Assembly: GCA_028293625.1 (NCBI GenBank)
Contig: JAQGOL010000037.1
Location: forward strand, 1 to 64,000
DNA length: 64,000 nucleotides
Source of the DNA: Chthoniobacteraceae bacterium
GTDB taxonomy: Bacteria > Verrucomicrobiota > Verrucomicrobiia > Chthoniobacterales > Chthoniobacteraceae
Reading direction: 5' to 3'
The notes under the pieces were generated by a model. It saw only the letters and a program-made list of their open reading frames with translations, did not search any database and was not told the origin of the DNA. The translations under genes were made by a program, and so were the position numbers. This document shows, piece after piece, positions 1 through 64,000 of this stretch (position 1 is the stretch's first letter; the number at the start of each line of letters is the position of its first letter).

Positions 1-80
1 TGATCCTCCGGCACATAGTCATCGATGACTTCTGGGAAGAGCAGGCTTTGGTCACGGCTGGCGCCGGCAATGTAGTTCAT
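1..80 (-). mobile_element. N-terminus of an IS1182-like transposase, cut by the window edge
   Basis: Reading the minus strand from an ATG at 80 gives 26 residues beginning MNYIAGASRDQSLLFPEV, followed by IDDYVPED, and running off the left edge without a stop. The pattern (short lead, R-x-Q-x-x-L-x-P-E-x-x-D-D-Y-V) is the usual start of IS1182/IS5-group DDE transposases of the DUF772 type. Only the first residues are visible, so I cannot say whether the gene is intact; an in-frame upstream GTG at 89 is an alternative start. No terminal inverted repeat was identified between 81 and 286. The family call is from memory of these N-termini. Confidence 0.5.
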
Positions 81-286
81 TGGATGCACTGATCTTGCCA
101 AAACAAGGGGCAAATTGCTAGAAAACCACGATGGCTCCCGCCAAATACTTTTCACACAGTCTCGCACGCCAGTGAACAGACCTCCACGCCACGGCTGTGC
201 TTCCCACCACCTCTACCTTTCTACCCACCGGCACAGGCCGCGCCACTCCGGCGTGTCGTTGAGCTTTGGTCGTTCGACTTAAACTG

Positions 287-766
287 ATGCGCTCAATACC
301 GCCGAGCATGCGCGAGGAGCTGTCGGAATGGAACGCCGGCAAGGGCATCGACCTCGGATCCTGGACTTCGTGTTCAGGGGCGTTCAGGCTCGCTGTGGGA
401 TACGCGGAGTACTTCTGGCCTGAATTCGAACTCGTTGGGGAATACATCACGAGAGCGGGTAAGACTCCTGAGGAGGTCCAGCAGTGGGAGGCGGGATCGA
501 AAGGTAATCGACGAGCAGCTGAGGCGACCATGAATCACATGCACCTCGTCGATATTAACTATCACGACTTGGAAAACCTCTCTGTCGATTTGGTTATCCG
601 ATTGGGTGCGGTTCTTCGCGAAATCTACGAGGCAAAGCTGCGTTGGCAGTTTCCGGACCGACCATGCACGGTCGTGTTCTACGTTCCGGAAGACCCGGAG
701 GCACTCGACGCGTATGAGATTACTTTCTGGCAAAAGTCACATGAGTCGGAGCGCTCCCCCGAATAA
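287..766 (+). CDS. hypothetical protein (159 aa)
   Basis: An open frame of 159 residues with ordinary, charged, soluble-protein composition (motifs such as MREELSEWNAG and FYVPEDPEALDAYEITFW). I recognise no family. The frame extends upstream to a TTG at 266, but the ATG at 287 is a more natural start. It has no signal peptide or membrane segment. It lies in the accessory stretch at the left of the window and is followed on the same strand by two further small orphan genes. Confidence 0.55.
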   Translation: MRSIPPSMREELSEWNAGKGIDLGSWTSCSGAFRLAVGYAEYFWPEFELVGEYITRAGKTPEEVQQWEAGSKGNRRAAEATMNHMHLVDINYHDLENLSVDLVIRLGAVLREIYEAKLRWQFPDRPCTVVFYVPEDPEALDAYEITFWQKSHESERSPE

Positions 767-848
767 ACGCACCGGGTCGACGGCGCGAACGTCTGCGGGA
801 GTCCCTGCTCGCCCGCGCCGCGGCGCATGTGTAGCGTTCGACAACAAT

Positions 849-1217
849 ATGAAGCGCCGTCCCATTCCACTCCTGACACCGGAGTCCCTGGCGAATATGC
901 CGACGAAGCAGTTGTTGGGACGCCTGCTTTCCTTGCAGCAATGCGAGGAGTCAGCAGCTCTCGCCGATAGAACCCCCGCCGGGGCCGCAGAAGGCATCGT
1001 TTTCAAAAACACTGTCGAGTGGCAGAAAGCATACGCTGACCTCAAAGTCGTTCTTGCCACGCGCGAACATGTTCCCTCTGCAGTTGAGCGCGCCGAGTGC
1101 CGACACGAGCGCGGACAGGTGAGCTCGGAGAGGAAGTCGAAACCGACGGCGCACAGAGCAAGCCGTTTCGCTCAAAGGCAAAATCGAACGTCATTGGCAG
1201 CAGACTCCCGTCACTGA
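849..1217 (+). CDS. hypothetical protein (122 aa), possibly with a shifted C-terminus
   Basis: Starting at the ATG at 849, the first ~75 residues (MKRRPIPLLTPESLANMPTK, LLGRLLSLQQCEESAALADR, FKNTVEWQKAYADLKVVLAT) read like a real helical, soluble protein. The last ~40 residues become Arg/Ser-rich and low in hydrophobics, which suggests a frameshift or a non-native tail after about position 1090. The frame is open much further upstream (to 606), but that part overlaps the preceding gene in another frame and looks non-coding. Function unknown. Confidence 0.45.
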   Translation: MKRRPIPLLTPESLANMPTKQLLGRLLSLQQCEESAALADRTPAGAAEGIVFKNTVEWQKAYADLKVVLATREHVPSAVERAECRHERGQVSSERKSKPTAHRASRFAQRQNRTSLAADSRH

Positions 1218-1242
1218 CCTATGCATTGGACGGCTTATCCCC

Positions 1243-1803
1243 ATGCTGAAGCAAACGATTATCCTACTTCTATTTCTCGGCCTTGGCGCTTGCACTAAAA
1301 AGTCTCCGATGAATTCAATCCGACAGACAGTCGATTCGCTAATTATCGACACGCCGCAAGTTAGAGTGACCGTTCCGGGCGTCTGGCTTTCGGAGGAGAA
1401 ACGTCCCGCAGAGAACGTTGTTTACCGCGGTCACTCCGACGAAGGAGAGATTCATAAACGATTCATCGTGGCGGGGCACCTACTTACGCCGGGTCAGACC
1501 GAAGTCGGCCGCAAAGAAGCCTTCCAGGACCTCCTTCGGATGCGTCGAGAGACTGAAGACGAAATCACCGCCGGCAAGGCAAAGATTATAGAGGAACCGC
1601 TTCGTGAGTCGGGAGAGTTACTCGGAGGCGGCTACATCGCCATCCATTTGACCGCTGGGCGCATCGTGTTTTCCCGTGCAATGTGCGATCACGAGAAGGC
1701 ATTTAACTTCTACTACGAACTTTGGGGTTTCTCAGCCAAGCCAGATGTTAAGAAGCTGATGGAGGATTTTGAGACTATTATGGAAACCGCCGGACTCAAA
1801 TGA
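1243..1803 (+). CDS. hypothetical lipoprotein (186 aa)
   Basis: The N-terminus MLKQTIILLLFLGLGAC is a canonical lipoprotein signal peptide with Cys17 as the lipidated residue (lipobox L-G-A-C), so the product should be anchored to a membrane facing the periplasm or outside. The rest is a ~165-residue soluble domain without a motif I recognise (it contains VRVTVPGVWLSEEK and a C-terminal helix DVKKLMEDFETIMETAGLK). The ATG at 1243 is fixed by the signal peptide. It is flanked by orphan genes in the accessory region. Confidence 0.65.
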   Translation: MLKQTIILLLFLGLGACTKKSPMNSIRQTVDSLIIDTPQVRVTVPGVWLSEEKRPAENVVYRGHSDEGEIHKRFIVAGHLLTPGQTEVGRKEAFQDLLRMRRETEDEITAGKAKIIEEPLRESGELLGGGYIAIHLTAGRIVFSRAMCDHEKAFNFYYELWGFSAKPDVKKLMEDFETIMETAGLK

Positions 1804-1936
1804 GAACGAGGTCGGTAACGGCGATAACTCTCAATTCACTTACCGCCACCAGCGTATAAATGTGAGCGTGTCTGCCGGCCTGGTGCGCCTGGCGAACTGA
1901 TCGCCTTCCAGGCTGCCCTGAGCATTGGTGTTTCTC

Positions 1937-2161
1937 TCAAGCGTGACGGCCTTTATATGACCTTGGGAGCACTCGGCTTACCTCGAAAGCGGCGCCCCAT
2001 TCTTCGATTCCGGCGAGGCTGAAACGGACCGTGGTGCCAATCCTGAAATGCGACATGGCGCGGCCGCGCGGATCGGTTGACGGCGGCATCCAGAACTCAA
2101 CGGTCCGGTCCTCGCTTCCGAATAGCTGGGCGGCCTCCGTTTTTGACAACCGGCCCTTCAT
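1937..2161 (-). CDS. small excisionase/MerR-like helix-turn-helix protein (74 aa)
   Basis: The sequence begins MKGRLSKTEAAQLFGSEDRT and continues VEFWMPPS, then SHFRIGTTVRFSLAGIEEW. This is the layout of small winged-HTH proteins of the excisionase (HTH_17) type: helix-turn-helix, then 'hFkiG..vRF...diEeW'. Such proteins act as recombination directionality factors or small regulators. A degenerate tyrosine integrase lies 1.2 kb to the right, so this may be the matching directionality factor of a decayed element. The domain call is by pattern only. An overlapping frame on the opposite strand starts at almost the same base. Confidence 0.45.
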   Translation of the reverse strand: MKGRLSKTEAAQLFGSEDRTVEFWMPPSTDPRGRAMSHFRIGTTVRFSLAGIEEWGAAFEVSRVLPRSYKGRHA

Positions 2162-2471
2162 GGCTCGAATTTTAATGAAAGGAAGCTTTGTTAAAGACCT
2201 GAAAAAGAGGGATCCCTGGATATTTCAGATGTCCGTGGAAACGGCCAAGTCGCTGCCAAAACAGCGGGAGACATGCCTCACCTTTGAGGCGTTTATCCTC
2301 TTCCCCCTCTTCCCATTTCTCCTGGCCTGCGAAGAACATCCTGGCATTTGGCGGATCTTTGGAGATCCAATTGCCATGGAGACGATCGGCGGCGAATTGG
2401 CGCTTAATCTGGCGGTTGCGGAGGGGACCGACATCCAAATTTATCCACCCAATGAAGTTCCAACAGAGTGA
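2160..2471 (+). CDS. doubtful ORF, hypothetical (103 aa)
   Basis: From the ATG at 2160 there is an open frame of 103 residues whose second half (FILFPLFPFLLACEEHPGI, then ETIGGELALNLAVAEGTDIQ) has protein-like composition. Its start shares the CATG of the divergent HTH gene start, and the frame continues upstream antisense to that gene. No family is recognised and there is no clear ribosome binding site. It could equally be a gene fragment or noise in an old element. Confidence 0.25.
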   Translation: MARILMKGSFVKDLKKRDPWIFQMSVETAKSLPKQRETCLTFEAFILFPLFPFLLACEEHPGIWRIFGDPIAMETIGGELALNLAVAEGTDIQIYPPNEVPTE

Positions 2472-2514
2472 ACAATGCTTTCATTTGGCCGTATTCGTTG
2501 CTTAAACAATACTT

Positions 2515-3351
2515 ATGCCTACCGTTCCATCAAAAATAAGCGATCGACTCGTTATCGGAATTAAACGATTCCAACCCGTTCTACAGTCCGCAAAAACGCG
2601 TGATGTAAACGAATCCGACACAGTTATTATCGTGACAGATATGCTCGCTGAGATTTTTGGCTACGATAAATACTCGGAAATCACATCCGAGCATGCGATT
2701 CGCGGCACCTACTGCGATCTGGCCACCAAGCTCGACGGAGTGGTCCAGATTCTCGTCGAAGTAAAAGCCGTCGGGATCGATCTCAAGGAACAGCATGTCA
2801 AACAGGCCGTGGATTACGCATGTAATCTCGGAGTTGATTGGGTGGCGTTAACGAACGGAGTTATCTGGAGGATCTACAAGGTTATTTTCGCGAAACCCGT
2901 GGATATGGAATTAGTCGCGCAAGTGGATTTCTGCGGACTGAACGCCAAAAGCGCGGGCGACGTTGAGCTTCTCTATCTTCTTTCCAAAGAAGGTTGGCTG
3001 AAATCTGCACTCGGAGAGTTCCATACTCAGCGGCAGGCGTTGAGCCGCTTTTTCATAGGCGCGATGATTCTCACAGATCCCGTCGTTGATGTCGTTCGTA
3101 AAGAGCTTCGCAAGGTATCGCCCGACGTGCAAATTGATGTGGAGCAGATTCGCAGCGTGCTTTCACAGGAAGTCATCAAACGGGAGGTGATGGAAGGAGA
3201 AAAAGCCGAGGCCGCCCGCAAGAAAATCGCGAAAGTCACGGCAAAAGCCTTAAAGGATAAGGTCGCCAAGCAGGCGGCTATAATCAATGCAAGCGCGGCG
3301 CCGCTTCCCGCAATGCTCACGGATCAACCGGAACCCGCTTCTGCGGAATAG
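2515..3351 (+). CDS. free-standing HsdR N-terminal-like nuclease domain protein (278 aa)
   Basis: Residues ~20-150 resemble the N-terminal nuclease domain of type I restriction R subunits (HSDR_N/HSDR_N_2 group): helix with Glu, YCDLATKLDG with the catalytic-type Asp, then ILVEVKA as the E-x-K of a PD-(D/E)xK fold, and the 'QAVDYACNLGVDWVALTNG' helix-strand typical of these domains. No helicase motifs follow; instead residues ~170-278 form a charged, Lys/Ala-rich helical tail. It is thus a stand-alone nuclease-like protein, not a complete HsdR. No methylase or specificity gene is adjacent. It lies between an excisionase-like gene and an integrase remnant, as expected of cargo on a mobile element. 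A defence role is inference. Confidence 0.7.
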   Translation: MPTVPSKISDRLVIGIKRFQPVLQSAKTRDVNESDTVIIVTDMLAEIFGYDKYSEITSEHAIRGTYCDLATKLDGVVQILVEVKAVGIDLKEQHVKQAVDYACNLGVDWVALTNGVIWRIYKVIFAKPVDMELVAQVDFCGLNAKSAGDVELLYLLSKEGWLKSALGEFHTQRQALSRFFIGAMILTDPVVDVVRKELRKVSPDVQIDVEQIRSVLSQEVIKREVMEGEKAEAARKKIAKVTAKALKDKVAKQAAIINASAAPLPAMLTDQPEPASAE

Positions 3352-3403
3352 AAGAGCTCAGGCGCCCGCTCTCCTACTTGTGGAGAGCTTCGCGAATTAA
3401 CTT

Positions 3404-4031
3404 ATGCCCACCCGGTAAAGAGTGCCCCGAAAGAACCTCCAAAAACCGTAGCGGCCGTTATCAAGCAGTATGGTGTCACGATTACGATGTACGGACTGCA
3501 CGCGGACCGGAAATCGGAAATCTACGATCTGGAGTATCACGTCGGCAGCCCCGGAAAAAACAGACTTTCAAGGGCGAACCATCGCCTACGCGAGCTAAGG
3601 CGCGCGAAGTTGCCCGCGGGATTGCCGCCGGTGACATCATCGACGCGCGGCATCTCACGCTGCCCGATCGCCGAGTCTATTTCACGGCCAAGGACGACGT
3701 CGCGCCGCCGGGGCGCGCTGTCGATCAGGTCTGCCGCGATGCGGTGGAAGCGGCGAAGCGCCTCGGCTCCGATGTAAGTTTGCTCGAAGCGGCAAAATTC
3801 TGGAAAGCATTATGCAAGCGGATCGCCACAGAACTCTTTGCATGCATGAATGGAAGCGCCGGAGCGCTACTACTACGCTCCGCCGTGCTAGCCCTGGAGA
3901 TGAACACCAGCCCGCGGATGATCTTTTCCAATTACCGCCAGGTGGTTCAGCCGGCCGATGCGGCCGCGTGGTGGAAAATCGAACCGGTAAAGTTCTCGTC
4001 GAATACGGACATTAAGGCGGTTGGACAATGA
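3404..4031 (+). pseudogene. decayed, internally deleted tyrosine recombinase (integrase)
   Basis: Fragments in different frames add up to an integrase. Frame 1 carries APKEPPKTVAAVIKQYGVTI, MYGLHADRKSEIYDLEYHVG up to ~3555. A shift then continues as TFKGEPSPTRAKAREVARGI, LTLPDRRVYFTAKDD and AVDQVCRDAVEAAKRLG (N-terminal/core-binding region) to ~3810. Most of the catalytic domain is missing, and the extreme C-terminus reappears as LALEMNTSPRMIFSNYRQVV with the nucleophilic Tyr of the family, then AAAWWKIEP. The ATG at 3404 runs into a stop after four codons, another sign of decay. The Arg-His-Arg residues of the active site are not present, so it cannot be functional. The tRNA-Arg at 4957-5028 is the likely former target. 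Confidence 0.7.
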
Positions 4032-4061
4032 ATCCCCACATCGTCTCTTTTTCAGACTATT

Positions 4062-4785
4062 ATGTTTATTAGCGTTATCGTTGATTTCCATTATATCCGG
4101 GAGCTGATCGCCTCAATTCCTACTCCGATGGTCGCTGCATGGGGAGGCTTGACGATGGCTTGCACTCAGTGGCTTAGACATTGTCTGGAGATCCGGAAAC
4201 TCGTATCAAAGGCTGGGCCGGCTCGATTGCCAGCTCCAGTGCCGCCTGTGAGCACAGAGGAATCCGCAAGAATCGTGGTTCCGACGCCGACAGAGCTGCA
4301 GCGGTATTCAGACCCACGAAATTTCGCGCTGCCTATATGTTTTTGACTTTTGTTCTGTTAGGCTGGGGACTCTTCTTTGTAACGATAGACCTGCGGAACG
4401 GAAAACGGGAGCTCGAAAAACACAAAAGGAATACGTCTTAGCAGCCCAAATCGAAGCCGCTGGCAAGCTCGAGCGCGAAAAAGACCTAGCGCTCCAAGCC
4501 GCGTTACTTAGTCATATCATGCATTCGAATATACCAGTGTATGTAAAATTGCCGACAGATCAGGGTCAGGCATCTGCTCGGCCGACCGAAGATGAGGAAC
4601 GCCAGCTTGAAGAAGCTGCGGCGTCGGTTCTGGTGACCAAGGACGCGTTAAAATTGGCACAGGGCACCAAGTGAGCTCCTGAATTAATCAAAAAATTGGA
4701 GGAAGAATATTCGGCGGCGTTCTCACGATATAACGAACTGCGCAAGGAATTTTATCTGTGGGACAAAATCCGCAGAAATCAGTAA
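4062..4785 (+). pseudogene. broken ORF: membrane-anchored coiled-coil protein remnant
   Basis: Three consecutive reading-frame pieces look like one former gene. The first (ATG 4062) has a hydrophobic N-terminus and a Pro/Val-rich linker. A second frame gives a membrane segment, AAYMFLTFVLLGWGLFFVTI (~4330-4390), then RELEKHKRN. A third frame then carries a long amphipathic helix (VLAAQIEAAGKLEREKDLAL, then EERQLEEAAASVLVTKDALK). That third frame meets TGA at 4672-4674 and continues in the same frame with APELIKKLEEEYSAAFSRYN to TAA at 4783-4785. Two shifts plus a nonsense codon point to decay. No family recognised. Confidence 0.45.
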
Positions 4786-4956
4786 CGTGAATATAAACGT
4801 TCCGCATTTCCGCTGAGGCATGGGAGCGTAAGCATTTAAAAGGGGACGACAAAACGAGAGTTTCTGTTCGGTTCGGTTGAATTCGCATGAAAGTCACATT
4901 CGTCGCAAGCCCCACTCAATGCGCACTTTAAGCGAAAATGAGCGCATTTGAAAAAG

Positions 4957-5028
4957 TGTCCCCGGCGGGAATCGAACCCGCATTAGCGGTTTAGGAAACC
5001 ACCGTTCTATCCGTTGAACTACGGAGAC
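4957..5028 (-). tRNA. tRNA-Arg(CCT)
   Basis: On the minus strand the 72 bases from 5028 to 4957 fold as a cloverleaf: acceptor GTCTCCG/CGGGGAC with one G-T pair, anticodon stem GTGGT/ACCGC around loop TTCCTAA (anticodon CCT), T-stem GCGGG/CCCGC with TTCGATT loop, and discriminator A. CCA is not encoded. The 3' end faces the integrase remnant and the accessory region, the usual arrangement for a tRNA used as an integration site. No matching 3'-end repeat was found within 1-4950. Confidence 0.93.
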
Positions 5029-5454
5029 TGCTTATTTTGAATAACCTACGGGAAATCAATCATTGGAACAGCAAAAAGTTCTCCCAGGCCACTCTACCTT
5101 GGCCACCGGTGTTTAGCCGGGTTGGCAGGGAACGCTCTATCCTACCGTCTCGACGATTGCAAGTGGCGTATGGACCGCTTGATTACCACATGGATTGTGG
5201 GAAGCGATTCGCATCGCAATGGAAGCCAGCGACCTGCCATGAAGGTTTGGCGGTCCGGATCTAATCATCATCTTTATATAGGCTTCCTAATTTAGTGGAC
5301 TGGATCCGATATACCTTCTGAAAACAACCAGCGGCTGATCTGGATCCTGGCTATTATTACCGCCCCATTCAGGTCGCTGATTTACTTTTGCGCTCGCAAG
5401 CCTGCCCAAATTTAGGGAGGGTTTATTGTATTCAGAGAAGCAAGACACCGATTA
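5029..5454. other. gene-free stretch between tRNA-Arg and the FecR-LamG gene
   Basis: No convincing coding frame: the open frames here have skewed composition and no recognisable motif. At 5122-5139 the minus strand reads TAGAGCGTTCCCTGCCAA, which resembles the D-arm end and anticodon arm of a tRNA-Gly(GCC) with one base missing, but the flanks do not fold. It may be debris from recombination at tRNA genes. Otherwise nothing identified. Confidence 0.4.
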
Positions 5455-7098
5455 TTAAGGCAGGCCATGCAGATAGCTTTGTTCGAGCTCAGCATCGCTC
5501 AGGGCGCGGGAGAAGATGGCGAATTCATCCAGCCGGCCCATCAAACTGGATGAAGAACGATTTGAGTTGAAGGCGGAACCGGTTTGGTTGCCGAGCGTAG
5601 CATCCGAAATCTGGATGGGAGCGCGCGGAATAAACGGCCGGCGTTCAAGCGCGATGCCATCCACGTAATGGATGATCTCATTTGTCTCGTTGTTGAGTAC
5701 AAGAGCCAGTTGCGTCCATTGAGCCAGGCGAGCGGGTGTGAAGATTACAGCGGTTTGCGCCCGGACTGAATGGTGCGATTCAAAAAAGATGGAGCCATCG
5801 GGCTTGATCTCCCAGGATATCGCGCCCGGCCTGAACCCGGCGCTCGCAAAGAGCGTTCTGTTTGTTGCAATCAGCGAGTCGATTTTAATCCAGGCTATCA
5901 GCGTCATTGACTTTGGCGAACTGGCCAGAGTCAGACGGACTCGGTCGCCGATCCGATTGAATTCAAGAGCGTCTTTAGAAGGCCACCGGCCGCGGGTCCA
6001 TTCGCAGCCGACAAGTGTGGCGTCGGAGCTAACGACGTGGCGGGCGCGGTTTTTAAGCAAATGATTTTCGAAATCGAATCGTAGCAGCAAAGCGGGATCA
6101 TCGTTGAGCTGAGCGCCGGATTCCCGCCATGCTTTGAGACTACGATTTGATGCCTGAGCAGCTTTGTCCGTCAACTCCGGCTCGGAGAGGAACTCCAATG
6201 GACGGGTTCCAAAATGGCTGACATGGTTAACGGCCCCGACAGCCACCGCCTCGCCTTGCCGGAGTGATTGCAGCGGTCCCGGAAGCTTCTGCCACCGGAG
6301 GGTGCCTTGAATTGAGTGCAGCTCGGTGACATCGTTCCTGACGTAGATACCAAAGATCGCATTCTCTGCGACGGCGGCAAGCCTTGGGGTCTCAATCCGG
6401 AATCCGTGAGCTGGTGACGGGATCGTTACACTAAAACGGCCCGATCGGCAAAACAGGCGCTCGGCTGAAATAAGCTCGAACTCGGCAGGGCCTTCGACAA
6501 TGAGCCGCGCGCCGCAAAAGAACTCGATAGAAAGGGAACCAGACTTCAGTGCAAACCACCCCGGCTGCAGGGAGGCGCGGGCGCGCGGGGTTGGAGAGAT
6601 CCATTGCGCTTCGAGGTTTTGCGCAAGAAAAGCGACCGGCGCGCGTGATATGGAATTTTGTGTGATGGGCCTAAGAAACAGAACAAGCAGGCAGCCTGCC
6701 ATGACCCCGAGCACTGTGAGTCCGAGAGTGCGATTGCGAGGTGGGACCTGGGACGGGGCTTCCGGCGATGAGAGGAAAAACGCAGTTAAATTATCATCCT
6801 CCGGCCGGGGCGATTCCAGTTCGCCAGAGCGACGGCGCGCCGCCTGCCGCCGAAGAACCTCGCGAATGCGTTGGGATTGAACCTGAAAATCGAGAAAAAG
6901 CTTTCGTTTTTGGGTCGACCCGCACAGCTCCTGTTCAAACCCACGCAGGCCGGAGTCGCTTAACGCGCCATCTTGAAACGCGAGGATTCGTTCGATGAAT
7001 TCCAGTTTCCCCCGCTCGGTCAGCTCAGGATCGGCCGGGGAAGTTACCGGGGCCAATGCCGCCGCAGGTGCTGCAGCCGGACCGACTACTTTCAGCAT
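5455..7098 (-). CDS. FecR/LamG-domain membrane protein, partner of an ECF sigma factor (547 aa)
   Basis: Layout: a cytoplasmic ~120-residue region (LTERGKLEFIERILAFQDGA, as in anti-sigma-like proteins of Planctomycetes/Verrucomicrobia), one membrane helix at ~124-142, a FecR-like beta region at ~190-300 (PGWFALKSGSLSIEFFCGAR, then PAEFELISAERLFCRSGRFS), and a C-terminal LamG/concanavalin-like domain from ~360 (LIAWIKIDSL, GRLDEFAIFSRALSDAELE). The expected role is transmembrane signalling to the sigma factor encoded just upstream, with LamG as an external ligand or sugar-binding module. The start at 7098 overlaps the stop of the sigma gene by 7 bp, so the two are translationally coupled. The ligand is unknown. 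Confidence 0.8.
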   Translation of the reverse strand: MLKVVGPAAAPAAALAPVTSPADPELTERGKLEFIERILAFQDGALSDSGLRGFEQELCGSTQKRKLFLDFQVQSQRIREVLRRQAARRRSGELESPRPEDDNLTAFFLSSPEAPSQVPPRNRTLGLTVLGVMAGCLLVLFLRPITQNSISRAPVAFLAQNLEAQWISPTPRARASLQPGWFALKSGSLSIEFFCGARLIVEGPAEFELISAERLFCRSGRFSVTIPSPAHGFRIETPRLAAVAENAIFGIYVRNDVTELHSIQGTLRWQKLPGPLQSLRQGEAVAVGAVNHVSHFGTRPLEFLSEPELTDKAAQASNRSLKAWRESGAQLNDDPALLLRFDFENHLLKNRARHVVSSDATLVGCEWTRGRWPSKDALEFNRIGDRVRLTLASSPKSMTLIAWIKIDSLIATNRTLFASAGFRPGAISWEIKPDGSIFFESHHSVRAQTAVIFTPARLAQWTQLALVLNNETNEIIHYVDGIALERRPFIPRAPIQISDATLGNQTGSAFNSNRSSSSLMGRLDEFAIFSRALSDAELEQSYLHGLP

Positions 7099-7610
7099 GG
7101 CGCCTCGGTCAGTTTCCGCCGGGTGAATTCTTCGATGAACTGATGGCTTTGCGCGAGGCCGGTATATGCTTTTTCCTTGGTTAAAAAGCGACGCGATGCC
7201 AGCTCGCCTGCGGTTTCCGCAGCCAGATGCCGGCGTTCAATGACTTCGAAATGAATTTCAGAACAGCCGGCGAGACATTGTCCAAGTGCCTCCAGCTCCT
7301 CGGCAATAGTCTCGTCCTCGCGGCGTGCCCATTCGCATTCGAGCATGGCGACCGTTTTGTCGCTTAGCAAAGCAGGCCTGCGGGTAGCAGTGGAGCGGAG
7401 CTCGAGGATACGTTGCCGGGCGGTTTGCCGTGAGCAGGCCAGAAGCTGCGCCACAGACTCAAAGCCGTCGACCCGCCAAAGAGCCTTGGCGCAAATATGA
7501 TGAAAAACCTCCTCTGCCAATTCGATATCGGAAGTAAAAGTGGAGACATACGCCAGCAACTCCAGCCGGTTCTTCAGAAGAATATGAGTAAGGTCTTCAG
7601 GAGGTATCAT
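7092..7610 (-). CDS. ECF-type sigma factor, Planctomycetes/Verrucomicrobia style (172 aa)
   Basis: The N-terminal half fits sigma region 2 (LLAYVSTFTSDIELAEEVFH, then LLACSRQTARQRILELRS at the end of the region). The C-terminal half (residues ~110-170, EELEALGQCLAGCSEIHFEV, ERRHLAAETAGELASRRFLT) corresponds to a divergent region 4, with GELASRRFLTKEKAY in the helix-turn-helix position. It is short and divergent, so promoter recognition is not predictable. Its gene precedes and overlaps the FecR/LamG gene by 7 bp, the usual sigma/signalling-protein pair in these phyla. Start at the ATG at 7610. Confidence 0.65.
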   Translation of the reverse strand: MIPPEDLTHILLKNRLELLAYVSTFTSDIELAEEVFHHICAKALWRVDGFESVAQLLACSRQTARQRILELRSTATRRPALLSDKTVAMLECEWARREDETIAEELEALGQCLAGCSEIHFEVIERRHLAAETAGELASRRFLTKEKAYTGLAQSHQFIEEFTRRKLTEAPC

Positions 7611-7752
7611 GCCAAAAAGAGGAAGATCGACGAATTGCTTTTACGCACAACTACCAAAGCGCAGCGAGCCTGCTCGTGGAAAAAACGGGCTCCTCATTCT
7701 ACGAAGATCCGAAAAACGCAATGGCACTTCACGCGTCCGAAGCGTTTCCGAT

Positions 7753-9087
7753 CTAAAATGTGATCCCGATCTGAGCGCCGAGAACCCATGCGTCTGGAAT
7801 CCGGCCCGTGCCACCCGGATTTACGATATATTGCACATCGGGCTGGATGGAAGCGAACTTGGTAAACTGGATCCGATAGCCGGCCTCCACTACAAGTTCG
7901 TAACGGGGGTCGCCATTTCCAAGGAAAATTTGAGTTCCTGCGTAAGCGCGGCTAAACCGGCCATAGATGAGACCAAGGATTGTTTTGTCCTCGTCCCGGG
8001 TCGGAAACAGTCCGGTGTAGACGACACCCGCGTTCACCTGGAAAGGGATGATTGATACCTTTTCCTGCGGATAGAGTCCGGATGCGGCCCAGAGAATTAA
8101 TCCCTGATCGCTGCCCGGTTTTTCCTGAAAAACCATTTGATCGGCATGGACATAGCCGCCGTAGGAGTTTTCTGATCTCTCCAGTCTCCCAAATTGAGGG
8201 TATGCCCAAGGGGAATAACTTCCGCCTATCCAGTAGTGTCCGGGCAAGCCTTTCATCTTTACCGGCGCAACGGTTTTGCCATCGCAAGCTGACTCGTCGG
8301 GTACCGGTTTTTTAAAGAATTCAGGCGTCCAGGCAAATTGCGCGATAAGGAAGACGCCATCATCCCGGTGAATTCCCCAATCAAGGCCATGATGGGAAGA
8401 ATCAAAGATATGGCGCCAAGTTTGAAAGACGCCTACCTGCGCATTGAACTCGGGAACGGGATCGATGCGCAACCTCGCGGCCCAGGTGGCGAAAGGATAG
8501 GCCGAGAACTGAGTATCAAAGAGAACATTCCGGATATCGCCATTGATGCCATTGTTCATGTAGAGGCCGTAAAGAGGCGACGAATTAAAATCATCAGACG
8601 CCCCATACCGGCCCAGCTTGAGGGATATCTTGTCGTTGAGAAAATGCTGATCGAGCAGGAACTGGTATACGAAGAAGCTTTGGCCTCCATAAACCTGCTG
8701 GGAGTTATAAATGCTGCCGACATATTTATTCGTCAAACTCGGCCCGTCGCGCTCCACGAAACTAACGAGGAAATGCCCCCCCGGCCATCCGAAGATTTTA
8801 TCCAACCCGAACGTGACACCGAAATAGATATTGTCCGTATAAGTAAAACCTTGCTTGCGACCGCCGCTTGGGTTGCCCGCTATGTCGCTCACATAATAGC
8901 TTTCAAATGTATAGCCATCAGCCGCAAGGCGGCTTCGTAGTCCGCCCAGGTTTCCAAGAGCATAACTGCCCGTCCACCAACTGGCGGATGTTTCCTGTGG
9001 AGAGCCGACTCCGGCACTTTCCTGGGCGAATGAATAATTAAGAGAGAAGGCAACAGACGCTGCCCCGGCGAGGAGGAACTTGTTCAT
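7753..9087 (-). CDS. oprB: OprB-family carbohydrate-selective outer membrane porin (444 aa)
   Basis: A Sec signal peptide (MNKFLLAGAASVAFSLNYSF, then AQES) is followed by an OprB-type beta-barrel: early WWTGSYALGNLGGLRSRLAA, the 'DNIYFGVTFGLDKIFGWPGG' region, LKLGRYGASDDFNSSPLYGL, and a C-terminal barrel ending in an aromatic residue (VLGAQIGITF). Length 444 is typical. OprB porins let sugars through the outer membrane. The gene lies 67 bp downstream of fruK on the same strand, so it is probably co-transcribed with the fructose PTS, placing outer-membrane entry, inner-membrane phosphorylation and the first kinase in one unit. Substrate identity (fructose) is inferred from context. Confidence 0.88.
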   Translation of the reverse strand: MNKFLLAGAASVAFSLNYSFAQESAGVGSPQETSASWWTGSYALGNLGGLRSRLAADGYTFESYYVSDIAGNPSGGRKQGFTYTDNIYFGVTFGLDKIFGWPGGHFLVSFVERDGPSLTNKYVGSIYNSQQVYGGQSFFVYQFLLDQHFLNDKISLKLGRYGASDDFNSSPLYGLYMNNGINGDIRNVLFDTQFSAYPFATWAARLRIDPVPEFNAQVGVFQTWRHIFDSSHHGLDWGIHRDDGVFLIAQFAWTPEFFKKPVPDESACDGKTVAPVKMKGLPGHYWIGGSYSPWAYPQFGRLERSENSYGGYVHADQMVFQEKPGSDQGLILWAASGLYPQEKVSIIPFQVNAGVVYTGLFPTRDEDKTILGLIYGRFSRAYAGTQIFLGNGDPRYELVVEAGYRIQFTKFASIQPDVQYIVNPGGTGRIPDAWVLGAQIGITF

Positions 9088-9154
9088 AGGATTGAGGAGG
9101 AACTGTCAGGAAACGGGCCGGGGTGGTCTCAATCGCGAGTGGGAATAGGTTATT

Positions 9155-10090
9155 TCATCGGAGAATTACTTGTTTGGAGTAGGATCTCACCGCTTCGAAC
9201 GCTGACTGACTTTGAAGATTTCGGGTCAGCGCGGCAACCGAGAACGCCGTGGCGAGGCGGGCCGACTCCTGAAGGGAAAGTTGCCGCAATTGGGCGGAAA
9301 CCAGTCCGGCAACCATGGCATCCCCTGCCCCGACAGTACTAAGCACTTCCACGTCGGGCGGATGGGCGATGACCGTTTCCTTTCCGGACACAAAACACGC
9401 GCCCTCCTTGCCCATGGAAACGACCACCAGGTCAATGCCTTTGGTTATGAGATTACGGGCGGCATCGACCACGTCATCATGGGTTGGCAATGGGTGACCA
9501 AGCAACGCTTCCAGTTCATGGATATTCGGTTTGATGATGTTGGGAAGCGCATCGAGAGCGAGACGAAGCGGTTCACCGCTTGTATCAAGGAGCACTTTGC
9601 GTCCCCGGCCTTTTAATGCCGCTATCAGGTGGAGATAGATGGCGGGGTCGACCCCGGGTGGCAAACTTCCGCCCAAAGTAACCCAGGTGCAATCCACTCC
9701 GTCCAGCCGCTCTTTAAGCAGTGCCAGATCAGTAGCGGCGGGGGCGGGACCCGGATAGTTGATGTCAGTAGTCTGATGGAGGACCGGATCGCTTATCTTG
9801 ATTCCGATCCGGGTTTCTCCAAGTATCCGGACAAAATAATCGCGAATCCCTTTTTCCAGGAAAAGCGATTCAAACGACGCGCAGTTTTCCTTCCCAAAAA
9901 AACCGGTCACTGCGACACGATGACCAGCATCGGCAAGGGAAACGGCTACGTTGACCCCTTTTCCTCCCGGGTTCGAACGCACCTGCTCAACCCGGTTGAC
10001 GATCCCGGCGGTGAAGTTGGAGACAGTAACCGTCTGATCAATTGCCGGATTGAGTGTGACCGTAACAACATCAAATGGGGCGGTTGGCAT
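9155..10090 (-). CDS. fruK: 1-phosphofructokinase (311 aa)
   Basis: PfkB-family sugar kinase: VVTVTLNPAIDQTVTV at the N-terminus, the substrate-binding NPGGKGVNVAVSLADAGHRV motif, and the C-terminal STVGAGDAMVAGLVSA motif with the catalytic Asp of G-A-G-D. N-P-A-I-D plus P-G-G-K-G-V-N is the signature of 1-phosphofructokinase, tagatose-6-phosphate kinase and LacC; the PTS context decides for FruK, which converts fructose 1-phosphate to fructose 1,6-bisphosphate. The frame is open to 10150, but the ATG at 10090 (MPTAPFDVVTV) fits the family and leaves 14 bp after the upstream gene instead of an overlap. Confidence 0.93.
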   Translation of the reverse strand: MPTAPFDVVTVTLNPAIDQTVTVSNFTAGIVNRVEQVRSNPGGKGVNVAVSLADAGHRVAVTGFFGKENCASFESLFLEKGIRDYFVRILGETRIGIKISDPVLHQTTDINYPGPAPAATDLALLKERLDGVDCTWVTLGGSLPPGVDPAIYLHLIAALKGRGRKVLLDTSGEPLRLALDALPNIIKPNIHELEALLGHPLPTHDDVVDAARNLITKGIDLVVVSMGKEGACFVSGKETVIAHPPDVEVLSTVGAGDAMVAGLVSAQLRQLSLQESARLATAFSVAALTRNLQSQSAFEAVRSYSKQVILR

Positions 10091-10104
10091 GGGAACTTTA
10101 GTTT

Positions 10105-12570
10105 TTAAGCAGAAAAAGGAAGTGCTCTGACTTCCTCCGCGTTTTTGCATTCAAGAGCCGCCATGGCTAAAACCTGCGCCTGGGTTCGCGAGATAGTCCG
10201 CAGATGCGCTTTGATCGCCGCAACGCTTGGAAGAGTCATGCTTAACTCGCTCACGCCAAGTCCCGCCAAAATCGCCGCACCGCGCGGATCCCCGGCGATC
10301 CCTCCGCAGACACCGACCCATTTTTTAGCCGAAGCCGCGGCGCGCACAGTCATATCGATCATGCGTAGCACAGCCGGGTGAAGTCCATCAACCTGCTTGG
10401 CGAGCGCGGGATGCATCCGATCCATCGCGAGGACGTACTGGGTTAGATCGTTGGTGCCGACAGAGAAGAAGTCGCATTCTTTGGCGAACTCAGCAGCCAT
10501 GACGACGGTTGAAGGAACTTCAACCATGATCCCGATCTCGATCGGCGGCACACCGAGTTCGGCGCGGATCTGCTCAGCCATTTCTTTTGCGGAACGGAGC
10601 TCTTCAAGTGTCGCAATCATCGGAAACATCATTTTGACCGGGCCGGTCAGTGATGCGCGATAGATGGCGCGCAGCTGGGGAATAAAGAGCTCGGGCTTTC
10701 TCAAACAAAGCCGAATGCCGCGTACTCCCAAAAACGGGTTTTCTTCGTCGGGCAATGCGAGGTAAGGAACTACTTTGTCGCCGCCGATGTCGAGAGTTCG
10801 GATGACAAGCGGCAATCCATTGAGGGCGCGTGTCATGGTTGTATAAGCTTCAAACTGCTCTTCCTCGGACGGCGGCGTGCTTCTTTCCAAAAAAAGGAAC
10901 TCGGTGCGAAGAAGCCCGATGCCCTCGGCCCCCGCCTCGACCGCCGGGCCCGCTTCGGAGGCTTTTCCAATATTGGCGACTATTTCGACCCGATGGCCGT
11001 CGGTCATGATGGCGGGCTGGTATCGGGTAAAGTATTCCTCGTCGCGACGCTGCCTGAGGTCGTTTTGAAATTGCCGGGCCGAGTCGAGTTCAGACGCGCT
11101 TGGCTCGATATAGAGATGCCCGGAGGTTCCATCCAGAACGCAGACAATCCCGGCGGTGAGCGAGAGGACCGAGGCGCCTGCGCCGACCACTGCGGGAATG
11201 TCCAATGAACGCGCTATAATGGCTGTGTGCGAAGTGCCTCCGCCCGAGACCGTGCAGAGCCCCAGGATGCGCTTTGGGTCAAGGCGCGCGGTATCCGAAG
11301 GAGTAAGGTCGTCGGCCACCAGGATAACAGGCTCGTCGGGCAGTTGCGTTTCGCCGTGCTCGGGCGTGCCCGCAAGGACGCGCAGGACACGCTGGCCGAC
11401 ATCATGCAAATCGGCCGCGCGTCCGGCGAGGCGCTCATTTTGCATCTGCTGCACCTCGCTCACGCGCTCATCGATAATTCGTTGCCACGACCAGGCAGCG
11501 CCATGACCGGCGTCAATCAGAATGGAAACCGACGTGCGCAGCTCGCTGTCGTTAAGGAATGCCTGATGCGCGCGGAAGATGGCCGCCTCGGCCTTGCCCG
11601 CGCGCGTTTTCATCACGTTATACATCTCCTCCAACTGCGCACAGGCCGATTCAATGGCCCGGTTGAGCTTTTGCCGTTCCCCGGCGGGATCGCCTTCATT
11701 GTCTTTGACCACGATCTGCGTTCCTTGAAAGTGGTGAAGCCTGCCAATAGCCAATCCCGGCGATGCGCCGACCCCGCTGATCGAACGGCCGCTTGATTCA
11801 GGGATCCACCCGGGCATTTGGGGAGCGCCTTCTTTTTTGACCTCGTCGCCGAGTCCGCTGGCAACGGCCGCCTTCAATGCCTGAAGAGCCGCATCGGCAT
11901 CGGGACCGCTTGCAATCAGGCGCAGGGTGGCACCGCCCGGGGCGCCAAGTTTGAGAAGCGAGACCATCGCTTTGCCATTGGCGGTCTTGCCATTGAACTC
12001 GACCCGGATTTCCGAGGCAAACTCGGCGGCCATATCGAAAAAAACCATGGCAGGGCGGGCGTGGAGCCCGGCGCCGGGCGGCAATGTGGCGTCGATCTGT
12101 CTTGCCCCTTCCAAGGTCTCAACAGTGGGAGCCTCGCCGGCATGGCGGCGATTGAGTTCGGCAACGATCTCGGCAGGATTATTTGTGCTGGCCAGCCGAT
12201 GGGCAATAGCCTCGTCATCGAGCACATCACTAAGGGATGCGAGAATGGCAAGATGTTCATCTGACTTGGCCGCGATCCCAACGACAAGCCGGACGATTTG
12301 GCCCGGATTCCACTCCACCCCCTCGGGGACCTGAACGACGGAAACGCCTGTGTGATGGATGAGCTCCCTGTCTTTCTGCATCCCGTGCGGGATGGCGATT
12401 CCTTTTCCCAGGTAGGTGTTGGCTTGTTGCTCGCGCCCAAGCATGCTCTCCACATAACCGGGCGCAATGTGGCCCGCCGCGACAAGCACCTCGCCCGCGG
12501 CACGGATGGCGGCCTCCTTGGTCGGCACACGGACGGCAAGCTGGACGCTCTGATTGGTAAGTTCGATCAT
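10105..12570 (-). CDS. fruB: multiphosphoryl transfer protein EIIA(Fru)-HPr-EI (821 aa)
   Basis: Three PTS modules in one chain. EIIA of the fructose/mannitol type occupies residues 1-~145 with phospho-His62 (GIAIPHGMQKD). HPr is at ~158-245 with His170 (GAGLHARPAMVFFDM). Enzyme I runs from ~265 to 821 with phospho-His448 (GGGTSHTAIIARSLDIPA), the PEP-binding LLRTEFLF at ~553-560 and the C-terminal catalytic Cys755 (GVCGGIAGDPRG). The phosphate path PEP to EI to HPr to EIIA is therefore in one polypeptide feeding FruA. It lies 22 bp downstream of fruA and 14 bp upstream of fruK. E. coli FruB lacks EI; this fuller fusion occurs in other bacteria. The symbol is by analogy. Confidence 0.93.
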   Translation of the reverse strand: MIELTNQSVQLAVRVPTKEAAIRAAGEVLVAAGHIAPGYVESMLGREQQANTYLGKGIAIPHGMQKDRELIHHTGVSVVQVPEGVEWNPGQIVRLVVGIAAKSDEHLAILASLSDVLDDEAIAHRLASTNNPAEIVAELNRRHAGEAPTVETLEGARQIDATLPPGAGLHARPAMVFFDMAAEFASEIRVEFNGKTANGKAMVSLLKLGAPGGATLRLIASGPDADAALQALKAAVASGLGDEVKKEGAPQMPGWIPESSGRSISGVGASPGLAIGRLHHFQGTQIVVKDNEGDPAGERQKLNRAIESACAQLEEMYNVMKTRAGKAEAAIFRAHQAFLNDSELRTSVSILIDAGHGAAWSWQRIIDERVSEVQQMQNERLAGRAADLHDVGQRVLRVLAGTPEHGETQLPDEPVILVADDLTPSDTARLDPKRILGLCTVSGGGTSHTAIIARSLDIPAVVGAGASVLSLTAGIVCVLDGTSGHLYIEPSASELDSARQFQNDLRQRRDEEYFTRYQPAIMTDGHRVEIVANIGKASEAGPAVEAGAEGIGLLRTEFLFLERSTPPSEEEQFEAYTTMTRALNGLPLVIRTLDIGGDKVVPYLALPDEENPFLGVRGIRLCLRKPELFIPQLRAIYRASLTGPVKMMFPMIATLEELRSAKEMAEQIRAELGVPPIEIGIMVEVPSTVVMAAEFAKECDFFSVGTNDLTQYVLAMDRMHPALAKQVDGLHPAVLRMIDMTVRAAASAKKWVGVCGGIAGDPRGAAILAGLGVSELSMTLPSVAAIKAHLRTISRTQAQVLAMAALECKNAEEVRALPFSA

Positions 12571-12592
12571 AACTCTCTTTTTGTTTAAGGCC

Positions 12593-14404
12593 TTAGAGCG
12601 CGGGAGACGGGAGCGTTATTGGCCGTTTTAGAAAAAACAGGGCGACGGTGGTGACGAATGTGCCGGCTGCGATTGCGATCAGGTAATAGGCAAGATGGGT
12701 CACAGCGCCGGGAATGAGAGCCGCGAAGATTCCGCCATGGGGAACAAGAAGTTGCACGCCCATTACCATCGAAATGGCACCCGCCGTGGCAGAGCCAAGG
12801 ACAAGCGCCGGGATCACCCGAATCGGGTCTTTCGCGGCGAATGGAATTGCGCCTTCGGTAATAAATGAAATGCCCAAGACAAGGGCAGGACCGCCCGCTT
12901 CGCGTTCCTCAAGGTCAAACCGGTTTTTGAAGAGAAACGCGGCCAGCCCCAAACCGAGGGCGGGCGTCATTCCGGCTGCCATGACGGCGGCCATGGGGGC
13001 GTAGATTTTGCTCGCAAGCAGACCGACGGCGAACGTGTAAGCGGCCTTGTTAATGGGGCCCCCCATGTCAAAAGCCATCATGCCACCGAGGATCATCCCG
13101 AGAAGAAGCCGGTTGGCGCCTTGCATTCCATTGAGCCAGTTGTTCAATCCATTGTTCAGGGCCTGAACCGGCGGCGCGATCGCGAATATCATCAGGAGTC
13201 CGACGATGATCGTGGAAAGAAAGGGCAGGATCAGCACCGGTTTAAGACCCTCCAGATTGACGGGCAGCCGGATATTGGTGGAGAGGAACTTTGTCAGGTA
13301 ACCGGCGAGAAATCCCGAGACAATTCCGCCAAGAAAACCAGCTCCAAGGGTCTGTGCAAGCATGCCGCCGATCAGACCGGGAGCGATACCCGGCCGATCG
13401 GCGATTGAGAACGCAATAAAGGCCGAAAGCACGGCCACAAAAAGATGGAACGCCGTGGCCCCGCCGATCTGGCTAAGCGCTGCCGCGAGCGTGCCGGGCT
13501 GATCGGCCGCGTTGACGCCGCCAATGGCAAAAGCCAGGGCAATGGCAAGGCCTCCGGCAATCACCACGGGCAGCATATACGAAACCCCGGTCATGAGGTG
13601 TTTGTACGGACCGGTCCGGGTTTGCGAGCGGCCGGCTTTTGCCTGTTCGGCAGACGAGCCGGCGTCAGGCGAACGGCCTCCGGAACTGTCCGCTGGAGCG
13701 GCCGTGAGCGCCGCGTTGATGGCGTCCTGGCCGGCGTGCATGGCCGCTTTGGTGCCCGTCATGTAAATCGGCTTGCCGGCAAATCGGGAAAGATCAACCT
13801 TGGTGTCGGCTGCGATCACCACGGCGTCGGCAGCCGCGATTTCCTCGGCTGTTAGCTGGTTTTTGGCCCCGACTGATCCCTGGGTTTCGATCCTGATGGT
13901 ATGGCCAAGAGCCACGGCGGCTTTTTCAAGAGCGTTTGCGGCCATGAAAGTGTGCGCAATCCCGGTTGGACAAGCCGTGATGCCGACCAACCGCCTGGCA
14001 TTGCTCACCTTCGTGGAATCGCTCTTCACAGGCACCGGAATCTCAGCCGCCGGAACTGACATTGTACTCTTTGCCATGGGCGTTGGTGGCGCGCCTCCCG
14101 GGGCAAGCGCAAGAGCCCCTTCAATCACCTCGCGCGAATGAACGATCGCTTCGCTGGTGCGCGTTTCATAAACCGGCTTGCCCGCAAAACGGCCCAGCTC
14201 GATCTGGATGTCGGTGGCCAAAAGCACGACGTCGGCCTCGGCAATGTCGCGTTCAGTCAGGACATTTTTTGAACCGACCGATCCTTGCGTTTCCACTTTA
14301 ATTCCATGGCCGAGTTGTTGGGCGGTTTTTTTCAAGGCCTCGGCTGCCATGAGAGTGTGCGCGATTCCAGTAGGGCACGAAGTGACGGCGACGATCTGTT
14401 TCAT
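12593..14404 (-). CDS. fruA: fructose-specific PTS permease EIIB-EIIB'-EIIC (603 aa)
   Basis: Two tandem EIIB domains: residues 1-100 with Cys10 (VTSCPTGIAHTLMAAEAL) and 138-240 with Cys145 (ITACPTGIAHTFMAANAL), joined by Pro-rich linkers, then the EIIC membrane domain from ~265 (YKHLMTGVSYMLPVVIAGGL) with about nine hydrophobic segments and DMGGPINKAAYTFAVG in the substrate region. It imports and phosphorylates fructose to fructose 1-phosphate using phosphate from the downstream EIIA-HPr-EI protein. Both EIIB copies keep the phosphorylatable Cys. First gene of the operon; the 5' region faces a divergent lipoprotein gene and contains an AT-rich direct repeat. Confidence 0.94.
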   Translation of the reverse strand: MKQIVAVTSCPTGIAHTLMAAEALKKTAQQLGHGIKVETQGSVGSKNVLTERDIAEADVVLLATDIQIELGRFAGKPVYETRTSEAIVHSREVIEGALALAPGGAPPTPMAKSTMSVPAAEIPVPVKSDSTKVSNARRLVGITACPTGIAHTFMAANALEKAAVALGHTIRIETQGSVGAKNQLTAEEIAAADAVVIAADTKVDLSRFAGKPIYMTGTKAAMHAGQDAINAALTAAPADSSGGRSPDAGSSAEQAKAGRSQTRTGPYKHLMTGVSYMLPVVIAGGLAIALAFAIGGVNAADQPGTLAAALSQIGGATAFHLFVAVLSAFIAFSIADRPGIAPGLIGGMLAQTLGAGFLGGIVSGFLAGYLTKFLSTNIRLPVNLEGLKPVLILPFLSTIIVGLLMIFAIAPPVQALNNGLNNWLNGMQGANRLLLGMILGGMMAFDMGGPINKAAYTFAVGLLASKIYAPMAAVMAAGMTPALGLGLAAFLFKNRFDLEEREAGGPALVLGISFITEGAIPFAAKDPIRVIPALVLGSATAGAISMVMGVQLLVPHGGIFAALIPGAVTHLAYYLIAIAAGTFVTTVALFFLKRPITLPSPAL

Positions 14405-14502
14405 ACAAAGATTTCTGCAGGAACGGGATAAACGGAGTCGGCGGCGGGAGCGCGGGGGAAGAGACTCTCATACAACGATCGAGTGAAAGGACGGCTTTGA
14501 GC

Positions 14503-14523
14503 TGACAAATTTTACAAATTTCA
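14503..14523. promoter_or_regulatory. AT-rich direct repeat between fruA and the divergent peptide-binding gene
   Basis: ACAAATTT occurs twice in direct orientation nine bases apart (14505-14512 and 14514-14521), in an AT-rich island inside GC-rich DNA, flanked by TG and CA. The position between two divergent starts fits an operator or core promoter element. No -10/-35 pair can be assigned with confidence, and no regulator gene is adjacent. Confidence 0.3.
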
Positions 14524-14640
14524 ACAAAAACACTCGCCACTCAAATGGGCGCCTCCGATGCCGGTATTTTGATGAATTTCCGACCACGCGATAGAAGCCC
14601 TTGGACGCCGGGCCGGTTTGATGCAATCTGCGGCTTCCAC

Positions 14641-16242
14641 GTGTTTCGCCAGCCTCATCCACTCCTGCTTTTGGTTCTAGTCTGCCTCCTTGGGGCGTGT
14701 TCGCGTCCCATGGACCGGGCCGACCTGGTGCTGCTCAATGGAGCGGAACCGGAGTCGATAGACCCGGCGCAAATCACCGGTCAGCCTGAGGGACGTATTT
14801 GCTACGCCTTGTTTGAAGGGCTCACTGCTTTTGATCAGACCGGCACGCCGCAGCCGGGCGTGGCGGAAAGCTGGGATATTTCCTCTGATGGACGCGTTTA
14901 CACGTTTCATCTGCGCAAAACGGCGAAATGGAGCAATGGCGACCCGGTGACAAGCGCCAACTTTCTTTCCTCGTGGCAGCGTACGCTTTCGCCGGCAACA
15001 GCGAGCGAGTATTCCTACCAGCTCCACTACATCCGCAATGCGCGCGATTTCAACGAAGGCAAACTCAGCGATTTCAGCCAGGTCGGCTTGCGGGCGCCCG
15101 ATCCTTACACGTTGGAGGTGACCCTCGATAATCCGACGCCGTTCTGGCTCGATCTCTGCGCCTTTTCGACGCTGCTGCCGGTCCACGTGCCGAGTGTGGA
15201 AGAGTGCGCCCGAAAAGGTGAGAGTTTTACCAAACCAGGCAAACTCATAGGCAACGGTGCTTACACGCTGAAAGAATGGCGCATCTTCGACCGGATCCGG
15301 CTCGAGAAAAATCCAAATTATTGGAACAAGGCGCATGTCGGGATGAATTCAATTGACGTGCTGCCGGCGGACAAGCCGATGACCGCCTACAATTTTTACG
15401 CAACCGGCGCGGCCGATCTGCTCATGGACAAAGGACTCGCTCCGACCATGCTGATGAACGAGTTCAAGGGGCGTCCCGATTTTCATGCGGCGCCGTTTTT
15501 GGGAAATTATTTTGTGCGATTCAACTGCACGCGCAAACCGTTTACCGATCCGCGAGTGCGTCTCGCATTCAGCCTGGTGGTGGATAAGAAATACCTCTGT
15601 GAGAATATCACACGGGCCGGAGAAGTGCCTGCCGACAGCCTGGTGCCGCACGACACGGCCGGTTATGAGCCGCCACCCGGGCTCAAACGCGATCCGGAGC
15701 GAGCCCGGCAGCTTTTAAAAGAAGCCGGTTTTCCGGGCGGAGCCGGTTTTCCGATTGTTTATTATCTTTATAAGGCCGGCAGCGACATGGATCAGAATAT
15801 CGCGGTCGAATTTCAGGCGACTTTGAAGCGCGAGCTCGGCGTGGAAATCCAGCTCGCCCAGCAGGAATGGAAGGTTTACCTCAATTCACTTAGCAACCTC
15901 GATTATGATCTCTGCCGCTCCTCCTGGGTTGGCGATTATAAAGATCCCAACACGTTCATGGACATGTTCCTAACCGATGGCGGCAACAATCGCACCGGCT
16001 GGAGCAGTAAAATTTACGACTCACTCATCGCTGACGCAGCCCGCGAACTCGACCCGCAAAAACGGTTTGCCATCTTCCGCGAAGCCGAAGAACTGCTTAT
16101 CAGCAAGGACGCGCCCATTTGCCCGCTCTTTTATTACGTCGGAATTCAGTTTTACGACAGCAACCGGCTGGGCGGGATCGAGGCGAACCTCATCGACGAA
16201 CACCCGCTGAAAAACATTTTCTGGAAGGATCGCCCCAGGTGA
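14641..16242 (+). CDS. peptide ABC transporter substrate-binding lipoprotein, OppA type (533 aa)
   Basis: SBP family 5 (OppA/DppA). After the lipoprotein signal (FRQPHPLLLLVLVCLLGAC), the N-terminal LNGAEPESIDPAQITG and GRICYALFEGLTAFDQTG match OppA; the KLIGNGAYTLKEWRIFDRIR and FNCTRKPFTDPRVRLAFSLV regions are also typical. It should bind oligopeptides outside the inner membrane. The frame is open from 14545 with ATGs at 14545 and 14572, but those give an implausibly long pre-signal segment; the GTG at 14641 gives a normal lipoprotein signal. No permease or ATPase genes are next to it, so the partner transporter must be elsewhere. Confidence 0.88.
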   Translation: MFRQPHPLLLLVLVCLLGACSRPMDRADLVLLNGAEPESIDPAQITGQPEGRICYALFEGLTAFDQTGTPQPGVAESWDISSDGRVYTFHLRKTAKWSNGDPVTSANFLSSWQRTLSPATASEYSYQLHYIRNARDFNEGKLSDFSQVGLRAPDPYTLEVTLDNPTPFWLDLCAFSTLLPVHVPSVEECARKGESFTKPGKLIGNGAYTLKEWRIFDRIRLEKNPNYWNKAHVGMNSIDVLPADKPMTAYNFYATGAADLLMDKGLAPTMLMNEFKGRPDFHAAPFLGNYFVRFNCTRKPFTDPRVRLAFSLVVDKKYLCENITRAGEVPADSLVPHDTAGYEPPPGLKRDPERARQLLKEAGFPGGAGFPIVYYLYKAGSDMDQNIAVEFQATLKRELGVEIQLAQQEWKVYLNSLSNLDYDLCRSSWVGDYKDPNTFMDMFLTDGGNNRTGWSSKIYDSLIADAARELDPQKRFAIFREAEELLISKDAPICPLFYYVGIQFYDSNRLGGIEANLIDEHPLKNIFWKDRPR

Positions 16243-16297
16243 AGCGCTTTCAGTGCAGCGCGCGGACTGCCGGTTTAATTCATTCTCCGGCCGCGTG

Positions 16298-18250
16298 ATG
16301 ATGGATTGGATTGTCCATCGCATTTACCGCGGCCTATCCGCGGTTGCCCGGGCATTGTCCCTTGAATTCTGCTGCATGGCGGGCGGATGGCTCGGCTTGC
16401 TTTTTTATTACCTGCTTCCCGGCTATCGCGCGCTGGCACGGCGCAATCTGCGGATTGCCTTTGGCTCTGAAAAATCCTCGCGGCAAATTCGGGCAATCGC
16501 GAGGGACCATTTCAGGACGCTCGGATCAAATCTGCTTGCAGGCCTCAAAATTGCGCACCTTTCCCGGGACGAAATCCTTGCCATCGTCACGGTAGAAGGC
16601 GGCGAGTTCCTCGAAAAAACAATCGGCGAAGGACGCGGATTTGTAGGCGTGATCAGCCATCTGGGAAACTGGGAGCTGCTTTCCCAAGTCTCCCTCATGG
16701 TATTCGGATGCCCGGGCGGCGCGGTCTATCAGCGGCTTGGCAATCCGCTTATGGATGCCGAGGTGCGTGAAAGCCGGGCCCGGCTCGGAGTGGAACTTTA
16801 CGAACGCAAGGAGGGATTCCAGAACGCGATCCAAATGCTGCGCAACGGCGGCGCCGTGGGAGTGCTGGTCGATCAACACGCCGGGGATGCCGGTGTCTGG
16901 TGTCCGTTTTTCGGGCGGCTTGCCTCCACGTCGCCGCTGGCCGCGACCCTTGCCTTGCGCACCGGGGCGGCGCTCCTGCCGATGGCGGTATTTTCCGATG
17001 GGCCGGGCCGTTGGCGAATGATCGTTGAACCGCCGATCCAGCCGGTCTCACGTGATGCCGGGCAGGTCACTGCGCAAATCAACCGGGTGCTCGAAAAGCA
17101 GATCCGGCATCAACCGGCCGACTGGTTCTGGGTCCATAATCGCTGGAAAACTCCGCGGCCGAAGTTTCTTCTGGCGACCTACAAACGCGGCGTCGTCAAG
17201 GAATTGGAAGAAGCTCCTTCGGATCCTAAAAGAACACATTTCGAGATTCTGATCCGTGCAAGCAATTGGCTGGGGGACGCCGTGATGAGCATGCCGGCAA
17301 TCCGGGCCATTAAAAATGGACGGCCCGATGCGCGGGTTACGATCCTCACGCCCGCCAAGCTGGCCGATTATTGGCGGGCAGTAAATGACGTGGATGAAGT
17401 GATCTGCATTGAGCCAGCCGACAGCGTTTTTAGCGTCGCGGCAAAGATTCGTGACCGCTTTGATGCTGCGATCGTTTTCCCCAATTCGTTGCGCACAGCG
17501 CTGGAGCCGTTCCTGGCCGGGATACCACGACGCGTTGGTTATCCGGGACACCACCGATCAGCGCTTCTCAACCAGATTCCGCGTCAAAAGAAAAAGCGTG
17601 CCAAGCAGGCGGCACCCGTCCGGAACCAGGTACACCATTATCTGGCATTGGCGGAGTTTGTTGGCGCTGACATCGAAAATGCGCTCACACTCCCTCCTCG
17701 CCCAGTGCGTCCCGCCAGCAACAAGCCGGTGATCGGACTCTGCCCCGGCGCGGAGTACGGCGGCGCGAAACGGTGGCTGCCGGAACGCTTTGCCAAGGTG
17801 ATGAGCCAGGTGCATGAAAAGCATGGCTGCGAATGGAAACTTTTCGGCGTTGAAAAAGACCGCCCGGTGGCCGCCCGGATCCTCCGTGAAGCAGCCGTTC
17901 CGTGCGTTGATCTGATTGGCAAAACGACCCTTGCTGATCTGATAGCGCAATTACAAACCTGCGATTTGCTTTTAACCAATGACACGGGAACGATGCATCT
18001 GGCCGGATCGCTCGGGGTGCCGGTCGTCGCGCTTTTTGGATCGACCGATCCGGGACTGACCGGTCCGCTTGGAAGCGGGCATACTTTGCTGCGTCATCCT
18101 GTTGAATGCAGCCCGTGTTTTCTGCGCGAATGCCCGATTGATTTTCGCTGCATGAAAGCGATTGGCATCGAGGAAGTCGTCGCGGCGATTGAGTCGACGC
18201 TTGCGGCGCAACACCGCGACTCGATTCCGTCCGCCGCCGGTCTGGGTTGA
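16298..18250 (+). CDS. fused lipid A acyltransferase - LPS heptosyltransferase (650 aa)
   Basis: Residues 1-~300 are an LpxL/HtrB-family late acyltransferase: YYLLPGYRALARRNLRIAFG, the catalytic H-x4-E in ISHLGNWELLSQ, and GVLVDQHAGDAGVWCPFFGR. From ~320 a GT9 heptosyltransferase (RfaF/WaaF type) follows: ILIRASNWLGDAVMSMPAIR, VIGLCPGAEYGGAKRWLPER, LLLTNDTGTMHLAGSLGVPV and VALFGSTDPGLTGPLG, with the Cys-rich C-terminal HPVECSPCFLRECPIDFRCM of WaaF. The two would modify lipid A and add heptose to the inner core at the cytoplasmic face. No stop or frameshift lies between the domains. The frame opens at 16253; MMDW at 16298 matches the usual acyltransferase start. Confidence 0.88.
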   Translation: MMDWIVHRIYRGLSAVARALSLEFCCMAGGWLGLLFYYLLPGYRALARRNLRIAFGSEKSSRQIRAIARDHFRTLGSNLLAGLKIAHLSRDEILAIVTVEGGEFLEKTIGEGRGFVGVISHLGNWELLSQVSLMVFGCPGGAVYQRLGNPLMDAEVRESRARLGVELYERKEGFQNAIQMLRNGGAVGVLVDQHAGDAGVWCPFFGRLASTSPLAATLALRTGAALLPMAVFSDGPGRWRMIVEPPIQPVSRDAGQVTAQINRVLEKQIRHQPADWFWVHNRWKTPRPKFLLATYKRGVVKELEEAPSDPKRTHFEILIRASNWLGDAVMSMPAIRAIKNGRPDARVTILTPAKLADYWRAVNDVDEVICIEPADSVFSVAAKIRDRFDAAIVFPNSLRTALEPFLAGIPRRVGYPGHHRSALLNQIPRQKKKRAKQAAPVRNQVHHYLALAEFVGADIENALTLPPRPVRPASNKPVIGLCPGAEYGGAKRWLPERFAKVMSQVHEKHGCEWKLFGVEKDRPVAARILREAAVPCVDLIGKTTLADLIAQLQTCDLLLTNDTGTMHLAGSLGVPVVALFGSTDPGLTGPLGSGHTLLRHPVECSPCFLRECPIDFRCMKAIGIEEVVAAIESTLAAQHRDSIPSAAGLG

Positions 18251-18289
18251 ACGAAAACCACCTTCGGCAGTCTCACAAACTCACAAAAA

Positions 18290-19276
18290 ATGTCCACCAC
18301 CCAGGAACTCACCCAACAGGTCAAAGAACACAGTCATTGGATCGCGCCGTTGCAGAACGAAATCGCGAGGGTTGTCGTTGGCCAGAAGTATTTGATTGAA
18401 GGCTTGCTGACCGGCCTGCTTACCAACGGGCACGTCCTGCTGGAGGGTGTCCCTGGCCTGGCTAAAACGCTCACGGTCAAGACGCTTTCCTGCTGCATTG
18501 CGACCGGTTTCCAGCGCATCCAGTTCACGCCCGACCTGTTGCCGGCCGATCTGATCGGCACGCTGATTTACAATCCGCGAAGTGGAGAGTTCACAACCAA
18601 GCGCGGCCCGCTGTTCTCAAATTTGATTCTCGCGGATGAAATTAATCGGGCGCCTGCCAAGGTTCAAAGCGCGCTGCTGGAAGCGATGCAGGAACGCCAG
18701 GTGACGATCGGCGATCAGACCTACAAGCTGGCCGACCCGTTCCTGGTTCTTGCCACTCAGAACCCGCTTGAACAGGAGGGCACCTATCAGCTGCCCGAAG
18801 CGCAGCTTGACCGTTTTATGCTGAAGCTGCATGTCGGCTATCCAAGCAAGTCGGAAGAACGCGCCATCCTTGACCTGATGGGCACCAGCACGCCGAAGCT
18901 CAATGTAAGCGCGGTGATTGAGCCTGCGGATATTCTCAAGGCTCGCGCCCTGGTAAACGAGATTTACGTCGATGACCGGGTCAAGGATTACATCGTGGAC
19001 GTGGTGTTTGCCACACGCGAGCCCGCCAGTTACAAGCTCAAGCTCGACGGCATGATCCGCTACGGCGCCTCGCCACGCGCCACCATCGCCCTGACATTGG
19101 CCGCCCGCGCCCGCGCTTTTATTGCCGGCCGCGGTTATGTCACCCCGCAGGATGTGAAAAATGTCGGACCCGACGTGTTGCGCCATCGGGTGATGGTCAG
19201 CTACGAGGCCGAAGCCGAGGAAGTAACCAGCGAGTCGATCATTGAGCGGATCTTTGCCGGGCTCCCCGTGCCTTGA
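18290..19276 (+). CDS. MoxR-family AAA+ ATPase (328 aa)
   Basis: Walker A variant in LLEGVPGLAKTLTVKTLSC, Walker B LILADEINRAPAKVQSALLE, then the MoxR hallmark EAMQERQVTIGDQTYKLADP and ATQNPLEQEGTYQLPEAQLD with sensor 1 Asn. MoxR ATPases act as chaperones that work with VWA-domain proteins; the following genes encode DUF58 and VWA proteins of the Bat set. First gene of a same-strand cluster reaching 27309. Confidence 0.93.
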   Translation: MSTTQELTQQVKEHSHWIAPLQNEIARVVVGQKYLIEGLLTGLLTNGHVLLEGVPGLAKTLTVKTLSCCIATGFQRIQFTPDLLPADLIGTLIYNPRSGEFTTKRGPLFSNLILADEINRAPAKVQSALLEAMQERQVTIGDQTYKLADPFLVLATQNPLEQEGTYQLPEAQLDRFMLKLHVGYPSKSEERAILDLMGTSTPKLNVSAVIEPADILKARALVNEIYVDDRVKDYIVDVVFATREPASYKLKLDGMIRYGASPRATIALTLAARARAFIAGRGYVTPQDVKNVGPDVLRHRVMVSYEAEAEEVTSESIIERIFAGLPVP

Positions 19277-19320
19277 CCGATGATCAGCTCTAAAAAAACG
19301 CCTATTCGAGGCACGGCCGG

Positions 19321-20232
19321 TTGCCGGTATCGCGAAAACTGCTGATGGAAAACGCACGCGCCATTCTGAAAAAAATCCAGCGGCTCGAATTAAAGACGCG
19401 CGGGATTGTCGATGCCGTTTTTTCGGGGCAATACCGCAGCGTTTTCAAGGGACGCGGAATGAACTTTGAGGAGGTGCGCGAATACCAGCCAGGCGACGAG
19501 GTGCGCACCATTGATTGGAACGTGACGGCGCGATACGGCGATGCGTATGTGAAAAAATTCACCGAGGAGCGCGAATTGACCGTCGTGCTGGTTGTTGATG
19601 TGAGCGCCTCCGGCAACTTCGGCAGTGTTGATCTGAGCAAACGCGAATTGGCGGCCGAAGTGGCCTGCCTATTTGCGTTCAGCGCGATTCGCAATAATGA
19701 TAAAGTCGGGCTCCTGCTTTTCTCGGATCACACCGAGCTGTTTATCGCGCCGAAAAAGGGCCGCCGCCACACATTGCGTCTTATCCGTGAAATCCTTTAT
19801 TTCGAGCCGTCGGGAAAAGGGACGGATCCGGCCGGGGCATTAAGTTATCTCAACAAAATTGTGCATCACCGCTCCGTGGTGTTTTTAATCTCCGACTTTC
19901 AGGCGCCCGACTTCACAAAAGAACTTTCGATCACGAGCCGGCGCCACGATCTGATTGCCATCCCCATTGTCGATCCCCACGAGGAATCGCTCCCCGACGT
20001 CGGGCGTGTGACCCTTGAAGACGCCGAGACCGGTGAGCAGCTTGAAGTCGACACTTCCGATCACCGCGCGCGCTCAGCTTATTCGGATGCGGTGCAAAGG
20101 CGCAAAACCATTCAACTTCGCGAGTTCCGCAAACAGCGCATCGACACGATCTCGCTTCGCACCCACGAAGATTACCTTCCCGCGTTGCGGGCGTTTTTTA
20201 AAAATCGTGAACGCCGGATGATGATCCGATGA
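19321..20232 (+). CDS. DUF58-domain protein (303 aa or slightly shorter)
   Basis: DUF58 (VWA-like) signature: GRGMNFEEVREYQPGDEVRT followed by IDWNVTARYGDAYVKKFTEE, then a VWA-type fold whose metal site is DVSASGNFGS in place of the usual DxSxS. No membrane segments. It works with MoxR in complexes of unclear substrate. The frame starts at 19321, but an ATG at 19345 (MENARAILKKIQ) is equally likely. Its stop overlaps the next start (ATGA). Confidence 0.9.
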   Translation: MPVSRKLLMENARAILKKIQRLELKTRGIVDAVFSGQYRSVFKGRGMNFEEVREYQPGDEVRTIDWNVTARYGDAYVKKFTEERELTVVLVVDVSASGNFGSVDLSKRELAAEVACLFAFSAIRNNDKVGLLLFSDHTELFIAPKKGRRHTLRLIREILYFEPSGKGTDPAGALSYLNKIVHHRSVVFLISDFQAPDFTKELSITSRRHDLIAIPIVDPHEESLPDVGRVTLEDAETGEQLEVDTSDHRARSAYSDAVQRRKTIQLREFRKQRIDTISLRTHEDYLPALRAFFKNRERRMMIR

Positions 20233-20855
20233 AAAAAACTCCCGTTCGATCCTTCTTAAAACGCGGCAGCGAGAGAGTTATTGGGTTGGCCTGGATGCTG
20301 CTTTTAGCATGCGCTGCGTCGGCGGCTCTCACTACCACCCCTGGTCCCCCCTCTGACGGGTCGCCGACGCCTCCCGAAATTCGCGATATCGCGCCGCCCA
20401 TCGACGTATTCCCCTACCCGCCGTGGATGGTTGCCGGCGCTGCCGCACTGGCGCTCCTCATCGTTGTTCTCGCAATCGTGCTTCTGGTCAGGTGGATGCG
20501 CAATCAGCCACCGCCACCGTCGTTAAGTCCGCGTGAGGTGGCTTTAAAAGAACTGCGCGCGTTGGAAAATCAGGTCGCCGAGATGGAACCTTACGCTTTC
20601 AGCATCGCGGTTTCTGAAGTGCTCCGGCGTTTTATCGGACGGCATTATGGTTTGCAGGCGCTGCGCCAGACATCGCCCGAATTTCTCGCGGCGGTCGCCA
20701 TCTCTCGCAGGTTCTCCGAAGAAGAGCGTGTGCTGCTGAGCGGGTTTTTGGAAAAGTGCGATATGATCAAATTTGCGCGCATCGGCGCTACGCGTGATGA
20801 GAGCGGCACACTGCTTGGAAGCGCGATGGCATTCGTCGAAGGAGCCCGGGGATGA
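20229..20855 (+). CDS. DUF4381-like membrane protein of the Bat cluster (208 aa)
   Basis: An N-terminal hydrophobic segment (WMLLLACAASAALTTTPGP) that could be a signal, a Pro-rich region with the conserved-looking EIRDIAPPIDVFPYPPW, one strong membrane helix at ~62-86 (GAAALALLIVVLAIVLLVRW), and a helical cytoplasmic domain (LRRFIGRHYGLQALRQTSPE, LLSGFLEKCDMIKFARIG). This is the small single-pass protein usually found between DUF58 and BatA genes. It overlaps both neighbours by 4 bp, indicating translational coupling. Confidence 0.75.
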   Translation: MKKTPVRSFLKRGSERVIGLAWMLLLACAASAALTTTPGPPSDGSPTPPEIRDIAPPIDVFPYPPWMVAGAAALALLIVVLAIVLLVRWMRNQPPPPSLSPREVALKELRALENQVAEMEPYAFSIAVSEVLRRFIGRHYGLQALRQTSPEFLAAVAISRRFSEEERVLLSGFLEKCDMIKFARIGATRDESGTLLGSAMAFVEGARG

Positions 20856-21886
20856 GTTTTTTCCACCTCGAGACCCTGACGTTTGGCCACCCATGGGCGC
20901 TCGCGCTTCTGGCGCTTTTGCCGGTTCTGGCATGGCTGCGCGGTAAACAAGGGAGCGCGCCGGCCATCGTTTTTTCTTCGTTGCGGCCATTGCGCGCCAT
21001 GGGACGGCCTCGAAAATCGCGCGCCGGTTCGCTGCTGCTCGGTTTCCTATTGCTGGCGCTCGCATTGCTGATTATCGCCCTCGCACGGCCGCGCCTGGGG
21101 AAAACGATCAGCCATGTGGAAGCGAGCGGGATCGACATCATGCTCGCGCTCGACGTCTCCTCCTCGATGATTGCCGAGGACTTCACCATCGGCGGCGAAC
21201 GGGTCAACCGGCTCGACGCGGTCAAGGATGTCACGGAGAAATTCATCAAGGCGCGGCCGAGCGATCGGATCGGGATCGTGGCATTTGCCGCGCATCCGTT
21301 TTTGGTTAGCCCATTGACCCTCGACCACGATTGGCTGCTTCAAAATCTTGAACGGGTAAAGCTGGCGCGGATTCAGGACCGCAATCTGGAGGATGGCACG
21401 GCGATCGGTTCGGCCATTGCGTCGAGTTCAAACCGGCTTAAGGAGCGGGAAGCCAAAAGCAAAATCGTGGTGCTGCTCACCGACGGCGATAACAATGCCG
21501 GAAAAGTGCCGCCGTTAACGGCCGCCGAAGCGGCCAAGGCCCTGGGAATCAAGGTCTACACCATCGGCGCGGGAACACGTGGCAAGGCGCCCGTGCCTGT
21601 TTACGATCGCTTTGGGCGGAAGTTCTACGAACAGCACGACGTCACCGTGGATGAAGAAACGCTGACAAAAATCGCGAAGATTGCCGATGGCCAATACTTT
21701 CGGGCAACAGACTCCAAGTCACTGGCGCAGATCTTTAATCAGATCGACAAACTCGAAAAATCGACCATCGAGATGAACCATTACACCCAATATAGAGATT
21801 TGTTTGCGTGGTTCCTGGCATTCGGACTCGCGGTGATGACGGTAGACATCCTGCTCGCACAGACCTTGTTCAGGAGGTTGCCATGA
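20852..21886 (+). CDS. batA: BatA-type VWA-domain membrane protein (344 aa)
   Basis: Two N-terminal hydrophobic segments (HPWALALLALLPVLAWLRGK and LLLGFLLLALALLIIALARP), then a periplasmic von Willebrand A domain with an intact MIDAS motif (LALDVSSSMIAEDF, Thr and Asp downstream in TDGDNNAG), and a C-terminal membrane helix (DLFAWFLAFGLAVMTVDILL). The order of helices and the start FGHPWALALL are typical of BatA. The Bat proteins were named for aerotolerance in Bacteroides; the actual biochemical role is unclear. Overlaps neighbours on both sides. Confidence 0.9.
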   Translation: MSFFHLETLTFGHPWALALLALLPVLAWLRGKQGSAPAIVFSSLRPLRAMGRPRKSRAGSLLLGFLLLALALLIIALARPRLGKTISHVEASGIDIMLALDVSSSMIAEDFTIGGERVNRLDAVKDVTEKFIKARPSDRIGIVAFAAHPFLVSPLTLDHDWLLQNLERVKLARIQDRNLEDGTAIGSAIASSSNRLKEREAKSKIVVLLTDGDNNAGKVPPLTAAEAAKALGIKVYTIGAGTRGKAPVPVYDRFGRKFYEQHDVTVDEETLTKIAKIADGQYFRATDSKSLAQIFNQIDKLEKSTIEMNHYTQYRDLFAWFLAFGLAVMTVDILLAQTLFRRLP

Positions 21887-23931
21887 CGTTTGGAGAACCG
21901 CTTTGGTTTTGGGCATTTGCGCTTTTGCCGCTGCTTTTTTTGCTTTTTCTGAACAATGAGCGCAAGCGTTTGAAACTGATCCGCCAGCTGGTGGCGGCCC
22001 GGCTTCAGGACCGGCTCGCGGGCTCGGTGAGCGTTGGCAAACGGCGATTGCGTTTTTTTCTGCTCCTGGCCGGGATCGCCTGCGTCATCACAGCTTTGAC
22101 TCAGCCGCGCAATGGTTACGACTGGACCCAGACCAAACGCAAGGGACGCGACATCCTCATCGCCATCGACACCTCGCGCAGCATGCTTGCAACCGATCTG
22201 GCGCCGGACCGGCTCACCCGCGCCAAACTCGCCGCGCAGGATCTCATTTCCCAGCTCAGCGGCGATCGTGTCGGGCTCATCGCGTTCGCCGGCAATGCTT
22301 TTTTACAAGCGCCGCTTACCGTCGACTACAGCGCGGTGCTCGGGGCGCTTGAAGAGATTGATACCGAAATCATCCCTGAAGGCGGCACCAACATCGCCGC
22401 CGCCCTTCGAATTGCCGAGGACGCTTTTGGCAAGGGAGAAAGCGACCATCGCGCCGTCATTATTCTGACCGACGGCGAAGAGCTCGAGGACGAAGGAATC
22501 AAAGTTGCCGAAAGGCTCCACGGTTCGATCACCATTTTCACCATCGGCCTTGGGTCGCCCGAGGGGTCGCTTATTCCCCTGCCCGGCGGCCGCGGCGGCG
22601 AGTTTGTCAAAGATCTCGAAGGCCAGATCGTCAAAAGCCGCCTCGACGAAGAGCGCCTCTCTAAAATTGCGGAATTGACAGGCGGCTTTTATCTTCGGCT
22701 GCAAAATGGCATGGCTGATACCAGCCGGGTCGTTCGCGAAGGCCTTGGAAAAATGACCGAACACGATATTGACTCCAAACTATCCCGCCAGCCAATCGAA
22801 CGTTACGAATGGCCGCTGGGGGCCGGCATCGCTTTATTGGTTGCCTCGATGCTTGTAGGAGAACGTCGCAATTCGCCTGGTCGCCGTATTGCCACGGCTT
22901 CCGCGGTGGCGGCGATTTTGCTCCTGCCATCGGGGGCGTGGGCGAAAAATTCCGGAGTCGAGGCGTACGAAAAAGAGGATTACAAAGGAGCGCTCGATAA
23001 GTTTTCCAGGCAGCTCAAGTTGCAGCCCAAATCCGAGGCGCTCCATTTTGATCTTGGAAGCGCCGCCTATAAGGCGGGCGATTTTGATAAGGCGCTCGAA
23101 TCGTTCAGCCGCGCGGTGACTTCTTCCGACCCACAGCTTCGCGCCAAGGCGGAATATAATCTTGGCAATACCCTTTACCAGCGCGGCGCCGCGCAGAAAC
23201 AAAAAGAGCCGAAAATTCAGGAATGGCAGAATGCGCTCCAGCATTATGAGGAAACGCTCAAGGCGCAGCCGAACAACAAAGATGCACAGTTTAATCGGGA
23301 CCTGATCAAGACCCTGATCGCCGACCTGAAAAAGGAGCCGCCGAAGGAAGACAAAAAAGACGAGAAGAAGGATAAGCAGGACGACAAGAAGGACGAGAAA
23401 AACGAAGACAAAAAGGAGCAAAAAAAGGACGGCAAGGACGATCCGAAAGACTCCAAAGACCAGAAGGGCGATCCAAAGGATGGACAGGATTCCAAGGATC
23501 CAAAGGATGGCCAGGACTCCAAGGATCCAAAGGATGGCCAAGACTCCAAGGATCAGAAGGGTGAGCCAAAGAATTCCAAGGATCAGGAGGGCAAGGAGGG
23601 CGGAAAAGACGACGCCAAGGAACAACCGGCTCCGGGGAATAAAGACTCCAGGGAAGGAGAAAAAAAGGACGCACCGCAACCGGGCGATCAGGCCGAGGAG
23701 AAAGACAAAAAACCGGAGGGCGAATTGAAGTCCGCTGGACAGGAAGGCGGACCGGAAAATGAACCGAGCGAAGCCGAGCAACAGGCGGCGGAAGAGGCCG
23801 CAGCAGCGGAAGGAAAGATGACCGAAAAACAGGCCAAAAACCTTCTTGAATCCCTTAAAAGCGAGGATAGGCGCGTGCAATTGCTGAAACCGAACCGCAA
23901 GAATCCCGGCCGGCCGCTCCGCGACTGGTAA
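21883..23931 (+). CDS. BatB/BatC-type protein: VWA + TPR + Lys/Asp-rich tail (682 aa)
   Basis: From the ATG at 21883 (4-bp overlap with batA): two membrane helices, a VWA domain with MIDAS (AIDTSRSMLATDLAPDRL; ILTDGEELED), a third helix (WPLGAGIALLVASMLVGE), and then a second hydrophobic stretch ending GAWAKNSG that may place the rest outside. TPR repeats follow (YEKEDYKGALDKFSRQLKLQ, LGSAAYKAGDFDKALESFSR) at ~370-480. Residues ~490-640 are an extreme Lys/Asp/Glu-rich low-complexity region with perfect PKDGQDSKD repeats. This joins BatB and BatC in one chain. The frame is open to 21808 but the ATG at 21883 fits the family. Confidence 0.88.
   Translation: MTFGEPLWFWAFALLPLLFLLFLNNERKRLKLIRQLVAARLQDRLAGSVSVGKRRLRFFLLLAGIACVITALTQPRNGYDWTQTKRKGRDILIAIDTSRSMLATDLAPDRLTRAKLAAQDLISQLSGDRVGLIAFAGNAFLQAPLTVDYSAVLGALEEIDTEIIPEGGTNIAAALRIAEDAFGKGESDHRAVIILTDGEELEDEGIKVAERLHGSITIFTIGLGSPEGSLIPLPGGRGGEFVKDLEGQIVKSRLDEERLSKIAELTGGFYLRLQNGMADTSRVVREGLGKMTEHDIDSKLSRQPIERYEWPLGAGIALLVASMLVGERRNSPGRRIATASAVAAILLLPSGAWAKNSGVEAYEKEDYKGALDKFSRQLKLQPKSEALHFDLGSAAYKAGDFDKALESFSRAVTSSDPQLRAKAEYNLGNTLYQRGAAQKQKEPKIQEWQNALQHYEETLKAQPNNKDAQFNRDLIKTLIADLKKEPPKEDKKDEKKDKQDDKKDEKNEDKKEQKKDGKDDPKDSKDQKGDPKDGQDSKDPKDGQDSKDPKDGQDSKDQKGEPKNSKDQEGKEGGKDDAKEQPAPGNKDSREGEKKDAPQPGDQAEEKDKKPEGELKSAGQEGGPENEPSEAEQQAAEEAAAAEGKMTEKQAKNLLESLKSEDRRVQLLKPNRKNPGRPLRDW
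23473..23553 (+). repeat. three 27-bp tandem repeats inside the Bat TPR gene
   Basis: Units at 23473-23499, 23500-23526 and 23527-23553 each encode PKDGQDSKD and differ by only one to three bases. They sit inside a longer Lys/Asp-rich segment (about 23330-23720) with degenerate copies of the same motif. Recent slippage expansion is likely. Confidence 0.85.
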
Positions 23932-23949
23932 CCAAACTGATCAAAACTC

Positions 23950-25752
23950 ATGACGCCGAACGTTTTAAATCCGAAATCGACCGGCACCTTTCGGAGGTGG
24001 TGGATCGCGGCAATAACCCTCTTTCTGCTCATACCCGCGCTCCATGCTGAAGCCGTTGCCACCGCCACGCTTTCTTCAAGCACCATGGCGGCCGGCGACT
24101 CTGTCCAGCTTGTGGTGTCCGTCGAAGGCGCATTAAAACTTCGACGGCCTACCCAAATCGATGCGCCCGGACTGGAGATTAATTTCCGCACCAGCTCCCA
24201 GCAAATGCAGAGCACCAACGGGCAAAGCTCGTTCCATTCCGAGTTGATCTTTACCGTGGAGGCGCAAACGCCTGGCTCGTATATCGTGCCGTCCATTGAA
24301 ATCACCGGGGACGGCAAAGTGCTGAAAACCGAACCAATCGCATTAACGGTGACCCCAGCGCCTGCCTCGGGAGGACAGGACCAGATGTTGTATGCCGAAG
24401 TGACTGTGGCGAAGACCAAAGCCTATCTTGGCGAGACGATCCCGGTGGAGTTGAAACTTTATATTGACAGCCGCGTCCGCTCGCAGTTGGAGCAGATGCC
24501 GACGCTTGAGGGCGATGGGTTTACTAAACAAAAGATGCCCGAACCAAGGCAGGAACAGGCGCGCCGTAACGGAAAAGACTACGTCGTGGTTGTTTTTCGA
24601 ACAGCGATTACGCCGAGCCGGGCGGGCAAACTGATAGTCGGTCCAGGCGAGGTGCCGATTGTTGCCCAGGTTCCTCAAGGGAGGCAGAACCGGTCGCGTT
24701 CAGGTTGGGAGGAACTGCTGCGGGAGACATTGTCCGACGACATATTTGCCCAGTCCAAAAGAATGGTGATTAAAGCGCCGGCGGTTGAACTTGATGTCAA
24801 GCCGCTCCCAGCTGCCGGAAGACCGAAAGATTTTTCAGGTGCGGTCGGCTCATTTAAGTTCTCTGCCACGGGCACTCCCAGGAAGGTCAAAGTCGGCGAT
24901 CCGATTACCATGAAACTGACCATTTCAGGCCGAGGCAACTTTGACAGGATCATGGCGCCGACAATTGAAAAGGCGGACGGTTGGCATGCATACCCGCCGA
25001 CCAGCGACTTTAAAATTGATAACGAGCTTGAAACAAGCGGCACCAAAACTTTCGAGATGGCGATCATCCCGGAAACCAAAAAATCGGCCATGCCGGTCCT
25101 TAGGTTCTCGTATTTTGATCCGCAGGATGAAAAATACGTGACGCTCTCCAGCGAAGCGAGCCCGCTGGACGTCGAGGAGGGAACAATCGCACCTCCCGCC
25201 CCGTCAACCGCAGCCGCCATCCCGGAGACTCCCCGTGCTGTGGTCCAGCCTGCTGACATTCTTGGATTAAATTACGACTTTGGCACGCCACGTTCCTCCT
25301 TTGAACCCCTCTACAACCGAAGAGGGTTCCTTATCGCACAAGCCCTGCCAGCGACCGCGCTGCTAATTTTCCTGGCGTCCAGGCTCCGGCGCCGCGACCA
25401 GTCCGCCGCGCGTCTCTCCGAGTTGCGGCGCGAAAAATTGCTTCTTTTAGCGAAGCTCAAAAAAGAACGCTCGCGGGCGGATTTTTTTGAGGATGCAGTC
25501 CGCATTATCCAGATGGACGCGTCACGAGTGATGGGCCGGCCGGCGCATACCATCGACGCGGCGGCAGCCACCATTGGGCGCGATCTGCCTGCGGATGTCG
25601 CGGACGGTATCCAGGAGATTTTCAGCACGCGCGCCGAGTTGCTCTATGCGGGAGTGGGTCACGATATCAGCCGGGAAACGCTTCAGGAAACCGAGCGGGA
25701 AAAGGTGGTGTCAATCCTGAGCCAGTTTGAAAAAAGCCATGGAAATTCCTAA
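23950..25752 (+). CDS. batD: BatD-family protein (600 aa)
   Basis: A signal peptide (RRWWIAAITLFLLIPALHAE), then a BatD-type periplasmic region: VATATLSSSTMAAGDSVQLV, TLEGDGFTKQKMPEPRQEQA, FRTAITPSRAGKLIVGPGEV, repeated beta-sandwich modules with 'KVKVGDPITMKLTISGRGNF', and a C-terminal membrane helix (FLIAQALPATALLIFLASRL) followed by a ~110-residue cytoplasmic helical tail. Typical BatD length and order. The function in the Bat complex is unresolved. The stop lies 43 bp before the chosen start of the next gene. Confidence 0.88.
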   Translation: MTPNVLNPKSTGTFRRWWIAAITLFLLIPALHAEAVATATLSSSTMAAGDSVQLVVSVEGALKLRRPTQIDAPGLEINFRTSSQQMQSTNGQSSFHSELIFTVEAQTPGSYIVPSIEITGDGKVLKTEPIALTVTPAPASGGQDQMLYAEVTVAKTKAYLGETIPVELKLYIDSRVRSQLEQMPTLEGDGFTKQKMPEPRQEQARRNGKDYVVVVFRTAITPSRAGKLIVGPGEVPIVAQVPQGRQNRSRSGWEELLRETLSDDIFAQSKRMVIKAPAVELDVKPLPAAGRPKDFSGAVGSFKFSATGTPRKVKVGDPITMKLTISGRGNFDRIMAPTIEKADGWHAYPPTSDFKIDNELETSGTKTFEMAIIPETKKSAMPVLRFSYFDPQDEKYVTLSSEASPLDVEEGTIAPPAPSTAAAIPETPRAVVQPADILGLNYDFGTPRSSFEPLYNRRGFLIAQALPATALLIFLASRLRRRDQSAARLSELRREKLLLLAKLKKERSRADFFEDAVRIIQMDASRVMGRPAHTIDAAAATIGRDLPADVADGIQEIFSTRAELLYAGVGHDISRETLQETEREKVVSILSQFEKSHGNS

Positions 25753-25795
25753 CTTCGTCCCCGCTTTCTGCAATGCAAAGCGCGCCGCTTTGGTT

Positions 25796-26518
25796 ATGCG
25801 AAAGTTGATAATTTTCGCTTTGCTAATCAGCTCATCACTCGGTGCATTTGGCGGTGATTTTGAAGAGGCCAACAATCTTTTTGACAAAGGGAACTTTGCT
25901 GACGCCCGAATTACTTACGAAAAGCTCGTTCAGCGCGGTGAATGGAGTGCAAATCTGTTTTGCAACCTAGGCGATACCGAGTTGCGCCTTGGGGAGCCCG
26001 GCCGGGCGATCCTCCAGTATAAAAGGGCGCTGGCCCTGGAGCCGGCGCATCGGGAAGCGACGAGAAACCTGCAAGTCGTGCGTGACCAGGCTGGGTCGCA
26101 CGTTGCCGTCAGCCCGATTTCAGAGGCTATTTTTCCGCGCGTGTCGCTCGACGTGTTTGTCATCGCTGCCACCATCATGGGCTGGCTTGCAATCGTGCTT
26201 TTGGTCCGCCTGTTCATACGCCGGACTGCGCCTGCCATCCTGGGTTTCATTTTTTGTGTCGCCGCGGCGCTTTATGCAGGCACAGCGCTTTGGCATCAGC
26301 ACCGGGAGGTTTCACTGGCGGTGATCACGCGTCCGAAACCCGTTGAAGCCCGGCTTGCGCCCGCGGATCGTGCCGGGCTGGCCGAAAGCCTGCCTCCCGG
26401 CAGTCAGGTGCGCGTATTGAGCGAACGCGGTGAATGGACCTACTGTGAACTGCCGGGCAAAGGGCTTGGATGGATTCCCTCAACCGCTCTCGAGAAGGTC
26501 CGCATTGTTCGCTCGTGA
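25796..26518 (+). CDS. batE: BatE-type TPR and SH3-domain protein (240 aa)
   Basis: The signal peptide MRKLIIFALLISSSLGAFGG fixes the ATG at 25796, although the frame is open to 25727. TPR units follow (EEANNLFDKGNFADARITYE, LGEPGRAILQYKRALALEPA), then two membrane helices (~120-185) and a C-terminal bacterial SH3 domain (SLPPGSQVRVLSERGEWTYC, LPGKGLGWIPSTALEKV). TPR-TM-TM-SH3 is the BatE order. It overlaps the next gene by 4 bp. Confidence 0.87.
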   Translation: MRKLIIFALLISSSLGAFGGDFEEANNLFDKGNFADARITYEKLVQRGEWSANLFCNLGDTELRLGEPGRAILQYKRALALEPAHREATRNLQVVRDQAGSHVAVSPISEAIFPRVSLDVFVIAATIMGWLAIVLLVRLFIRRTAPAILGFIFCVAAALYAGTALWHQHREVSLAVITRPKPVEARLAPADRAGLAESLPPGSQVRVLSERGEWTYCELPGKGLGWIPSTALEKVRIVRS

Positions 26519-27309
26519 AAACCTTTTTCGCCATTGCGCTCGGAATGTTCCTCGCGATCGGCGCCGCCGCGGACGATTGGCAAAAGACGCTTTCGCCTTC
26601 CGCACCCGGTAGTTTTCCATTGCCGCGCCCTTCGCATGGCACTTACGCATTTGGCTGGAGCGCGCTATCCGCCGCGGAAGGAACCTTCGATTTCTCCAAA
26701 CCAAAAGCGGGGTTGATCAAACTCGACGTTGTCATCAAGACCACGGGGACCGTTCGAAAACTGTATAGGCTCGATGCAAATCACAGCGCGATAACACGCT
26801 CGAAAACGCTTCAGCCGCTCAGCGTCCGGCAGGTGGAGGTTTACAAGGGAGAAACGATCAGGACCAAACTCGATTTCGACTCACTCGGCGTGGTTCGCGC
26901 CCGGGAATCGAGCATTGCAAGTCCCGGCAATGGCAAAGCGAAACGCTTCAAATTCAGTCCGATGTTTGACATGCACGGGCTCTTCCTCTGGCTGCGCAGT
27001 CAGCGCCTCCAACCCGGGGAGATTTATCGGCTCGTCGTCTATCCGTCCACCGACCCGTTTCTCGCCGAGATGAGGGTGGTTGCCAAAGAGAATCTCAAAC
27101 TTGCCAACCGAACTTATCCGGCGCTCAAAATCGAACTCAAGTTGAGACGGATCAATAAGAAGCTTGAGATTGAGTCTTATGAGAACCTCAAGAGCGCTGC
27201 GGCATGGATTTCAAACGACTCCGAACGCGTTTTTCTCAAGGCGGAAGCCGAAATCTCCATCGGCAAAGTGTGGGTTGAATTGGAAAAGATCGAAAACCCG
27301 ATCCCTTAA
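26515..27309 (+). CDS. DUF3108-like secreted protein (264 aa)
   Basis: The GTG at 26515 overlaps the stop of batE (GTGA) and begins a good signal peptide (VKTFFAIALGMFLAIGAAAD), so it is preferred over the ATG at 26470 that lies inside batE. The mature part resembles DUF3108: YAFGWSALSAAEGTFDFSKP, MFDMHGLFLWLRSQRLQPGE, RLVVYPSTDPFLAEMRVVAK, LKIELKLRRINKKLEIESYE. A beta-rich periplasmic/outer-membrane-associated fold is expected. Last gene of the moxR-bat cluster; its stop overlaps that of the convergent gene. Confidence 0.8.
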   Translation: MKTFFAIALGMFLAIGAAADDWQKTLSPSAPGSFPLPRPSHGTYAFGWSALSAAEGTFDFSKPKAGLIKLDVVIKTTGTVRKLYRLDANHSAITRSKTLQPLSVRQVEVYKGETIRTKLDFDSLGVVRARESSIASPGNGKAKRFKFSPMFDMHGLFLWLRSQRLQPGEIYRLVVYPSTDPFLAEMRVVAKENLKLANRTYPALKIELKLRRINKKLEIESYENLKSAAAWISNDSERVFLKAEAEISIGKVWVELEKIENPIP

Positions 27310-28049
27310 CGAACCCATACCCCGCGATACACTTTCTGCGGAGGCCGCTGCTGCTCACCGCCCTCATTAAAAGGCTGGAGGGGAGGACCGCCGCGGCCCG
27401 GCAAAAGGCGCATAATGCTGAGAGTGTCGAGGTCAAGGCGTCCGGTAAGCGGCAGGCGAGTATGCCGCTGATAAGTTAGAAGCGCCTCTTCCAAGGCAGG
27501 CGACGGCATTCCGTCAACCCGCTCACGAAAAAGCCCTTGCTTGGAAAGGAGGCTCTGCGCCCGCTTAACGGTACTTCGCTGAATTTCCGGCGGCGCGCTG
27601 GCAAACGGGGTTCGTGCAAACACCTCTTCATAGCCACTGGATGGTTCCGGTCGTGGCGGTGCGATGCGCGGAGCTTCAGGCCGGGGCGGCAGACCTTCCT
27701 CGCGTTGCAAAAAGCGGCGATCGTCCTCCACGCGGGGCCGTCTTTCCTCCTGGACAATCGGCGGCGGCGTGACCTGGGTGACCGGCGGAGTCCGCGGCGT
27801 CTCCACCTTTGATAAGCCGAGCGATTCAAGGGTCTTTTCAGTCAGCGTGCCGGTGACGTCCAGGCCGTTGCGGATTTGGAATCGCTTGATCGAAGCCGAG
27901 GTTTCCGTCGAAAGCGCCCCATCGATTTCCCCGTAATAAAAGCCCTGTGTCTTGAGTTCGGTTTGGGCGTTGCGGGTCAGGTCATCGGCTCGCCCAGCAG
28001 AGGAAATGACGAAGGAGAGCAGCGCGAGATTGACAATTTTTTTCATCAT
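27306..28049 (-). CDS. secreted protein with two peptidoglycan-binding domains (247 aa)
   Basis: Signal peptide MMKKIVNLALLSFVISSAGR; a PG_binding_1 repeat at ~25-80 (AQTELKTQGFYYGEIDGALS, IKRFQIRNGLDVTGTLTEKT), a Pro/Arg/Glu-rich linker (~85-150), and a second PG_binding_1-like repeat at ~158-215 (RAQSLLSKQGLFRERVDGMP, YQRHTRLPLTGRLDLDTL). No catalytic domain. It probably binds the cell wall next to the amidase encoded 40 bp upstream on the same strand. Confidence 0.82.
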   Translation of the reverse strand: MMKKIVNLALLSFVISSAGRADDLTRNAQTELKTQGFYYGEIDGALSTETSASIKRFQIRNGLDVTGTLTEKTLESLGLSKVETPRTPPVTQVTPPPIVQEERRPRVEDDRRFLQREEGLPPRPEAPRIAPPRPEPSSGYEEVFARTPFASAPPEIQRSTVKRAQSLLSKQGLFRERVDGMPSPALEEALLTYQRHTRLPLTGRLDLDTLSIMRLLPGRGGPPLQPFNEGGEQQRPPQKVYRGVWVR

Positions 28050-28089
28050 GGGGTGGCGAAAACTTCGACGCGGGGTGGTTTTTAATTAT

Positions 28090-28845
28090 TCACTGAACTT
28101 TTGCCAGCCGCGTCGGCTGTGGCGGACGTGGTTTGGATTTTTGGAATCGCAACAATCCTTCAGTAATTGAAGCAGCAAGCCGATCGCGGTAGGCCGGACC
28201 CGAGAGCAGCTGCGCGTCGAAAGCATTGCTGATGAATCCACCTTCCACCAATACTGCGGGAGCCCGCACATGTCGCACGACATAAAGTGCCCTGCCTTTA
28301 ATTCCGCGATTGGTTGCTTCCATGCGCTCCACCATCGCCAGTTGCACGTAGCCCGCAAGGTTTTCGCCGTTATCTTCGGGCATGGGCGGCTTATTGAAAA
28401 AGCCAACCCAGGTCCAGGCGCTTTCGGGCGGCACTTTTTCGCTGGCATAAAAAGTCTCCACACCGCTCGCCGAGCTGTAAGGGCTCTGATTGAAATGAAT
28501 GCTCACAAACACCGAGCGATCAACCCCGTTGGCAATTGCCGCCCGGTCCGCAAGCCCCACATGCACGTCTTCACGCCGGGTCATCACAGTGGGAAACCCA
28601 ACTTCCTGCAACATTTTCTCAACTCGCAAAGCCACATCCAGGGTGAGTTCCTTTTCAACCAGGCCGTGACTTTTTGCTCCTTCATCCCGGCCCCCATGGC
28701 CAGGGTCAATTACAATGGTTGGCAATCCGGACCCCGTTGATCCGGAGAGTTGCTCGCCGGGAGAAACCTCGTCATCAGGAGCAATGACAAAGCTCAGGCA
28801 CCCGGCGAGAACAATCAGCCCTACACAAGGCATCGTGTTCTGCAT
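28090..28845 (-). CDS. N-acetylmuramoyl-L-alanine amidase, Amidase_3 (251 aa)
   Basis: Zinc amidase family 3: VIDPGHGGRDEGAKSHGLVE (first Zn His and catalytic-site Glu), VFVSIHFNQSPYSSASGVET (third His), and the C-terminal APAVLVEGGFISNAFDAQLL with the catalytic Glu. It cleaves between MurNAc and L-Ala in peptidoglycan. The start at 28845 gives a lipoprotein-type signal (MQNTMPCVGLIVLAGC). An ATG at 28908 is possible and would leave 5 bp after the proteasome alpha stop. It belongs to the minus-strand run UBact-prcB-prcA-amidase-PG-binding protein. Confidence 0.9.
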   Translation of the reverse strand: MQNTMPCVGLIVLAGCLSFVIAPDDEVSPGEQLSGSTGSGLPTIVIDPGHGGRDEGAKSHGLVEKELTLDVALRVEKMLQEVGFPTVMTRREDVHVGLADRAAIANGVDRSVFVSIHFNQSPYSSASGVETFYASEKVPPESAWTWVGFFNKPPMPEDNGENLAGYVQLAMVERMEATNRGIKGRALYVVRHVRAPAVLVEGGFISNAFDAQLLSGPAYRDRLAASITEGLLRFQKSKPRPPQPTRLAKVQ

Positions 28846-28913
28846 ACGCACAAGGTGGCACAGAAAACGGCGCCCTCCAAAAAATAAGCGAAGAGCGTCA
28901 AACCTCATACAGA

Positions 28914-29696
28914 TCAGCGCGATTGTAACAAGGGGCGGAGAGCGGCATCCGTCAATAAACGCCACGTGACCGGGAGGGAAGTCGAGCGGTCGAGCACGGC
29001 TGCCTCGATGCTGGCCGCCGTAAGTTGTTCTTCGGCATGAAGCGCGATGGTGGCCGAGGATGGCAATTCCATGGAATCCTCCGCTCCCAACGCGAGGTGC
29101 CCCACCGTCCACGCCTCCAAGGCCACGCGCAGCGCCTTTTCAAGTGACACATTCGCAAAATTTTGCTCCTGCAAAAAGCGTGTCATCTGCGCCGTTGAAG
29201 AAGCGTTTCCGGAGAGCACGCCAAATTCCTCAAACGCCCGCCCGAAGCCGCCGCCGTTGGTATGGATCGCGCCGTCATATTCGAGACGCAAAAAGAGATC
29301 GGGCAAATCGCCGCGTCCGAGTTCGACAAACAGCATTCGCGCCAGGTAGGGAGCGCCATAGATCTGCTCAAAGGCAGTTTTCAGCACGGAACTGAGCGAA
29401 TAAGTGGCGAGCCGGCGGAGGGAAACATCGTCGCCCGAACGCACAAACCCTTCAGTGCTCGCCAGTTCAAGGGCCATCATCCGCAAGCGTTCAATGTCAC
29501 CCGGATGACCGATCGCGCCCATGGCGATCCTATCGTAAATCTCGAAGAGCTTCTGGCGTTCGCGGCCTAGGGTAAAGAGCACGATCCCCTCTTTAAAGCT
29601 AAGCGCCACAATCGGGCTGCCGCCGCCGAGTTGATGCTCAATATACTCACGTCGATTAGCGATGGCTTCGACCCAGCGGTAAGGCTCTTCGATCAT
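28914..29696 (-). CDS. prcA: 20S proteasome alpha subunit (260 aa)
   Basis: Proteasome alpha-type Ntn fold: the N-terminal YRWVEAIANRREYIEHQLGG, then GSPIVALSFKEGIVLFTLGR in the position of the first strands, LFEIYDRIAMGAIGHPGDIE, and FVELGRGDLPDLFLRLEYDG. There is no Thr at the position of the beta-subunit nucleophile, as expected of the gate-forming alpha ring. It follows prcB by 14 bp. With the beta subunit it should form the proteolytic core that degrades UBact-tagged proteins. Confidence 0.88.
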   Translation of the reverse strand: MIEEPYRWVEAIANRREYIEHQLGGGSPIVALSFKEGIVLFTLGRERQKLFEIYDRIAMGAIGHPGDIERLRMMALELASTEGFVRSGDDVSLRRLATYSLSSVLKTAFEQIYGAPYLARMLFVELGRGDLPDLFLRLEYDGAIHTNGGGFGRAFEEFGVLSGNASSTAQMTRFLQEQNFANVSLEKALRVALEAWTVGHLALGAEDSMELPSSATIALHAEEQLTAASIEAAVLDRSTSLPVTWRLLTDAALRPLLQSR

Positions 29697-29710
29697 GGCA
29701 ATAAGGGGGG

Positions 29711-30514
29711 TTACGAAACCTTCTCCTTAAAGATCTTGGAGAGTTGTTTATCCGAAAAGGTGACGATCCCCTTCTCAGAGACAATTTTCACGATTGGAAA
29801 AACGCGACCGCGCCGATCGACACCACCCGTGGCGGTGTCCGTCTCCGCGGCTGTTTCCAAAGTGCGTAACGCGATAAGAACCGCCTCGGCTTCATTCCGT
29901 TTCCGCAGCGGCCTCGCGCCCCAGGTGTTTTCGTAATGAAGTATGCTGCGGACGGCACCGGAACCCGAACCGCTCGCCGCGTAATCGGCCGCTTCAAACT
30001 GCGCGCCCATCGCATCGTAGAAATAAAGCCGCGCCGTTGCGAGGAGTGGATCAAAAGTCGCAAAGAGAGGAACCACCACGCCAACGCCCTGAATGACCAA
30101 CCCCAAATTGTCGCGCAAAAGTTTGGAGAGCGCGCGCACTTTTCCTTCATGGCTCATTTCTTGAAGCTGGCTGCGCCGGTAAAACTGAAACGAATGTTCG
30201 AGCACACGCGCCATTTCCCAAGCCGTGGCGGGAACCCCGGCAATTGCCATCAGAGAAAAACGGTCGATTTCGAGCACCTTATCAGCCCGATCGTAAACCA
30301 CCAGATTTCCGGCGGTTGCACGGCGATCGCCGGCAACGAGCACGCCGCCGGCAAATTTAAAAGCGAGGATGGTGGTCGCTTCGGTTTGAAGAAATGGGGC
30401 GTGGCCGGCCTGAACCGGGAGCGCGGGATAGATGCCGCGTTTTCTTAAGAGGGCTGGGAAATCTTCGGGCCCAAACTGCGCTGTGGGGGCGGCAGGCAAA
30501 TTGGCGAAGTCCAT
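29711..30514 (-). CDS. prcB: 20S proteasome beta subunit (267 aa)
   Basis: A 46-residue propeptide is followed by the mature start TTILAFKFAGGVLVAGDRRA. Counting from Thr47 as Thr1, Asp63 is Asp17 and Lys79 is Lys33, so the catalytic set of proteasome beta subunits is complete. GSGSGAVRSILHYENTWGAR corresponds to the conserved G-S-G region near Ser129. The ATG lies one base after the UBact stop (TAG-A-ATG), so the two are translationally coupled. This is the active, self-processed Ntn hydrolase ring. Confidence 0.95.
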   Translation of the reverse strand: MDFANLPAAPTAQFGPEDFPALLRKRGIYPALPVQAGHAPFLQTEATTILAFKFAGGVLVAGDRRATAGNLVVYDRADKVLEIDRFSLMAIAGVPATAWEMARVLEHSFQFYRRSQLQEMSHEGKVRALSKLLRDNLGLVIQGVGVVVPLFATFDPLLATARLYFYDAMGAQFEAADYAASGSGSGAVRSILHYENTWGARPLRKRNEAEAVLIALRTLETAAETDTATGGVDRRGRVFPIVKIVSEKGIVTFSDKQLSKIFKEKVS

Positions 30515-30515
30515 T

Positions 30516-30692
30516 CTACTCTCCTGTGCGTTGCCGGTAGCGCCGCGATTGATTGGGATCTACACGCCGCATTCGCTGGAGGAGATCCTTTGTGTCGGGC
30601 TTGGAAACATCGGGAGCTTTGGGTCCGCCACCCTCGCCCTCTTTCGGACCCCACGGCGCGGGTTCCGTCGCTCTTTGCGTACGTTCAGGCAT
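30516..30692 (-). CDS. ubact: UBact, prokaryotic ubiquitin-like protein (58 aa)
   Basis: From the ATG at 30692 the product begins MPERTQRATEPAPWGPKEGE and ends SKPDTKDLLQRMRRVDPNQS, RRYRQRTGE. The disordered Pro/Gly/Glu-rich start, the K-P-D-T-x-D-L-L-x-R-M-R-x-V-D-P-x-Q-x-x-R-Y-R-Q-R helix and the C-terminal Gly-Glu are diagnostic of UBact, the Pup-like modifier described in Verrucomicrobia, Nitrospirae and related phyla. Ending in Glu rather than Gln means no deamidation is needed before ligation to lysines of targets. The frame continues upstream to 30776 but those residues do not fit the family. Immediately followed by prcB. Ligase and ATPase genes are not in the window. Confidence 0.95.
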   Translation of the reverse strand: MPERTQRATEPAPWGPKEGEGGGPKAPDVSKPDTKDLLQRMRRVDPNQSRRYRQRTGE

Positions 30693-30795
30693 ACCGCGCA
30701 ATCTAGGAGCAAAGATTAAAAACGCAAGCGATCCGGCAAAGCCTTTCTCTCGTATCAAATCGCAGCTTACGAGCACTTGCCATCAGGCAAGGAAA

Positions 30796-31299
30796 ATGAA
30801 AACTACCTTATATATGAGTCGATCCTCCGCAGTCTGGCCTGTGATCGTGGTGAGCCACATCGTATTTGCCTTTTCAAAGGCCGGAGCGCAAAGTCCTGCG
30901 CCGCCAAATCCCGGCACGAATCCACCGCCGCCCACCGAGCTGCGTGAGCTGCGTGGACTCCTCGAACAACAAGGCAAACAAATCGAGGCGCTCACCCAGC
31001 AGATCACCAAACTGACTCTGGCCGTCGAAGGCAAAAAAGAAAGCGCCCCGCCCGTTGCAGTGGCGACGGCGATTGAACCGGTGGTCGAAGTAACCAAGGC
31101 GCCGGAGACTTTAAACAAGCACGTCGTGGAGAAAGGTGAGACGTTGACCTCCATCGCCAAGCACTTCAATATCTCGATCACGGATCTCCAAAAGGTCAAC
31201 AAGATCGAAAATGAACGGAAGCTCCAGATTGGCCAAACTCTGGTCATCCCCTCCCCTAAAACACCTGAACAACAGTCTGAAAAGAAAGAGAACCCCTGA
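30796..31299 (+). CDS. LysM-domain secreted protein (167 aa)
   Basis: AAGGAAA precedes the ATG at 30796; the frame is open to 30553, but that part is antisense to UBact. An N-terminal hydrophobic stretch (PVIVVSHIVFAFSKAGA) looks like a signal. It is followed by a Pro-rich segment, a short coiled coil (LRELRGLLEQQGKQIEALTQ) and a C-terminal LysM module (HVVEKGETLTSIAKHFNISI, then KVNKIENERKLQIGQTLVIP). Such proteins bind peptidoglycan. It starts 104 bp from the divergent UBact start and the next gene follows after 2 bp. Confidence 0.85.
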   Translation: MKTTLYMSRSSAVWPVIVVSHIVFAFSKAGAQSPAPPNPGTNPPPPTELRELRGLLEQQGKQIEALTQQITKLTLAVEGKKESAPPVAVATAIEPVVEVTKAPETLNKHVVEKGETLTSIAKHFNISITDLQKVNKIENERKLQIGQTLVIPSPKTPEQQSEKKENP

Positions 31300-31301
31300 A
31301 C

Positions 31302-31817
31302 ATGGATGAGTCACAACGTTGGTACCTTTTGAAACACGAAGATGGCGCTCTCTTCGGCCCGATTAAATTTGAACAGTTAAAACAGTGGGCGCTCGAAGCG
31401 CAGGTCTCACCACTCGACAAGGTTTCAAACGACGAAAAAAGCTGGATCAAAGCACCGATGGTCCCTGAGCTTGAAATGGATTACCTGGTGGAAGTCAGCC
31501 CCGACCAGTTCTACGGACCGACAACCATGGGCGCCGTCCGCGAGTTCCTTCAGATGGGCGAAATCAGCACCCGTGCCCGTATTACCAATTGCCGGGATGG
31601 CTCCGAAACCGTTCTAAATGAACTGCCGGGGATCGCTCCCGTGCCAACCGAGGAAATCACGCCAGTGCGTACCAGCATCCGGGTCAATCTCCAGCAACGC
31701 ATTCGCGAACTTGAAGAAGTGCTGCTTGAAGAACGACGCGCTCGCGAAATTGCCGAGCATCTGGTCGAAAAGCTTGAGGCCAAGCTTGCCAGCATTACCC
31801 GCGCGGCAACGATGTAA
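31302..31817 (+). CDS. GYF_2-domain protein with C-terminal coiled coil (171 aa)
   Basis: Residues 1-60 carry a GYF_2-type module (RWYLLKHEDGALFGPIKFEQ, W at the end of the helix in LKQWALEAQVSP), a second similar segment follows (YLVEVSPDQFYGPTTMGAVR), and residues ~125-165 form a coiled coil (RIRELEEVLLEERRAREIAE). No signal or membrane helix, so probably cytoplasmic. Co-transcribed with the LysM gene (2-bp gap) and followed by a strong terminator. Confidence 0.75.
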   Translation: MDESQRWYLLKHEDGALFGPIKFEQLKQWALEAQVSPLDKVSNDEKSWIKAPMVPELEMDYLVEVSPDQFYGPTTMGAVREFLQMGEISTRARITNCRDGSETVLNELPGIAPVPTEEITPVRTSIRVNLQQRIRELEEVLLEERRAREIAEHLVEKLEAKLASITRAATM

Positions 31818-31837
31818 AATCCGTTCCTGTTTCAAAT

Positions 31838-31874
31838 AAAACAGCCCGGCATTCAAAAAATGCCGGGCTGTTTT
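31838..31874. terminator. bidirectional rho-independent terminator
   Basis: Perfect 15-bp stem AAAACAGCCCGGCAT (31838-31852) / ATGCCGGGCTGTTTT (31860-31874) with a 7-base loop, A-tract on the left and T-tract on the right. It lies between the convergent GYF gene and secG and can serve both. Confidence 0.93.
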
Positions 31875-31908
31875 GTTTATCGGACTGGCTTTTGAAAAGC
31901 CGGTGATC

Positions 31909-32886
31909 TTATTGAGCGGGTTCCGCAGGCTTCGCTTCAGGAGCGGGTGCCGCCGGAGCGGGTTCCACGGGCTTCGCTTCAGGAGCGGGTGCCGCCGGAG
32001 CGGGTTCCACGGGCTTTGCTTCAGGAGCGGGTGCCGCCGGAGCGGGTTCCTCGGGCTTTGCTTCAGGAGCGGGTGCCGCCGGAGCGGGTTCCACGGGCTT
32101 GGCTTCAGGAGCGGGTGCCGCTGGAGCAGGTTCAACGGGCTTTGCTTCAGGAGCGGGTGCCGCTGGAGCGGGTTCAACGGGCTTTGCTTCAGGAGCGGGT
32201 GCCGCTGGAGGCGGTGTTGCGGGCTTCGCTTCGGGAGCAGGTGCCGCCGGAGCGGGCTCAACAGGCTTCGCTTCAGGAGCGGGTGCCGCAGGAGGAGGCG
32301 TCGCAGGCTTGGCTTCGGGAGCAGGTGGAGCGGGTTCAACGGGCTTGGCTTCAGGAGCGGGCACCGCAGGAGGAGGTGTCATTGGCTTGGCTTCAGGCGC
32401 AGGCGCCGCGGGTGCGGGTTCAACAGGCTTGGCTTCAGGCGAAGGGAGAGCTGGCACAGGCGTGGCTTCAGGCGCCGGTTTGACTGGCTCCGAAGCGGGT
32501 TCAGGCGCCGGAACCGGCGTTTCCAGCGTGACTGCCGGAGGAACCGAACCATCCGGGGCAGGCAGCACGGGAGCTTCAGAAGCGGTGGGCGCGGCCGGGA
32601 CAACCGTCGGCGCGGCGGCTTTCTGCAGCACCGAGCTCCCTCTATTGGTCTGCTTCACATAGAGAAAGGAGAGCAGAAGCGTGAGGATGAAAAAAATGCC
32701 TCCCAGCCAGCGGGTGATCGTTTGCAAAACGTTGGTTGCCTGGGCGCCAAAAAGGTTTTCAGTCATGCCTCCGCCGAAAGCCGCGCCAAGGCCTTCGTTT
32801 TTTGGACGCTGCATAAGCGTTAGAAGAATGATGAGCAGTGATACCAGGACGTGAATCACAAGCAGGATATTGATAACGATCGACAT
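31909..32886 (-). CDS. secG: SecG preprotein translocase subunit with a very long repeat tail (325 aa)
   Basis: The first ~75 residues are SecG: MSIVINILLVIHVLVSLLII, TLMQRPKNEGLGAAFGGGMT with the conserved Q-x-x-K-x-x-G-L-G-x-A-F-G-G, NLFGAQATNVLQTITRWLGG, and a second membrane helix (IFFILTLLLSFLYV). The following ~240 residues are Pro/Ala/Glu/Lys repeats built on PEAKPVEPAPAAPA. SecG is normally about 75-130 residues; short Pro-rich tails are common, but this one is extreme. It is part of the SecYEG channel. The frame opens at 32967; the ATG at 32886 fits the family. Confidence 0.92.
   Translation of the reverse strand: MSIVINILLVIHVLVSLLIILLTLMQRPKNEGLGAAFGGGMTENLFGAQATNVLQTITRWLGGIFFILTLLLSFLYVKQTNRGSSVLQKAAAPTVVPAAPTASEAPVLPAPDGSVPPAVTLETPVPAPEPASEPVKPAPEATPVPALPSPEAKPVEPAPAAPAPEAKPMTPPPAVPAPEAKPVEPAPPAPEAKPATPPPAAPAPEAKPVEPAPAAPAPEAKPATPPPAAPAPEAKPVEPAPAAPAPEAKPVEPAPAAPAPEAKPVEPAPAAPAPEAKPEEPAPAAPAPEAKPVEPAPAAPAPEAKPVEPAPAAPAPEAKPAEPAQ
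31915..32441 (-). repeat. 42-bp tandem repeat array in secG
   Basis: About thirteen EAKP units, mostly spaced 14 residues (42 bp) apart, encode PEAKPVEPAPAAPA with variants (PATPPP, PMTPPP, PEEPAP). One unit is shortened to 11 residues. Neighbouring copies towards the 3' end of the gene are nearly identical, suggesting recent expansion. All three frames of the opposite strand stay open across the array because of the period, giving spurious ORFs. Confidence 0.92.
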
Positions 32887-33166
32887 GGGGCGGGGAATAT
32901 GGGGGAAAGGCTCGGAGCTGTAAAATGGAAGTTTGGCTGAGTTCAAAGGCATTAACTGCTTCCGCAAAATTCGGCAACGCCACTCTCACATTCATTCGCC
33001 GGCTTCCGGGCGCCTATGACCGCGAATAAAATCAATCTGTCGTTGTGCGCGGCCACAGCGTGCCAGTTCCAGGTTCTCGCTAACGATCTGATACCCGATG
33101 CGGCAAAAAAGCCTCGCCGCGTTCGTGTCATTGCCGCGCCTTGCAGTTTATGTTGAGCTTCCGGGT

Positions 33167-33607
33167 ATGGACAACCCTCTCAGGACCATCGCCCGCGTCA
33201 CGATCTGGGCGGTGGCTGCTCTTGCGATCATGGCAACCGCGCTTTTCTTTGCGATCGTGCAGCCGGGCGGCAGTGGCGTGCTCGCATCGCTTCGTTTGCC
33301 GGACGGCTCCGAATACATGGTGACGCAACGCTGCAATTGGAGCCCGGAACCATATACGGTGGCCTTCTATATGCGTCCCGCGGGCGGAAAATGGGGCTGG
33401 TGTTATATCGATCACCAGGCAAATCGCTGGAGTTCAGTTGCCATGACCTACGAGCCAAACTCGGATGTGATAACCGTCACGAAACAAGGCACCTGGCAGG
33501 CGGCCCTGGATCGGAAACGCAACGCATTCTCGATCGGCAATGGCAAACCAAGACGCGACGTGCAAGCTCCTCAGGAATATTCCCCGCCAAATTACGCCTT
33601 TCGGTAG
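33167..33607 (+). CDS. hypothetical single-pass membrane protein (146 aa)
   Basis: The ATG at 33167 starts MDNPLRTIARVTIWAVAALA, leading into a membrane helix (residues ~12-32), then a beta-rich domain (LASLRLPDGSEYMVTQRCNW, YTVAFYMRPAGGKWGWCYID). Two Cys could form a disulfide if the domain is periplasmic. No family recognised. The frame is open to 33098. No close neighbour on the same strand. Confidence 0.6.
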   Translation: MDNPLRTIARVTIWAVAALAIMATALFFAIVQPGGSGVLASLRLPDGSEYMVTQRCNWSPEPYTVAFYMRPAGGKWGWCYIDHQANRWSSVAMTYEPNSDVITVTKQGTWQAALDRKRNAFSIGNGKPRRDVQAPQEYSPPNYAFR

Positions 33608-33953
33608 AGCCGTATCCCCGCCGGCTCGAGCATCTGCAAAATCGCATCAGCTGGCGCGGCATCCATTGAGGCTGCGAGGGACGGATTTTTGCTTGAATGG
33701 GTATCTAAGCACTACATACAAACTCCCTCCCCCACCAACCCAACTCCTGCCATCGTCAAGCCAGAGCCGCTATTCTTGAATCGCACGCCGGATTCTTCAC
33801 CCCTGATTTTCACAAATAGATGGTAAAGATCTATCATCAAATCCTTGAACGAGAGCTCGCAGGTGCATCCCGAATCGTCCGCGTTTCGCCAGGAGCCCAA
33901 AAAGGCCTCGCAATGTCCGCTTTGACCCAAGCCCAAACGAATCCGTTCCTATT
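33608..33953. other. gene-free stretch before the HPP gene
   Basis: No convincing gene. An ATG at 33913 opens a 14-codon frame ending at 33957, overlapping the TTG start of the HPP gene in a different phase; it could be a short leader peptide or chance. No repeats or clear terminator seen. Confidence 0.4.
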
Positions 33954-34673
33954 TTGAGGTCCTGGCCAGCTTGGTTTGGCGTTGAACTGAACGTCGTTAG
34001 CTACAAGGAGAAGTTCGTTTCCGGACTTGGCGGTTTTTTGGCTATCCTGGCCCTGATCGTGATCAGTGAAAGGACACTCTTCACGAGTGCCTACCCTTTG
34101 ATCGCGTCGATGGGCGCAAGCGCCGTGCTTGTATTCGCCGTGCCGCATGGGCAACTCTCGCAACCGTGGCCGGTGATCGCGGGGCATGTTTTCTCTGCTT
34201 TGATCGGCGTTACTTGCGCGAAGTTCATCCCCTACCCTGGAGTAGCCATGGCGGCCTCCGTGAGTTTATCGATTGGAGCAATGCATCAGTTCAAATGCAT
34301 TCATCCTCCCGGGGGCGCGACGGCCCTGAGCGCGGTCATGGGAGGCCCGGCCGTCCATGCTCTGGGATTCAAGTTTGTGCTCGCTCCCGTCCTCTTCAAC
34401 GCCGTCGCAATCATTGCCATTGCGGTCGCGTTTAATGCCTTTTTCTCTTGGCGCCGTTACCCCGCACTCTTCAACCACCCGGCCACCACTTCAAAAAGCA
34501 CCGGGACAAGCGGAGCTCCGCTCCCGGCCTCGCACGACGATGTGGTGGAAGCGCTGCGAAGCCTCGACTCATTTGTCGACATCACTGAAGCGGATCTTAT
34601 TCGCCTCAGCCAGATTCTCAGATTGCCCCGGGAACCCAAAGATCTGAAACGCAACGCGTTTACTGCAGGCTGA
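33954..34673 (+). CDS. HPP-family integral membrane protein (239 aa)
   Basis: HPP family: after a short N-terminal amphipathic part (FGVELNVVSYKEKFVSGLGG), four membrane helices including LIASMGASAVLVFAVPHGQL, WPVIAGHVFSALIGVTCAKF, and the name-giving motif MHQFKCIHPPGGATALSAVM. A soluble C-terminal tail (~170-239) with DDVVEALRSLDSFVDITEAD is an addition seen in many members. Some relatives are linked to nitrite transport; substrate here is unknown. The start is a TTG at 33954, because the nearest upstream ATG is in another frame. Confidence 0.83.
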   Translation: MRSWPAWFGVELNVVSYKEKFVSGLGGFLAILALIVISERTLFTSAYPLIASMGASAVLVFAVPHGQLSQPWPVIAGHVFSALIGVTCAKFIPYPGVAMAASVSLSIGAMHQFKCIHPPGGATALSAVMGGPAVHALGFKFVLAPVLFNAVAIIAIAVAFNAFFSWRRYPALFNHPATTSKSTGTSGAPLPASHDDVVEALRSLDSFVDITEADLIRLSQILRLPREPKDLKRNAFTAG

Positions 34674-35268
34674 AGTTCCAAAAGCGTCGCCGCGCCGTCA
34701 GCCTCCCGGGCCGGTTAAAATAGCGGATGACCCGAACATCTCAGCACTCGCTCTCCCATCGCGGTTTCTTTTGTTTACTCTCCATTCCTGATCGATTTTT
34801 TGGCTTGAACAGTCGCTTTTCTGAGAACCGACGTCGCTTTTCGCAACACGGCATCAGATTATTTCATCCAAGCCCTCGATTTTTTGACTTGAGCGCCTTC
34901 TTTTTTGACATGGAGCAACGTTGATTTGCCATCACGACTCCCTTTTTTACTGTCAGGTGTTGTTTATCGCTACTGGGCCCTCTCAGATCTGATAGCAGCT
35001 GTCGATTTTTTCTCATCAGCTGTTGTTGGAACCTCTTCAAGGCAGCTTGGAATTGCAACCGGATGTCGGGAACCGTCCATTCAAGGCTCAAATCCTCCCG
35101 GCAATCCGTGGATTGTCGTCAAAAACTGTTTACACGCCGCGACGATAGGAGGGTTAAAACCCTAAAGCCTATTAATATCCGGGCAGCGATATCCAAAAAC
35201 CACAATCGGGTTGATCCAGTCCGGATGCGGGAGTAATCTCTCCTAAGATCAACAAAAAGGAGGTTAGT
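34674..35268. other. gene-free stretch with T-tract repeats
   Basis: No coding frame with convincing composition. Two nearly identical 17-mers, TCGATTTTTTGGCTTGA (34792-34808) and TCGATTTTTTGACTTGA (34876-34892), and a third TCGATTTTTT at 35002 occur in direct orientation; GTCGCTTTTC also occurs twice (near 34812 and 34832). The right end holds a very strong Shine-Dalgarno, AAAGGAGG at 35256-35263, for the next gene. Confidence 0.4.
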
Positions 35269-35784
35269 ATGAGAATACTCTGTGGATTGTGCGTGGTATC
35301 AGTAGGCTTGCTGACAACGATGGAATATAGCGTTGCGGCTTCCGCGAAAGAAGAAGCTCAAGAGTATCAGGATAGTCGTGAAGAAGCTCTCTCTCGGCGA
35401 ATGGAGGACGGAGAGAAGTATCAAGCTAGTCGTCAAAAAGCTACCACTACCCACCGATCCAGGCACAAGGTATCGCGGCAACTGCCTGCAGAGGTCGAGC
35501 AAAGTAACGGGGAGAAAGAAGCCACTGCCGACGATACTGGCACGGACGACTCTCTCAGAGGCCGCATTGTTGGAATAAAAAAGAATGACTACTTAAACGT
35601 CCGTTCTGGTCCGGGCATGGAGTTTGAAACGGTAGTCGGCATAAAGTCCGGCGAGACCGTTGAATTGCGGGGAGGCCCTAAAAGAACTGGTAAGACCAAG
35701 TGGATCCCGGTGAAGATCGGCGACAAAGAAGGTTGGATTAGTGATAAATACTACGAGCCGATGCCAGCGGAGGAGTCCCATTAG
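35269..35784 (+). CDS. secreted SH3-domain protein (171 aa)
   Basis: A signal-like start (MRILCGLCVVSVGLLTTMEY, then SVAASA) is preceded at ideal spacing by AAAGGAGG. A highly charged region with a repeated 'EYQDSREEALSRRM / KYQASRQKATT' pattern (~27-60) follows. The C-terminal ~65 residues are a bacterial SH3 (SH3_3) domain: KNDYLNVRSGPGMEFETVVG, SGETVELRGGPKRTGKTKWI, GWISDKYYEP. Such domains bind cell-wall peptides. The unusually good ribosome binding site suggests high expression, perhaps stress-induced; no regulator can be named. Confidence 0.82.
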   Translation: MRILCGLCVVSVGLLTTMEYSVAASAKEEAQEYQDSREEALSRRMEDGEKYQASRQKATTTHRSRHKVSRQLPAEVEQSNGEKEATADDTGTDDSLRGRIVGIKKNDYLNVRSGPGMEFETVVGIKSGETVELRGGPKRTGKTKWIPVKIGDKEGWISDKYYEPMPAEESH

Positions 35785-36097
35785 CCGTGAATGCGCGACA
35801 ATAGACCCCGGGAATATAGTTGATCGCATACACGCGTAGAGCTGGCCAGCGGGATTCATTACTCGTGGCCAGCAGTTTTGAGGCTGTTTAATGCTCATCC
35901 CTCAGAATGACCTGAAGCCGCCAGGCGTTGGTCTCCGCACCATTATGGTATTTGACCGGGTAGATCTTACCCTGGTTACCCGGGTGCCGGCCCCTTCGCG
36001 ATGGCGGCTTCTGCTTTGATAATAAGCTGGTGCACCGCCACCTGGTGTTAGACTCGTTTTCCTTTATCCACCTGACATCGTCCGCCCTACTAACCAG
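35785..36097. other. gene-free stretch after the SH3 gene
   Basis: Apart from the hairpin at 35841-35873 nothing specific is visible; no open frame with protein-like composition. Confidence 0.4.
35841..35878 (+). terminator. possible terminator of the SH3 gene
   Basis: GCTGGCCA (35841-35848) and TGGCCAGC (35866-35873) form an 8-bp stem with a 17-base loop followed by AGTTTTG. The loop is long and the T-tract short, so this is a weak candidate. Confidence 0.4.
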
Positions 36098-37024
36098 ATG
36101 AACCTAATCCAGTCGATTGCGACCCTTCTCTTAGTGTTCAGCTTGGCCCGCGCCTCTGGCCGGGAACGCGAACTTATCAACGACGCGCATTTTCAGCGCG
36201 GTTTTATCCTTTGGAAAACTGAGCCGGGCCAGCACGTCTGCTACGGCACGCTCGCCGGGCCCAATGCGAAAGACGAGCCGGTCTGGGGCCTTTCGCAATG
36301 GGATAGCCGTTTTCCGCTGAATCCGGCGAACCAGAAAGCCTTGCCTGGCGACGTTTTACTCTGCGAAAACCCCGCCAAATCCATCGTGTTTGGTTCCGTG
36401 GAAAAAGGGTCCGTCGACCTGACGCTGGCGGCCAATTCGGACATCGAGTACGGCCCGCAGATCCGCAAGGCGGGCACTCCGTGGGTCCATCTTATTGTTG
36501 AACAGGAGTTTAAGTCACCCGCGTTTCTCGAAAAACTGAGCGCCGCCACACTCCATCTTGAAGCGAGGCTTGTGCGCTCGCGCAATCCCCGGGAAACCGA
36601 GCAGTCGCCGGGCATTCACGCCGCGCAGTTCCAGCTCTTTTTCACCGTGCAGAACCGCAACCGGCAATCGCCCGGTTTCGGCGACCTGCTTTGGTTTGGC
36701 ATCCCCATCTACGACAATCGCGATCGTTTTGCGCCCGAGTTCAAATCGCAGGATTTCGGCGGCACCGGCAAATTCATCTTCACCCCCGGTGCGCGCACTT
36801 TCAGCCCGGAGAGCACTCACGACGGCCAATGGGTTCATATTGAAAAAGATCTTCTGCCTCTCATGCACCAAGCACTTCAAACCGCTTGGACCAAAGGTTT
36901 TCTCCAAGGCTCAAAAATCCCCGCCGACTACGCGATCGGCGGCATGAACATGGGATGGGAACTGCCGGGTTCTTTCGACGTCTCCATGGAGATCCGAGCC
37001 CTGAGCCTCAGCCTCTCCGAGTAA
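36098..37024 (+). CDS. hypothetical secreted protein (308 aa)
   Basis: Signal peptide MNLIQSIATLLLVFSLARAS, then a ~285-residue soluble region without a recognised family. Distinct segments include HFQRGFILWKTEPGQHVCYG, WGLSQWDSRFPLNPANQKAL, LLWFGIPIYDNRDRFAPEFK and YAIGGMNMGWELPGSFDVSM. The aromatic-rich, beta-like pattern would fit a carbohydrate-active or binding fold, but that is only an impression. Monocistronic by position. Confidence 0.65.
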   Translation: MNLIQSIATLLLVFSLARASGRERELINDAHFQRGFILWKTEPGQHVCYGTLAGPNAKDEPVWGLSQWDSRFPLNPANQKALPGDVLLCENPAKSIVFGSVEKGSVDLTLAANSDIEYGPQIRKAGTPWVHLIVEQEFKSPAFLEKLSAATLHLEARLVRSRNPRETEQSPGIHAAQFQLFFTVQNRNRQSPGFGDLLWFGIPIYDNRDRFAPEFKSQDFGGTGKFIFTPGARTFSPESTHDGQWVHIEKDLLPLMHQALQTAWTKGFLQGSKIPADYAIGGMNMGWELPGSFDVSMEIRALSLSLSE

Positions 37025-37234
37025 GCAGCGACAAACACCAACAGAATAAACAGGATCAGATGACTTCCTCCTACTGGAGGCATGCGCCATTTTCACGGCG
37101 CGCTGTCACCAGCTCCTCTCGCCACCTGATAGCGCGAACAGGCATCCACTTGGAGATTGATCGCGGGAACGAGGAAACGAACGGCCGGGTTTTCTCGCCC
37201 GGAATCGATGGGATTAAGATTCCGAAACGCTCTT

Positions 37235-37260
37235 GACTCAATCCAGAACTGGATTGAGTC
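37235..37260. promoter_or_regulatory. 26-bp palindrome, likely Fur/PerR-type operator
   Basis: GACTCAATCCAG (37235-37246) and CTGGATTGAGTC (37249-37260) are perfect inverted arms with only AA between them. It lies 7 bp upstream of the GTG at 37268 chosen as start of the Fur-type regulator. A 10-base half-copy (CAATCCAGAA) recurs at 37711-37720 just before katG. The size and place fit autoregulation by the encoded repressor. Confidence 0.7.
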
Positions 37261-37267
37261 TCGCCGC

Positions 37268-39980
<2,713 letters not shown>

Positions 39981-39996
39981 TAGATTCAGCCAATCC

Positions 39997-40037
39997 GGAC
40001 CTGCCAGGACTCACCTTCTGGCAGGTCCTTTGTTTTT
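39997..40037 (+). terminator. rho-independent terminator of katG
   Basis: GGACCTGCCAG (39997-40007) pairs with CTGGCAGGTCC (40018-40028), an 11-bp perfect stem with a 10-base loop, followed by TTTGTTTTT. It lies 17 bp after the katG stop. Confidence 0.92.
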
Positions 40038-40207
40038 CAATCGCCGTGAGATACTTTCCGAAGTCTGCATTTATCTCAGTGTCTATGTGCGGCTATATTG
40101 AACTCTGGCTTGGGCGCGATGATTGCGGCGGCACCGGGACCGGAGGATAATCACGCTCATCGAGATTTTGAAACGGCTGACACTGAACAAAGCACTTCTT
40201 TGAATCA

Positions 40208-40319
40208 GTTAGGTGTACAAGCTCCCGAAACGAAGGGCGATTTACTTCGCCCGCCTGGCCGCAGAATTTGCCCGGACCGCGGCGTATAGAACCCCGCGCG
40301 GCAGAGCTTGTACGCTAAC
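40208..40319. repeat. 112-bp element with terminal inverted repeats (MITE- or REP-like)
   Basis: The left arm GTTAGGTGTACAAGCTC (40208-40224) and right arm GAGCTTGTACGCTAAC (40304-40319) are complementary over 15 bases with one mismatch/bulge. Inside, CGAAG...CTTCG and GGGCGA...TCGCCC make a nested hairpin at 40231-40252, and CCGCGG and CCGCGCGG add further symmetry. The whole would fold into a long cruciform or RNA hairpin. No transposase is encoded. No exact flanking duplication was seen, though CTTTGA occurs near both ends. Confidence 0.65.
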
Positions 40320-40336
40320 CGCCTTTGAGGATCTTC

Positions 40337-40807
40337 ATGAAACAGCGGATCATTTGGACCTCTCTGGGGCTGTTCATTACTGGCTTCACATTCGGCTTTC
40401 GATACTTCGCGCCCATTGTTCAATTCCTGGCCCCCCAACTTCAGGTCGAATGGAGTAGACTTATGCTCACCTTCCTTTTTGATCTCTTTTACCTGCGCCT
40501 CGCCTGCGGTTTTGCGTTTGGCGGCATGTTCGCTTCAGCGGTTCTGGCGACGCTCGTCTCCGGCCGATTATCACTCTGGGGCCTTCAAGTGCCGGGATAT
40601 CTTGCCGCCAGTTTTTTGGCCCTGACCTGGCTTGCACCACCCCGTGATGGCTCTCAACAGGACGGCTTGGCCAATTACTCAACGCGGCATTCCATTTTTG
40701 CCTCGGCTCCACCGCTATTGGAACTACCGCTTGCCAGTGCAGCCGTCGCGATACTCGTAGGTGCGTTCATTCGTGTCCGTTTACCAAAAAAGAGTTCCTC
40801 TCCATGA
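40337..40807 (+). CDS. hypothetical membrane protein (156 aa)
   Basis: From the ATG at 40337 (a TTG at 40325 is possible) there are about four hydrophobic helices: IIWTSLGLFITGFTFGFRYF, LMLTFLFDLFYLRLACGFAF, LWGLQVPGYLAASFLALTWL and LPLASAAVAILVGAFIRVRL. Typical of a small inner-membrane protein; no family recognised. It lies just downstream of the inverted-repeat element, whose hairpin could affect its mRNA leader. Confidence 0.6.
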   Translation: MKQRIIWTSLGLFITGFTFGFRYFAPIVQFLAPQLQVEWSRLMLTFLFDLFYLRLACGFAFGGMFASAVLATLVSGRLSLWGLQVPGYLAASFLALTWLAPPRDGSQQDGLANYSTRHSIFASAPPLLELPLASAAVAILVGAFIRVRLPKKSSSP

Positions 40808-40828
40808 AGGAGCAACTCACCATATTCC

Positions 40829-41386
40829 ATGAATGTTCGATTATTGATCACCATCTTCTTTAGCTTGAACGCTTTGCTTTATGCGGCACCGCCATCCGAG
40901 TTTCTTGACATTCCGTGGGGGGCGCGTGCCTCGGAAGCAAAACGCATATTGGCACCGCGCCCGGGCTTGCGGATAAAAGAGGAAACAGGGTCCAAAATTC
41001 TATTTGAGGGAGGCGCCTTCGCGAACTACCCCGCGGAGCGTTATGAACTTGAACTGCCGGAAGGACGATTTTCGCGCGGTACCGTTTTTATTGTTATCCC
41101 ACCGGGCAATGGCAAAGACGGCGCTCCTCTGCGCAATCATCAGTTCGAGGACCTTTATAAGTCACTCTCCACAAAATACGGCAAGGGAGCCAGAACCGCC
41201 GACGGCAAACACTCCGAGAGCAATTGGATCTGGCCGACTACCGACCCGCGAACCGGGCAGAAACGGACCACTTCCATCCGTCTCTCGTATTCGTGGGAGC
41301 CATACGAGTTCATCGTCAGTTATTCGAATCTGCCGACCATTGCAGAAACTCCTCAGTTAAAACCGACAAAGACAAAGGATCTATAA
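40829..41386 (+). CDS. hypothetical secreted protein (185 aa)
   Basis: Signal peptide MNVRLLITIFFSLNALLYAA with a cut likely after AAP. The mature part begins SEFLDIPWGARASEAKRILA, the pattern of small periplasmic proteins where a short helix follows 'iPWGas..evk', then a beta-rich stretch (LPEGRFSRGTVFIVIPPGNG, YKSLSTKYGKGARTADGKHS). Function unknown. An AAGGAG lies about 17 nt upstream of the ATG, rather far. Confidence 0.7.
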   Translation: MNVRLLITIFFSLNALLYAAPPSEFLDIPWGARASEAKRILAPRPGLRIKEETGSKILFEGGAFANYPAERYELELPEGRFSRGTVFIVIPPGNGKDGAPLRNHQFEDLYKSLSTKYGKGARTADGKHSESNWIWPTTDPRTGQKRTTSIRLSYSWEPYEFIVSYSNLPTIAETPQLKPTKTKDL

Positions 41387-41525
41387 AGCGTCCACCAGCG
41401 GCATCAACCAGGCGCTACAGACCAGTCGGAGCACGCGGCCGCTGGTTCAAAGAGTTTGACAGAAATCTGACCAGGAACCGTGTGAATCCTTTTCCAGAGA
41501 GCTTTCCCACCCCATTGAGGGAAAG

Positions 41526-41609
41526 TGCCGGCGGAGGGGCTCGAACCCACACACTCTTGCGAATACCAGATTTTGAGTCTAGCGCGTCTGCCAATTCCGC
41601 CACGCCGGC
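41526..41609 (-). tRNA. tRNA-Leu(CAA)
   Basis: The minus strand from 41609 to 41526 (84 bases) folds as a class II tRNA: acceptor GCCGGCG/CGCCGGC, D-arm TGGCGGAATTGGCAGACGCG, anticodon stem CTAGA/TCTGG with loop CTCAAAA (anticodon CAA), a long variable arm, and T-arm GTGGGTTCGAGCCC with one imperfect pair. Discriminator A; CCA not encoded. It sits 6 bp after the stop of the upstream Pro-rich protein gene on the same strand. Confidence 0.95.
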
Positions 41610-41615
41610 TTGGAA

Positions 41616-42281
41616 TCAGCGAAAAGTAGGGAAGCGTTCTTCTGTTTGCAAGCCCCGAGGTGGACCAATTATTTCGCGTAAAAGAATGGCCGCGCGCAGG
41701 TCCGCCGGCGACTTGATCAAATCCCGGAGCCTCTCGATTGGTTGGTCCACCGCACTCTCTCCCTTGTAGGCGTCGCGCATGTCGGCATGTGACGCCTCGA
41801 ACGGAATGGCGCTCACATGTGAAGAAACTGTATCCCAAGCCGGCAACGCCGGTGTCTTCAGTTCGGGAATTGCGATTTTTTCAACCGGAACGGGCGGCGG
41901 CACATAGGCAGGCGCTTGCGACTTTTTGGGGGCCGGAGGCACTGGTGTGCGCTGCCTTTTTACAGGGACCGGCCACGGAGAAACAACCGTGCCGCGGGGC
42001 TCGATGCGGGGCATCGGAGCAGGCATCTGCGGTGGTTCGCGCCGTTTAACCGGCGGAGGCGGTGCTTCATGGTTGGGAATGCCAAGGGCTTCCATGAACC
42101 GGCGCATCCGTTCCGCCTCCGAATCTGCGCCCGGGGCGGATCGCATCGGTTGGGCGCGAGGAGACTCGATCTTCGGTTTTTCAACCGGATTATCGTCCTT
42201 CTTTGTCAGCCAATTGATGAGGCCGCCGACAGCGACGACCACCAAAAAAAGAAGGTTGCCTTCTATGGATGCGAGGATCAT
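41616..42281 (-). CDS. hypothetical Pro-rich membrane-anchored protein (221 aa)
   Basis: One N-terminal membrane helix ([20 protein letters not shown]) followed by a charged and Pro-rich, presumably disordered region ([37 protein letters not shown]) and a C-terminal helical segment ([33 protein letters not shown]). The C-terminal '[24 protein letters not shown]' pattern is shared by proteins encoded next to flotillin-like genes. Its ATG overlaps the floA stop by 4 bp, so it is translationally coupled to floA. Confidence 0.7.
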
Positions 42282-43285
42282 TGACCACCTTCGCGCGGGC
42301 GATCCGTGCCCGCAATTGAACCACGCATATCGGTGTCGGCCTGGATATTTTTCATCCGCACGTAATCCATGATTCCGAGGTTGCCCGAGCGAAAGGCATC
42401 GGCCATGGCCTGCGGCACCTGTGCTTCCGCCTCGACCACCTTGGCCCGCATCTCCTGGGTGCGCGCGCGCATTTCCTGTTCAACAGCCACGGCGGCGGCG
42501 CGGCGCACCTCGGCGCGGGCCTGGGCCACCCGTTTGTCGGCATCGGCCTGCTCGGCCTGGAGTTTGGCACCGATATTTTCACCGATATCAACATCGGCGA
42601 TGTCGATGGAAAGAATCTCAAAGGCGGTGCCGCTGTCGAGTCCCTTGGCGAGAACCGCTTTGGAAATGCGATCCGGATTTTCAAGGACCAGTTTGTAGGA
42701 ATCGGCCGATCCGATCGCGCTCACGATGCCTTCACCGACCCGGGCGATGATCGTCTCTTCAGTGGCGCCACCGACAAACTGCGCAAGGTTCGTGCGCACC
42801 GTAACGCGCGCCTTCGCTTTTACTCCAATACCGTCCTTTGCCACACCGTCGATCGTGCTTTTGCCCGAACTCGGGTTCGGACAATCAATCACCCGTGGAT
42901 TGATGCTTGTCTTGACAGCATCGAGCACCGTTTTGCCGGTCCCTTTGGTGGCGAGATCAATGGCACGGGCGTGATCAAATGAAAGTTCGATCCCCGATTT
43001 TTCGGCCGCGATCAGCGCGAGGATGACCTGGTTGACATTGCCGCCAGCCAGATAATGCGCTTCGAGCGGGTCGGTTGCGATCGGGAGGCCCGCTTTGACC
43101 GCCGTGATCCGCGCATCGACCACTTGGGCAACGGGAACGCCACGCAGTTTCATTGCAATAAGCGTCGGCATGCTTACCGGGGCGCCGGAAATCCGGGCTC
43201 TTAACCAGAGGTTAAAGAAGTTGAACAAAACCACAGCGAGGACAAACGCCACCACAACGACGAGTCCGAGAAGAAGATTTCCCAT
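42278..43285 (-). CDS. floA: flotillin-like protein FloA (335 aa)
   Basis: FloA/YqfA family: N-terminal membrane segment ([20 protein letters not shown]), then [40 protein letters not shown], the SPFH-like core ([40 protein letters not shown]), Ala/Glu-rich helices ([20 protein letters not shown]) and a conserved end ([27 protein letters not shown]). It organises membrane microdomains. It is followed with overlap by the Pro-rich protein and preceded by an NfeD gene, its usual partner. Confidence 0.94.
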
Positions 43286-43366
43286 AAGGGCCGTGAATGT
43301 ATTGGGAAACCCGGGAAGATCGCCAGCGCGAAAAATAATGCAAAACAGCCGATAGAAAGCAGTCCG

Positions 43367-43831
43367 CTATGCGCGGCGCACCACGACTTTGGTCCCTTCC
43401 ACGCGGATCACCCGCAACGGAGCGCCGGCCTCAATCATCTCGCTCTGGGCAATCACATCGACACGGTGGCCGTCAATGAGTGCGGTGCCGGATGGGCGCA
43501 ATGCGGTCAGCGCTTTTCCTTCCTGATTTTCGAACCGGTAATACGAGAGCTGCGCCGGGTCGTTGGGAACGGCTTCCTGCAGTGTATAGCGGCGTCCAAG
43601 CCGGCTGGTGGAAAAGGAGCGCATCCACCAGAAAAAGAGAGCGCCGCTGAGAATCAGTTCAGCCAGCAGCAGCCAATTGCCCGATTCGGCCCCGTATTCG
43701 GAATAAGTCAGAGCCACTCCTAAAAATAAAAGGAGGCCGCCAAAGATTCCGGCCACCATGCCTGGCAGGAAGAGCTCAGCGATGAGCAGCACCACCCCGA
43801 TGATCGTGAGAGCGAGGATTAATTCAAGCAT
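43367..43831 (-). CDS. NfeD-family membrane protein (154 aa)
   Basis: Three or four hydrophobic segments (LILALTIIGVVLLIAELFLP, GIFGGLLLFLGVALTYSEYG, LLLAELILSGALFFWWMRSF) and a C-terminal OB-fold domain (GKALTALRPSGTALIDGHRV, VIAQSEMIEAGAPLRVIRVE, GTKVVVRR) as in NfeD proteins. NfeD works with stomatin/flotillin-type proteins; floA lies 81 bp downstream on the same strand. Confidence 0.9.
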   Translation of the reverse strand: MLELILALTIIGVVLLIAELFLPGMVAGIFGGLLLFLGVALTYSEYGAESGNWLLLAELILSGALFFWWMRSFSTSRLGRRYTLQEAVPNDPAQLSYYRFENQEGKALTALRPSGTALIDGHRVDVIAQSEMIEAGAPLRVIRVEGTKVVVRRA

Positions 43832-43864
43832 GGCAGGAAAAGCCCGGACAGAGCGGATAAAAGC

Positions 43865-44629
43865 TTACTCGCCCGTGAAAAAGTTGCGGATCTGCTTGCC
43901 GCGTTTTTCGAAATGTTTTTCAGCGCGGCGAAAGAGGCTGGGCAGATTGCGGATCGGCTCGTGGTGGTATTCCTCGGAATCGACCTCCTCGTCGCGGCTC
44001 TGATAATTCGGGTCGACATAATCGCGATCGTCGCGTGGCGGTTCGGGGCGCCGGTCGTAAACACGGGGGGGAGCTGGACGTTCATCGGCGCGCGGATAAG
44101 GGCGTCCGCCGCGGATGGCGAGCCCGTCCTGATGGAGGATGGCGCCGGAATCGGCCGCGAGTTGAAGCGAGGCAACTACGCCCTGGCGTCCGCTCAGGAG
44201 TTGCAAATCCCAAATCGGCGCGCTGTTGCGTGTACCGCTTTTCAGCACGTAATCGATGTGATCGAAAGGGACGCCGGCCTTTTGCGCTTCCTGGGTGGCG
44301 ATGGTAAAAGCGCCTTCCGAATCGAGGTTGAGCTGGTTGAAATTCATCGGCGCACCCAACGAGCGACCAAGCGGGGTGCGCTCGGAAATGATCTGGCCGC
44401 GTTGCACTTCGACTTCGCGCACGCCACCGCGGGCACGCGGCTCGTCGAGGGTGATTTTCCAAACAGACGGCGAAGGCGCTCCACCGCGGCCGCGTACTTC
44501 GACGACCCGGTTAAGCGATTCGGCTCCGCTTTGTTTGCCCATGATTCGAAGCGCGCTATAAGCAGTGTCAGCGGCGTGCGCCGTCACGGACGCCACCAAA
44601 ATTGCGCTGGCGAGGAAAACAGTCTTCAT
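43865..44629 (-). CDS. hypothetical secreted protein with PepSY-like region (254 aa)
   Basis: Signal peptide MKTVFLASAILVASVTAHAA. The middle (EAQKAGVPFDHIDYVLKSGT, APIWDLQLLSGRQGVVASLQ, ADSGAILHQDG) has the helix-strand-strand pattern of PepSY-like modules. The C-terminal third is Arg/Pro/Asp/Glu-rich (RPAPPRVYDRRPEPPRDDRD) and ends in a charged helix. It precedes the nfeD-floA genes on the same strand by 33 bp and may belong to that operon. Function unknown. Confidence 0.65.
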   Translation of the reverse strand: MKTVFLASAILVASVTAHAADTAYSALRIMGKQSGAESLNRVVEVRGRGGAPSPSVWKITLDEPRARGGVREVEVQRGQIISERTPLGRSLGAPMNFNQLNLDSEGAFTIATQEAQKAGVPFDHIDYVLKSGTRNSAPIWDLQLLSGRQGVVASLQLAADSGAILHQDGLAIRGGRPYPRADERPAPPRVYDRRPEPPRDDRDYVDPNYQSRDEEVDSEEYHHEPIRNLPSLFRRAEKHFEKRGKQIRNFFTGE

Positions 44630-44789
44630 GCGGGCGACGATGAACTGAGCTGGCGTTTTTTCCAGTGCTATTCATGGAGGAGGCACGAGAAGTTCATACT
44701 TTGGCGTTTGCCAAACCAGCCGGCAAATGCGGACGCCATGCGGCATCAGGCTTGGCGTTTGTCCGCAGCGCCTTATAAAGGCGGCCCGC

Positions 44790-46070
44790 ATGCCCGTTGA
44801 AACGCAAAGGCTTGAGCAGTTGCTCGAGGTCTATAAAGGCCTCGTGGAAGTGAGCGCCCTCATCAATGGGATTACCAATTCAGGCGAATTGCTGCCCGCG
44901 ATCCTCGATGTCGCGCGCCGGGTGATCAAAGCGGAAGCCGCCTCGCTTTTTCTCGTCCTTCCCAACGGTGATCTCGAACTCGCCAATGCAAGCGGCGGCG
45001 GCACTCTCCCTTTCCCGGGCAATGGGAAAAAAATCATCGTCCCACGCGGACGCGGCATTTCAGGCTGGGTCCTTGAGCACGGCACCCCGCTTTTGATCCC
45101 GGATGCGTATGAAGATCCGCGCTTTTATCCGGAAGTTGATCGTCAGATGGGCTTTCGCACGCGCTCGATTTTATGCGCCCCATTGACTCGCAATGGAAAA
45201 GAGATCGGCGTATTGCAGCTTTTGAACCCGATCGGACGCACCCGTTTTGATGAAGCCGACCTTGATGCATTCAGCGCATACGGCAATCTGGCCGCCACGG
45301 CGATTGATAAATTGCGCGCCACGGAACGCCAGATCGCCCAGGAGCGTATTGACCAGGAGTTCGCGCTTGCCCGGGAAATCCAAACCAGTTTTTTGCCCCA
45401 TACGTTGCCTGAAAAAGATGAAATGGAATTCCATGCGGCCTACCATCCGGCGCTCAATGTCGGCGGCGACTTTTACGATGTGATCGAGCTTGGCCCGGAC
45501 GAGATCTTTTTTGTCATTGGCGATGTTTCCGGGAAAGGAATGGCGGCCGCCTTGGTGATGGCGCAGTCACTCAGTATCCTCAGATTGATTCTTAAGCCGG
45601 GGATTGCGCCGGTTAGCGCCGTGGCACGCTGGAATACGATGCTGAGCGGGCACACAATCCGGGGCATGTTCATCACCGCGATCCTGGGACGGATCATCCC
45701 TTCCACGCGCGAGGTGGAGTTTTGCAACGCGGGACACTGCCATCCCCTGCTCACCGGGCTCCATGGCGACTGCTCTGAGTTAAAATTCACCACATCGCCC
45801 CCGCTCGGCCTCATGCCCGAACTGCCCGGCCGCGCGCACACGCTGCGCATGAACGCCGGGGAATGGTTGGTGCTTTTTACCGATGGCCTCGTGGAATCTT
45901 TTAATGCACAGAATCAAGCGCTCGACACTCAGGGCGTAGTTCGGCTTCTTAATGGCAAGTTTGCGCATGCGCGCGAGGTGATCGACGCTCTAGAATGCGG
46001 CGAACTCGCACACCGGCAGCAAACTCCACCCCACGACGATCTTACGCTCCTTGTTTTTGGTTTCAAATGA
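44790..46070 (+). CDS. GAF-domain PP2C phosphatase, RsbU/SpoIIE type (426 aa)
   Basis: The ATG at 44790 (MPVETQRLEQLLEVYKGLVE) is preferred over 44727. A GAF domain occupies ~20-180 (ARRVIKAEAASLFLVLPNGD, RGISGWVLEHGTPLLIPDAY, IGVLQLLNPIGRTRFDEADL), then a linker helix with LAREIQTSFLPHTLPEKDEM and a SpoIIE/PP2C domain: NVGGDFYDVIELGPDEIFFV, IGDVSGKGMAAALVMAQSLS (metal-binding Asp residues), EFCNAGHCHPLLTGLHGD and LFTDGLVESFNAQNQ. It dephosphorylates an anti-sigma antagonist in partner-switching systems. It overlaps the RsbW-like kinase gene by 4 bp. Confidence 0.92.
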   Translation: MPVETQRLEQLLEVYKGLVEVSALINGITNSGELLPAILDVARRVIKAEAASLFLVLPNGDLELANASGGGTLPFPGNGKKIIVPRGRGISGWVLEHGTPLLIPDAYEDPRFYPEVDRQMGFRTRSILCAPLTRNGKEIGVLQLLNPIGRTRFDEADLDAFSAYGNLAATAIDKLRATERQIAQERIDQEFALAREIQTSFLPHTLPEKDEMEFHAAYHPALNVGGDFYDVIELGPDEIFFVIGDVSGKGMAAALVMAQSLSILRLILKPGIAPVSAVARWNTMLSGHTIRGMFITAILGRIIPSTREVEFCNAGHCHPLLTGLHGDCSELKFTTSPPLGLMPELPGRAHTLRMNAGEWLVLFTDGLVESFNAQNQALDTQGVVRLLNGKFAHAREVIDALECGELAHRQQTPPHDDLTLLVFGFK

Positions 46071-46498
46071 AGCACCAGATCGAATCGCTGCGTGAAATTG
46101 AATTTGCCAGCCACCCCGGCAATCTCTCCCTGGTGCGCGACTTTGTGCGCCAGTTTCTAATCCCCCTGCGCTTTTCCGAAGTCGAAAAGGATCTCATCAT
46201 CCTCGGGCTCGACGAGGCATGCACCAACGTCATCCGCTACGCTTACGATCACCGGGCCGATCAGCTCATCAGTCTCGTTTGCGAGCAGCGCAGCGGCGGT
46301 GTTGTTTTTCGATTACGCGACTTTGGAGCTCAATGCGATCCGTGCAAGCTCAAGGGCCGTCCGCTCGATCTGGTCCAGCCCGGTGGCCTCGGCATCCATC
46401 TCATTCGCAAGGCCTTCGACGCTGTCGATTATCAGCTTCGCACGGAAGGAACTGAACTGGTGCTCGCCAAGGACTTTCGCGGCCTCGAATCGTTTTAA
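46067..46498 (+). CDS. RsbW-like anti-sigma factor/serine kinase (143 aa)
   Basis: GHKL ATPase of the HATPase_c_2 group: N-box LGLDEACTNVIRYAYDHRAD, G1 box LRDFGAQCDPCKL, G2 region QPGGLGIHLIRKAFDAVDYQ, then TELVLAKDF. The ATG at 46067 overlaps the stop of the phosphatase gene (ATGA), giving a translationally coupled phosphatase-kinase pair. An STAS antagonist and the target sigma factor are not next to it. Confidence 0.9.
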   Translation: MKHQIESLREIEFASHPGNLSLVRDFVRQFLIPLRFSEVEKDLIILGLDEACTNVIRYAYDHRADQLISLVCEQRSGGVVFRLRDFGAQCDPCKLKGRPLDLVQPGGLGIHLIRKAFDAVDYQLRTEGTELVLAKDFRGLESF

Positions 46499-46547
46499 TC
46501 TCCTCGCCGCATCTGGCGCTCAACATGCTGATTTGTTCAGGCCCAAT

Positions 46548-47114
46548 ATGAATCGCCTCGCTTTTCGCAGCCTCCTTTCTTCGCTTGATCTTTCAACGCG
46601 GCCCCAGGAAGAACCGCATCGTGTCAAAATGCTTCGGCTTCTCGATTCCACTGCCGACTGTTTTCATCGCAGTTCGTTTCCCGCGCATTTCACGGCAAGC
46701 AGCCTCGTAATCAGTGCCGACGGGAGCCGGGCATTGCTTCATCATCACCGCAAATTAGACAAGTGGCTGCAATTTGGCGGGCATTGCGATGGAGACACGG
46801 ACGTTCTGCGCGTGGCTCAGCGCGAAGCCTTGGAAGAGTCGGGCATTCAAGGGCTTATCCTCGCATCGAGCCGTCCGTTTGATCTCGATATCCACGAGAT
46901 TCCCGCACAAGGAAATGAGCCGGCGCATTTCCACTACGACATCCGCTTTGTCCTGATCGCGCCCGGCAATGCCGCCTTTATCCTAAGCGAGGAGAGCATC
47001 GCATTGCGTTGGTTTACTCCGGAAGAGATGTTGCAATTGCCGCTCGACGAAGGGCTTGTCCGGCTTGTCGGGAAATGGAAAACGCTTCTGCTCAGCCGTT
47101 CCCACGCGGCGTAG
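46548..47114 (+). CDS. Nudix hydrolase (188 aa)
   Basis: Nudix box with one deviation: G-HCDGD-T-DVLRVAQ-RE-AL-EE-SGI, where the first Glu of the consensus is Thr; the metal-binding R-E-x-x-E-E-x-G is intact. FTASSLVISADGSRALLHHH and KLDKWLQFGGHCDGD before it, and EIPAQGNEPAHFHYDIRFVL and SIALRWFTPEEMLQLPLDEG after it, fit the family. Substrate unknown; likely a nucleoside diphosphate derivative. The frame is open to 46299 inside the previous gene; the ATG at 46548 is preferred. Confidence 0.88.
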   Translation: MNRLAFRSLLSSLDLSTRPQEEPHRVKMLRLLDSTADCFHRSSFPAHFTASSLVISADGSRALLHHHRKLDKWLQFGGHCDGDTDVLRVAQREALEESGIQGLILASSRPFDLDIHEIPAQGNEPAHFHYDIRFVLIAPGNAAFILSEESIALRWFTPEEMLQLPLDEGLVRLVGKWKTLLLSRSHAA

Positions 47115-47119
47115 GGCGA

Positions 47120-47749
47120 TCAGACCGGCAGGCGGCTTTTGTGCAGGGGAATCCCGGCACAGTAGTGATCCAGTTTGAGGCGCATCCACATCCGCTCGAT
47201 CGCCAGACCAAGGAGTTCAACATCGCCCCGCGCATCGTGCCGGGCATAACCGGAGGAGGAAATGGAAAGCCGCGAGAGCACCCGATCAAGGCTGTGGCCG
47301 GTTCCGCGGACTGTGCCAAAGAGCCGCCGCGAGAGCTGAATCGAGTCAATTGAAACGACTTCCCGTGTCGAAACCTGGTGGCGCCGGCAGGTTGCTTCGA
47401 GGAATTTCGAGTCGAACCGATGACCGTTATGAGCAATCAAGGTGCCGCCCGCCACAAAGCGCGAAAACTCTGCAAGAACCTCGCAGGCGGGCGAGGCCGC
47501 GGCGACATGCGCATTGCTGATTCCTGTATAACTGGTGATGAAAGCCGATATGGGGACCGAAGGTTTTGCGAAGCTAAAAAACGATTCCTCGCGAACGAGG
47601 CAGCCATCGCGAAACTTCATCGCCGCAATTTGAATAATCTCGTTCTGTTCCGCGGAAAGCCCCGTTGTTTCCAAATCGTAAACGACGAACTCGGTGTGCG
47701 GCACACCGGCCATTTCCAAAATTGCACTGCATCCAAAAGCCATCTCCAA
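47120..47749 (-). CDS. DnaQ-family 3'-5' exonuclease (209 aa)
   Basis: DEDD exonuclease motifs: FVVYDLETTGLSAEQNEIIQ (Exo I D-x-E), AHNGHRFDSKFLEATCRRHQ (Exo II), and YARHDARGDVELLGLAIERM (Exo III, H-D-A-x-x-D). It resembles the epsilon proofreading subunit of Pol III or a DinG/PolC-associated exonuclease without other domains. Convergent with the Nudix gene (5-bp gap). Confidence 0.87.
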   Translation of the reverse strand: MEMAFGCSAILEMAGVPHTEFVVYDLETTGLSAEQNEIIQIAAMKFRDGCLVREESFFSFAKPSVPISAFITSYTGISNAHVAAASPACEVLAEFSRFVAGGTLIAHNGHRFDSKFLEATCRRHQVSTREVVSIDSIQLSRRLFGTVRGTGHSLDRVLSRLSISSSGYARHDARGDVELLGLAIERMWMRLKLDHYCAGIPLHKSRLPV

Positions 47750-47847
47750 TATGAGGGGTGCCGGGGGCGGCGAAGCAAGCGCACATTCCCCTTTCCGCTT
47801 CGCGCCGCTGAAAATGGGCTGCCGGGTTAAGGCGCGGCTGCCTTCCC

Positions 47848-48336
47848 TCAGGGTGATACTGGGTCCGGTTGCTTGGCGGGTTCTTCCTCTTTTTCGTCGA
47901 TCGGAACCACGGCGCCGACGACGCTTCCGTTTTCGGTATTAACGAGGTGGCCGGAACCGTTTACGCCGATAAGCGTTTTCTCGGTTTTGATCATGCAGAG
48001 GAACTCGCTTGAAACCGGTGCAATCACCACGCCGATCACCGTCGCCACGCCCGCCTGTGTGATCTGAACAAGCTGCGCCTCGGAAGTGATCACAAAACGA
48101 TCCTTGGCTCCCGGTAACACACAATACGCAACAACATGGGGTTGTTTTCTTGAAGGCGTTAATGCCGCCGTTTCCGCCTCCGGGTTTAGCATTTTAAACC
48201 CCACAAACTGAATACCGGCAGGAGTCGTTTTCCGCCCCAATTCACGCGGCTGAATCGGACCTTCCAAAAATCCCGCGACCGCTCCGTTTGCCACCATAAA
48301 AACTCCAACTGCTAACCATCGCATACGCATATTCAT
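47848..48336 (-). CDS. hypothetical secreted protein (162 aa)
   Basis: From MNMRMRW at 48336 (frame open to 48384) a signal peptide (LAVGVFMVANGAVAGFL) precedes a ~140-residue domain with alternating beta pattern (VAYCVLPGAKDRFVITSEAQ, VATVIGVVIAPVSSEFLCMI, GSVVGAVVPIDEKEEEPAKQ). No family recognised. Confidence 0.6.
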   Translation of the reverse strand: MNMRMRWLAVGVFMVANGAVAGFLEGPIQPRELGRKTTPAGIQFVGFKMLNPEAETAALTPSRKQPHVVAYCVLPGAKDRFVITSEAQLVQITQAGVATVIGVVIAPVSSEFLCMIKTEKTLIGVNGSGHLVNTENGSVVGAVVPIDEKEEEPAKQPDPVSP

Positions 48337-48603
48337 CTGCTTCCGTCCTCCTTCTCTTTGAATGATCGGTAGGCGATTATCCAACGGTCGCTCTCAGGGA
48401 AAAAAGGGGAAAAAGAGCAGACCGGCATCGGCGGGAAGGATGATTTCAACGCCGCGGACACGCGGATTAACGATTCAATTCGATCGGGGTGGCGGAGCAG
48501 CCCAATACCCTGCGGCGATGAGATTCAGAAGAAGGCATGGGCGGGAATAAAACGCACGGCGCTGTTCGGCAGCACGCAAACTTTACACTGGAGGCGGGAG
48601 GCG

Positions 48604-50166
48604 ATGTTTTTAAACAAAGGCGATTGTGTGGGGATCATCGGTGGCGGTCTTGGGGGATTGGCGGCGGCCTGCACGCTCGCGGCACGGGGCCACCGAGTGA
48701 TCCTTTTTGAACGAAGCGCCCGGGTGGGCGGCGGTATCGTGCATTTCGAAAAAGCCGGTTTTCGTTTTGATCCGCTGCCAGGCATTCCCACTGATCGGGC
48801 GAGCTTAAACCGGATTTTCGCCGAAGCGGGCGAACGCCTTGAAAATTACGTTGAGCTGACCTGCGCCGATCCGCAGTGGCGTTCTTTTTTTCCCGATGGC
48901 ACAACGTTGGATCTTACCAGCGATCCGGCTCGCATGTCCGCCAACCTGGAGGCGTTTGCAAGCAGCGACACGGCCCGGGCGTATCGAAGCTTTATGGCGT
49001 GGACTGCCGGATTGGACGAGTTTTTGGAGCGGTGTTATTTTTGGAAATCGATCGATGGCTGGCGCGACATGTTCAAATTGCGCGCCCTGCTTAACCCGGC
49101 TACTTTATGCCAGCTGGCTCGTCTGCGTCCGAGCCGCACGATTGGGAGCGAAGTGCGCCGTCTCTTTTCAGACCGGCGTCTGCGGCAACTGTGGCTGGAG
49201 TTCGCACAGTTGGCCGGATTGGCACCCCGCTCTTCCCCCGCGATGCTTTGCGGCATCGTCAACCGTCAGGCAAACGACTGGTTTCCGCGGGGAGGATTCA
49301 CTGAAATCCCGGCGGCGCTGGAGCGGCTCGCGCGGGAACTCGGTGTTCAGATCTTCTCCAATACTTGCATCCGTCGGATTCTCATTCAGGACGGGCCCAT
49401 TCCCGAGGTTGAGGGAGTGGAAACCGAGAGCGGCGAACGCGTCCGGTTTTCAACGATTATTTCCAACTCGGATGTCGGACGAACGCATCGTGAATTGCTT
49501 TCAGGAACGCGGGCTTGTGCGCTTTTTGAAAAACGGGATCGATGTGAGCCAACCTGTTCGGCAGTCGTGCTTCATTGGGGATTAAAAAAACGTTACGAGC
49601 ACCTGCTGCATCACAATTTTGTTTTTTCCCGAAATCCCGAAGAGGAGTTTGAGGCTGTCCATCGCGTGGGCAATCCCGCGCCCGACCCGACTTGTTACCT
49701 TCGCGCTCCGGCCATGGCCGATCCTTCAACCGCTCCGGCAGGCGGCGAGGCGCTTTCAGTGCTAATTCACGCGCCTTATCTAAGGAGTGGCCACGACTGG
49801 ACAAGAATGCTTCCGGATTGCCGGCAACAAATCATTAAAAAGCTCAGAACTGAGGCCGGACTCGCCGATATTGAAGAGCGGATTCTAATTGAACACACGC
49901 TGACCCCACGCGATTTCGCGCGCGACCATCACCTCCGCCACGGCGCGATTTACGGAGCGGCAAGCCGGGGCCGTTTTTTTGGCACCTTTAAGCCTGGCAA
50001 CCGGAGCGCCGACCTGCGTGGACTTTATTTCGCGGGAAGTTCCGTTCATCCCGGACTCGGCATGGAATTGATGTCCGGCTGGATCGCCGCCGACGCGCTT
50101 GATGACGATTGCGCCGGCCTCGAAGCCGCCCCGGAATTCATCGAGCCTGAAGTGGCGGAATTTTAA
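48604..50166 (+). CDS. phytoene desaturase-family FAD oxidoreductase (520 aa)
   Basis: CrtI/CrtN-type amine oxidase fold: dinucleotide-binding VGIIGGGLGGLAAACTLAAR, GHRVILFERSARVGGGIVHF, substrate domain (FPRGGFTEIPAALERLAREL, GVQIFSNTCIRRIL) and the C-terminal FAD motif RGLYFAGSSVHPGLGMELMS. It probably desaturates or isomerises a carotenoid or squalene-like chain. A GT2 enzyme resembling carotenoid/hopanoid glycosyltransferases is at 51219, and a polyprenyl synthase at 62991, but no phytoene/squalene synthase is in the window. Exact substrate open. Confidence 0.85.
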   Translation: MFLNKGDCVGIIGGGLGGLAAACTLAARGHRVILFERSARVGGGIVHFEKAGFRFDPLPGIPTDRASLNRIFAEAGERLENYVELTCADPQWRSFFPDGTTLDLTSDPARMSANLEAFASSDTARAYRSFMAWTAGLDEFLERCYFWKSIDGWRDMFKLRALLNPATLCQLARLRPSRTIGSEVRRLFSDRRLRQLWLEFAQLAGLAPRSSPAMLCGIVNRQANDWFPRGGFTEIPAALERLARELGVQIFSNTCIRRILIQDGPIPEVEGVETESGERVRFSTIISNSDVGRTHRELLSGTRACALFEKRDRCEPTCSAVVLHWGLKKRYEHLLHHNFVFSRNPEEEFEAVHRVGNPAPDPTCYLRAPAMADPSTAPAGGEALSVLIHAPYLRSGHDWTRMLPDCRQQIIKKLRTEAGLADIEERILIEHTLTPRDFARDHHLRHGAIYGAASRGRFFGTFKPGNRSADLRGLYFAGSSVHPGLGMELMSGWIAADALDDDCAGLEAAPEFIEPEVAEF

Positions 50167-50191
50167 CCCGTCCAATGCAGGCGGCTCGGCA

Positions 50192-50224
50192 CAAAAAAAA
50201 CGCAATCCGTTGAGGGACTGCGTC
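50192..50224 (-). terminator. rho-independent terminator, minus strand
   Basis: Read on the minus strand, CGCAGTCC and GGATTGCG form an 8-bp stem (one G-U pair) with a short loop, followed by eight T. It follows the gene ending at 50248 and may also act in the other direction on the desaturase transcript, though with one mismatch. Confidence 0.8.
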
Positions 50225-50247
50225 TTTTTAAAGGGTCTGTGGAACGA

Positions 50248-50769
50248 TTACGGCGATTCCTGCGCGCCGATACGAGGATCTGATTCCGACGACTTGGCTC
50301 CATCTTCGCGGGAAGGAAGTGCGACGCGATCGACGCCTCCGCCAAACAGGCGTGCAAAGATACGCTTGGGTGTCACTTTGCCGTGCTCTTCTTCAACCAG
50401 TTCACCGTGCGCCTCGGTTTTCGCATTTTCCCACGCGGGAGCAAAACCGGGCACGTTGATGAGCATCCGTTTTTCGGCGCGGGCATAGACTTCGAGGTCG
50501 CGCTGGATCTTGCGATCAGGCAGCTCATTGAGTGCGTTGACTTTGACGCGGAGAGTTTCGTTCTCCTTGCGCAGCGATTCAAGATCGAGCCGGGTTTTTT
50601 TCATCGCATCGGCTTCAATCTCGAGCTTGTCGCTCAAATGCCGTCTGAAACGCGACAACTCGCCTTTGAGCTTTAAGTTCTGGTAAAGCGCCAGCACGGT
50701 AAAAACGCTCCCGGCGTAAAAACCCCAAGCGGCAGGGTGAGTAAAAAATTCTTGGTTCATCACGGCCAT
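50248..50769 (-). CDS. hypothetical membrane-anchored coiled-coil protein (173 aa)
   Basis: One N-terminal hydrophobic segment (AAWGFYAGSVFTVLALYQNL), then a coiled coil at ~38-95 (RRHLSDKLEIEADAMKKTRL, LRKENETLRVKVNALNEL) and a polar tail. MNQEFFTHP at 50760 is an equally good start. It follows panD with a 3-bp gap on the same strand, so they are likely co-transcribed, although no functional link is obvious. Confidence 0.65.
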   Translation of the reverse strand: MAVMNQEFFTHPAAWGFYAGSVFTVLALYQNLKLKGELSRFRRHLSDKLEIEADAMKKTRLDLESLRKENETLRVKVNALNELPDRKIQRDLEVYARAEKRMLINVPGFAPAWENAKTEAHGELVEEEHGKVTPKRIFARLFGGGVDRVALPSREDGAKSSESDPRIGAQESP

Positions 50770-50772
50770 AAG

Positions 50773-51165
50773 TCAGACGACAATTTGCAATTCCGAGGCA
50801 ACTGATCCGCTGTCGTGACGAACCACCTCGTTGTTTTCATTTAAAAGGAGGACCCGGGGCTTGTGTGCCACCGCTTCCTCCATGGAGAAGGATCCAAAGT
50901 TCATGATCGTAAGCCGATCGCCAATCTTCCCCAGATGCGCGGTGGCACCATTGAGCTGGATTTGGCCGGCGCCGCGTTCCCCGTAAATGACATAGGTTTC
51001 AAACCGTTCGCCGTTGCCCATGTTGCTCACGAGAATTTTCTCGTAAGGCAGAAGGCCCACACGCTCGGCGAGATCGGCGGAAATCGTCATGCTACCTTCA
51101 TAATTAAGGCTGGCTCCAGTGACGGCGGCGCGATGGATTTTTGATTTCAATAGATTCACTTGCAT
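50773..51165 (-). CDS. panD: aspartate 1-decarboxylase (130 aa)
   Basis: PanD: MQVNLLKSKIHRAAVTGASL, NYEGSMTISADL with the Gly-Ser self-cleavage site that creates the pyruvoyl cofactor, NGERFETYVIYGERGAGQIQ, LNGATAHLGKIGDRLTIMNF. It makes beta-alanine for pantothenate/CoA. The frame is open to 51222, but the ATG at 51165 fits the family length (~126-130). Confidence 0.97.
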   Translation of the reverse strand: MQVNLLKSKIHRAAVTGASLNYEGSMTISADLAERVGLLPYEKILVSNMGNGERFETYVIYGERGAGQIQLNGATAHLGKIGDRLTIMNFGSFSMEEAVAHKPRVLLLNENNEVVRHDSGSVASELQIVV

Positions 51166-51218
51166 GGGCAGGCAGCCACGATGCCGATGAGCAAATAAAT
51201 TGCAAGTTTTCGGCGCAA

Positions 51219-52406
51219 TCAATTGCTGGCGATATGCTGATAGGTACGTCCTTTCCAGCTCACGCCCGCGCCGGCACTGCGTCGCCAGCTGTTTAGCCCG
51301 ATGGCCAATGCGAGGGCATGTCCGAAAGGATGCAGTAACGCTCCTAAAAAGGATGTTTTAAAACGGATGGCAAGCAAAAGCCGAATCAAATAGATGAGCC
51401 CCACTTCCATTCCGACGATCCCACCCAATTCCCCCGCTCCGCTAATTGCAATAAACGGCACGAAAAAGAGGCAGAACTGCATCGCCCCAACAAATAAAAA
51501 CGCCGACACCGACCGCTCGAAGGCGGGACGCATATTCTTGGTGAATCCTTCCCAGACCTCTTCAAAACAACGATACATCCGGCACGTGGAAAAATTGACG
51601 GCCTCGCAATTTTCCAGGCGCATTCCCTGACTCAGCCGCGCCGTGATTTCACGTCCCAATGCGACATCCTCAACCAGATGGTTGCGCACCGCCGAATGGC
51701 CGCCAATGGTTTCATAAACCGCGCGTTTAAAAAAAAGAGACTGTCCATTGGCCGCCCCGAGCGAGCGTGCAACTGAACGCGGCAATCGGGCGCCAAGGCC
51801 GGTCTTTTGCAAAAGGGTCAGCAGCCAGTGAGGGTAGAGCACCATCCCAAGGAGCAGGATCATTGGGATGATGAGCTTTTCACTCCACGTTTCGGTCAGC
51901 AGCCGCGGCCACGCTGAAACCAGGCTCGCATTGGTAAGCCCGGCATGGGCCACCAGGGCAGTTACGGTGCCAGGAGCGTGAACCGTGTCGGCATCGGTAA
52001 AAAAAAGATATTCACCCCGGGCTTGTTCCGCCAACTGATGACACGCCCAGTTTTTCCCGGTCCAACCCGCCGGCAATGGCGCGCCTTCGATCAAATGGCG
52101 TCGCGAATCGTCCGGGCGCAGACCGAGTTCTCGAAGGATCTGGCCGGTGCCATCCTCGGAATGATCATCGAGCACGATCAATTCCCAATTCGGATAGGTT
52201 TGCAGAAGAAGGGATGCCGCGCACGGTTTGATATTGCGCGCTTCGTTGCGGGCCGGGACCAGAATGGAAACCAGGGGCGCATCGGGTCCGAACTCGGGAG
52301 CGGCGCGCAACCGCTTGAAGGTTGCCAGATTGGCAAGCACGGTCAAAAGCGAGAAAACCAGGCCGGCAAGAATCAGGATCTGGTAGACCAAGAGGAGTTC
52401 AGGCAT
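51219..52406 (-). CDS. family 2 glycosyltransferase, HpnB/CrtQ-like (395 aa)
   Basis: N-terminal membrane helix, then a GT-A domain: VSILVPARNEARNIKPCAAS, LIVLDDHSEDGTGQILRELG, LFFTDADTVHAPGTVTALVA (D-x-D), and an acceptor-site segment EDVALGREITARLSQG. Two or three C-terminal helices follow (LFVGAMQFCLFFVPFIAISG). This GT2-plus-membrane layout resembles hopene-associated HpnB and staphyloxanthin CrtQ transferases. Proximity to a desaturase gene makes a carotenoid or terpenoid lipid acceptor plausible, but unproven. Confidence 0.82.
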   Translation of the reverse strand: MPELLLVYQILILAGLVFSLLTVLANLATFKRLRAAPEFGPDAPLVSILVPARNEARNIKPCAASLLLQTYPNWELIVLDDHSEDGTGQILRELGLRPDDSRRHLIEGAPLPAGWTGKNWACHQLAEQARGEYLFFTDADTVHAPGTVTALVAHAGLTNASLVSAWPRLLTETWSEKLIIPMILLLGMVLYPHWLLTLLQKTGLGARLPRSVARSLGAANGQSLFFKRAVYETIGGHSAVRNHLVEDVALGREITARLSQGMRLENCEAVNFSTCRMYRCFEEVWEGFTKNMRPAFERSVSAFLFVGAMQFCLFFVPFIAISGAGELGGIVGMEVGLIYLIRLLLAIRFKTSFLGALLHPFGHALALAIGLNSWRRSAGAGVSWKGRTYQHIASN

Positions 52407-52475
52407 CGGGCCGGCGACAGTGCTCTATTTACAACCCGCGCGCCAATTCTATATTGCCGACCTTTTTTGCGTCCG

Positions 52476-53585
52476 ATGCCGACTTTTTTAGAAAATCCCA
52501 GCTCGCCTCTCCTGCGGCGGTTCGCCTCCCTGCTGGAGCCTCTCTCCGATGAACGGCTTGAAGCGATGGCGCATGAGTCCCAGGCGCTGACCCGCCGGAA
52601 TTTTGGCAAGACGATCCGGCTTTTCGCGCCGCTCTATCTATCCAACGAGTGTATAAATAATTGCGCCTACTGCGGATTCTCACGCGACAACGCAATCCTT
52701 CGTGTCACGCTTGAAGTGGATGCCATGCTCAAGGAAGCGCGGCACCTGGCCAAGGAAGGGTTTCGCAATATTCTCCTCGTAGCGGGAGAACATCCAAAAT
52801 TTGTTTCAAACGGCTATCTCGCACGTTGCGTAAAGGCGTTGGCGGCGGAAATCCCGAGCGTCGCTTTGGAGGTGGCGCCAATGGAAGCGGCCGAATATGC
52901 GGAGCTGGTTCAGGCGGGTGCGGAAGGACTCATCGTTTACCAGGAAACCTACAATCGGGACGTCTACGCCGAACTTCATACGCTTGGGCCGAAGAAGGAT
53001 TTTGACGCGCGGCTGAACTGTCCTGAACGCGCTTATGAAGGTGGGTTCAGGCGGATTGGCATCGGCGCCCTTTTTGGGCTGACGGAATGGCGCCAGGAAG
53101 CCATCGCGCTTGCCGCGCACCTTGAATGGTTGCAACGCAAATGTTGGAAAGCCCAATGGACCATCAGTTTGCCTCGGATGCGTCCGTGCGCGGGTGAATT
53201 CACGCCGAAGTTTTTCCTGCCTGATCGGGAGTTTGTTCAATTAATTTGCGCGATGCGGCTCTGTTTTCCCCATGTCGGCATTGTTTTAAGTACACGCGAA
53301 CCGGGCGATTTGCGCGATGCCCTGATCCCACTGGGAATCACGATGATGAGCGCCGGCTCGCACACGGAACCGGGCGGTTATACGGGCCAGGGAAAAGAGA
53401 CGCTTCATCTCACTGTGCGCGGCAAACACGTTGCTCCCGAAAATCTCGCGCTCGATGCCGGCGCGACCGAACAGTTCTCCATCGCAGACGAACGGTCTCC
53501 GGCTGAAATCGCGGCGCTTCTGCGCGCCCAAGGATTTGATCCGGTCTGGAAAGATTGGGATCCTTCCATCCTCGCCACGTCATGA
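52476..53585 (+). CDS. thiH: 2-iminoacetate synthase ThiH (369 aa)
   Basis: Radical SAM enzyme: APLYLSNECINNCAYCGFSR holds C-x3-C-x2-C for the 4Fe-4S cluster, followed by LLVAGEHPKFVSNGYLARCV, GLIVYQETYNRDVYAELHTL and MMSAGSHTEPGGYTGQGKET, all ThiH features. It cleaves tyrosine to dehydroglycine for the thiamine thiazole ring. The frame is open far upstream, but that part is antisense to the glycosyltransferase; the ATG at 52476 fits. It overlaps thiS by 4 bp. Confidence 0.95.
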   Translation: MPTFLENPSSPLLRRFASLLEPLSDERLEAMAHESQALTRRNFGKTIRLFAPLYLSNECINNCAYCGFSRDNAILRVTLEVDAMLKEARHLAKEGFRNILLVAGEHPKFVSNGYLARCVKALAAEIPSVALEVAPMEAAEYAELVQAGAEGLIVYQETYNRDVYAELHTLGPKKDFDARLNCPERAYEGGFRRIGIGALFGLTEWRQEAIALAAHLEWLQRKCWKAQWTISLPRMRPCAGEFTPKFFLPDREFVQLICAMRLCFPHVGIVLSTREPGDLRDALIPLGITMMSAGSHTEPGGYTGQGKETLHLTVRGKHVAPENLALDAGATEQFSIADERSPAEIAALLRAQGFDPVWKDWDPSILATS

Positions 53586-53782
53586 ATGTCTGGATCAATG
53601 GCGAGCAACGCGAATTGCAAGCCGCCACAAATGTATTGGAGCTCATGACTGAGCTGAAGCTCCCTGCGCCAACTCTTCTTGTGGAACACAACGCCATTGC
53701 CCTTCGCCGGGAAGAATGGCCAGGGTGCCCGCTTTCTGAAGGCGACCGGCTCGAGATCATCCGCATCGTTGCAGGCGGCTGA
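53582..53782 (+). CDS. thiS: sulfur carrier protein ThiS (66 aa)
   Basis: Small beta-grasp protein: MNVWINGEQRELQAATNVLE, LLVEHNAIALRREEWPGCPL, EGDRLEIIRIVAGG, ending in the Gly-Gly that is adenylated and thiocarboxylated. The ATG lies in the ATGA overlap with the thiH stop. It delivers sulfur to the thiazole synthase ThiG, which is not encoded nearby. Confidence 0.95.
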   Translation: MNVWINGEQRELQAATNVLELMTELKLPAPTLLVEHNAIALRREEWPGCPLSEGDRLEIIRIVAGG

Positions 53783-53868
53783 GGAGATTCCGTATTCTAC
53801 GATCCGCGTAAAAACGGACGGGACGCGACCTTTCGCAACAAGACGGTGGATGCCACGGAGGCGGGTGC

Positions 53869-54843
53869 TTATTTTACACCGGCGTGGATTTCGGGCTGCT
53901 GGATCAGGCGGCGAACCACCCACGAAGGCGTGGTGTTTTTGACGACCATTTGAAGATCCATCTGCTTCTTCTTTCCGTCGTCGTTGTAATAGATCGACTC
54001 GGTATTGTTGACCATGCCGACCACGGCGCCGCGATCATCCAGCACCGGACAACCGCTTGAACCTTTGGCGAAATCGGCGGTGATGGTCATAAAATGTTCT
54101 TCCCCGATCGCTTCACGCCAGACGGTATTCCGGGCGACAACCCCAGTGGTCAGCATGTAAAAACGTTCATCGGGATGACTCATTACGGCGATGGATGAAC
54201 CGGGCGGCGTTGGCTCCGGCGCCAGTGGAAGAATGGGAAGGACGATGTTGCCGGGCGTATCAAGCTGCAGGATAGCAATGTCGTCCACCGGATCGGTCGC
54301 CAGCACTTCGCGCACGCGAAACACCTGGCCATCGCGAGTCATCGCCACCAGACCACGCGATGCCTTCTCATTGACCACGTGCAAGCAGGTTACGCATGCC
54401 CCGGAACCCGATACCAAAAAACCTCCCGCCGCGGTGCTGAATTCCATCTTACCGGTCTTGGGATTTACGTAGAATTCACCAAAAACCACGGTGGCGGCTT
54501 CCGCCCGCGCTGCAATCTGGGCAACTGAAAGTTTTTCAGAAACCGGTTCCGCGAGAGGAACCACGCAGAGCCGCCGATCAAAACTCAAGCTGGCAAAACG
54601 AGCCCCGAGAAGCAGCTTGCGCCCCTCCTGCTCAAGATACTGAACTATCTCACGATCATCAATGGCGAGCCCGAGCCGCGGGGCGCGCGGCGTACCTGAC
54701 AATTCATCGAGACGCGGCTTGGCAGAAACAGCGGATGGGACCGATGCGCGGACGCGCGGTTTGGAAGGCGGGACGGCAAAAGACGATGCGATAGTTGCAA
54801 AGAAAATCCCGTAAGCGAGTGGAAGAAACCGGCGATTGCTCAT
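53869..54843 (-). CDS. secreted trypsin-like serine protease (324 aa)
   Basis: Signal peptide (MSNRRFLPLAYGIFFATIAS). Trypsin_2/HtrA-like catalytic triad: His in SGACVTCLHVVNEKASRGLV, Asp in VDDIAILQLDTPGNIVLPIL, Ser in FAKGSSGCPVLDDRGAVVGM. No PDZ domain, so not a complete DegP. The N-terminal ~110 residues precede the protease fold and are unassigned. Expected to act in the periplasm or outside. Start at 54843 rather than 54864 because of the signal peptide. Confidence 0.86.
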   Translation of the reverse strand: MSNRRFLPLAYGIFFATIASSFAVPPSKPRVRASVPSAVSAKPRLDELSGTPRAPRLGLAIDDREIVQYLEQEGRKLLLGARFASLSFDRRLCVVPLAEPVSEKLSVAQIAARAEAATVVFGEFYVNPKTGKMEFSTAAGGFLVSGSGACVTCLHVVNEKASRGLVAMTRDGQVFRVREVLATDPVDDIAILQLDTPGNIVLPILPLAPEPTPPGSSIAVMSHPDERFYMLTTGVVARNTVWREAIGEEHFMTITADFAKGSSGCPVLDDRGAVVGMVNNTESIYYNDDGKKKQMDLQMVVKNTTPSWVVRRLIQQPEIHAGVK

Positions 54844-54932
54844 TGAGGCGCCCACTTTCCACACAGACCGCAGACTCTGCCAGCGATCATTTCCATAAAA
54901 ACGCGGCCTTACCCCAGCTGAAATAAGGGCAC

Positions 54933-54967
54933 AAAAAAGGCGGACGAACCGATGGGATTCGTCCGCC
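54933..54967 (-). terminator. rho-independent terminator of clpC
   Basis: On the minus strand GGCGGACGAA/TTCGTCCGCC (54958-54967 and 54939-54948) make a perfect 10-bp stem with a 9-base loop, followed by TTTTTT. It lies 25 bp after the clpC stop and ends the mcsA-mcsB-clpC unit. Confidence 0.94.
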
Positions 54968-54991
54968 GTAATTTGGGAGCAACAGATGCTC

Positions 54992-57478
54992 TTAGCTTGC
55001 TTCGGCAGGCTCTTCTTTTTTCGGCTCAGTCGAATGGAATGTCAGTTTGCCATTCTCGGCACTGACATTGGCGCTGTCGCCTGCCTTAAGGTTGCCACGA
55101 AGGATCTCTTCCGCCATTGGATCCTCCAAGTAACGTTCCACAGCTCGGCGCATTGGACGCGCGCCATACTGGGGATCGTAACCTTTATCAATCAGGAGCT
55201 CTTTGGCCTTATCGTCGAGGATCAGATGGATATCCTTCGATTTGATCCGGTCTGTTACCTTGCGGATTTCGAGGTCAACGATAGTCAACAGCTCGGTTTT
55301 GCCCAGGGTATGGAACACAATCAAATCGTCCAGGCGGTTGACAAACTCGGGCTTAAGCACCCGTTTTGCTTCCTCAAGGATCTTCTCCTTCATGACGTCG
55401 TAATTCTGTTCATCACGCGTCGAAGCCGCAAAACCAAGGACACTCGATTTTTTGATCAGCTCGGCGCCGATGTTTGAAGTCATGATGATGATCGTATTTC
55501 GGAAATCGACCTTGCGTCCCAAAGAATCGGTTACCTTCCCCTCCTCCAGGATCTGGAGAAGCAGGTGCATGACATCGGGGTGCGCTTTTTCAACTTCATC
55601 AAAAAGCACCACTGAGTAAGGACGACGCCGCACAGCCTCGCTGAGCTGGCCGCCTTCCTCGTAACCGACATAGCCGGGAGGCGAACCAATCAGACGGGAA
55701 GCGGTGAACTTCTCCATGTATTCCGACATGTCGATTTGGATCAACGCGTCGCGATCGCCGAACATGAACTCGGCCAGGGTCTGAGCCAGGAAGGTTTTTC
55801 CCACGCCAGTTGGTCCAAGGAAAATGAAGGAACCAATCGGCCGACGCGGATCTTTCAAATCAGCGCGTGAACGGCGCAACGCCTTGGAGATGGCAACAAC
55901 GGCTTCGGACTGACCGATGACCTTGCCCTTGAGCTCATCTTCCATGCGCAGCAGCTTCTGGGTTTCAGCCTGCTCCATCCGCTGGAGGGGCACGCCGGTC
56001 CATTTGCTGACGATGTGCATCATGTCGTCTTCGGTGACAACGACTTCGCGCTCCTCGCGTTGCTCACGCCATTCGGTCAGAATCCGCTCAAGTTTTTCCT
56101 TGGCCTGCTTCTCGTTGTCGCGCAATGCAGCAGCTTTTTCAAAATCCTGCGCCTTGATCGCGGCTTCCTTCTGGCCCCGGATCTCCTCGATCTCATGTTC
56201 GATATCTTTGACATCCGGCGGGCGTGTCATGGAACCAATCCGGGCACGGGCGCCTGCCTCATCCATAATATCAATGGCTTTATCCGGCAGGAAACGGCCA
56301 GTCAGGTAGCGGTCACTTAAAGTCGCCGCGGCCTGCAACGATTCATCGGTAAAGCGGGCCTTGTGATGCGCCTCATATTTCGAACGCAATCCTTTGAGGA
56401 TCAATACGGTTTGCTCAACCGAAGGCGCTTCGACTTTGACCTGCTGGAAACGGCGTTCCAACGCGGCATCCTTTTCAATGTATTTGCGATACTCATTCAG
56501 AGTCGTCGCACCAACACATTGAAGTTCACCGCGGCTAAGCGCCGGTTTGATAATGTTGGAAGCGTCCATGGCTCCCTCCGCGCTGCCGGCGCCGACGATT
56601 GTATGAAGCTCGTCGATGAAAAGAATCACGTTCTTGGTGCGGCGGATCTCATCCATCACAGCCTTGATCCGTTCTTCAAATTGACCGCGGTATTTGGTTC
56701 CCGCGACCATGAGAGCGAGATCGAGCGTGATCACTTTTTTATCCCGCAGAAGTTCCGGCACGTTGCCGCCCGCAATTTCCTGCGCCAGTCCTTCAACAAT
56801 AGCCGTTTTACCTACGCCCGCTTCTCCGATGAGTACCGGATTATTTTTGGTGCGACGGCAGAGAACCTGGATGACACGTTCGATTTCATTTTGCCGGCCA
56901 ATAACGGGATCAATTTCCCCCTTTTTGGCGAGCTCCGTCAAATCGCGGCCAAAAGCCCGTAACGCGGGAGTTTTGACATCTTTTTTGCTGCCGGCGGATT
57001 CCTGGCTGGGCTGCTCCTGTTCAGACTCGGGTGGAGTGAAATTCGGATCGAGTTCTTTAAGAATTTCGTTGCGGGTGCGCTCGATATCGACCTCGAGGTT
57101 CTTTAACACCCTTGCCGCAACACCTTCGCCTTCACGCAGCAAGCCGAGAAGAATATGCTCGGTGCCGACATAGGAATGGTTGAGCGATTTTGCTTCTTTT
57201 CCAGCGAGCGCGAGCACTTTTTTCACCCGAGGGGTGTATGGGATGTTGCCCACCATTTTGGTTTCCGGACCGCTGCCGACCTGTTTTTCAACCTCCATGC
57301 GAACCGTCTCGAGATCGAGCCCCATTTTCTGGAGCACGTTAACGGCGACGCCCTGGCCCAGTTTGATGAGCCCGAGCAACAAATGCTCGGTGCCTACGTA
57401 ATTATGATTGAACCGGTCCGCCTCCTTACGAGCGAGTGCGAGAACCTGTTGCGCGCGTGGTGTGAAGTTATTCATCAT
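54992..57478 (-). CDS. clpC: ClpC AAA+ unfoldase (828 aa)
   Basis: N-terminal Clp_N double repeat ([20 protein letters not shown] and [20 protein letters not shown]), first AAA module with Walker A GEAGVGKT at ~218-225, a central UVR/middle segment ([20 protein letters not shown]), and a second AAA module with [20 protein letters not shown]. Glu31 and Glu107 match the two acidic pockets that bind phosphoarginine in Bacillus ClpC. It unfolds substrates for ClpP. The gene is downstream of mcsB with a 188-bp gap, so it may also have its own promoter. MMNN: the second Met (57475) is an alternative start. Confidence 0.97.
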
Positions 57479-57666
57479 TCGATTTCAGCTTCCGTTGAAA
57501 GTCCCGCAGAAGAGCGGACTTCATAAAAGGGTTTCAGAAGCATCCCAACTTGGCCCGGATAAAACCGGCGCGCAAGACACTGGATGCCTTTAAGGGTCTT
57601 TTTTCTCTGTTTAAGGAAAAGGGGCGTTGGTTAGGGTGTAAAAAAGCATGTATTCGCCCAAGCGGA

Positions 57667-58770
57667 TCAACCGGTGGGATCTGCGTCCGGCGGCTTGACC
57701 CGGTCCGCATCCGGCCAGGGAAACGCTTTGAGCTTTGCGCGGATTATCTCGGCCCGCAGCGAGTCGCGTTCATCGGCCGCGAGCTTTTGCTGGGAGCCTT
57801 TTTGAAGATGCGCGGGTTGCGTCTCAATAAAAAGCTCATCAATCGGCTGCCGGCATTCCTCGGGAAAAAAATTGAGGTCAATCCCAAGCTTGATGAAAGA
57901 GAGCAAGTTGAGCGCCTCCTTTGAGCTCATTGAATAAGCGTGAAGCAGGATACCGTATCCGCGGCCAATATGATCAAGCAGCGTGTTGGGCTTTTTCTGA
58001 AGAAGCATCTGCCGGGCGTTCTGCTCGTGCTCAATGATCTGCTCGATGACTTTATGGAGCCGGGTGATGATGTCTTCTTCCTTCTCGCCCAGAGTGGTCT
58101 GGTTGGAAACCTGGAAAAGATTGCCAAGCGCCTCGGTTCCCTCTCCGTAAAGCCCACGCACAGCCAGCCCGATCTTGTTAACTGCCTGGATGACCTGATT
58201 AATCTGCTCGCTAAGCACAAGCGCCGGCAGATGGACCATGGCGGAAGCGCGCATCCCGGTACCGACATTGGTGGGACAGGCCGTCAGATACCCAAGCTGG
58301 GAATGGAAGGCAAAATCGAGCCGCTCCTCAAGCGCGCTATCGATCTTGTCGATCATTTTAAAAACATGCTTGAGCTGGAGCCCGGAGCGGATCGCCTGCA
58401 TCCGCAAATGATCCTCCTCGTTGATCATGATCGACAGCGTCTGCCGCCGGTTCATCACCACCGCGGAGCCAACTCCTTTGGCGGCGTGCTCCCGTGAAAC
58501 CAGGTGCCGTTCCACAAGCACCTGTTTCTCAAGCGCCGTGAGGTCTTGCGAATAGACCGAAAACGCATCGCTCATCTCGGGCAGCTCTTCAACCCGTGGC
58601 TTGATCGCTTCCAGGATCTGAAGGCGCTCGGTTTTTTTTGCCCACCCGGGAAACGCGTGATTCTTCAGATTGCGCGCCAGCCGGACCCGGCTGCTGACCA
58701 CGATTTGGGAGTGAGGCCCGTCGCCTCGAAGCCATTCGCCTGCGTTAGTCAAAATATTGTGAATGGACAT
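57667..58770 (-). CDS. mcsB: protein arginine kinase McsB (367 aa)
   Basis: ATP:guanido phosphotransferase fold: IVVSSRVRLARNLKNHAFPG (nucleotide-binding Ser-Arg-Arg), INEEDHLRMQAIRSGLQLKH, YLTACPTNVGTGMRASAMVH (Cys165), GLYGEGTEALGNLFQVSNQT. Near the end, RDSLRA (335-340) matches the RDxxRA allosteric phosphoarginine-binding motif of McsB. It phosphorylates Arg residues and so marks proteins for ClpC-ClpP. Encoded 6 bp after mcsA. No ctsR repressor gene is in the window. Confidence 0.96.
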   Translation of the reverse strand: MSIHNILTNAGEWLRGDGPHSQIVVSSRVRLARNLKNHAFPGWAKKTERLQILEAIKPRVEELPEMSDAFSVYSQDLTALEKQVLVERHLVSREHAAKGVGSAVVMNRRQTLSIMINEEDHLRMQAIRSGLQLKHVFKMIDKIDSALEERLDFAFHSQLGYLTACPTNVGTGMRASAMVHLPALVLSEQINQVIQAVNKIGLAVRGLYGEGTEALGNLFQVSNQTTLGEKEEDIITRLHKVIEQIIEHEQNARQMLLQKKPNTLLDHIGRGYGILLHAYSMSSKEALNLLSFIKLGIDLNFFPEECRQPIDELFIETQPAHLQKGSQQKLAADERDSLRAEIIRAKLKAFPWPDADRVKPPDADPTG

Positions 58771-58776
58771 GGTGCC

Positions 58777-59262
58777 TCACGTTTCCACTTCGATTTGCTT
58801 GATTTGGTCACGCAGCTCGGCGGCCGATTCGTAATTTTCCTCGGAAACCGCTTTGCTCAGATCCCGCTTGAGGGTCTTGATCTGGGCTTCGCGTTCGAGC
58901 GATTTGGCGAGCCGCGATGGTTTTTTGCCGACATGCAAGATCCCTTTGTGCATGCCTTTGATCAGCGATTGGAGCCCTTCTGAAAAGGTCTCGTAACAAT
59001 GGCTGCAGCCGAGCCGGCCGGTCTTTTTAAAATCCGCCTGGCTAAAGCCGCATACCCCGCACTTCTGGGTGGCCCCGCTGCGTTCAATTTCCTGGGCGGC
59101 CCCAAGGCCGAGAAGTAAATCGGCAAGGGCGAACCCGGTCGGATCCGTCACTCCTTTTTCTCTCGAACAGCTTTCGCACAAGTTTACCTTCTGCATTTTG
59201 CCGTCAACAATTTGGGTGAGGAAAACCGTGGCTTGATTCTGCTTACAGACGTCGCAATTCAT
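58777..59262 (-). CDS. mcsA: McsA-type zinc protein, activator of McsB (161 aa)
   Basis: Three Cys pairs arranged as zinc sites: MNCDVCKQNQATVFLTQIVD, NLCESCSREKG, QKCGVCGFSQADF and LGCSHCYETFSEGLQSLIKG, with a C-terminal UVR motif (DLSKAVSEENYESAAELRDQ, IKQIEVE). This is the McsA order. It activates the arginine kinase encoded directly downstream. Confidence 0.94.
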   Translation of the reverse strand: MNCDVCKQNQATVFLTQIVDGKMQKVNLCESCSREKGVTDPTGFALADLLLGLGAAQEIERSGATQKCGVCGFSQADFKKTGRLGCSHCYETFSEGLQSLIKGMHKGILHVGKKPSRLAKSLEREAQIKTLKRDLSKAVSEENYESAAELRDQIKQIEVET

Positions 59263-59357
59263 GGTGGATGAAGAGGATCTCGGGAGCCTGAGTTCAGGAT
59301 GCCAGCTCGTATTTCGAGCTCGGGCGTTCCACTGACAATCGGCAGACCGATTTCCGC

Positions 59358-60239
59358 TTAGGAATAAATCGGCGTGCCCGTCGACTGCGTCAACTCACGG
59401 AAACGAGCAATTATGCGTTCAGTTAGCGCGCCGGGCTTTCCGGTCCCAATCGCGCGGGTATCGAGCCGGATGGCCGCGATGACTTCGGCCGCGGTCCCGG
59501 TAAGAAAACATTCATCGGCCGTATAAACATCATACCGGGTCATTTGCGCCTCACAGATCGGAATGCCGATATCAGCACAAATCTCAAACACCACCCGCCG
59601 GGTGATGCCACACAGTGCGCCCGAGGAAATGGGCGGCGTCGTCACCCGGCCGTTTTTGATTACGAAAATGTTGTCCCCGGTGCATTCGGCCACATACCCC
59701 TCTTCATTGAGCATGAGCCCCTCGTCGGCGCCGGCATGGGTGGCCTCGATCTTGGCCATGATATTGTTGAGGTAATTGAGCGATTTGACCGCCGGACTCA
59801 ACGCCGCGGGCGAGCAGCGCCGCGTCGAGCAGGTCACCATCTCCATGCCGACTGCGTACTTCTCAGCCGGATAAAGCTGGATGGTGGATGCGATGATGAT
59901 CACGGAGGCTTTTTTGCAACGATCGGGGCTCAACCCAAGATTGCCGACGCCGCGTGTGATGAGCAGCCGGATGTAACCGTCCCGAAGCTCATTGCGCCGG
60001 ATGGTTTCCAGGGTCGCTTCCTGAAGCTCCTCAACCGTAAGCGGGATGGTCAAACAGATCGCCTTGGCCGAATCCCATAACCGAGCCAAATGCGCTTCAA
60101 GCTCAAATACGCGCCCATTGTAAAAACGAATTCCTTCAAAAATGCCGTCTCCATAGAGGAGGCCATGGTCAAAAACCGACACCTTGGCATCGGCCTCGGG
60201 GAAAAACTCGCCGTCGATATAGATTTGCAGACTTTTCAT
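59358..60239 (-). CDS. ilvE: class IV aminotransferase, branched-chain type (293 aa)
   Basis: Fold-type IV PLP enzyme: YIDGEFFPEADAKVSVFDHG, LLYGDGIFEGIRFYNGRVFE, PAVKSLNYLNNIMAKIEATH with the PLP-binding Lys, EGYVAECTGDNIFVIKNGRV, and DVYTADECFLTGTAAEVIAA. These fit branched-chain aminotransferase; D-amino acid aminotransferase or ADC lyase are less likely given EGYVAEcTGDNIF and the KSLNYLNN motif. It makes Ile, Leu and Val from their keto acids. 26-bp gap to the LolD-like gene. Confidence 0.9.
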   Translation of the reverse strand: MKSLQIYIDGEFFPEADAKVSVFDHGLLYGDGIFEGIRFYNGRVFELEAHLARLWDSAKAICLTIPLTVEELQEATLETIRRNELRDGYIRLLITRGVGNLGLSPDRCKKASVIIIASTIQLYPAEKYAVGMEMVTCSTRRCSPAALSPAVKSLNYLNNIMAKIEATHAGADEGLMLNEEGYVAECTGDNIFVIKNGRVTTPPISSGALCGITRRVVFEICADIGIPICEAQMTRYDVYTADECFLTGTAAEVIAAIRLDTRAIGTGKPGALTERIIARFRELTQSTGTPIYS

Positions 60240-60265
60240 GCGTGTTCGGAATAGTAATGCCGGGT

Positions 60266-60943
60266 TCAGTGAAGGAGCAATCCGTCCTGGATCTCCAACC
60301 GGCGATCTCCGCGGGCGGCCAGGGTGGCATCGTGAGTGACAACGAGCAACGTTTTGCGGTTTTCTTTCACCAGCGCAAGCAACAACTCCACGATCCCCTC
60401 GCCGGTTTTGGAATCAAGGTTTCCGGTTGGTTCATCCGCGAAGATGATCGTGGGATCATTGATCAGAGCGCGCGCAATGGCCACCCGCTGCTGTTCGCCA
60501 CCGGAAAGTTCCGCCGGCAAATGATGAATGCGATCTTTAAGCCCCACGCGCTCAAGCGCATGCTCGGCGTGCTGAACCTTGGCTTTGCCGCCGATCAGCG
60601 AGGGAAGGCAGACGTTTTCAAGCGCCGTCAGCTCGCTTAAAAGAAAATAGCCTTGGAAAACGAATCCAATCCGCTCGTTTCGCAACTTTGCATCGGCCGC
60701 TTCACTTCCCGTGTAGAGTTGGCGCCCTTCAAAACTGACCGATCCCGACTCGGGTCGTTCCAATCCGGCCAGCGTATAAAGCAACGTGGTCTTTCCCGCC
60801 CCGGACGCTCCGCAAAGAAAAACGGCTTCCCCGCGTTTCACCTCGACGCTGACGCCTCTCAAAACGTCGATGGTACGCGAGGAAAGTTTAAACGATCTGC
60901 GCAGATCGCGGGCAACGAGATGGGGTTGATCTTGGGCTTCCAT
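60266..60943 (-). CDS. ABC transporter ATPase, LolD/MacB type (225 aa)
   Basis: Walker [22 protein letters not shown]-loop [20 protein letters not shown], signature [20 protein letters not shown], Walker [21 protein letters not shown], and H-loop [17 protein letters not shown]. The length and the E-P-T-G-N-L-D motif place it with LolD/FtsE/MacB ATPases, e.g. lipoprotein release or antimicrobial export. The partner permease (LolC/E type) is not adjacent: upstream is an intergenic region and downstream is ilvE. Confidence 0.92.
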
Positions 60944-61050
60944 GGAAAGTGCGGGGCGCAGACGCTATCATGCCGATGCACGATGGGAAGGACGGCGGCG
61001 CGGTTTGCCTTTTTTTTCCAGATCCGGCTTAGCCGGGTCCGATGGGGTGA

Positions 61051-61096
61051 CCCCCCTAGGGTCTAGTCGGGCTGATGGTGCCCTTCCGCTAGGGGG
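61051..61096. repeat. G/C-run inverted repeat CCCCCTAG...CTAGGGGG
   Basis: CCCCCCTAG (61051-61059) and CTAGGGGG (61089-61096) are inverted copies 29 bases apart in the leader of the acetyltransferase gene, between it and the divergent LolD-like gene. CCCTAGGG at 61053-61060 is itself a palindrome. Could be an operator or hairpin; no regulator identified. Confidence 0.4.
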
Positions 61097-61119
61097 TGTT
61101 GATCCGATATAAGTGGCGT

Positions 61120-61617
61120 ATGAACACCTACGCTGAAATCGCGGAACTTTATCCTTCCGACGCTCAGGATCTGCTCGACCTTATCGCGGGCGAAAGCGAC
61201 GATTACCTCCGTTACACACCCAACTTTCGATCCTCGCCCCAGACCCTCGCGGACGGTTTGCGCAACCGTCAGGCTGACCGCTGGTGGGGGTTTCTGAAGG
61301 AAGGCGAGCTCGTCGGTTTTTTCATGCTTCGCGGCTTGGACGAAGGATATAAACAGCCCGCCTTTGGAGTTTTTGTGGCCGAATCGGCTTCAAAAGCAGG
61401 GCTTGCAACCCGCGCTCTCGCCCATGCGCTCGCGTGGTGCGAGTCCGAAGGAATCGGCTCGGTGATGCTTAAAGTCGACCCTGCCAATCATCGCGCCCGG
61501 CAGATTTATCTACGGGAGGGTTTTAAAGAAATCCGCGTCTGCCCGGCGACCCGCCAGCAGATCATGGAAAAACAGCTCACAACGCGCTGGCGGCGGCGGC
61601 GCCCGGCACCGCTTTAA
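61120..61617 (+). CDS. GNAT-family N-acetyltransferase (165 aa)
   Basis: GNAT fold: WWGFLKEGELVGFFMLRGLD, KQPAFGVFVAESASKAGLAT (acetyl-CoA binding region), RALAHALAWCESEGIGSVML and KVDPANHRARQIYLREGFKE (the N-x-x-A-x-x-x-Y-x-x-x-G-F motif). The target is unknown. An in-frame GTG at 61096 overlaps the inverted repeat; the ATG at 61120 is preferred. Convergent with the next gene. Confidence 0.87.
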   Translation: MNTYAEIAELYPSDAQDLLDLIAGESDDYLRYTPNFRSSPQTLADGLRNRQADRWWGFLKEGELVGFFMLRGLDEGYKQPAFGVFVAESASKAGLATRALAHALAWCESEGIGSVMLKVDPANHRARQIYLREGFKEIRVCPATRQQIMEKQLTTRWRRRRPAPL

Positions 61618-61623
61618 GCCGCG

Positions 61624-62556
61624 TCAGACATCGCAGATACCGACGGCCTGCTTGAGCGAAGCGAGCACATCGGGGCGCGCCGGGACAAATTCCTGGGAGA
61701 CATGTCCTCGGTAACCGGTTTCCACGATGGCTCGCATGATGGCTCCGTAATTGAGCTCCTGGGTTTCGTCGATCTCATGACGGCCCGGAACGCCGCCCGT
61801 ATGATAATGCGCGAAGTATTCGTGGCTCTTGCGGATGGTGGCGATGACGTCGCCTTCCATGATCTGCATGTGATAAATGTCGTACAGGAGCTTGAAGTTT
61901 GGAGACCCGATCTGCTTGCAAAGCTCGATGCCCCAAGCGCTCTTGTCGCACATGTAATCGGGATGATTCACCCGGCTATTGAGCAGTTCCATGCAGAGCA
62001 CGACCCCTTTTTTCTCGCACTGCGCCATCAGCCGTTTAAGCCCTTCCGCGCAATTCTTAAGTCCTGTTTCATCGTCGAGCCCCTCCCGGTTCCCTGAAAA
62101 ACAGATAAGATTTTTAAACCCGGCCTCCGCGACGGCATCAATATGCCCTTCGTAAGCGTTCACAAGGAGGTCGTGGTGTTCCTTGCGATTAAAAGCGTGG
62201 GTGATGCCTCCAAGATCTTTTCCATCGGGACCTTTGACCGTCGGCCCGCTCGATATGGCACAAACAAGTCCGTGGTTTTTTAAAATCGGGTAATCGGAAG
62301 GCTGCAGGAGCTCAATGGATGTCAGCCCCATCTCCTTTCCCGCCACGCAGAGTTCCTCAAGACTCACTTTCGGATAACACCACTTGCAGACCGAATGATT
62401 GATATGCCCTTTAAGGCCCGACGCCGCGTCAGCCGCTTCCAAACGCTGCCGCAAAAAACCCGAACCGGCCGTGAGGGCGGCCGCGCCAATCGCGGTGCCT
62501 TGCATAAAAGTGCGGCGCGATAAATTGGAGGAGCCGGGAGAATTGGGGGGATTCAT
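61624..62556 (-). CDS. Tat-exported TIM-barrel isomerase, hydroxypyruvate isomerase-like (310 aa)
   Basis: Twin-arginine signal (NLSRRTFMQGTAIGAAALTA) followed by an AP-endonuclease-2/xylose-isomerase-like barrel: YPKVSLEELCVAGKEMGLTS, NLICFSGNREGLDDETGLKN, VLCMELLNSRVNHPDYMCDK (metal-binding Glu), NFKLLYDIYHMQIMEGDVIA (Asp/His), FAHYHTGGVPGRHEIDETQE, and VSQEFVPARPD (last Glu). The layout fits hydroxypyruvate isomerase-like proteins that are often secreted in Planctomycetes/Verrucomicrobia. Substrate unknown. Confidence 0.87.
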   Translation of the reverse strand: MNPPNSPGSSNLSRRTFMQGTAIGAAALTAGSGFLRQRLEAADAASGLKGHINHSVCKWCYPKVSLEELCVAGKEMGLTSIELLQPSDYPILKNHGLVCAISSGPTVKGPDGKDLGGITHAFNRKEHHDLLVNAYEGHIDAVAEAGFKNLICFSGNREGLDDETGLKNCAEGLKRLMAQCEKKGVVLCMELLNSRVNHPDYMCDKSAWGIELCKQIGSPNFKLLYDIYHMQIMEGDVIATIRKSHEYFAHYHTGGVPGRHEIDETQELNYGAIMRAIVETGYRGHVSQEFVPARPDVLASLKQAVGICDV

Positions 62557-62705
62557 AAGCGCAGCATATAAATCCCGGTCCGCATGTCAGTTTGAAAGTG
62601 GGCTCAACTTTACACGCCGGAAAGCGTTGTTGTGCATCCATGCCGCTTGCGTGCGCTGCCTCCGCCGTGATTCTCTCTCTTTTCATCCCCGAGCGCTTAT
62701 TCTCA

Positions 62706-62927
62706 ATGCAACACCTTGAATTTGAATTGACCACCGCATTTATCGAGTTGAGCAAGCTCCTTAAAGTCACAGGCGTTTGTGAAAGCGGCGGCGCAGCCAA
62801 GGCGCTCATCACCGGCGGCGATGTGACCGTCAACGGAATTACTGAGCTGCGCAAAGGATGCAAAATCCGTCTAAATGACAGCATCGCTATTGGCGATGTG
62901 CGAATCGCGGTCCGCGCCGCGGCTTAA
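62706..62927 (+). CDS. S4-domain RNA-binding protein, YbcJ-like (73 aa)
   Basis: Whole-protein S4 domain: FIELSKLLKVTGVCESGGAA, KALITGGDVTVNGITELRKG, CKIRLNDSIAIGDVRIAVRA. This is the small RNA-binding S4 type (YbcJ/YaaA group). The frame is open to 62592, but the ATG at 62706 matches the family. It precedes the polyprenyl synthase gene by 63 bp. Confidence 0.87.
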   Translation: MQHLEFELTTAFIELSKLLKVTGVCESGGAAKALITGGDVTVNGITELRKGCKIRLNDSIAIGDVRIAVRAAA

Positions 62928-62990
62928 TCGGCAATCCGTCATTCCCGCAAAAATCAGCCTGAATTCGTCCCTTTAAATTCGTCCTGCCAA

Positions 62991-63875
62991 ATGGCTCTGC
63001 CTCCCACCTACCTCGCCGACCGCGCAAAATGCGTCGATAAAGCACTCGACCAGTTTCTACCGCGTGCCACCGTCAAGCCTGTCACCATTCACAAGGCGAT
63101 GCGCTACAGCCTTTTTGCGGGAGGCAAGCGGCTTCGCCCCATTCTGGCGCTTGCCGCAGCCGAGGCGTGCGGCGGTTCCATCGAAAAAGCGCTTCCGGCG
63201 GCTTGTGCCGTGGAATGCATTCACACCTACTCGCTTGTTCACGATGATCTGCCATGCATGGATGACGACGATCTTCGCCGTGGACGCCCGACAAGCCACA
63301 AGGTTTTCGGGGATGGGATCGCAGTGCTTGCGGGAGACGCGCTTTTAACCATTGCGTTTGAGATTCTTGCCCAAGCCGAGGCCACTCCCCGTTATAAGAC
63401 CGCCGCGCTCATTCGAGAACTGGCGGACGCCTCCGGAAGCCGCTGGCTGATCGCCGGGCAGGTGCTTGACCTTGAGAGCGAAGGCAAACCAATCACACGC
63501 GAGCAACTCAAATTCATTCACCGCGCTAAAACGGCGGCCCTTTTGACCAGCTCAATTCGGCTCGGAGCCATGAGCGCCAATGCCACCGAAGCGCGTTTAA
63601 AAAACCTTACCGATTTCGGGCAGGCGCTCGGCCTTGCCTTCCAGATCATCGACGACATCCTCGATGTGACTCAAACCACGGAAAAACTCGGCAAGACCGC
63701 GGGCAAGGACGTGCAGGCGGTCAAGGCGACTTATCCGGCGATATTCGGGCTTGAACCATCGCGCAAGGAGGCGCACCGGCTCACAAACGCCGCGATGGCG
63801 GCGCTGGCGCCTTTTGGAGAAAAAGGAGCAGCCCTCCATTCCCTGGCCGATCATCTCCTGGCCCGCGAGTATTAA
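62991..63875 (+). CDS. ispA: polyprenyl diphosphate synthase, FPP/GGPP type (294 aa)
   Basis: Short-chain trans-prenyltransferase: MRYSLFAGGKRLRPILALAA, first Asp-rich motif YSLVHDDLPCMDDDDLRRGR with the insertion typical of bacterial FPP synthases, GDALLTIAFEILAQAEATPR, GQVLDLESEGKPITREQLKF, and second Asp-rich motif LAFQIIDDILDVTQTTEKLG. It makes farnesyl (or geranylgeranyl) diphosphate for quinones, undecaprenol and carotenoids or hopanoids. The chain length (C15 or C20) is not certain. Confidence 0.93.
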   Translation: MALPPTYLADRAKCVDKALDQFLPRATVKPVTIHKAMRYSLFAGGKRLRPILALAAAEACGGSIEKALPAACAVECIHTYSLVHDDLPCMDDDDLRRGRPTSHKVFGDGIAVLAGDALLTIAFEILAQAEATPRYKTAALIRELADASGSRWLIAGQVLDLESEGKPITREQLKFIHRAKTAALLTSSIRLGAMSANATEARLKNLTDFGQALGLAFQIIDDILDVTQTTEKLGKTAGKDVQAVKATYPAIFGLEPSRKEAHRLTNAAMAALAPFGEKGAALHSLADHLLAREY

Positions 63876-64000
63876 CTCGCCTTGACGACGGCCTCCGGCT
63901 CGGAAAATTGTCCTATTATTAGTTTTACTTAACGAGCGCCCCGAATCTACCGTCTCCAACAGCGGCGCCCCTTTTTCTTCCGCTGAGTTTTTGGACCGTC

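Follow-up and report, generated by a model that had tools for sequence, protein, structure and literature searches.

The UBact, beta and alpha genes found in the window, i.e., the whole 64-kb stretch of DNA analysed here, which constitutes the first 64 kb of contig C27 (204.9 kb), very probably (roughly 0.9) provide a complete UBact-proteasome pathway, dispersed over three sites of the genome, with its tag and its protease core. UBact is related to Pup and has been little studied. The results show which genes are present and intact, to which families they belong, what catalytic residues they keep, and which of them co-occur or are conserved as pairs. The locus in the window comprises three genes:

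30516..30692, minus strand: UBact, 58 aa, C-terminus ...QSRRYRQRTGE (PF20513, NF033388)
29711..30514, minus strand: 20S proteasome beta subunit (PrcB type), 267 aa, with a 46-aa propeptide (PF00227, TIGR03690)
28914..29696, minus strand: 20S proteasome alpha subunit (PrcA type), 260 aa (PF00227, TIGR03691)

The first-pass annotation had described a coupled UBact-proteasome operon here, and both its coordinates and its spacing proved exact: a single base pair separates the UBact stop codon from the beta ATG (30514), and 14 bp separate the beta stop (29711) from alpha. The modifier scores well over the curated cut-offs of the UBact models, with 82 bits against Pfam PF20513 (cut-off 27.8) and 88.6 bits against NCBIfam NF033388 (cut-off 35), and it is a short protein (58 aa) with the G[EQ] end that serves as a criterion for UBact (...RTGE). 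Its identification as Pup was dropped because the Pup model gave no match to the 58-aa protein up to E = 1, UBact alone being matched; the UBact profile searched against solved Pup structures returned one chance match and otherwise nothing. A genome-wide search found one UBact copy in the 6.8-Mb genome, and 26 of the 58 positions are invariant among nine Verrucomicrobiota sequences.

The beta subunit reaches 81 bits against PF00227 and 167 bits against TIGR03690, under the 191.9 cut-off of the latter, while alpha reaches 30 bits against PF00227 (cut-off 22.4) and 74 bits against TIGR03691, under its cut-off of 139. Residue 47 of beta aligns with residue 1 of the mature actinobacterial beta chains. 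The earlier assignment of Thr47, Asp63 and Lys79 as the N-terminal threonine that follows the propeptide, Asp17 and Lys33 is thus borne out, and none of the three varies among the 87 relatives. Alpha has a homologue in M. tuberculosis PrcA (phmmer, E 1.4e-12), and its Lys49, within QKLFE, aligns with the lysine of QKISE in that protein and is invariant in all 83 relatives; the two lysines are probably equivalent. The trio is kept across 80 loci taken from named GTDB records (Spartobacteria, Chthoniobacterales, Udaeobacter and others, with flanks of at most 10 kb per side), where UBact is followed by beta in 79 and by alpha in 74.

Other features of the window were recorded along with the operon. 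An N-acetylmuramoyl-L-alanine amidase gene (PF01520; 28090-28869, minus strand) lies after alpha, and 55 of the 80 relatives have a related sequence downstream of alpha. A secG gene (PF03840; 31912-32967, minus strand) encodes a long C-terminal tail made of APAPEAKPVEP-like units, the product of a 42-bp repeat present about 12.7 times (31914-32439). Positions 23343-23585 hold short tandem repeats (9-27 bp).

The window contains no ligase or ATPase gene, as had been noticed at the outset. The genome search for a PafA-like ligase and an ARC/Mpa-type ATPase, proposed at that stage, located both: the only two Pup_ligase genes of the genome and its only ARC lie on contigs C6 and C29.

Contig C6, L005:9287-10996: ARC, the Mpa-type ATPase (TIGR03689, PF17758)
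Contig C6, L005:7719-9239 (match C6:175860-177233): Dop (PF03136, TIGR03688)
Contig C29, L006:2757-4160 (match C29:2844-4154): PafA-type ligase (PF03136)

The first-pass annotation had called the pathway split or reduced. Split it is, but it is not reduced, because a PafA-type ligase, Dop and ARC are all encoded elsewhere in the genome. Dop, located 47 bp downstream of ARC, scores 554 bits against PF03136 and 492.5 bits against TIGR03688 (cut-off 492.3), and the alignment places in it the Dop-loop insert WDYNLEDPHNDARGF. ARC scores over the cut-off of PF17758 (66.8 bits) and, with 457 bits, under the 504.75 cut-off of TIGR03689; it aligns with Mpa structures over residues 60-559 and displays the OB domain, the AAA domain and the overall Mpa architecture. 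In both Pup_ligase enzymes the GIETEYG motif is retained, as is the catalytic Asp (RLYMD / RFYND). On C29, pafA sits between an SprT-like gene and a zinc-ribbon gene and adjoins the latter and rplA-rplJ-rplL-rpoB. Just past the SprT-like neighbour lies a tyrosine-recombinase integrase gene (L006:562-1632, G000:C29; PF00589, PF13495), whose sequence, judged by eye, resembles integron integrases.

The identity of the C29 enzyme is the point that requires most care. It is a full-length protein that scores 405 bits against PF03136, and it is called PafA-type because it has no Dop-loop, keeps the C-terminal DPF motif of the PafA type and clusters with the PafA of C. glutamicum at moderate SH-like support (0.87). 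The Asp of this motif appears to be the PafA-specific Asp listed in PMC7947786. The call carries a reservation, since the enzyme scores only 12 bits better as PafA than as Dop (319.8 versus 307.6, both under the curated cut-offs) and since, in its alpha-loop, most residues are not those that mark actinobacterial PafA (Table 1 in PMC7947786). The NCBIfam PafA cut-off that it misses, at 551.3 bits, was set by curators, and in the tree a long distance separates the PafA of C. glutamicum from the relatives considered here. The enzyme could conceivably be a second deconjugase or deamidase rather than a ligase, in which case the chemistry of conjugation would differ from that of Pup; its phmmer scores, which are better against Dop structures than against those of PafA, and the Dop-like SSPE residues beside its catalytic loop would be expected on such grounds. 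We consider this improbable, given the missing Dop-loop, the DPF motif, the alpha-loop His that is kept, the grouping with PafA, and the fact that an enzyme of the C29 type partners a clear Dop in 10 of the 10 genomes concerned in the phylum sample. A PafA-type ligase on C29 is the reading retained below.

One may also ask whether UBact and the 20S core survive here as remnants of a reduced pathway, in the absence of a working ligase or ATPase. Contig C27 bears no ligase, Dop or ARC, and congeners of the window's genome offer some precedent. In G392, a 96%-complete draft of the same genus, UBact (with a Gln end), beta and alpha are intact in the same gene neighbourhood (C66, L236:7456-9681) and the catalytic residues of beta are kept, yet no Pup_ligase (PafA, Dop) or ARC was detected. 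Two further congeners have none of these genes; in one of them, G391, the SprT-like and zinc-ribbon genes stand 258 bp apart and the pafA site between them is empty (L251:9329-10722, G391:C48). In the window's own genome, however, both ligases are full-length and ARC has no internal stops, core genes for the ribosome and RNA polymerase lie on C29, and each ligase falls among relatives of the same order. The genome-wide searches therefore led to the rejection of such a reduction for this genome, where it would be very unlikely unless C6 and C29 were binning errors. That Dop, ARC and PafA derive from a contaminating organism, as a draft in 43 contigs with contamination estimated at 1.85% might lead one to suspect, is scarcely credible and was rejected on GC content (0.565 on C27, C6 and C29 in the stretches read), on the rplA, rplJ, rplL and rpoB neighbours on C29, and on the position of both enzymes among same-order relatives in the ligase tree.

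The complete pathway, with its parts spread over the genome, is supported by the distribution of these genes among relatives, for which a phylum sample of 388 genomes and an order sample of 213 genomes were used. In the phylum sample, UBact scores over the cut-off in ten genomes, and two full-length ligases occur in exactly the same ten, which also possess ARC and proteasome genes. Six of them are members of one related family with genomes of 2.2-2.5 Mb, in which ARC, Dop, UBact, beta, alpha and PafA follow one another within about 7 kb; in one member (G008), the Pfam search overlooked alpha, which tblastn recovered. This six-gene cluster ties together the parts that are dispersed elsewhere, as in the four same-order genomes among the ten, where the genes are split. 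Of the 213 genomes in the order sample, 111 have UBact over the cut-off, and in 110 of these a ligase occurs as well; a ligase occurs without UBact in 11 of the 213, and all 105 genomes with ARC have a Pup_ligase. The co-occurrence of UBact and ligase gives a Fisher p of 2e-46, uncorrected for relatedness. Sub-threshold UBact matches in G099 and G230 were set aside, these genomes having no ligase, ARC or proteasome genes, as was a match of 21.6 bits in G445, which is under the cut-off and has no listed ligase.

Among the matches listed, which come from fragmented assemblies, Dop lies on the UBact contig in 0 of 94 cases and PafA in 3 of 44. Within the flanks of at most 10 kb in the 80 GTDB loci, PafA is found near UBact in two, and neither ARC nor a separate Dop in any. 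Dispersal over three sites is the norm in this order of Chthoniobacterales-type Verrucomicrobiota, and since all parts are present though spread, having no ligase or ATPase beside UBact is ordinary for the order and does not denote a broken pathway. One genome of the window's family (G405) carries a zinc ribbon, PafA, a GYF gene, UBact, beta and alpha together. These layouts fit a once-linked cluster that may later have come apart. In three loci of other Verrucomicrobiota, a multi-pass membrane protein is encoded almost directly after UBact-beta (L146:10191-11759, L147:10184-11755, L148:10148-11722), with the look, by eye, of a TauE/SafE-type exporter. An own-built alpha HMM (E 0.1) found no alpha gene in these flanks, and the alpha of these genomes may lie elsewhere.

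Every enzymatic step of the proposed pathway, as well as the order of events, is extrapolated from the actinobacterial Pup pathway. UBact would be made with a C-terminal glutamate, whose gamma-carboxylate the PafA-type ligase encoded on C29 would activate with ATP and then join to lysines of target proteins. The hexamer of ARC, encoded on C6, would bind UBact through its N-terminal coiled coil, unfold the target and thread it into the alpha/beta 20S core. Dop, encoded beside ARC, would take UBact off again, its deamidase activity being presumably dispensable for a Glu-ending UBact.

The latter point bears on the initial proposal that the Gly-Glu ending implies no requirement for Dop-type deamidation. 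Chemically this holds, since a UBact that ends in Glu needs no deamidation before ligation; read as a statement that there is no Dop, it fails, Dop being present on C6. The last residue of UBact is Gln in 64 and Glu in 16 of the 80 loci. On the alpha+beta tree (80 rows), this state changes at least 10 times, with 8 changes forced by well-supported branches. Dop-type genes turned up in 15 of the 18 genomes with a Glu end and in 18 of the 22 with a Gln end; many of these genomes are incomplete. That Dop is kept whatever the ending of UBact suggests deconjugation as its conserved role, and it is more likely that Dop is retained as a deconjugase.

The contact between ARC and the core may differ from the mycobacterial one, where Mpa requires a C-terminal GQYL to open the core (PMC12288473). 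All 38 ARC ORFs examined, which come from this phylum, end in two branched-chain residues (31 VI, 6 VV, 1 II) placed after a variable linker. The GQYL / HbYX docking motif was found in none of the 38, nor was a Tyr at position -2. Given the conserved alpha lysine, it is plausible from these sequences that ARC docks through its terminal carboxylate, with no tyrosine involved.

The G392 draft is best regarded as a lead, that of a candidate UBact-beta-alpha orphan. Its alpha+beta branch measures 0.76, compared with 0.19 for the window, and its letter make-up is also unusual. It has been considered whether the UBact machinery of this clade, with an ARC docking by a tyrosine-free Val-Ile tail, is being dismantled, the UBact of G392 and its fast-evolving, catalytically intact 20S core persisting without ligase, deconjugase or ARC. 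UBact would then have a role that does not involve conjugation, e.g., in a non-covalent partnership with the 20S core; this is a speculative proposal that we think will probably not hold.

The system itself is known, complete and dispersed. The UBact system was described by Lehmann et al. 2017, cited in PMC12751074, and the pathway described here shares with it the modifier family, the adjacent alpha and beta genes, the PafA- and Dop-type enzymes and ARC, but occupies three sites instead of one cluster. Pup-like systems of Verrucomicrobia were already described in 2008 by Iyer et al. (PMC2588565), according to whom Pup invariably lies next to one PafA gene, whereas most Chthoniobacterales considered here have no PafA beside UBact. 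Compared with the actinobacterial Pup-proteasome systems of M. tuberculosis and C. glutamicum, the enzyme families are the same, and presumably the chemistry as well, but the modifier is matched by the model for UBact and not by that for Pup, and the ARC tail is devoid of GQYL. What is new lies in the details, i.e., the dispersal, the switching between Glu and Gln with Dop retained, the ARC tail and a possible orphan in a congener. That about one in two of the genomes sampled in the order has the complete pathway in dispersed form corrects the idea that the tag is always beside its ligase, Gln and Glu ends that both coexist with Dop provide a natural comparison for the reason why Dop is kept, and the ARC tails point to a conserved docking on the core that would differ from the GQYL mode.
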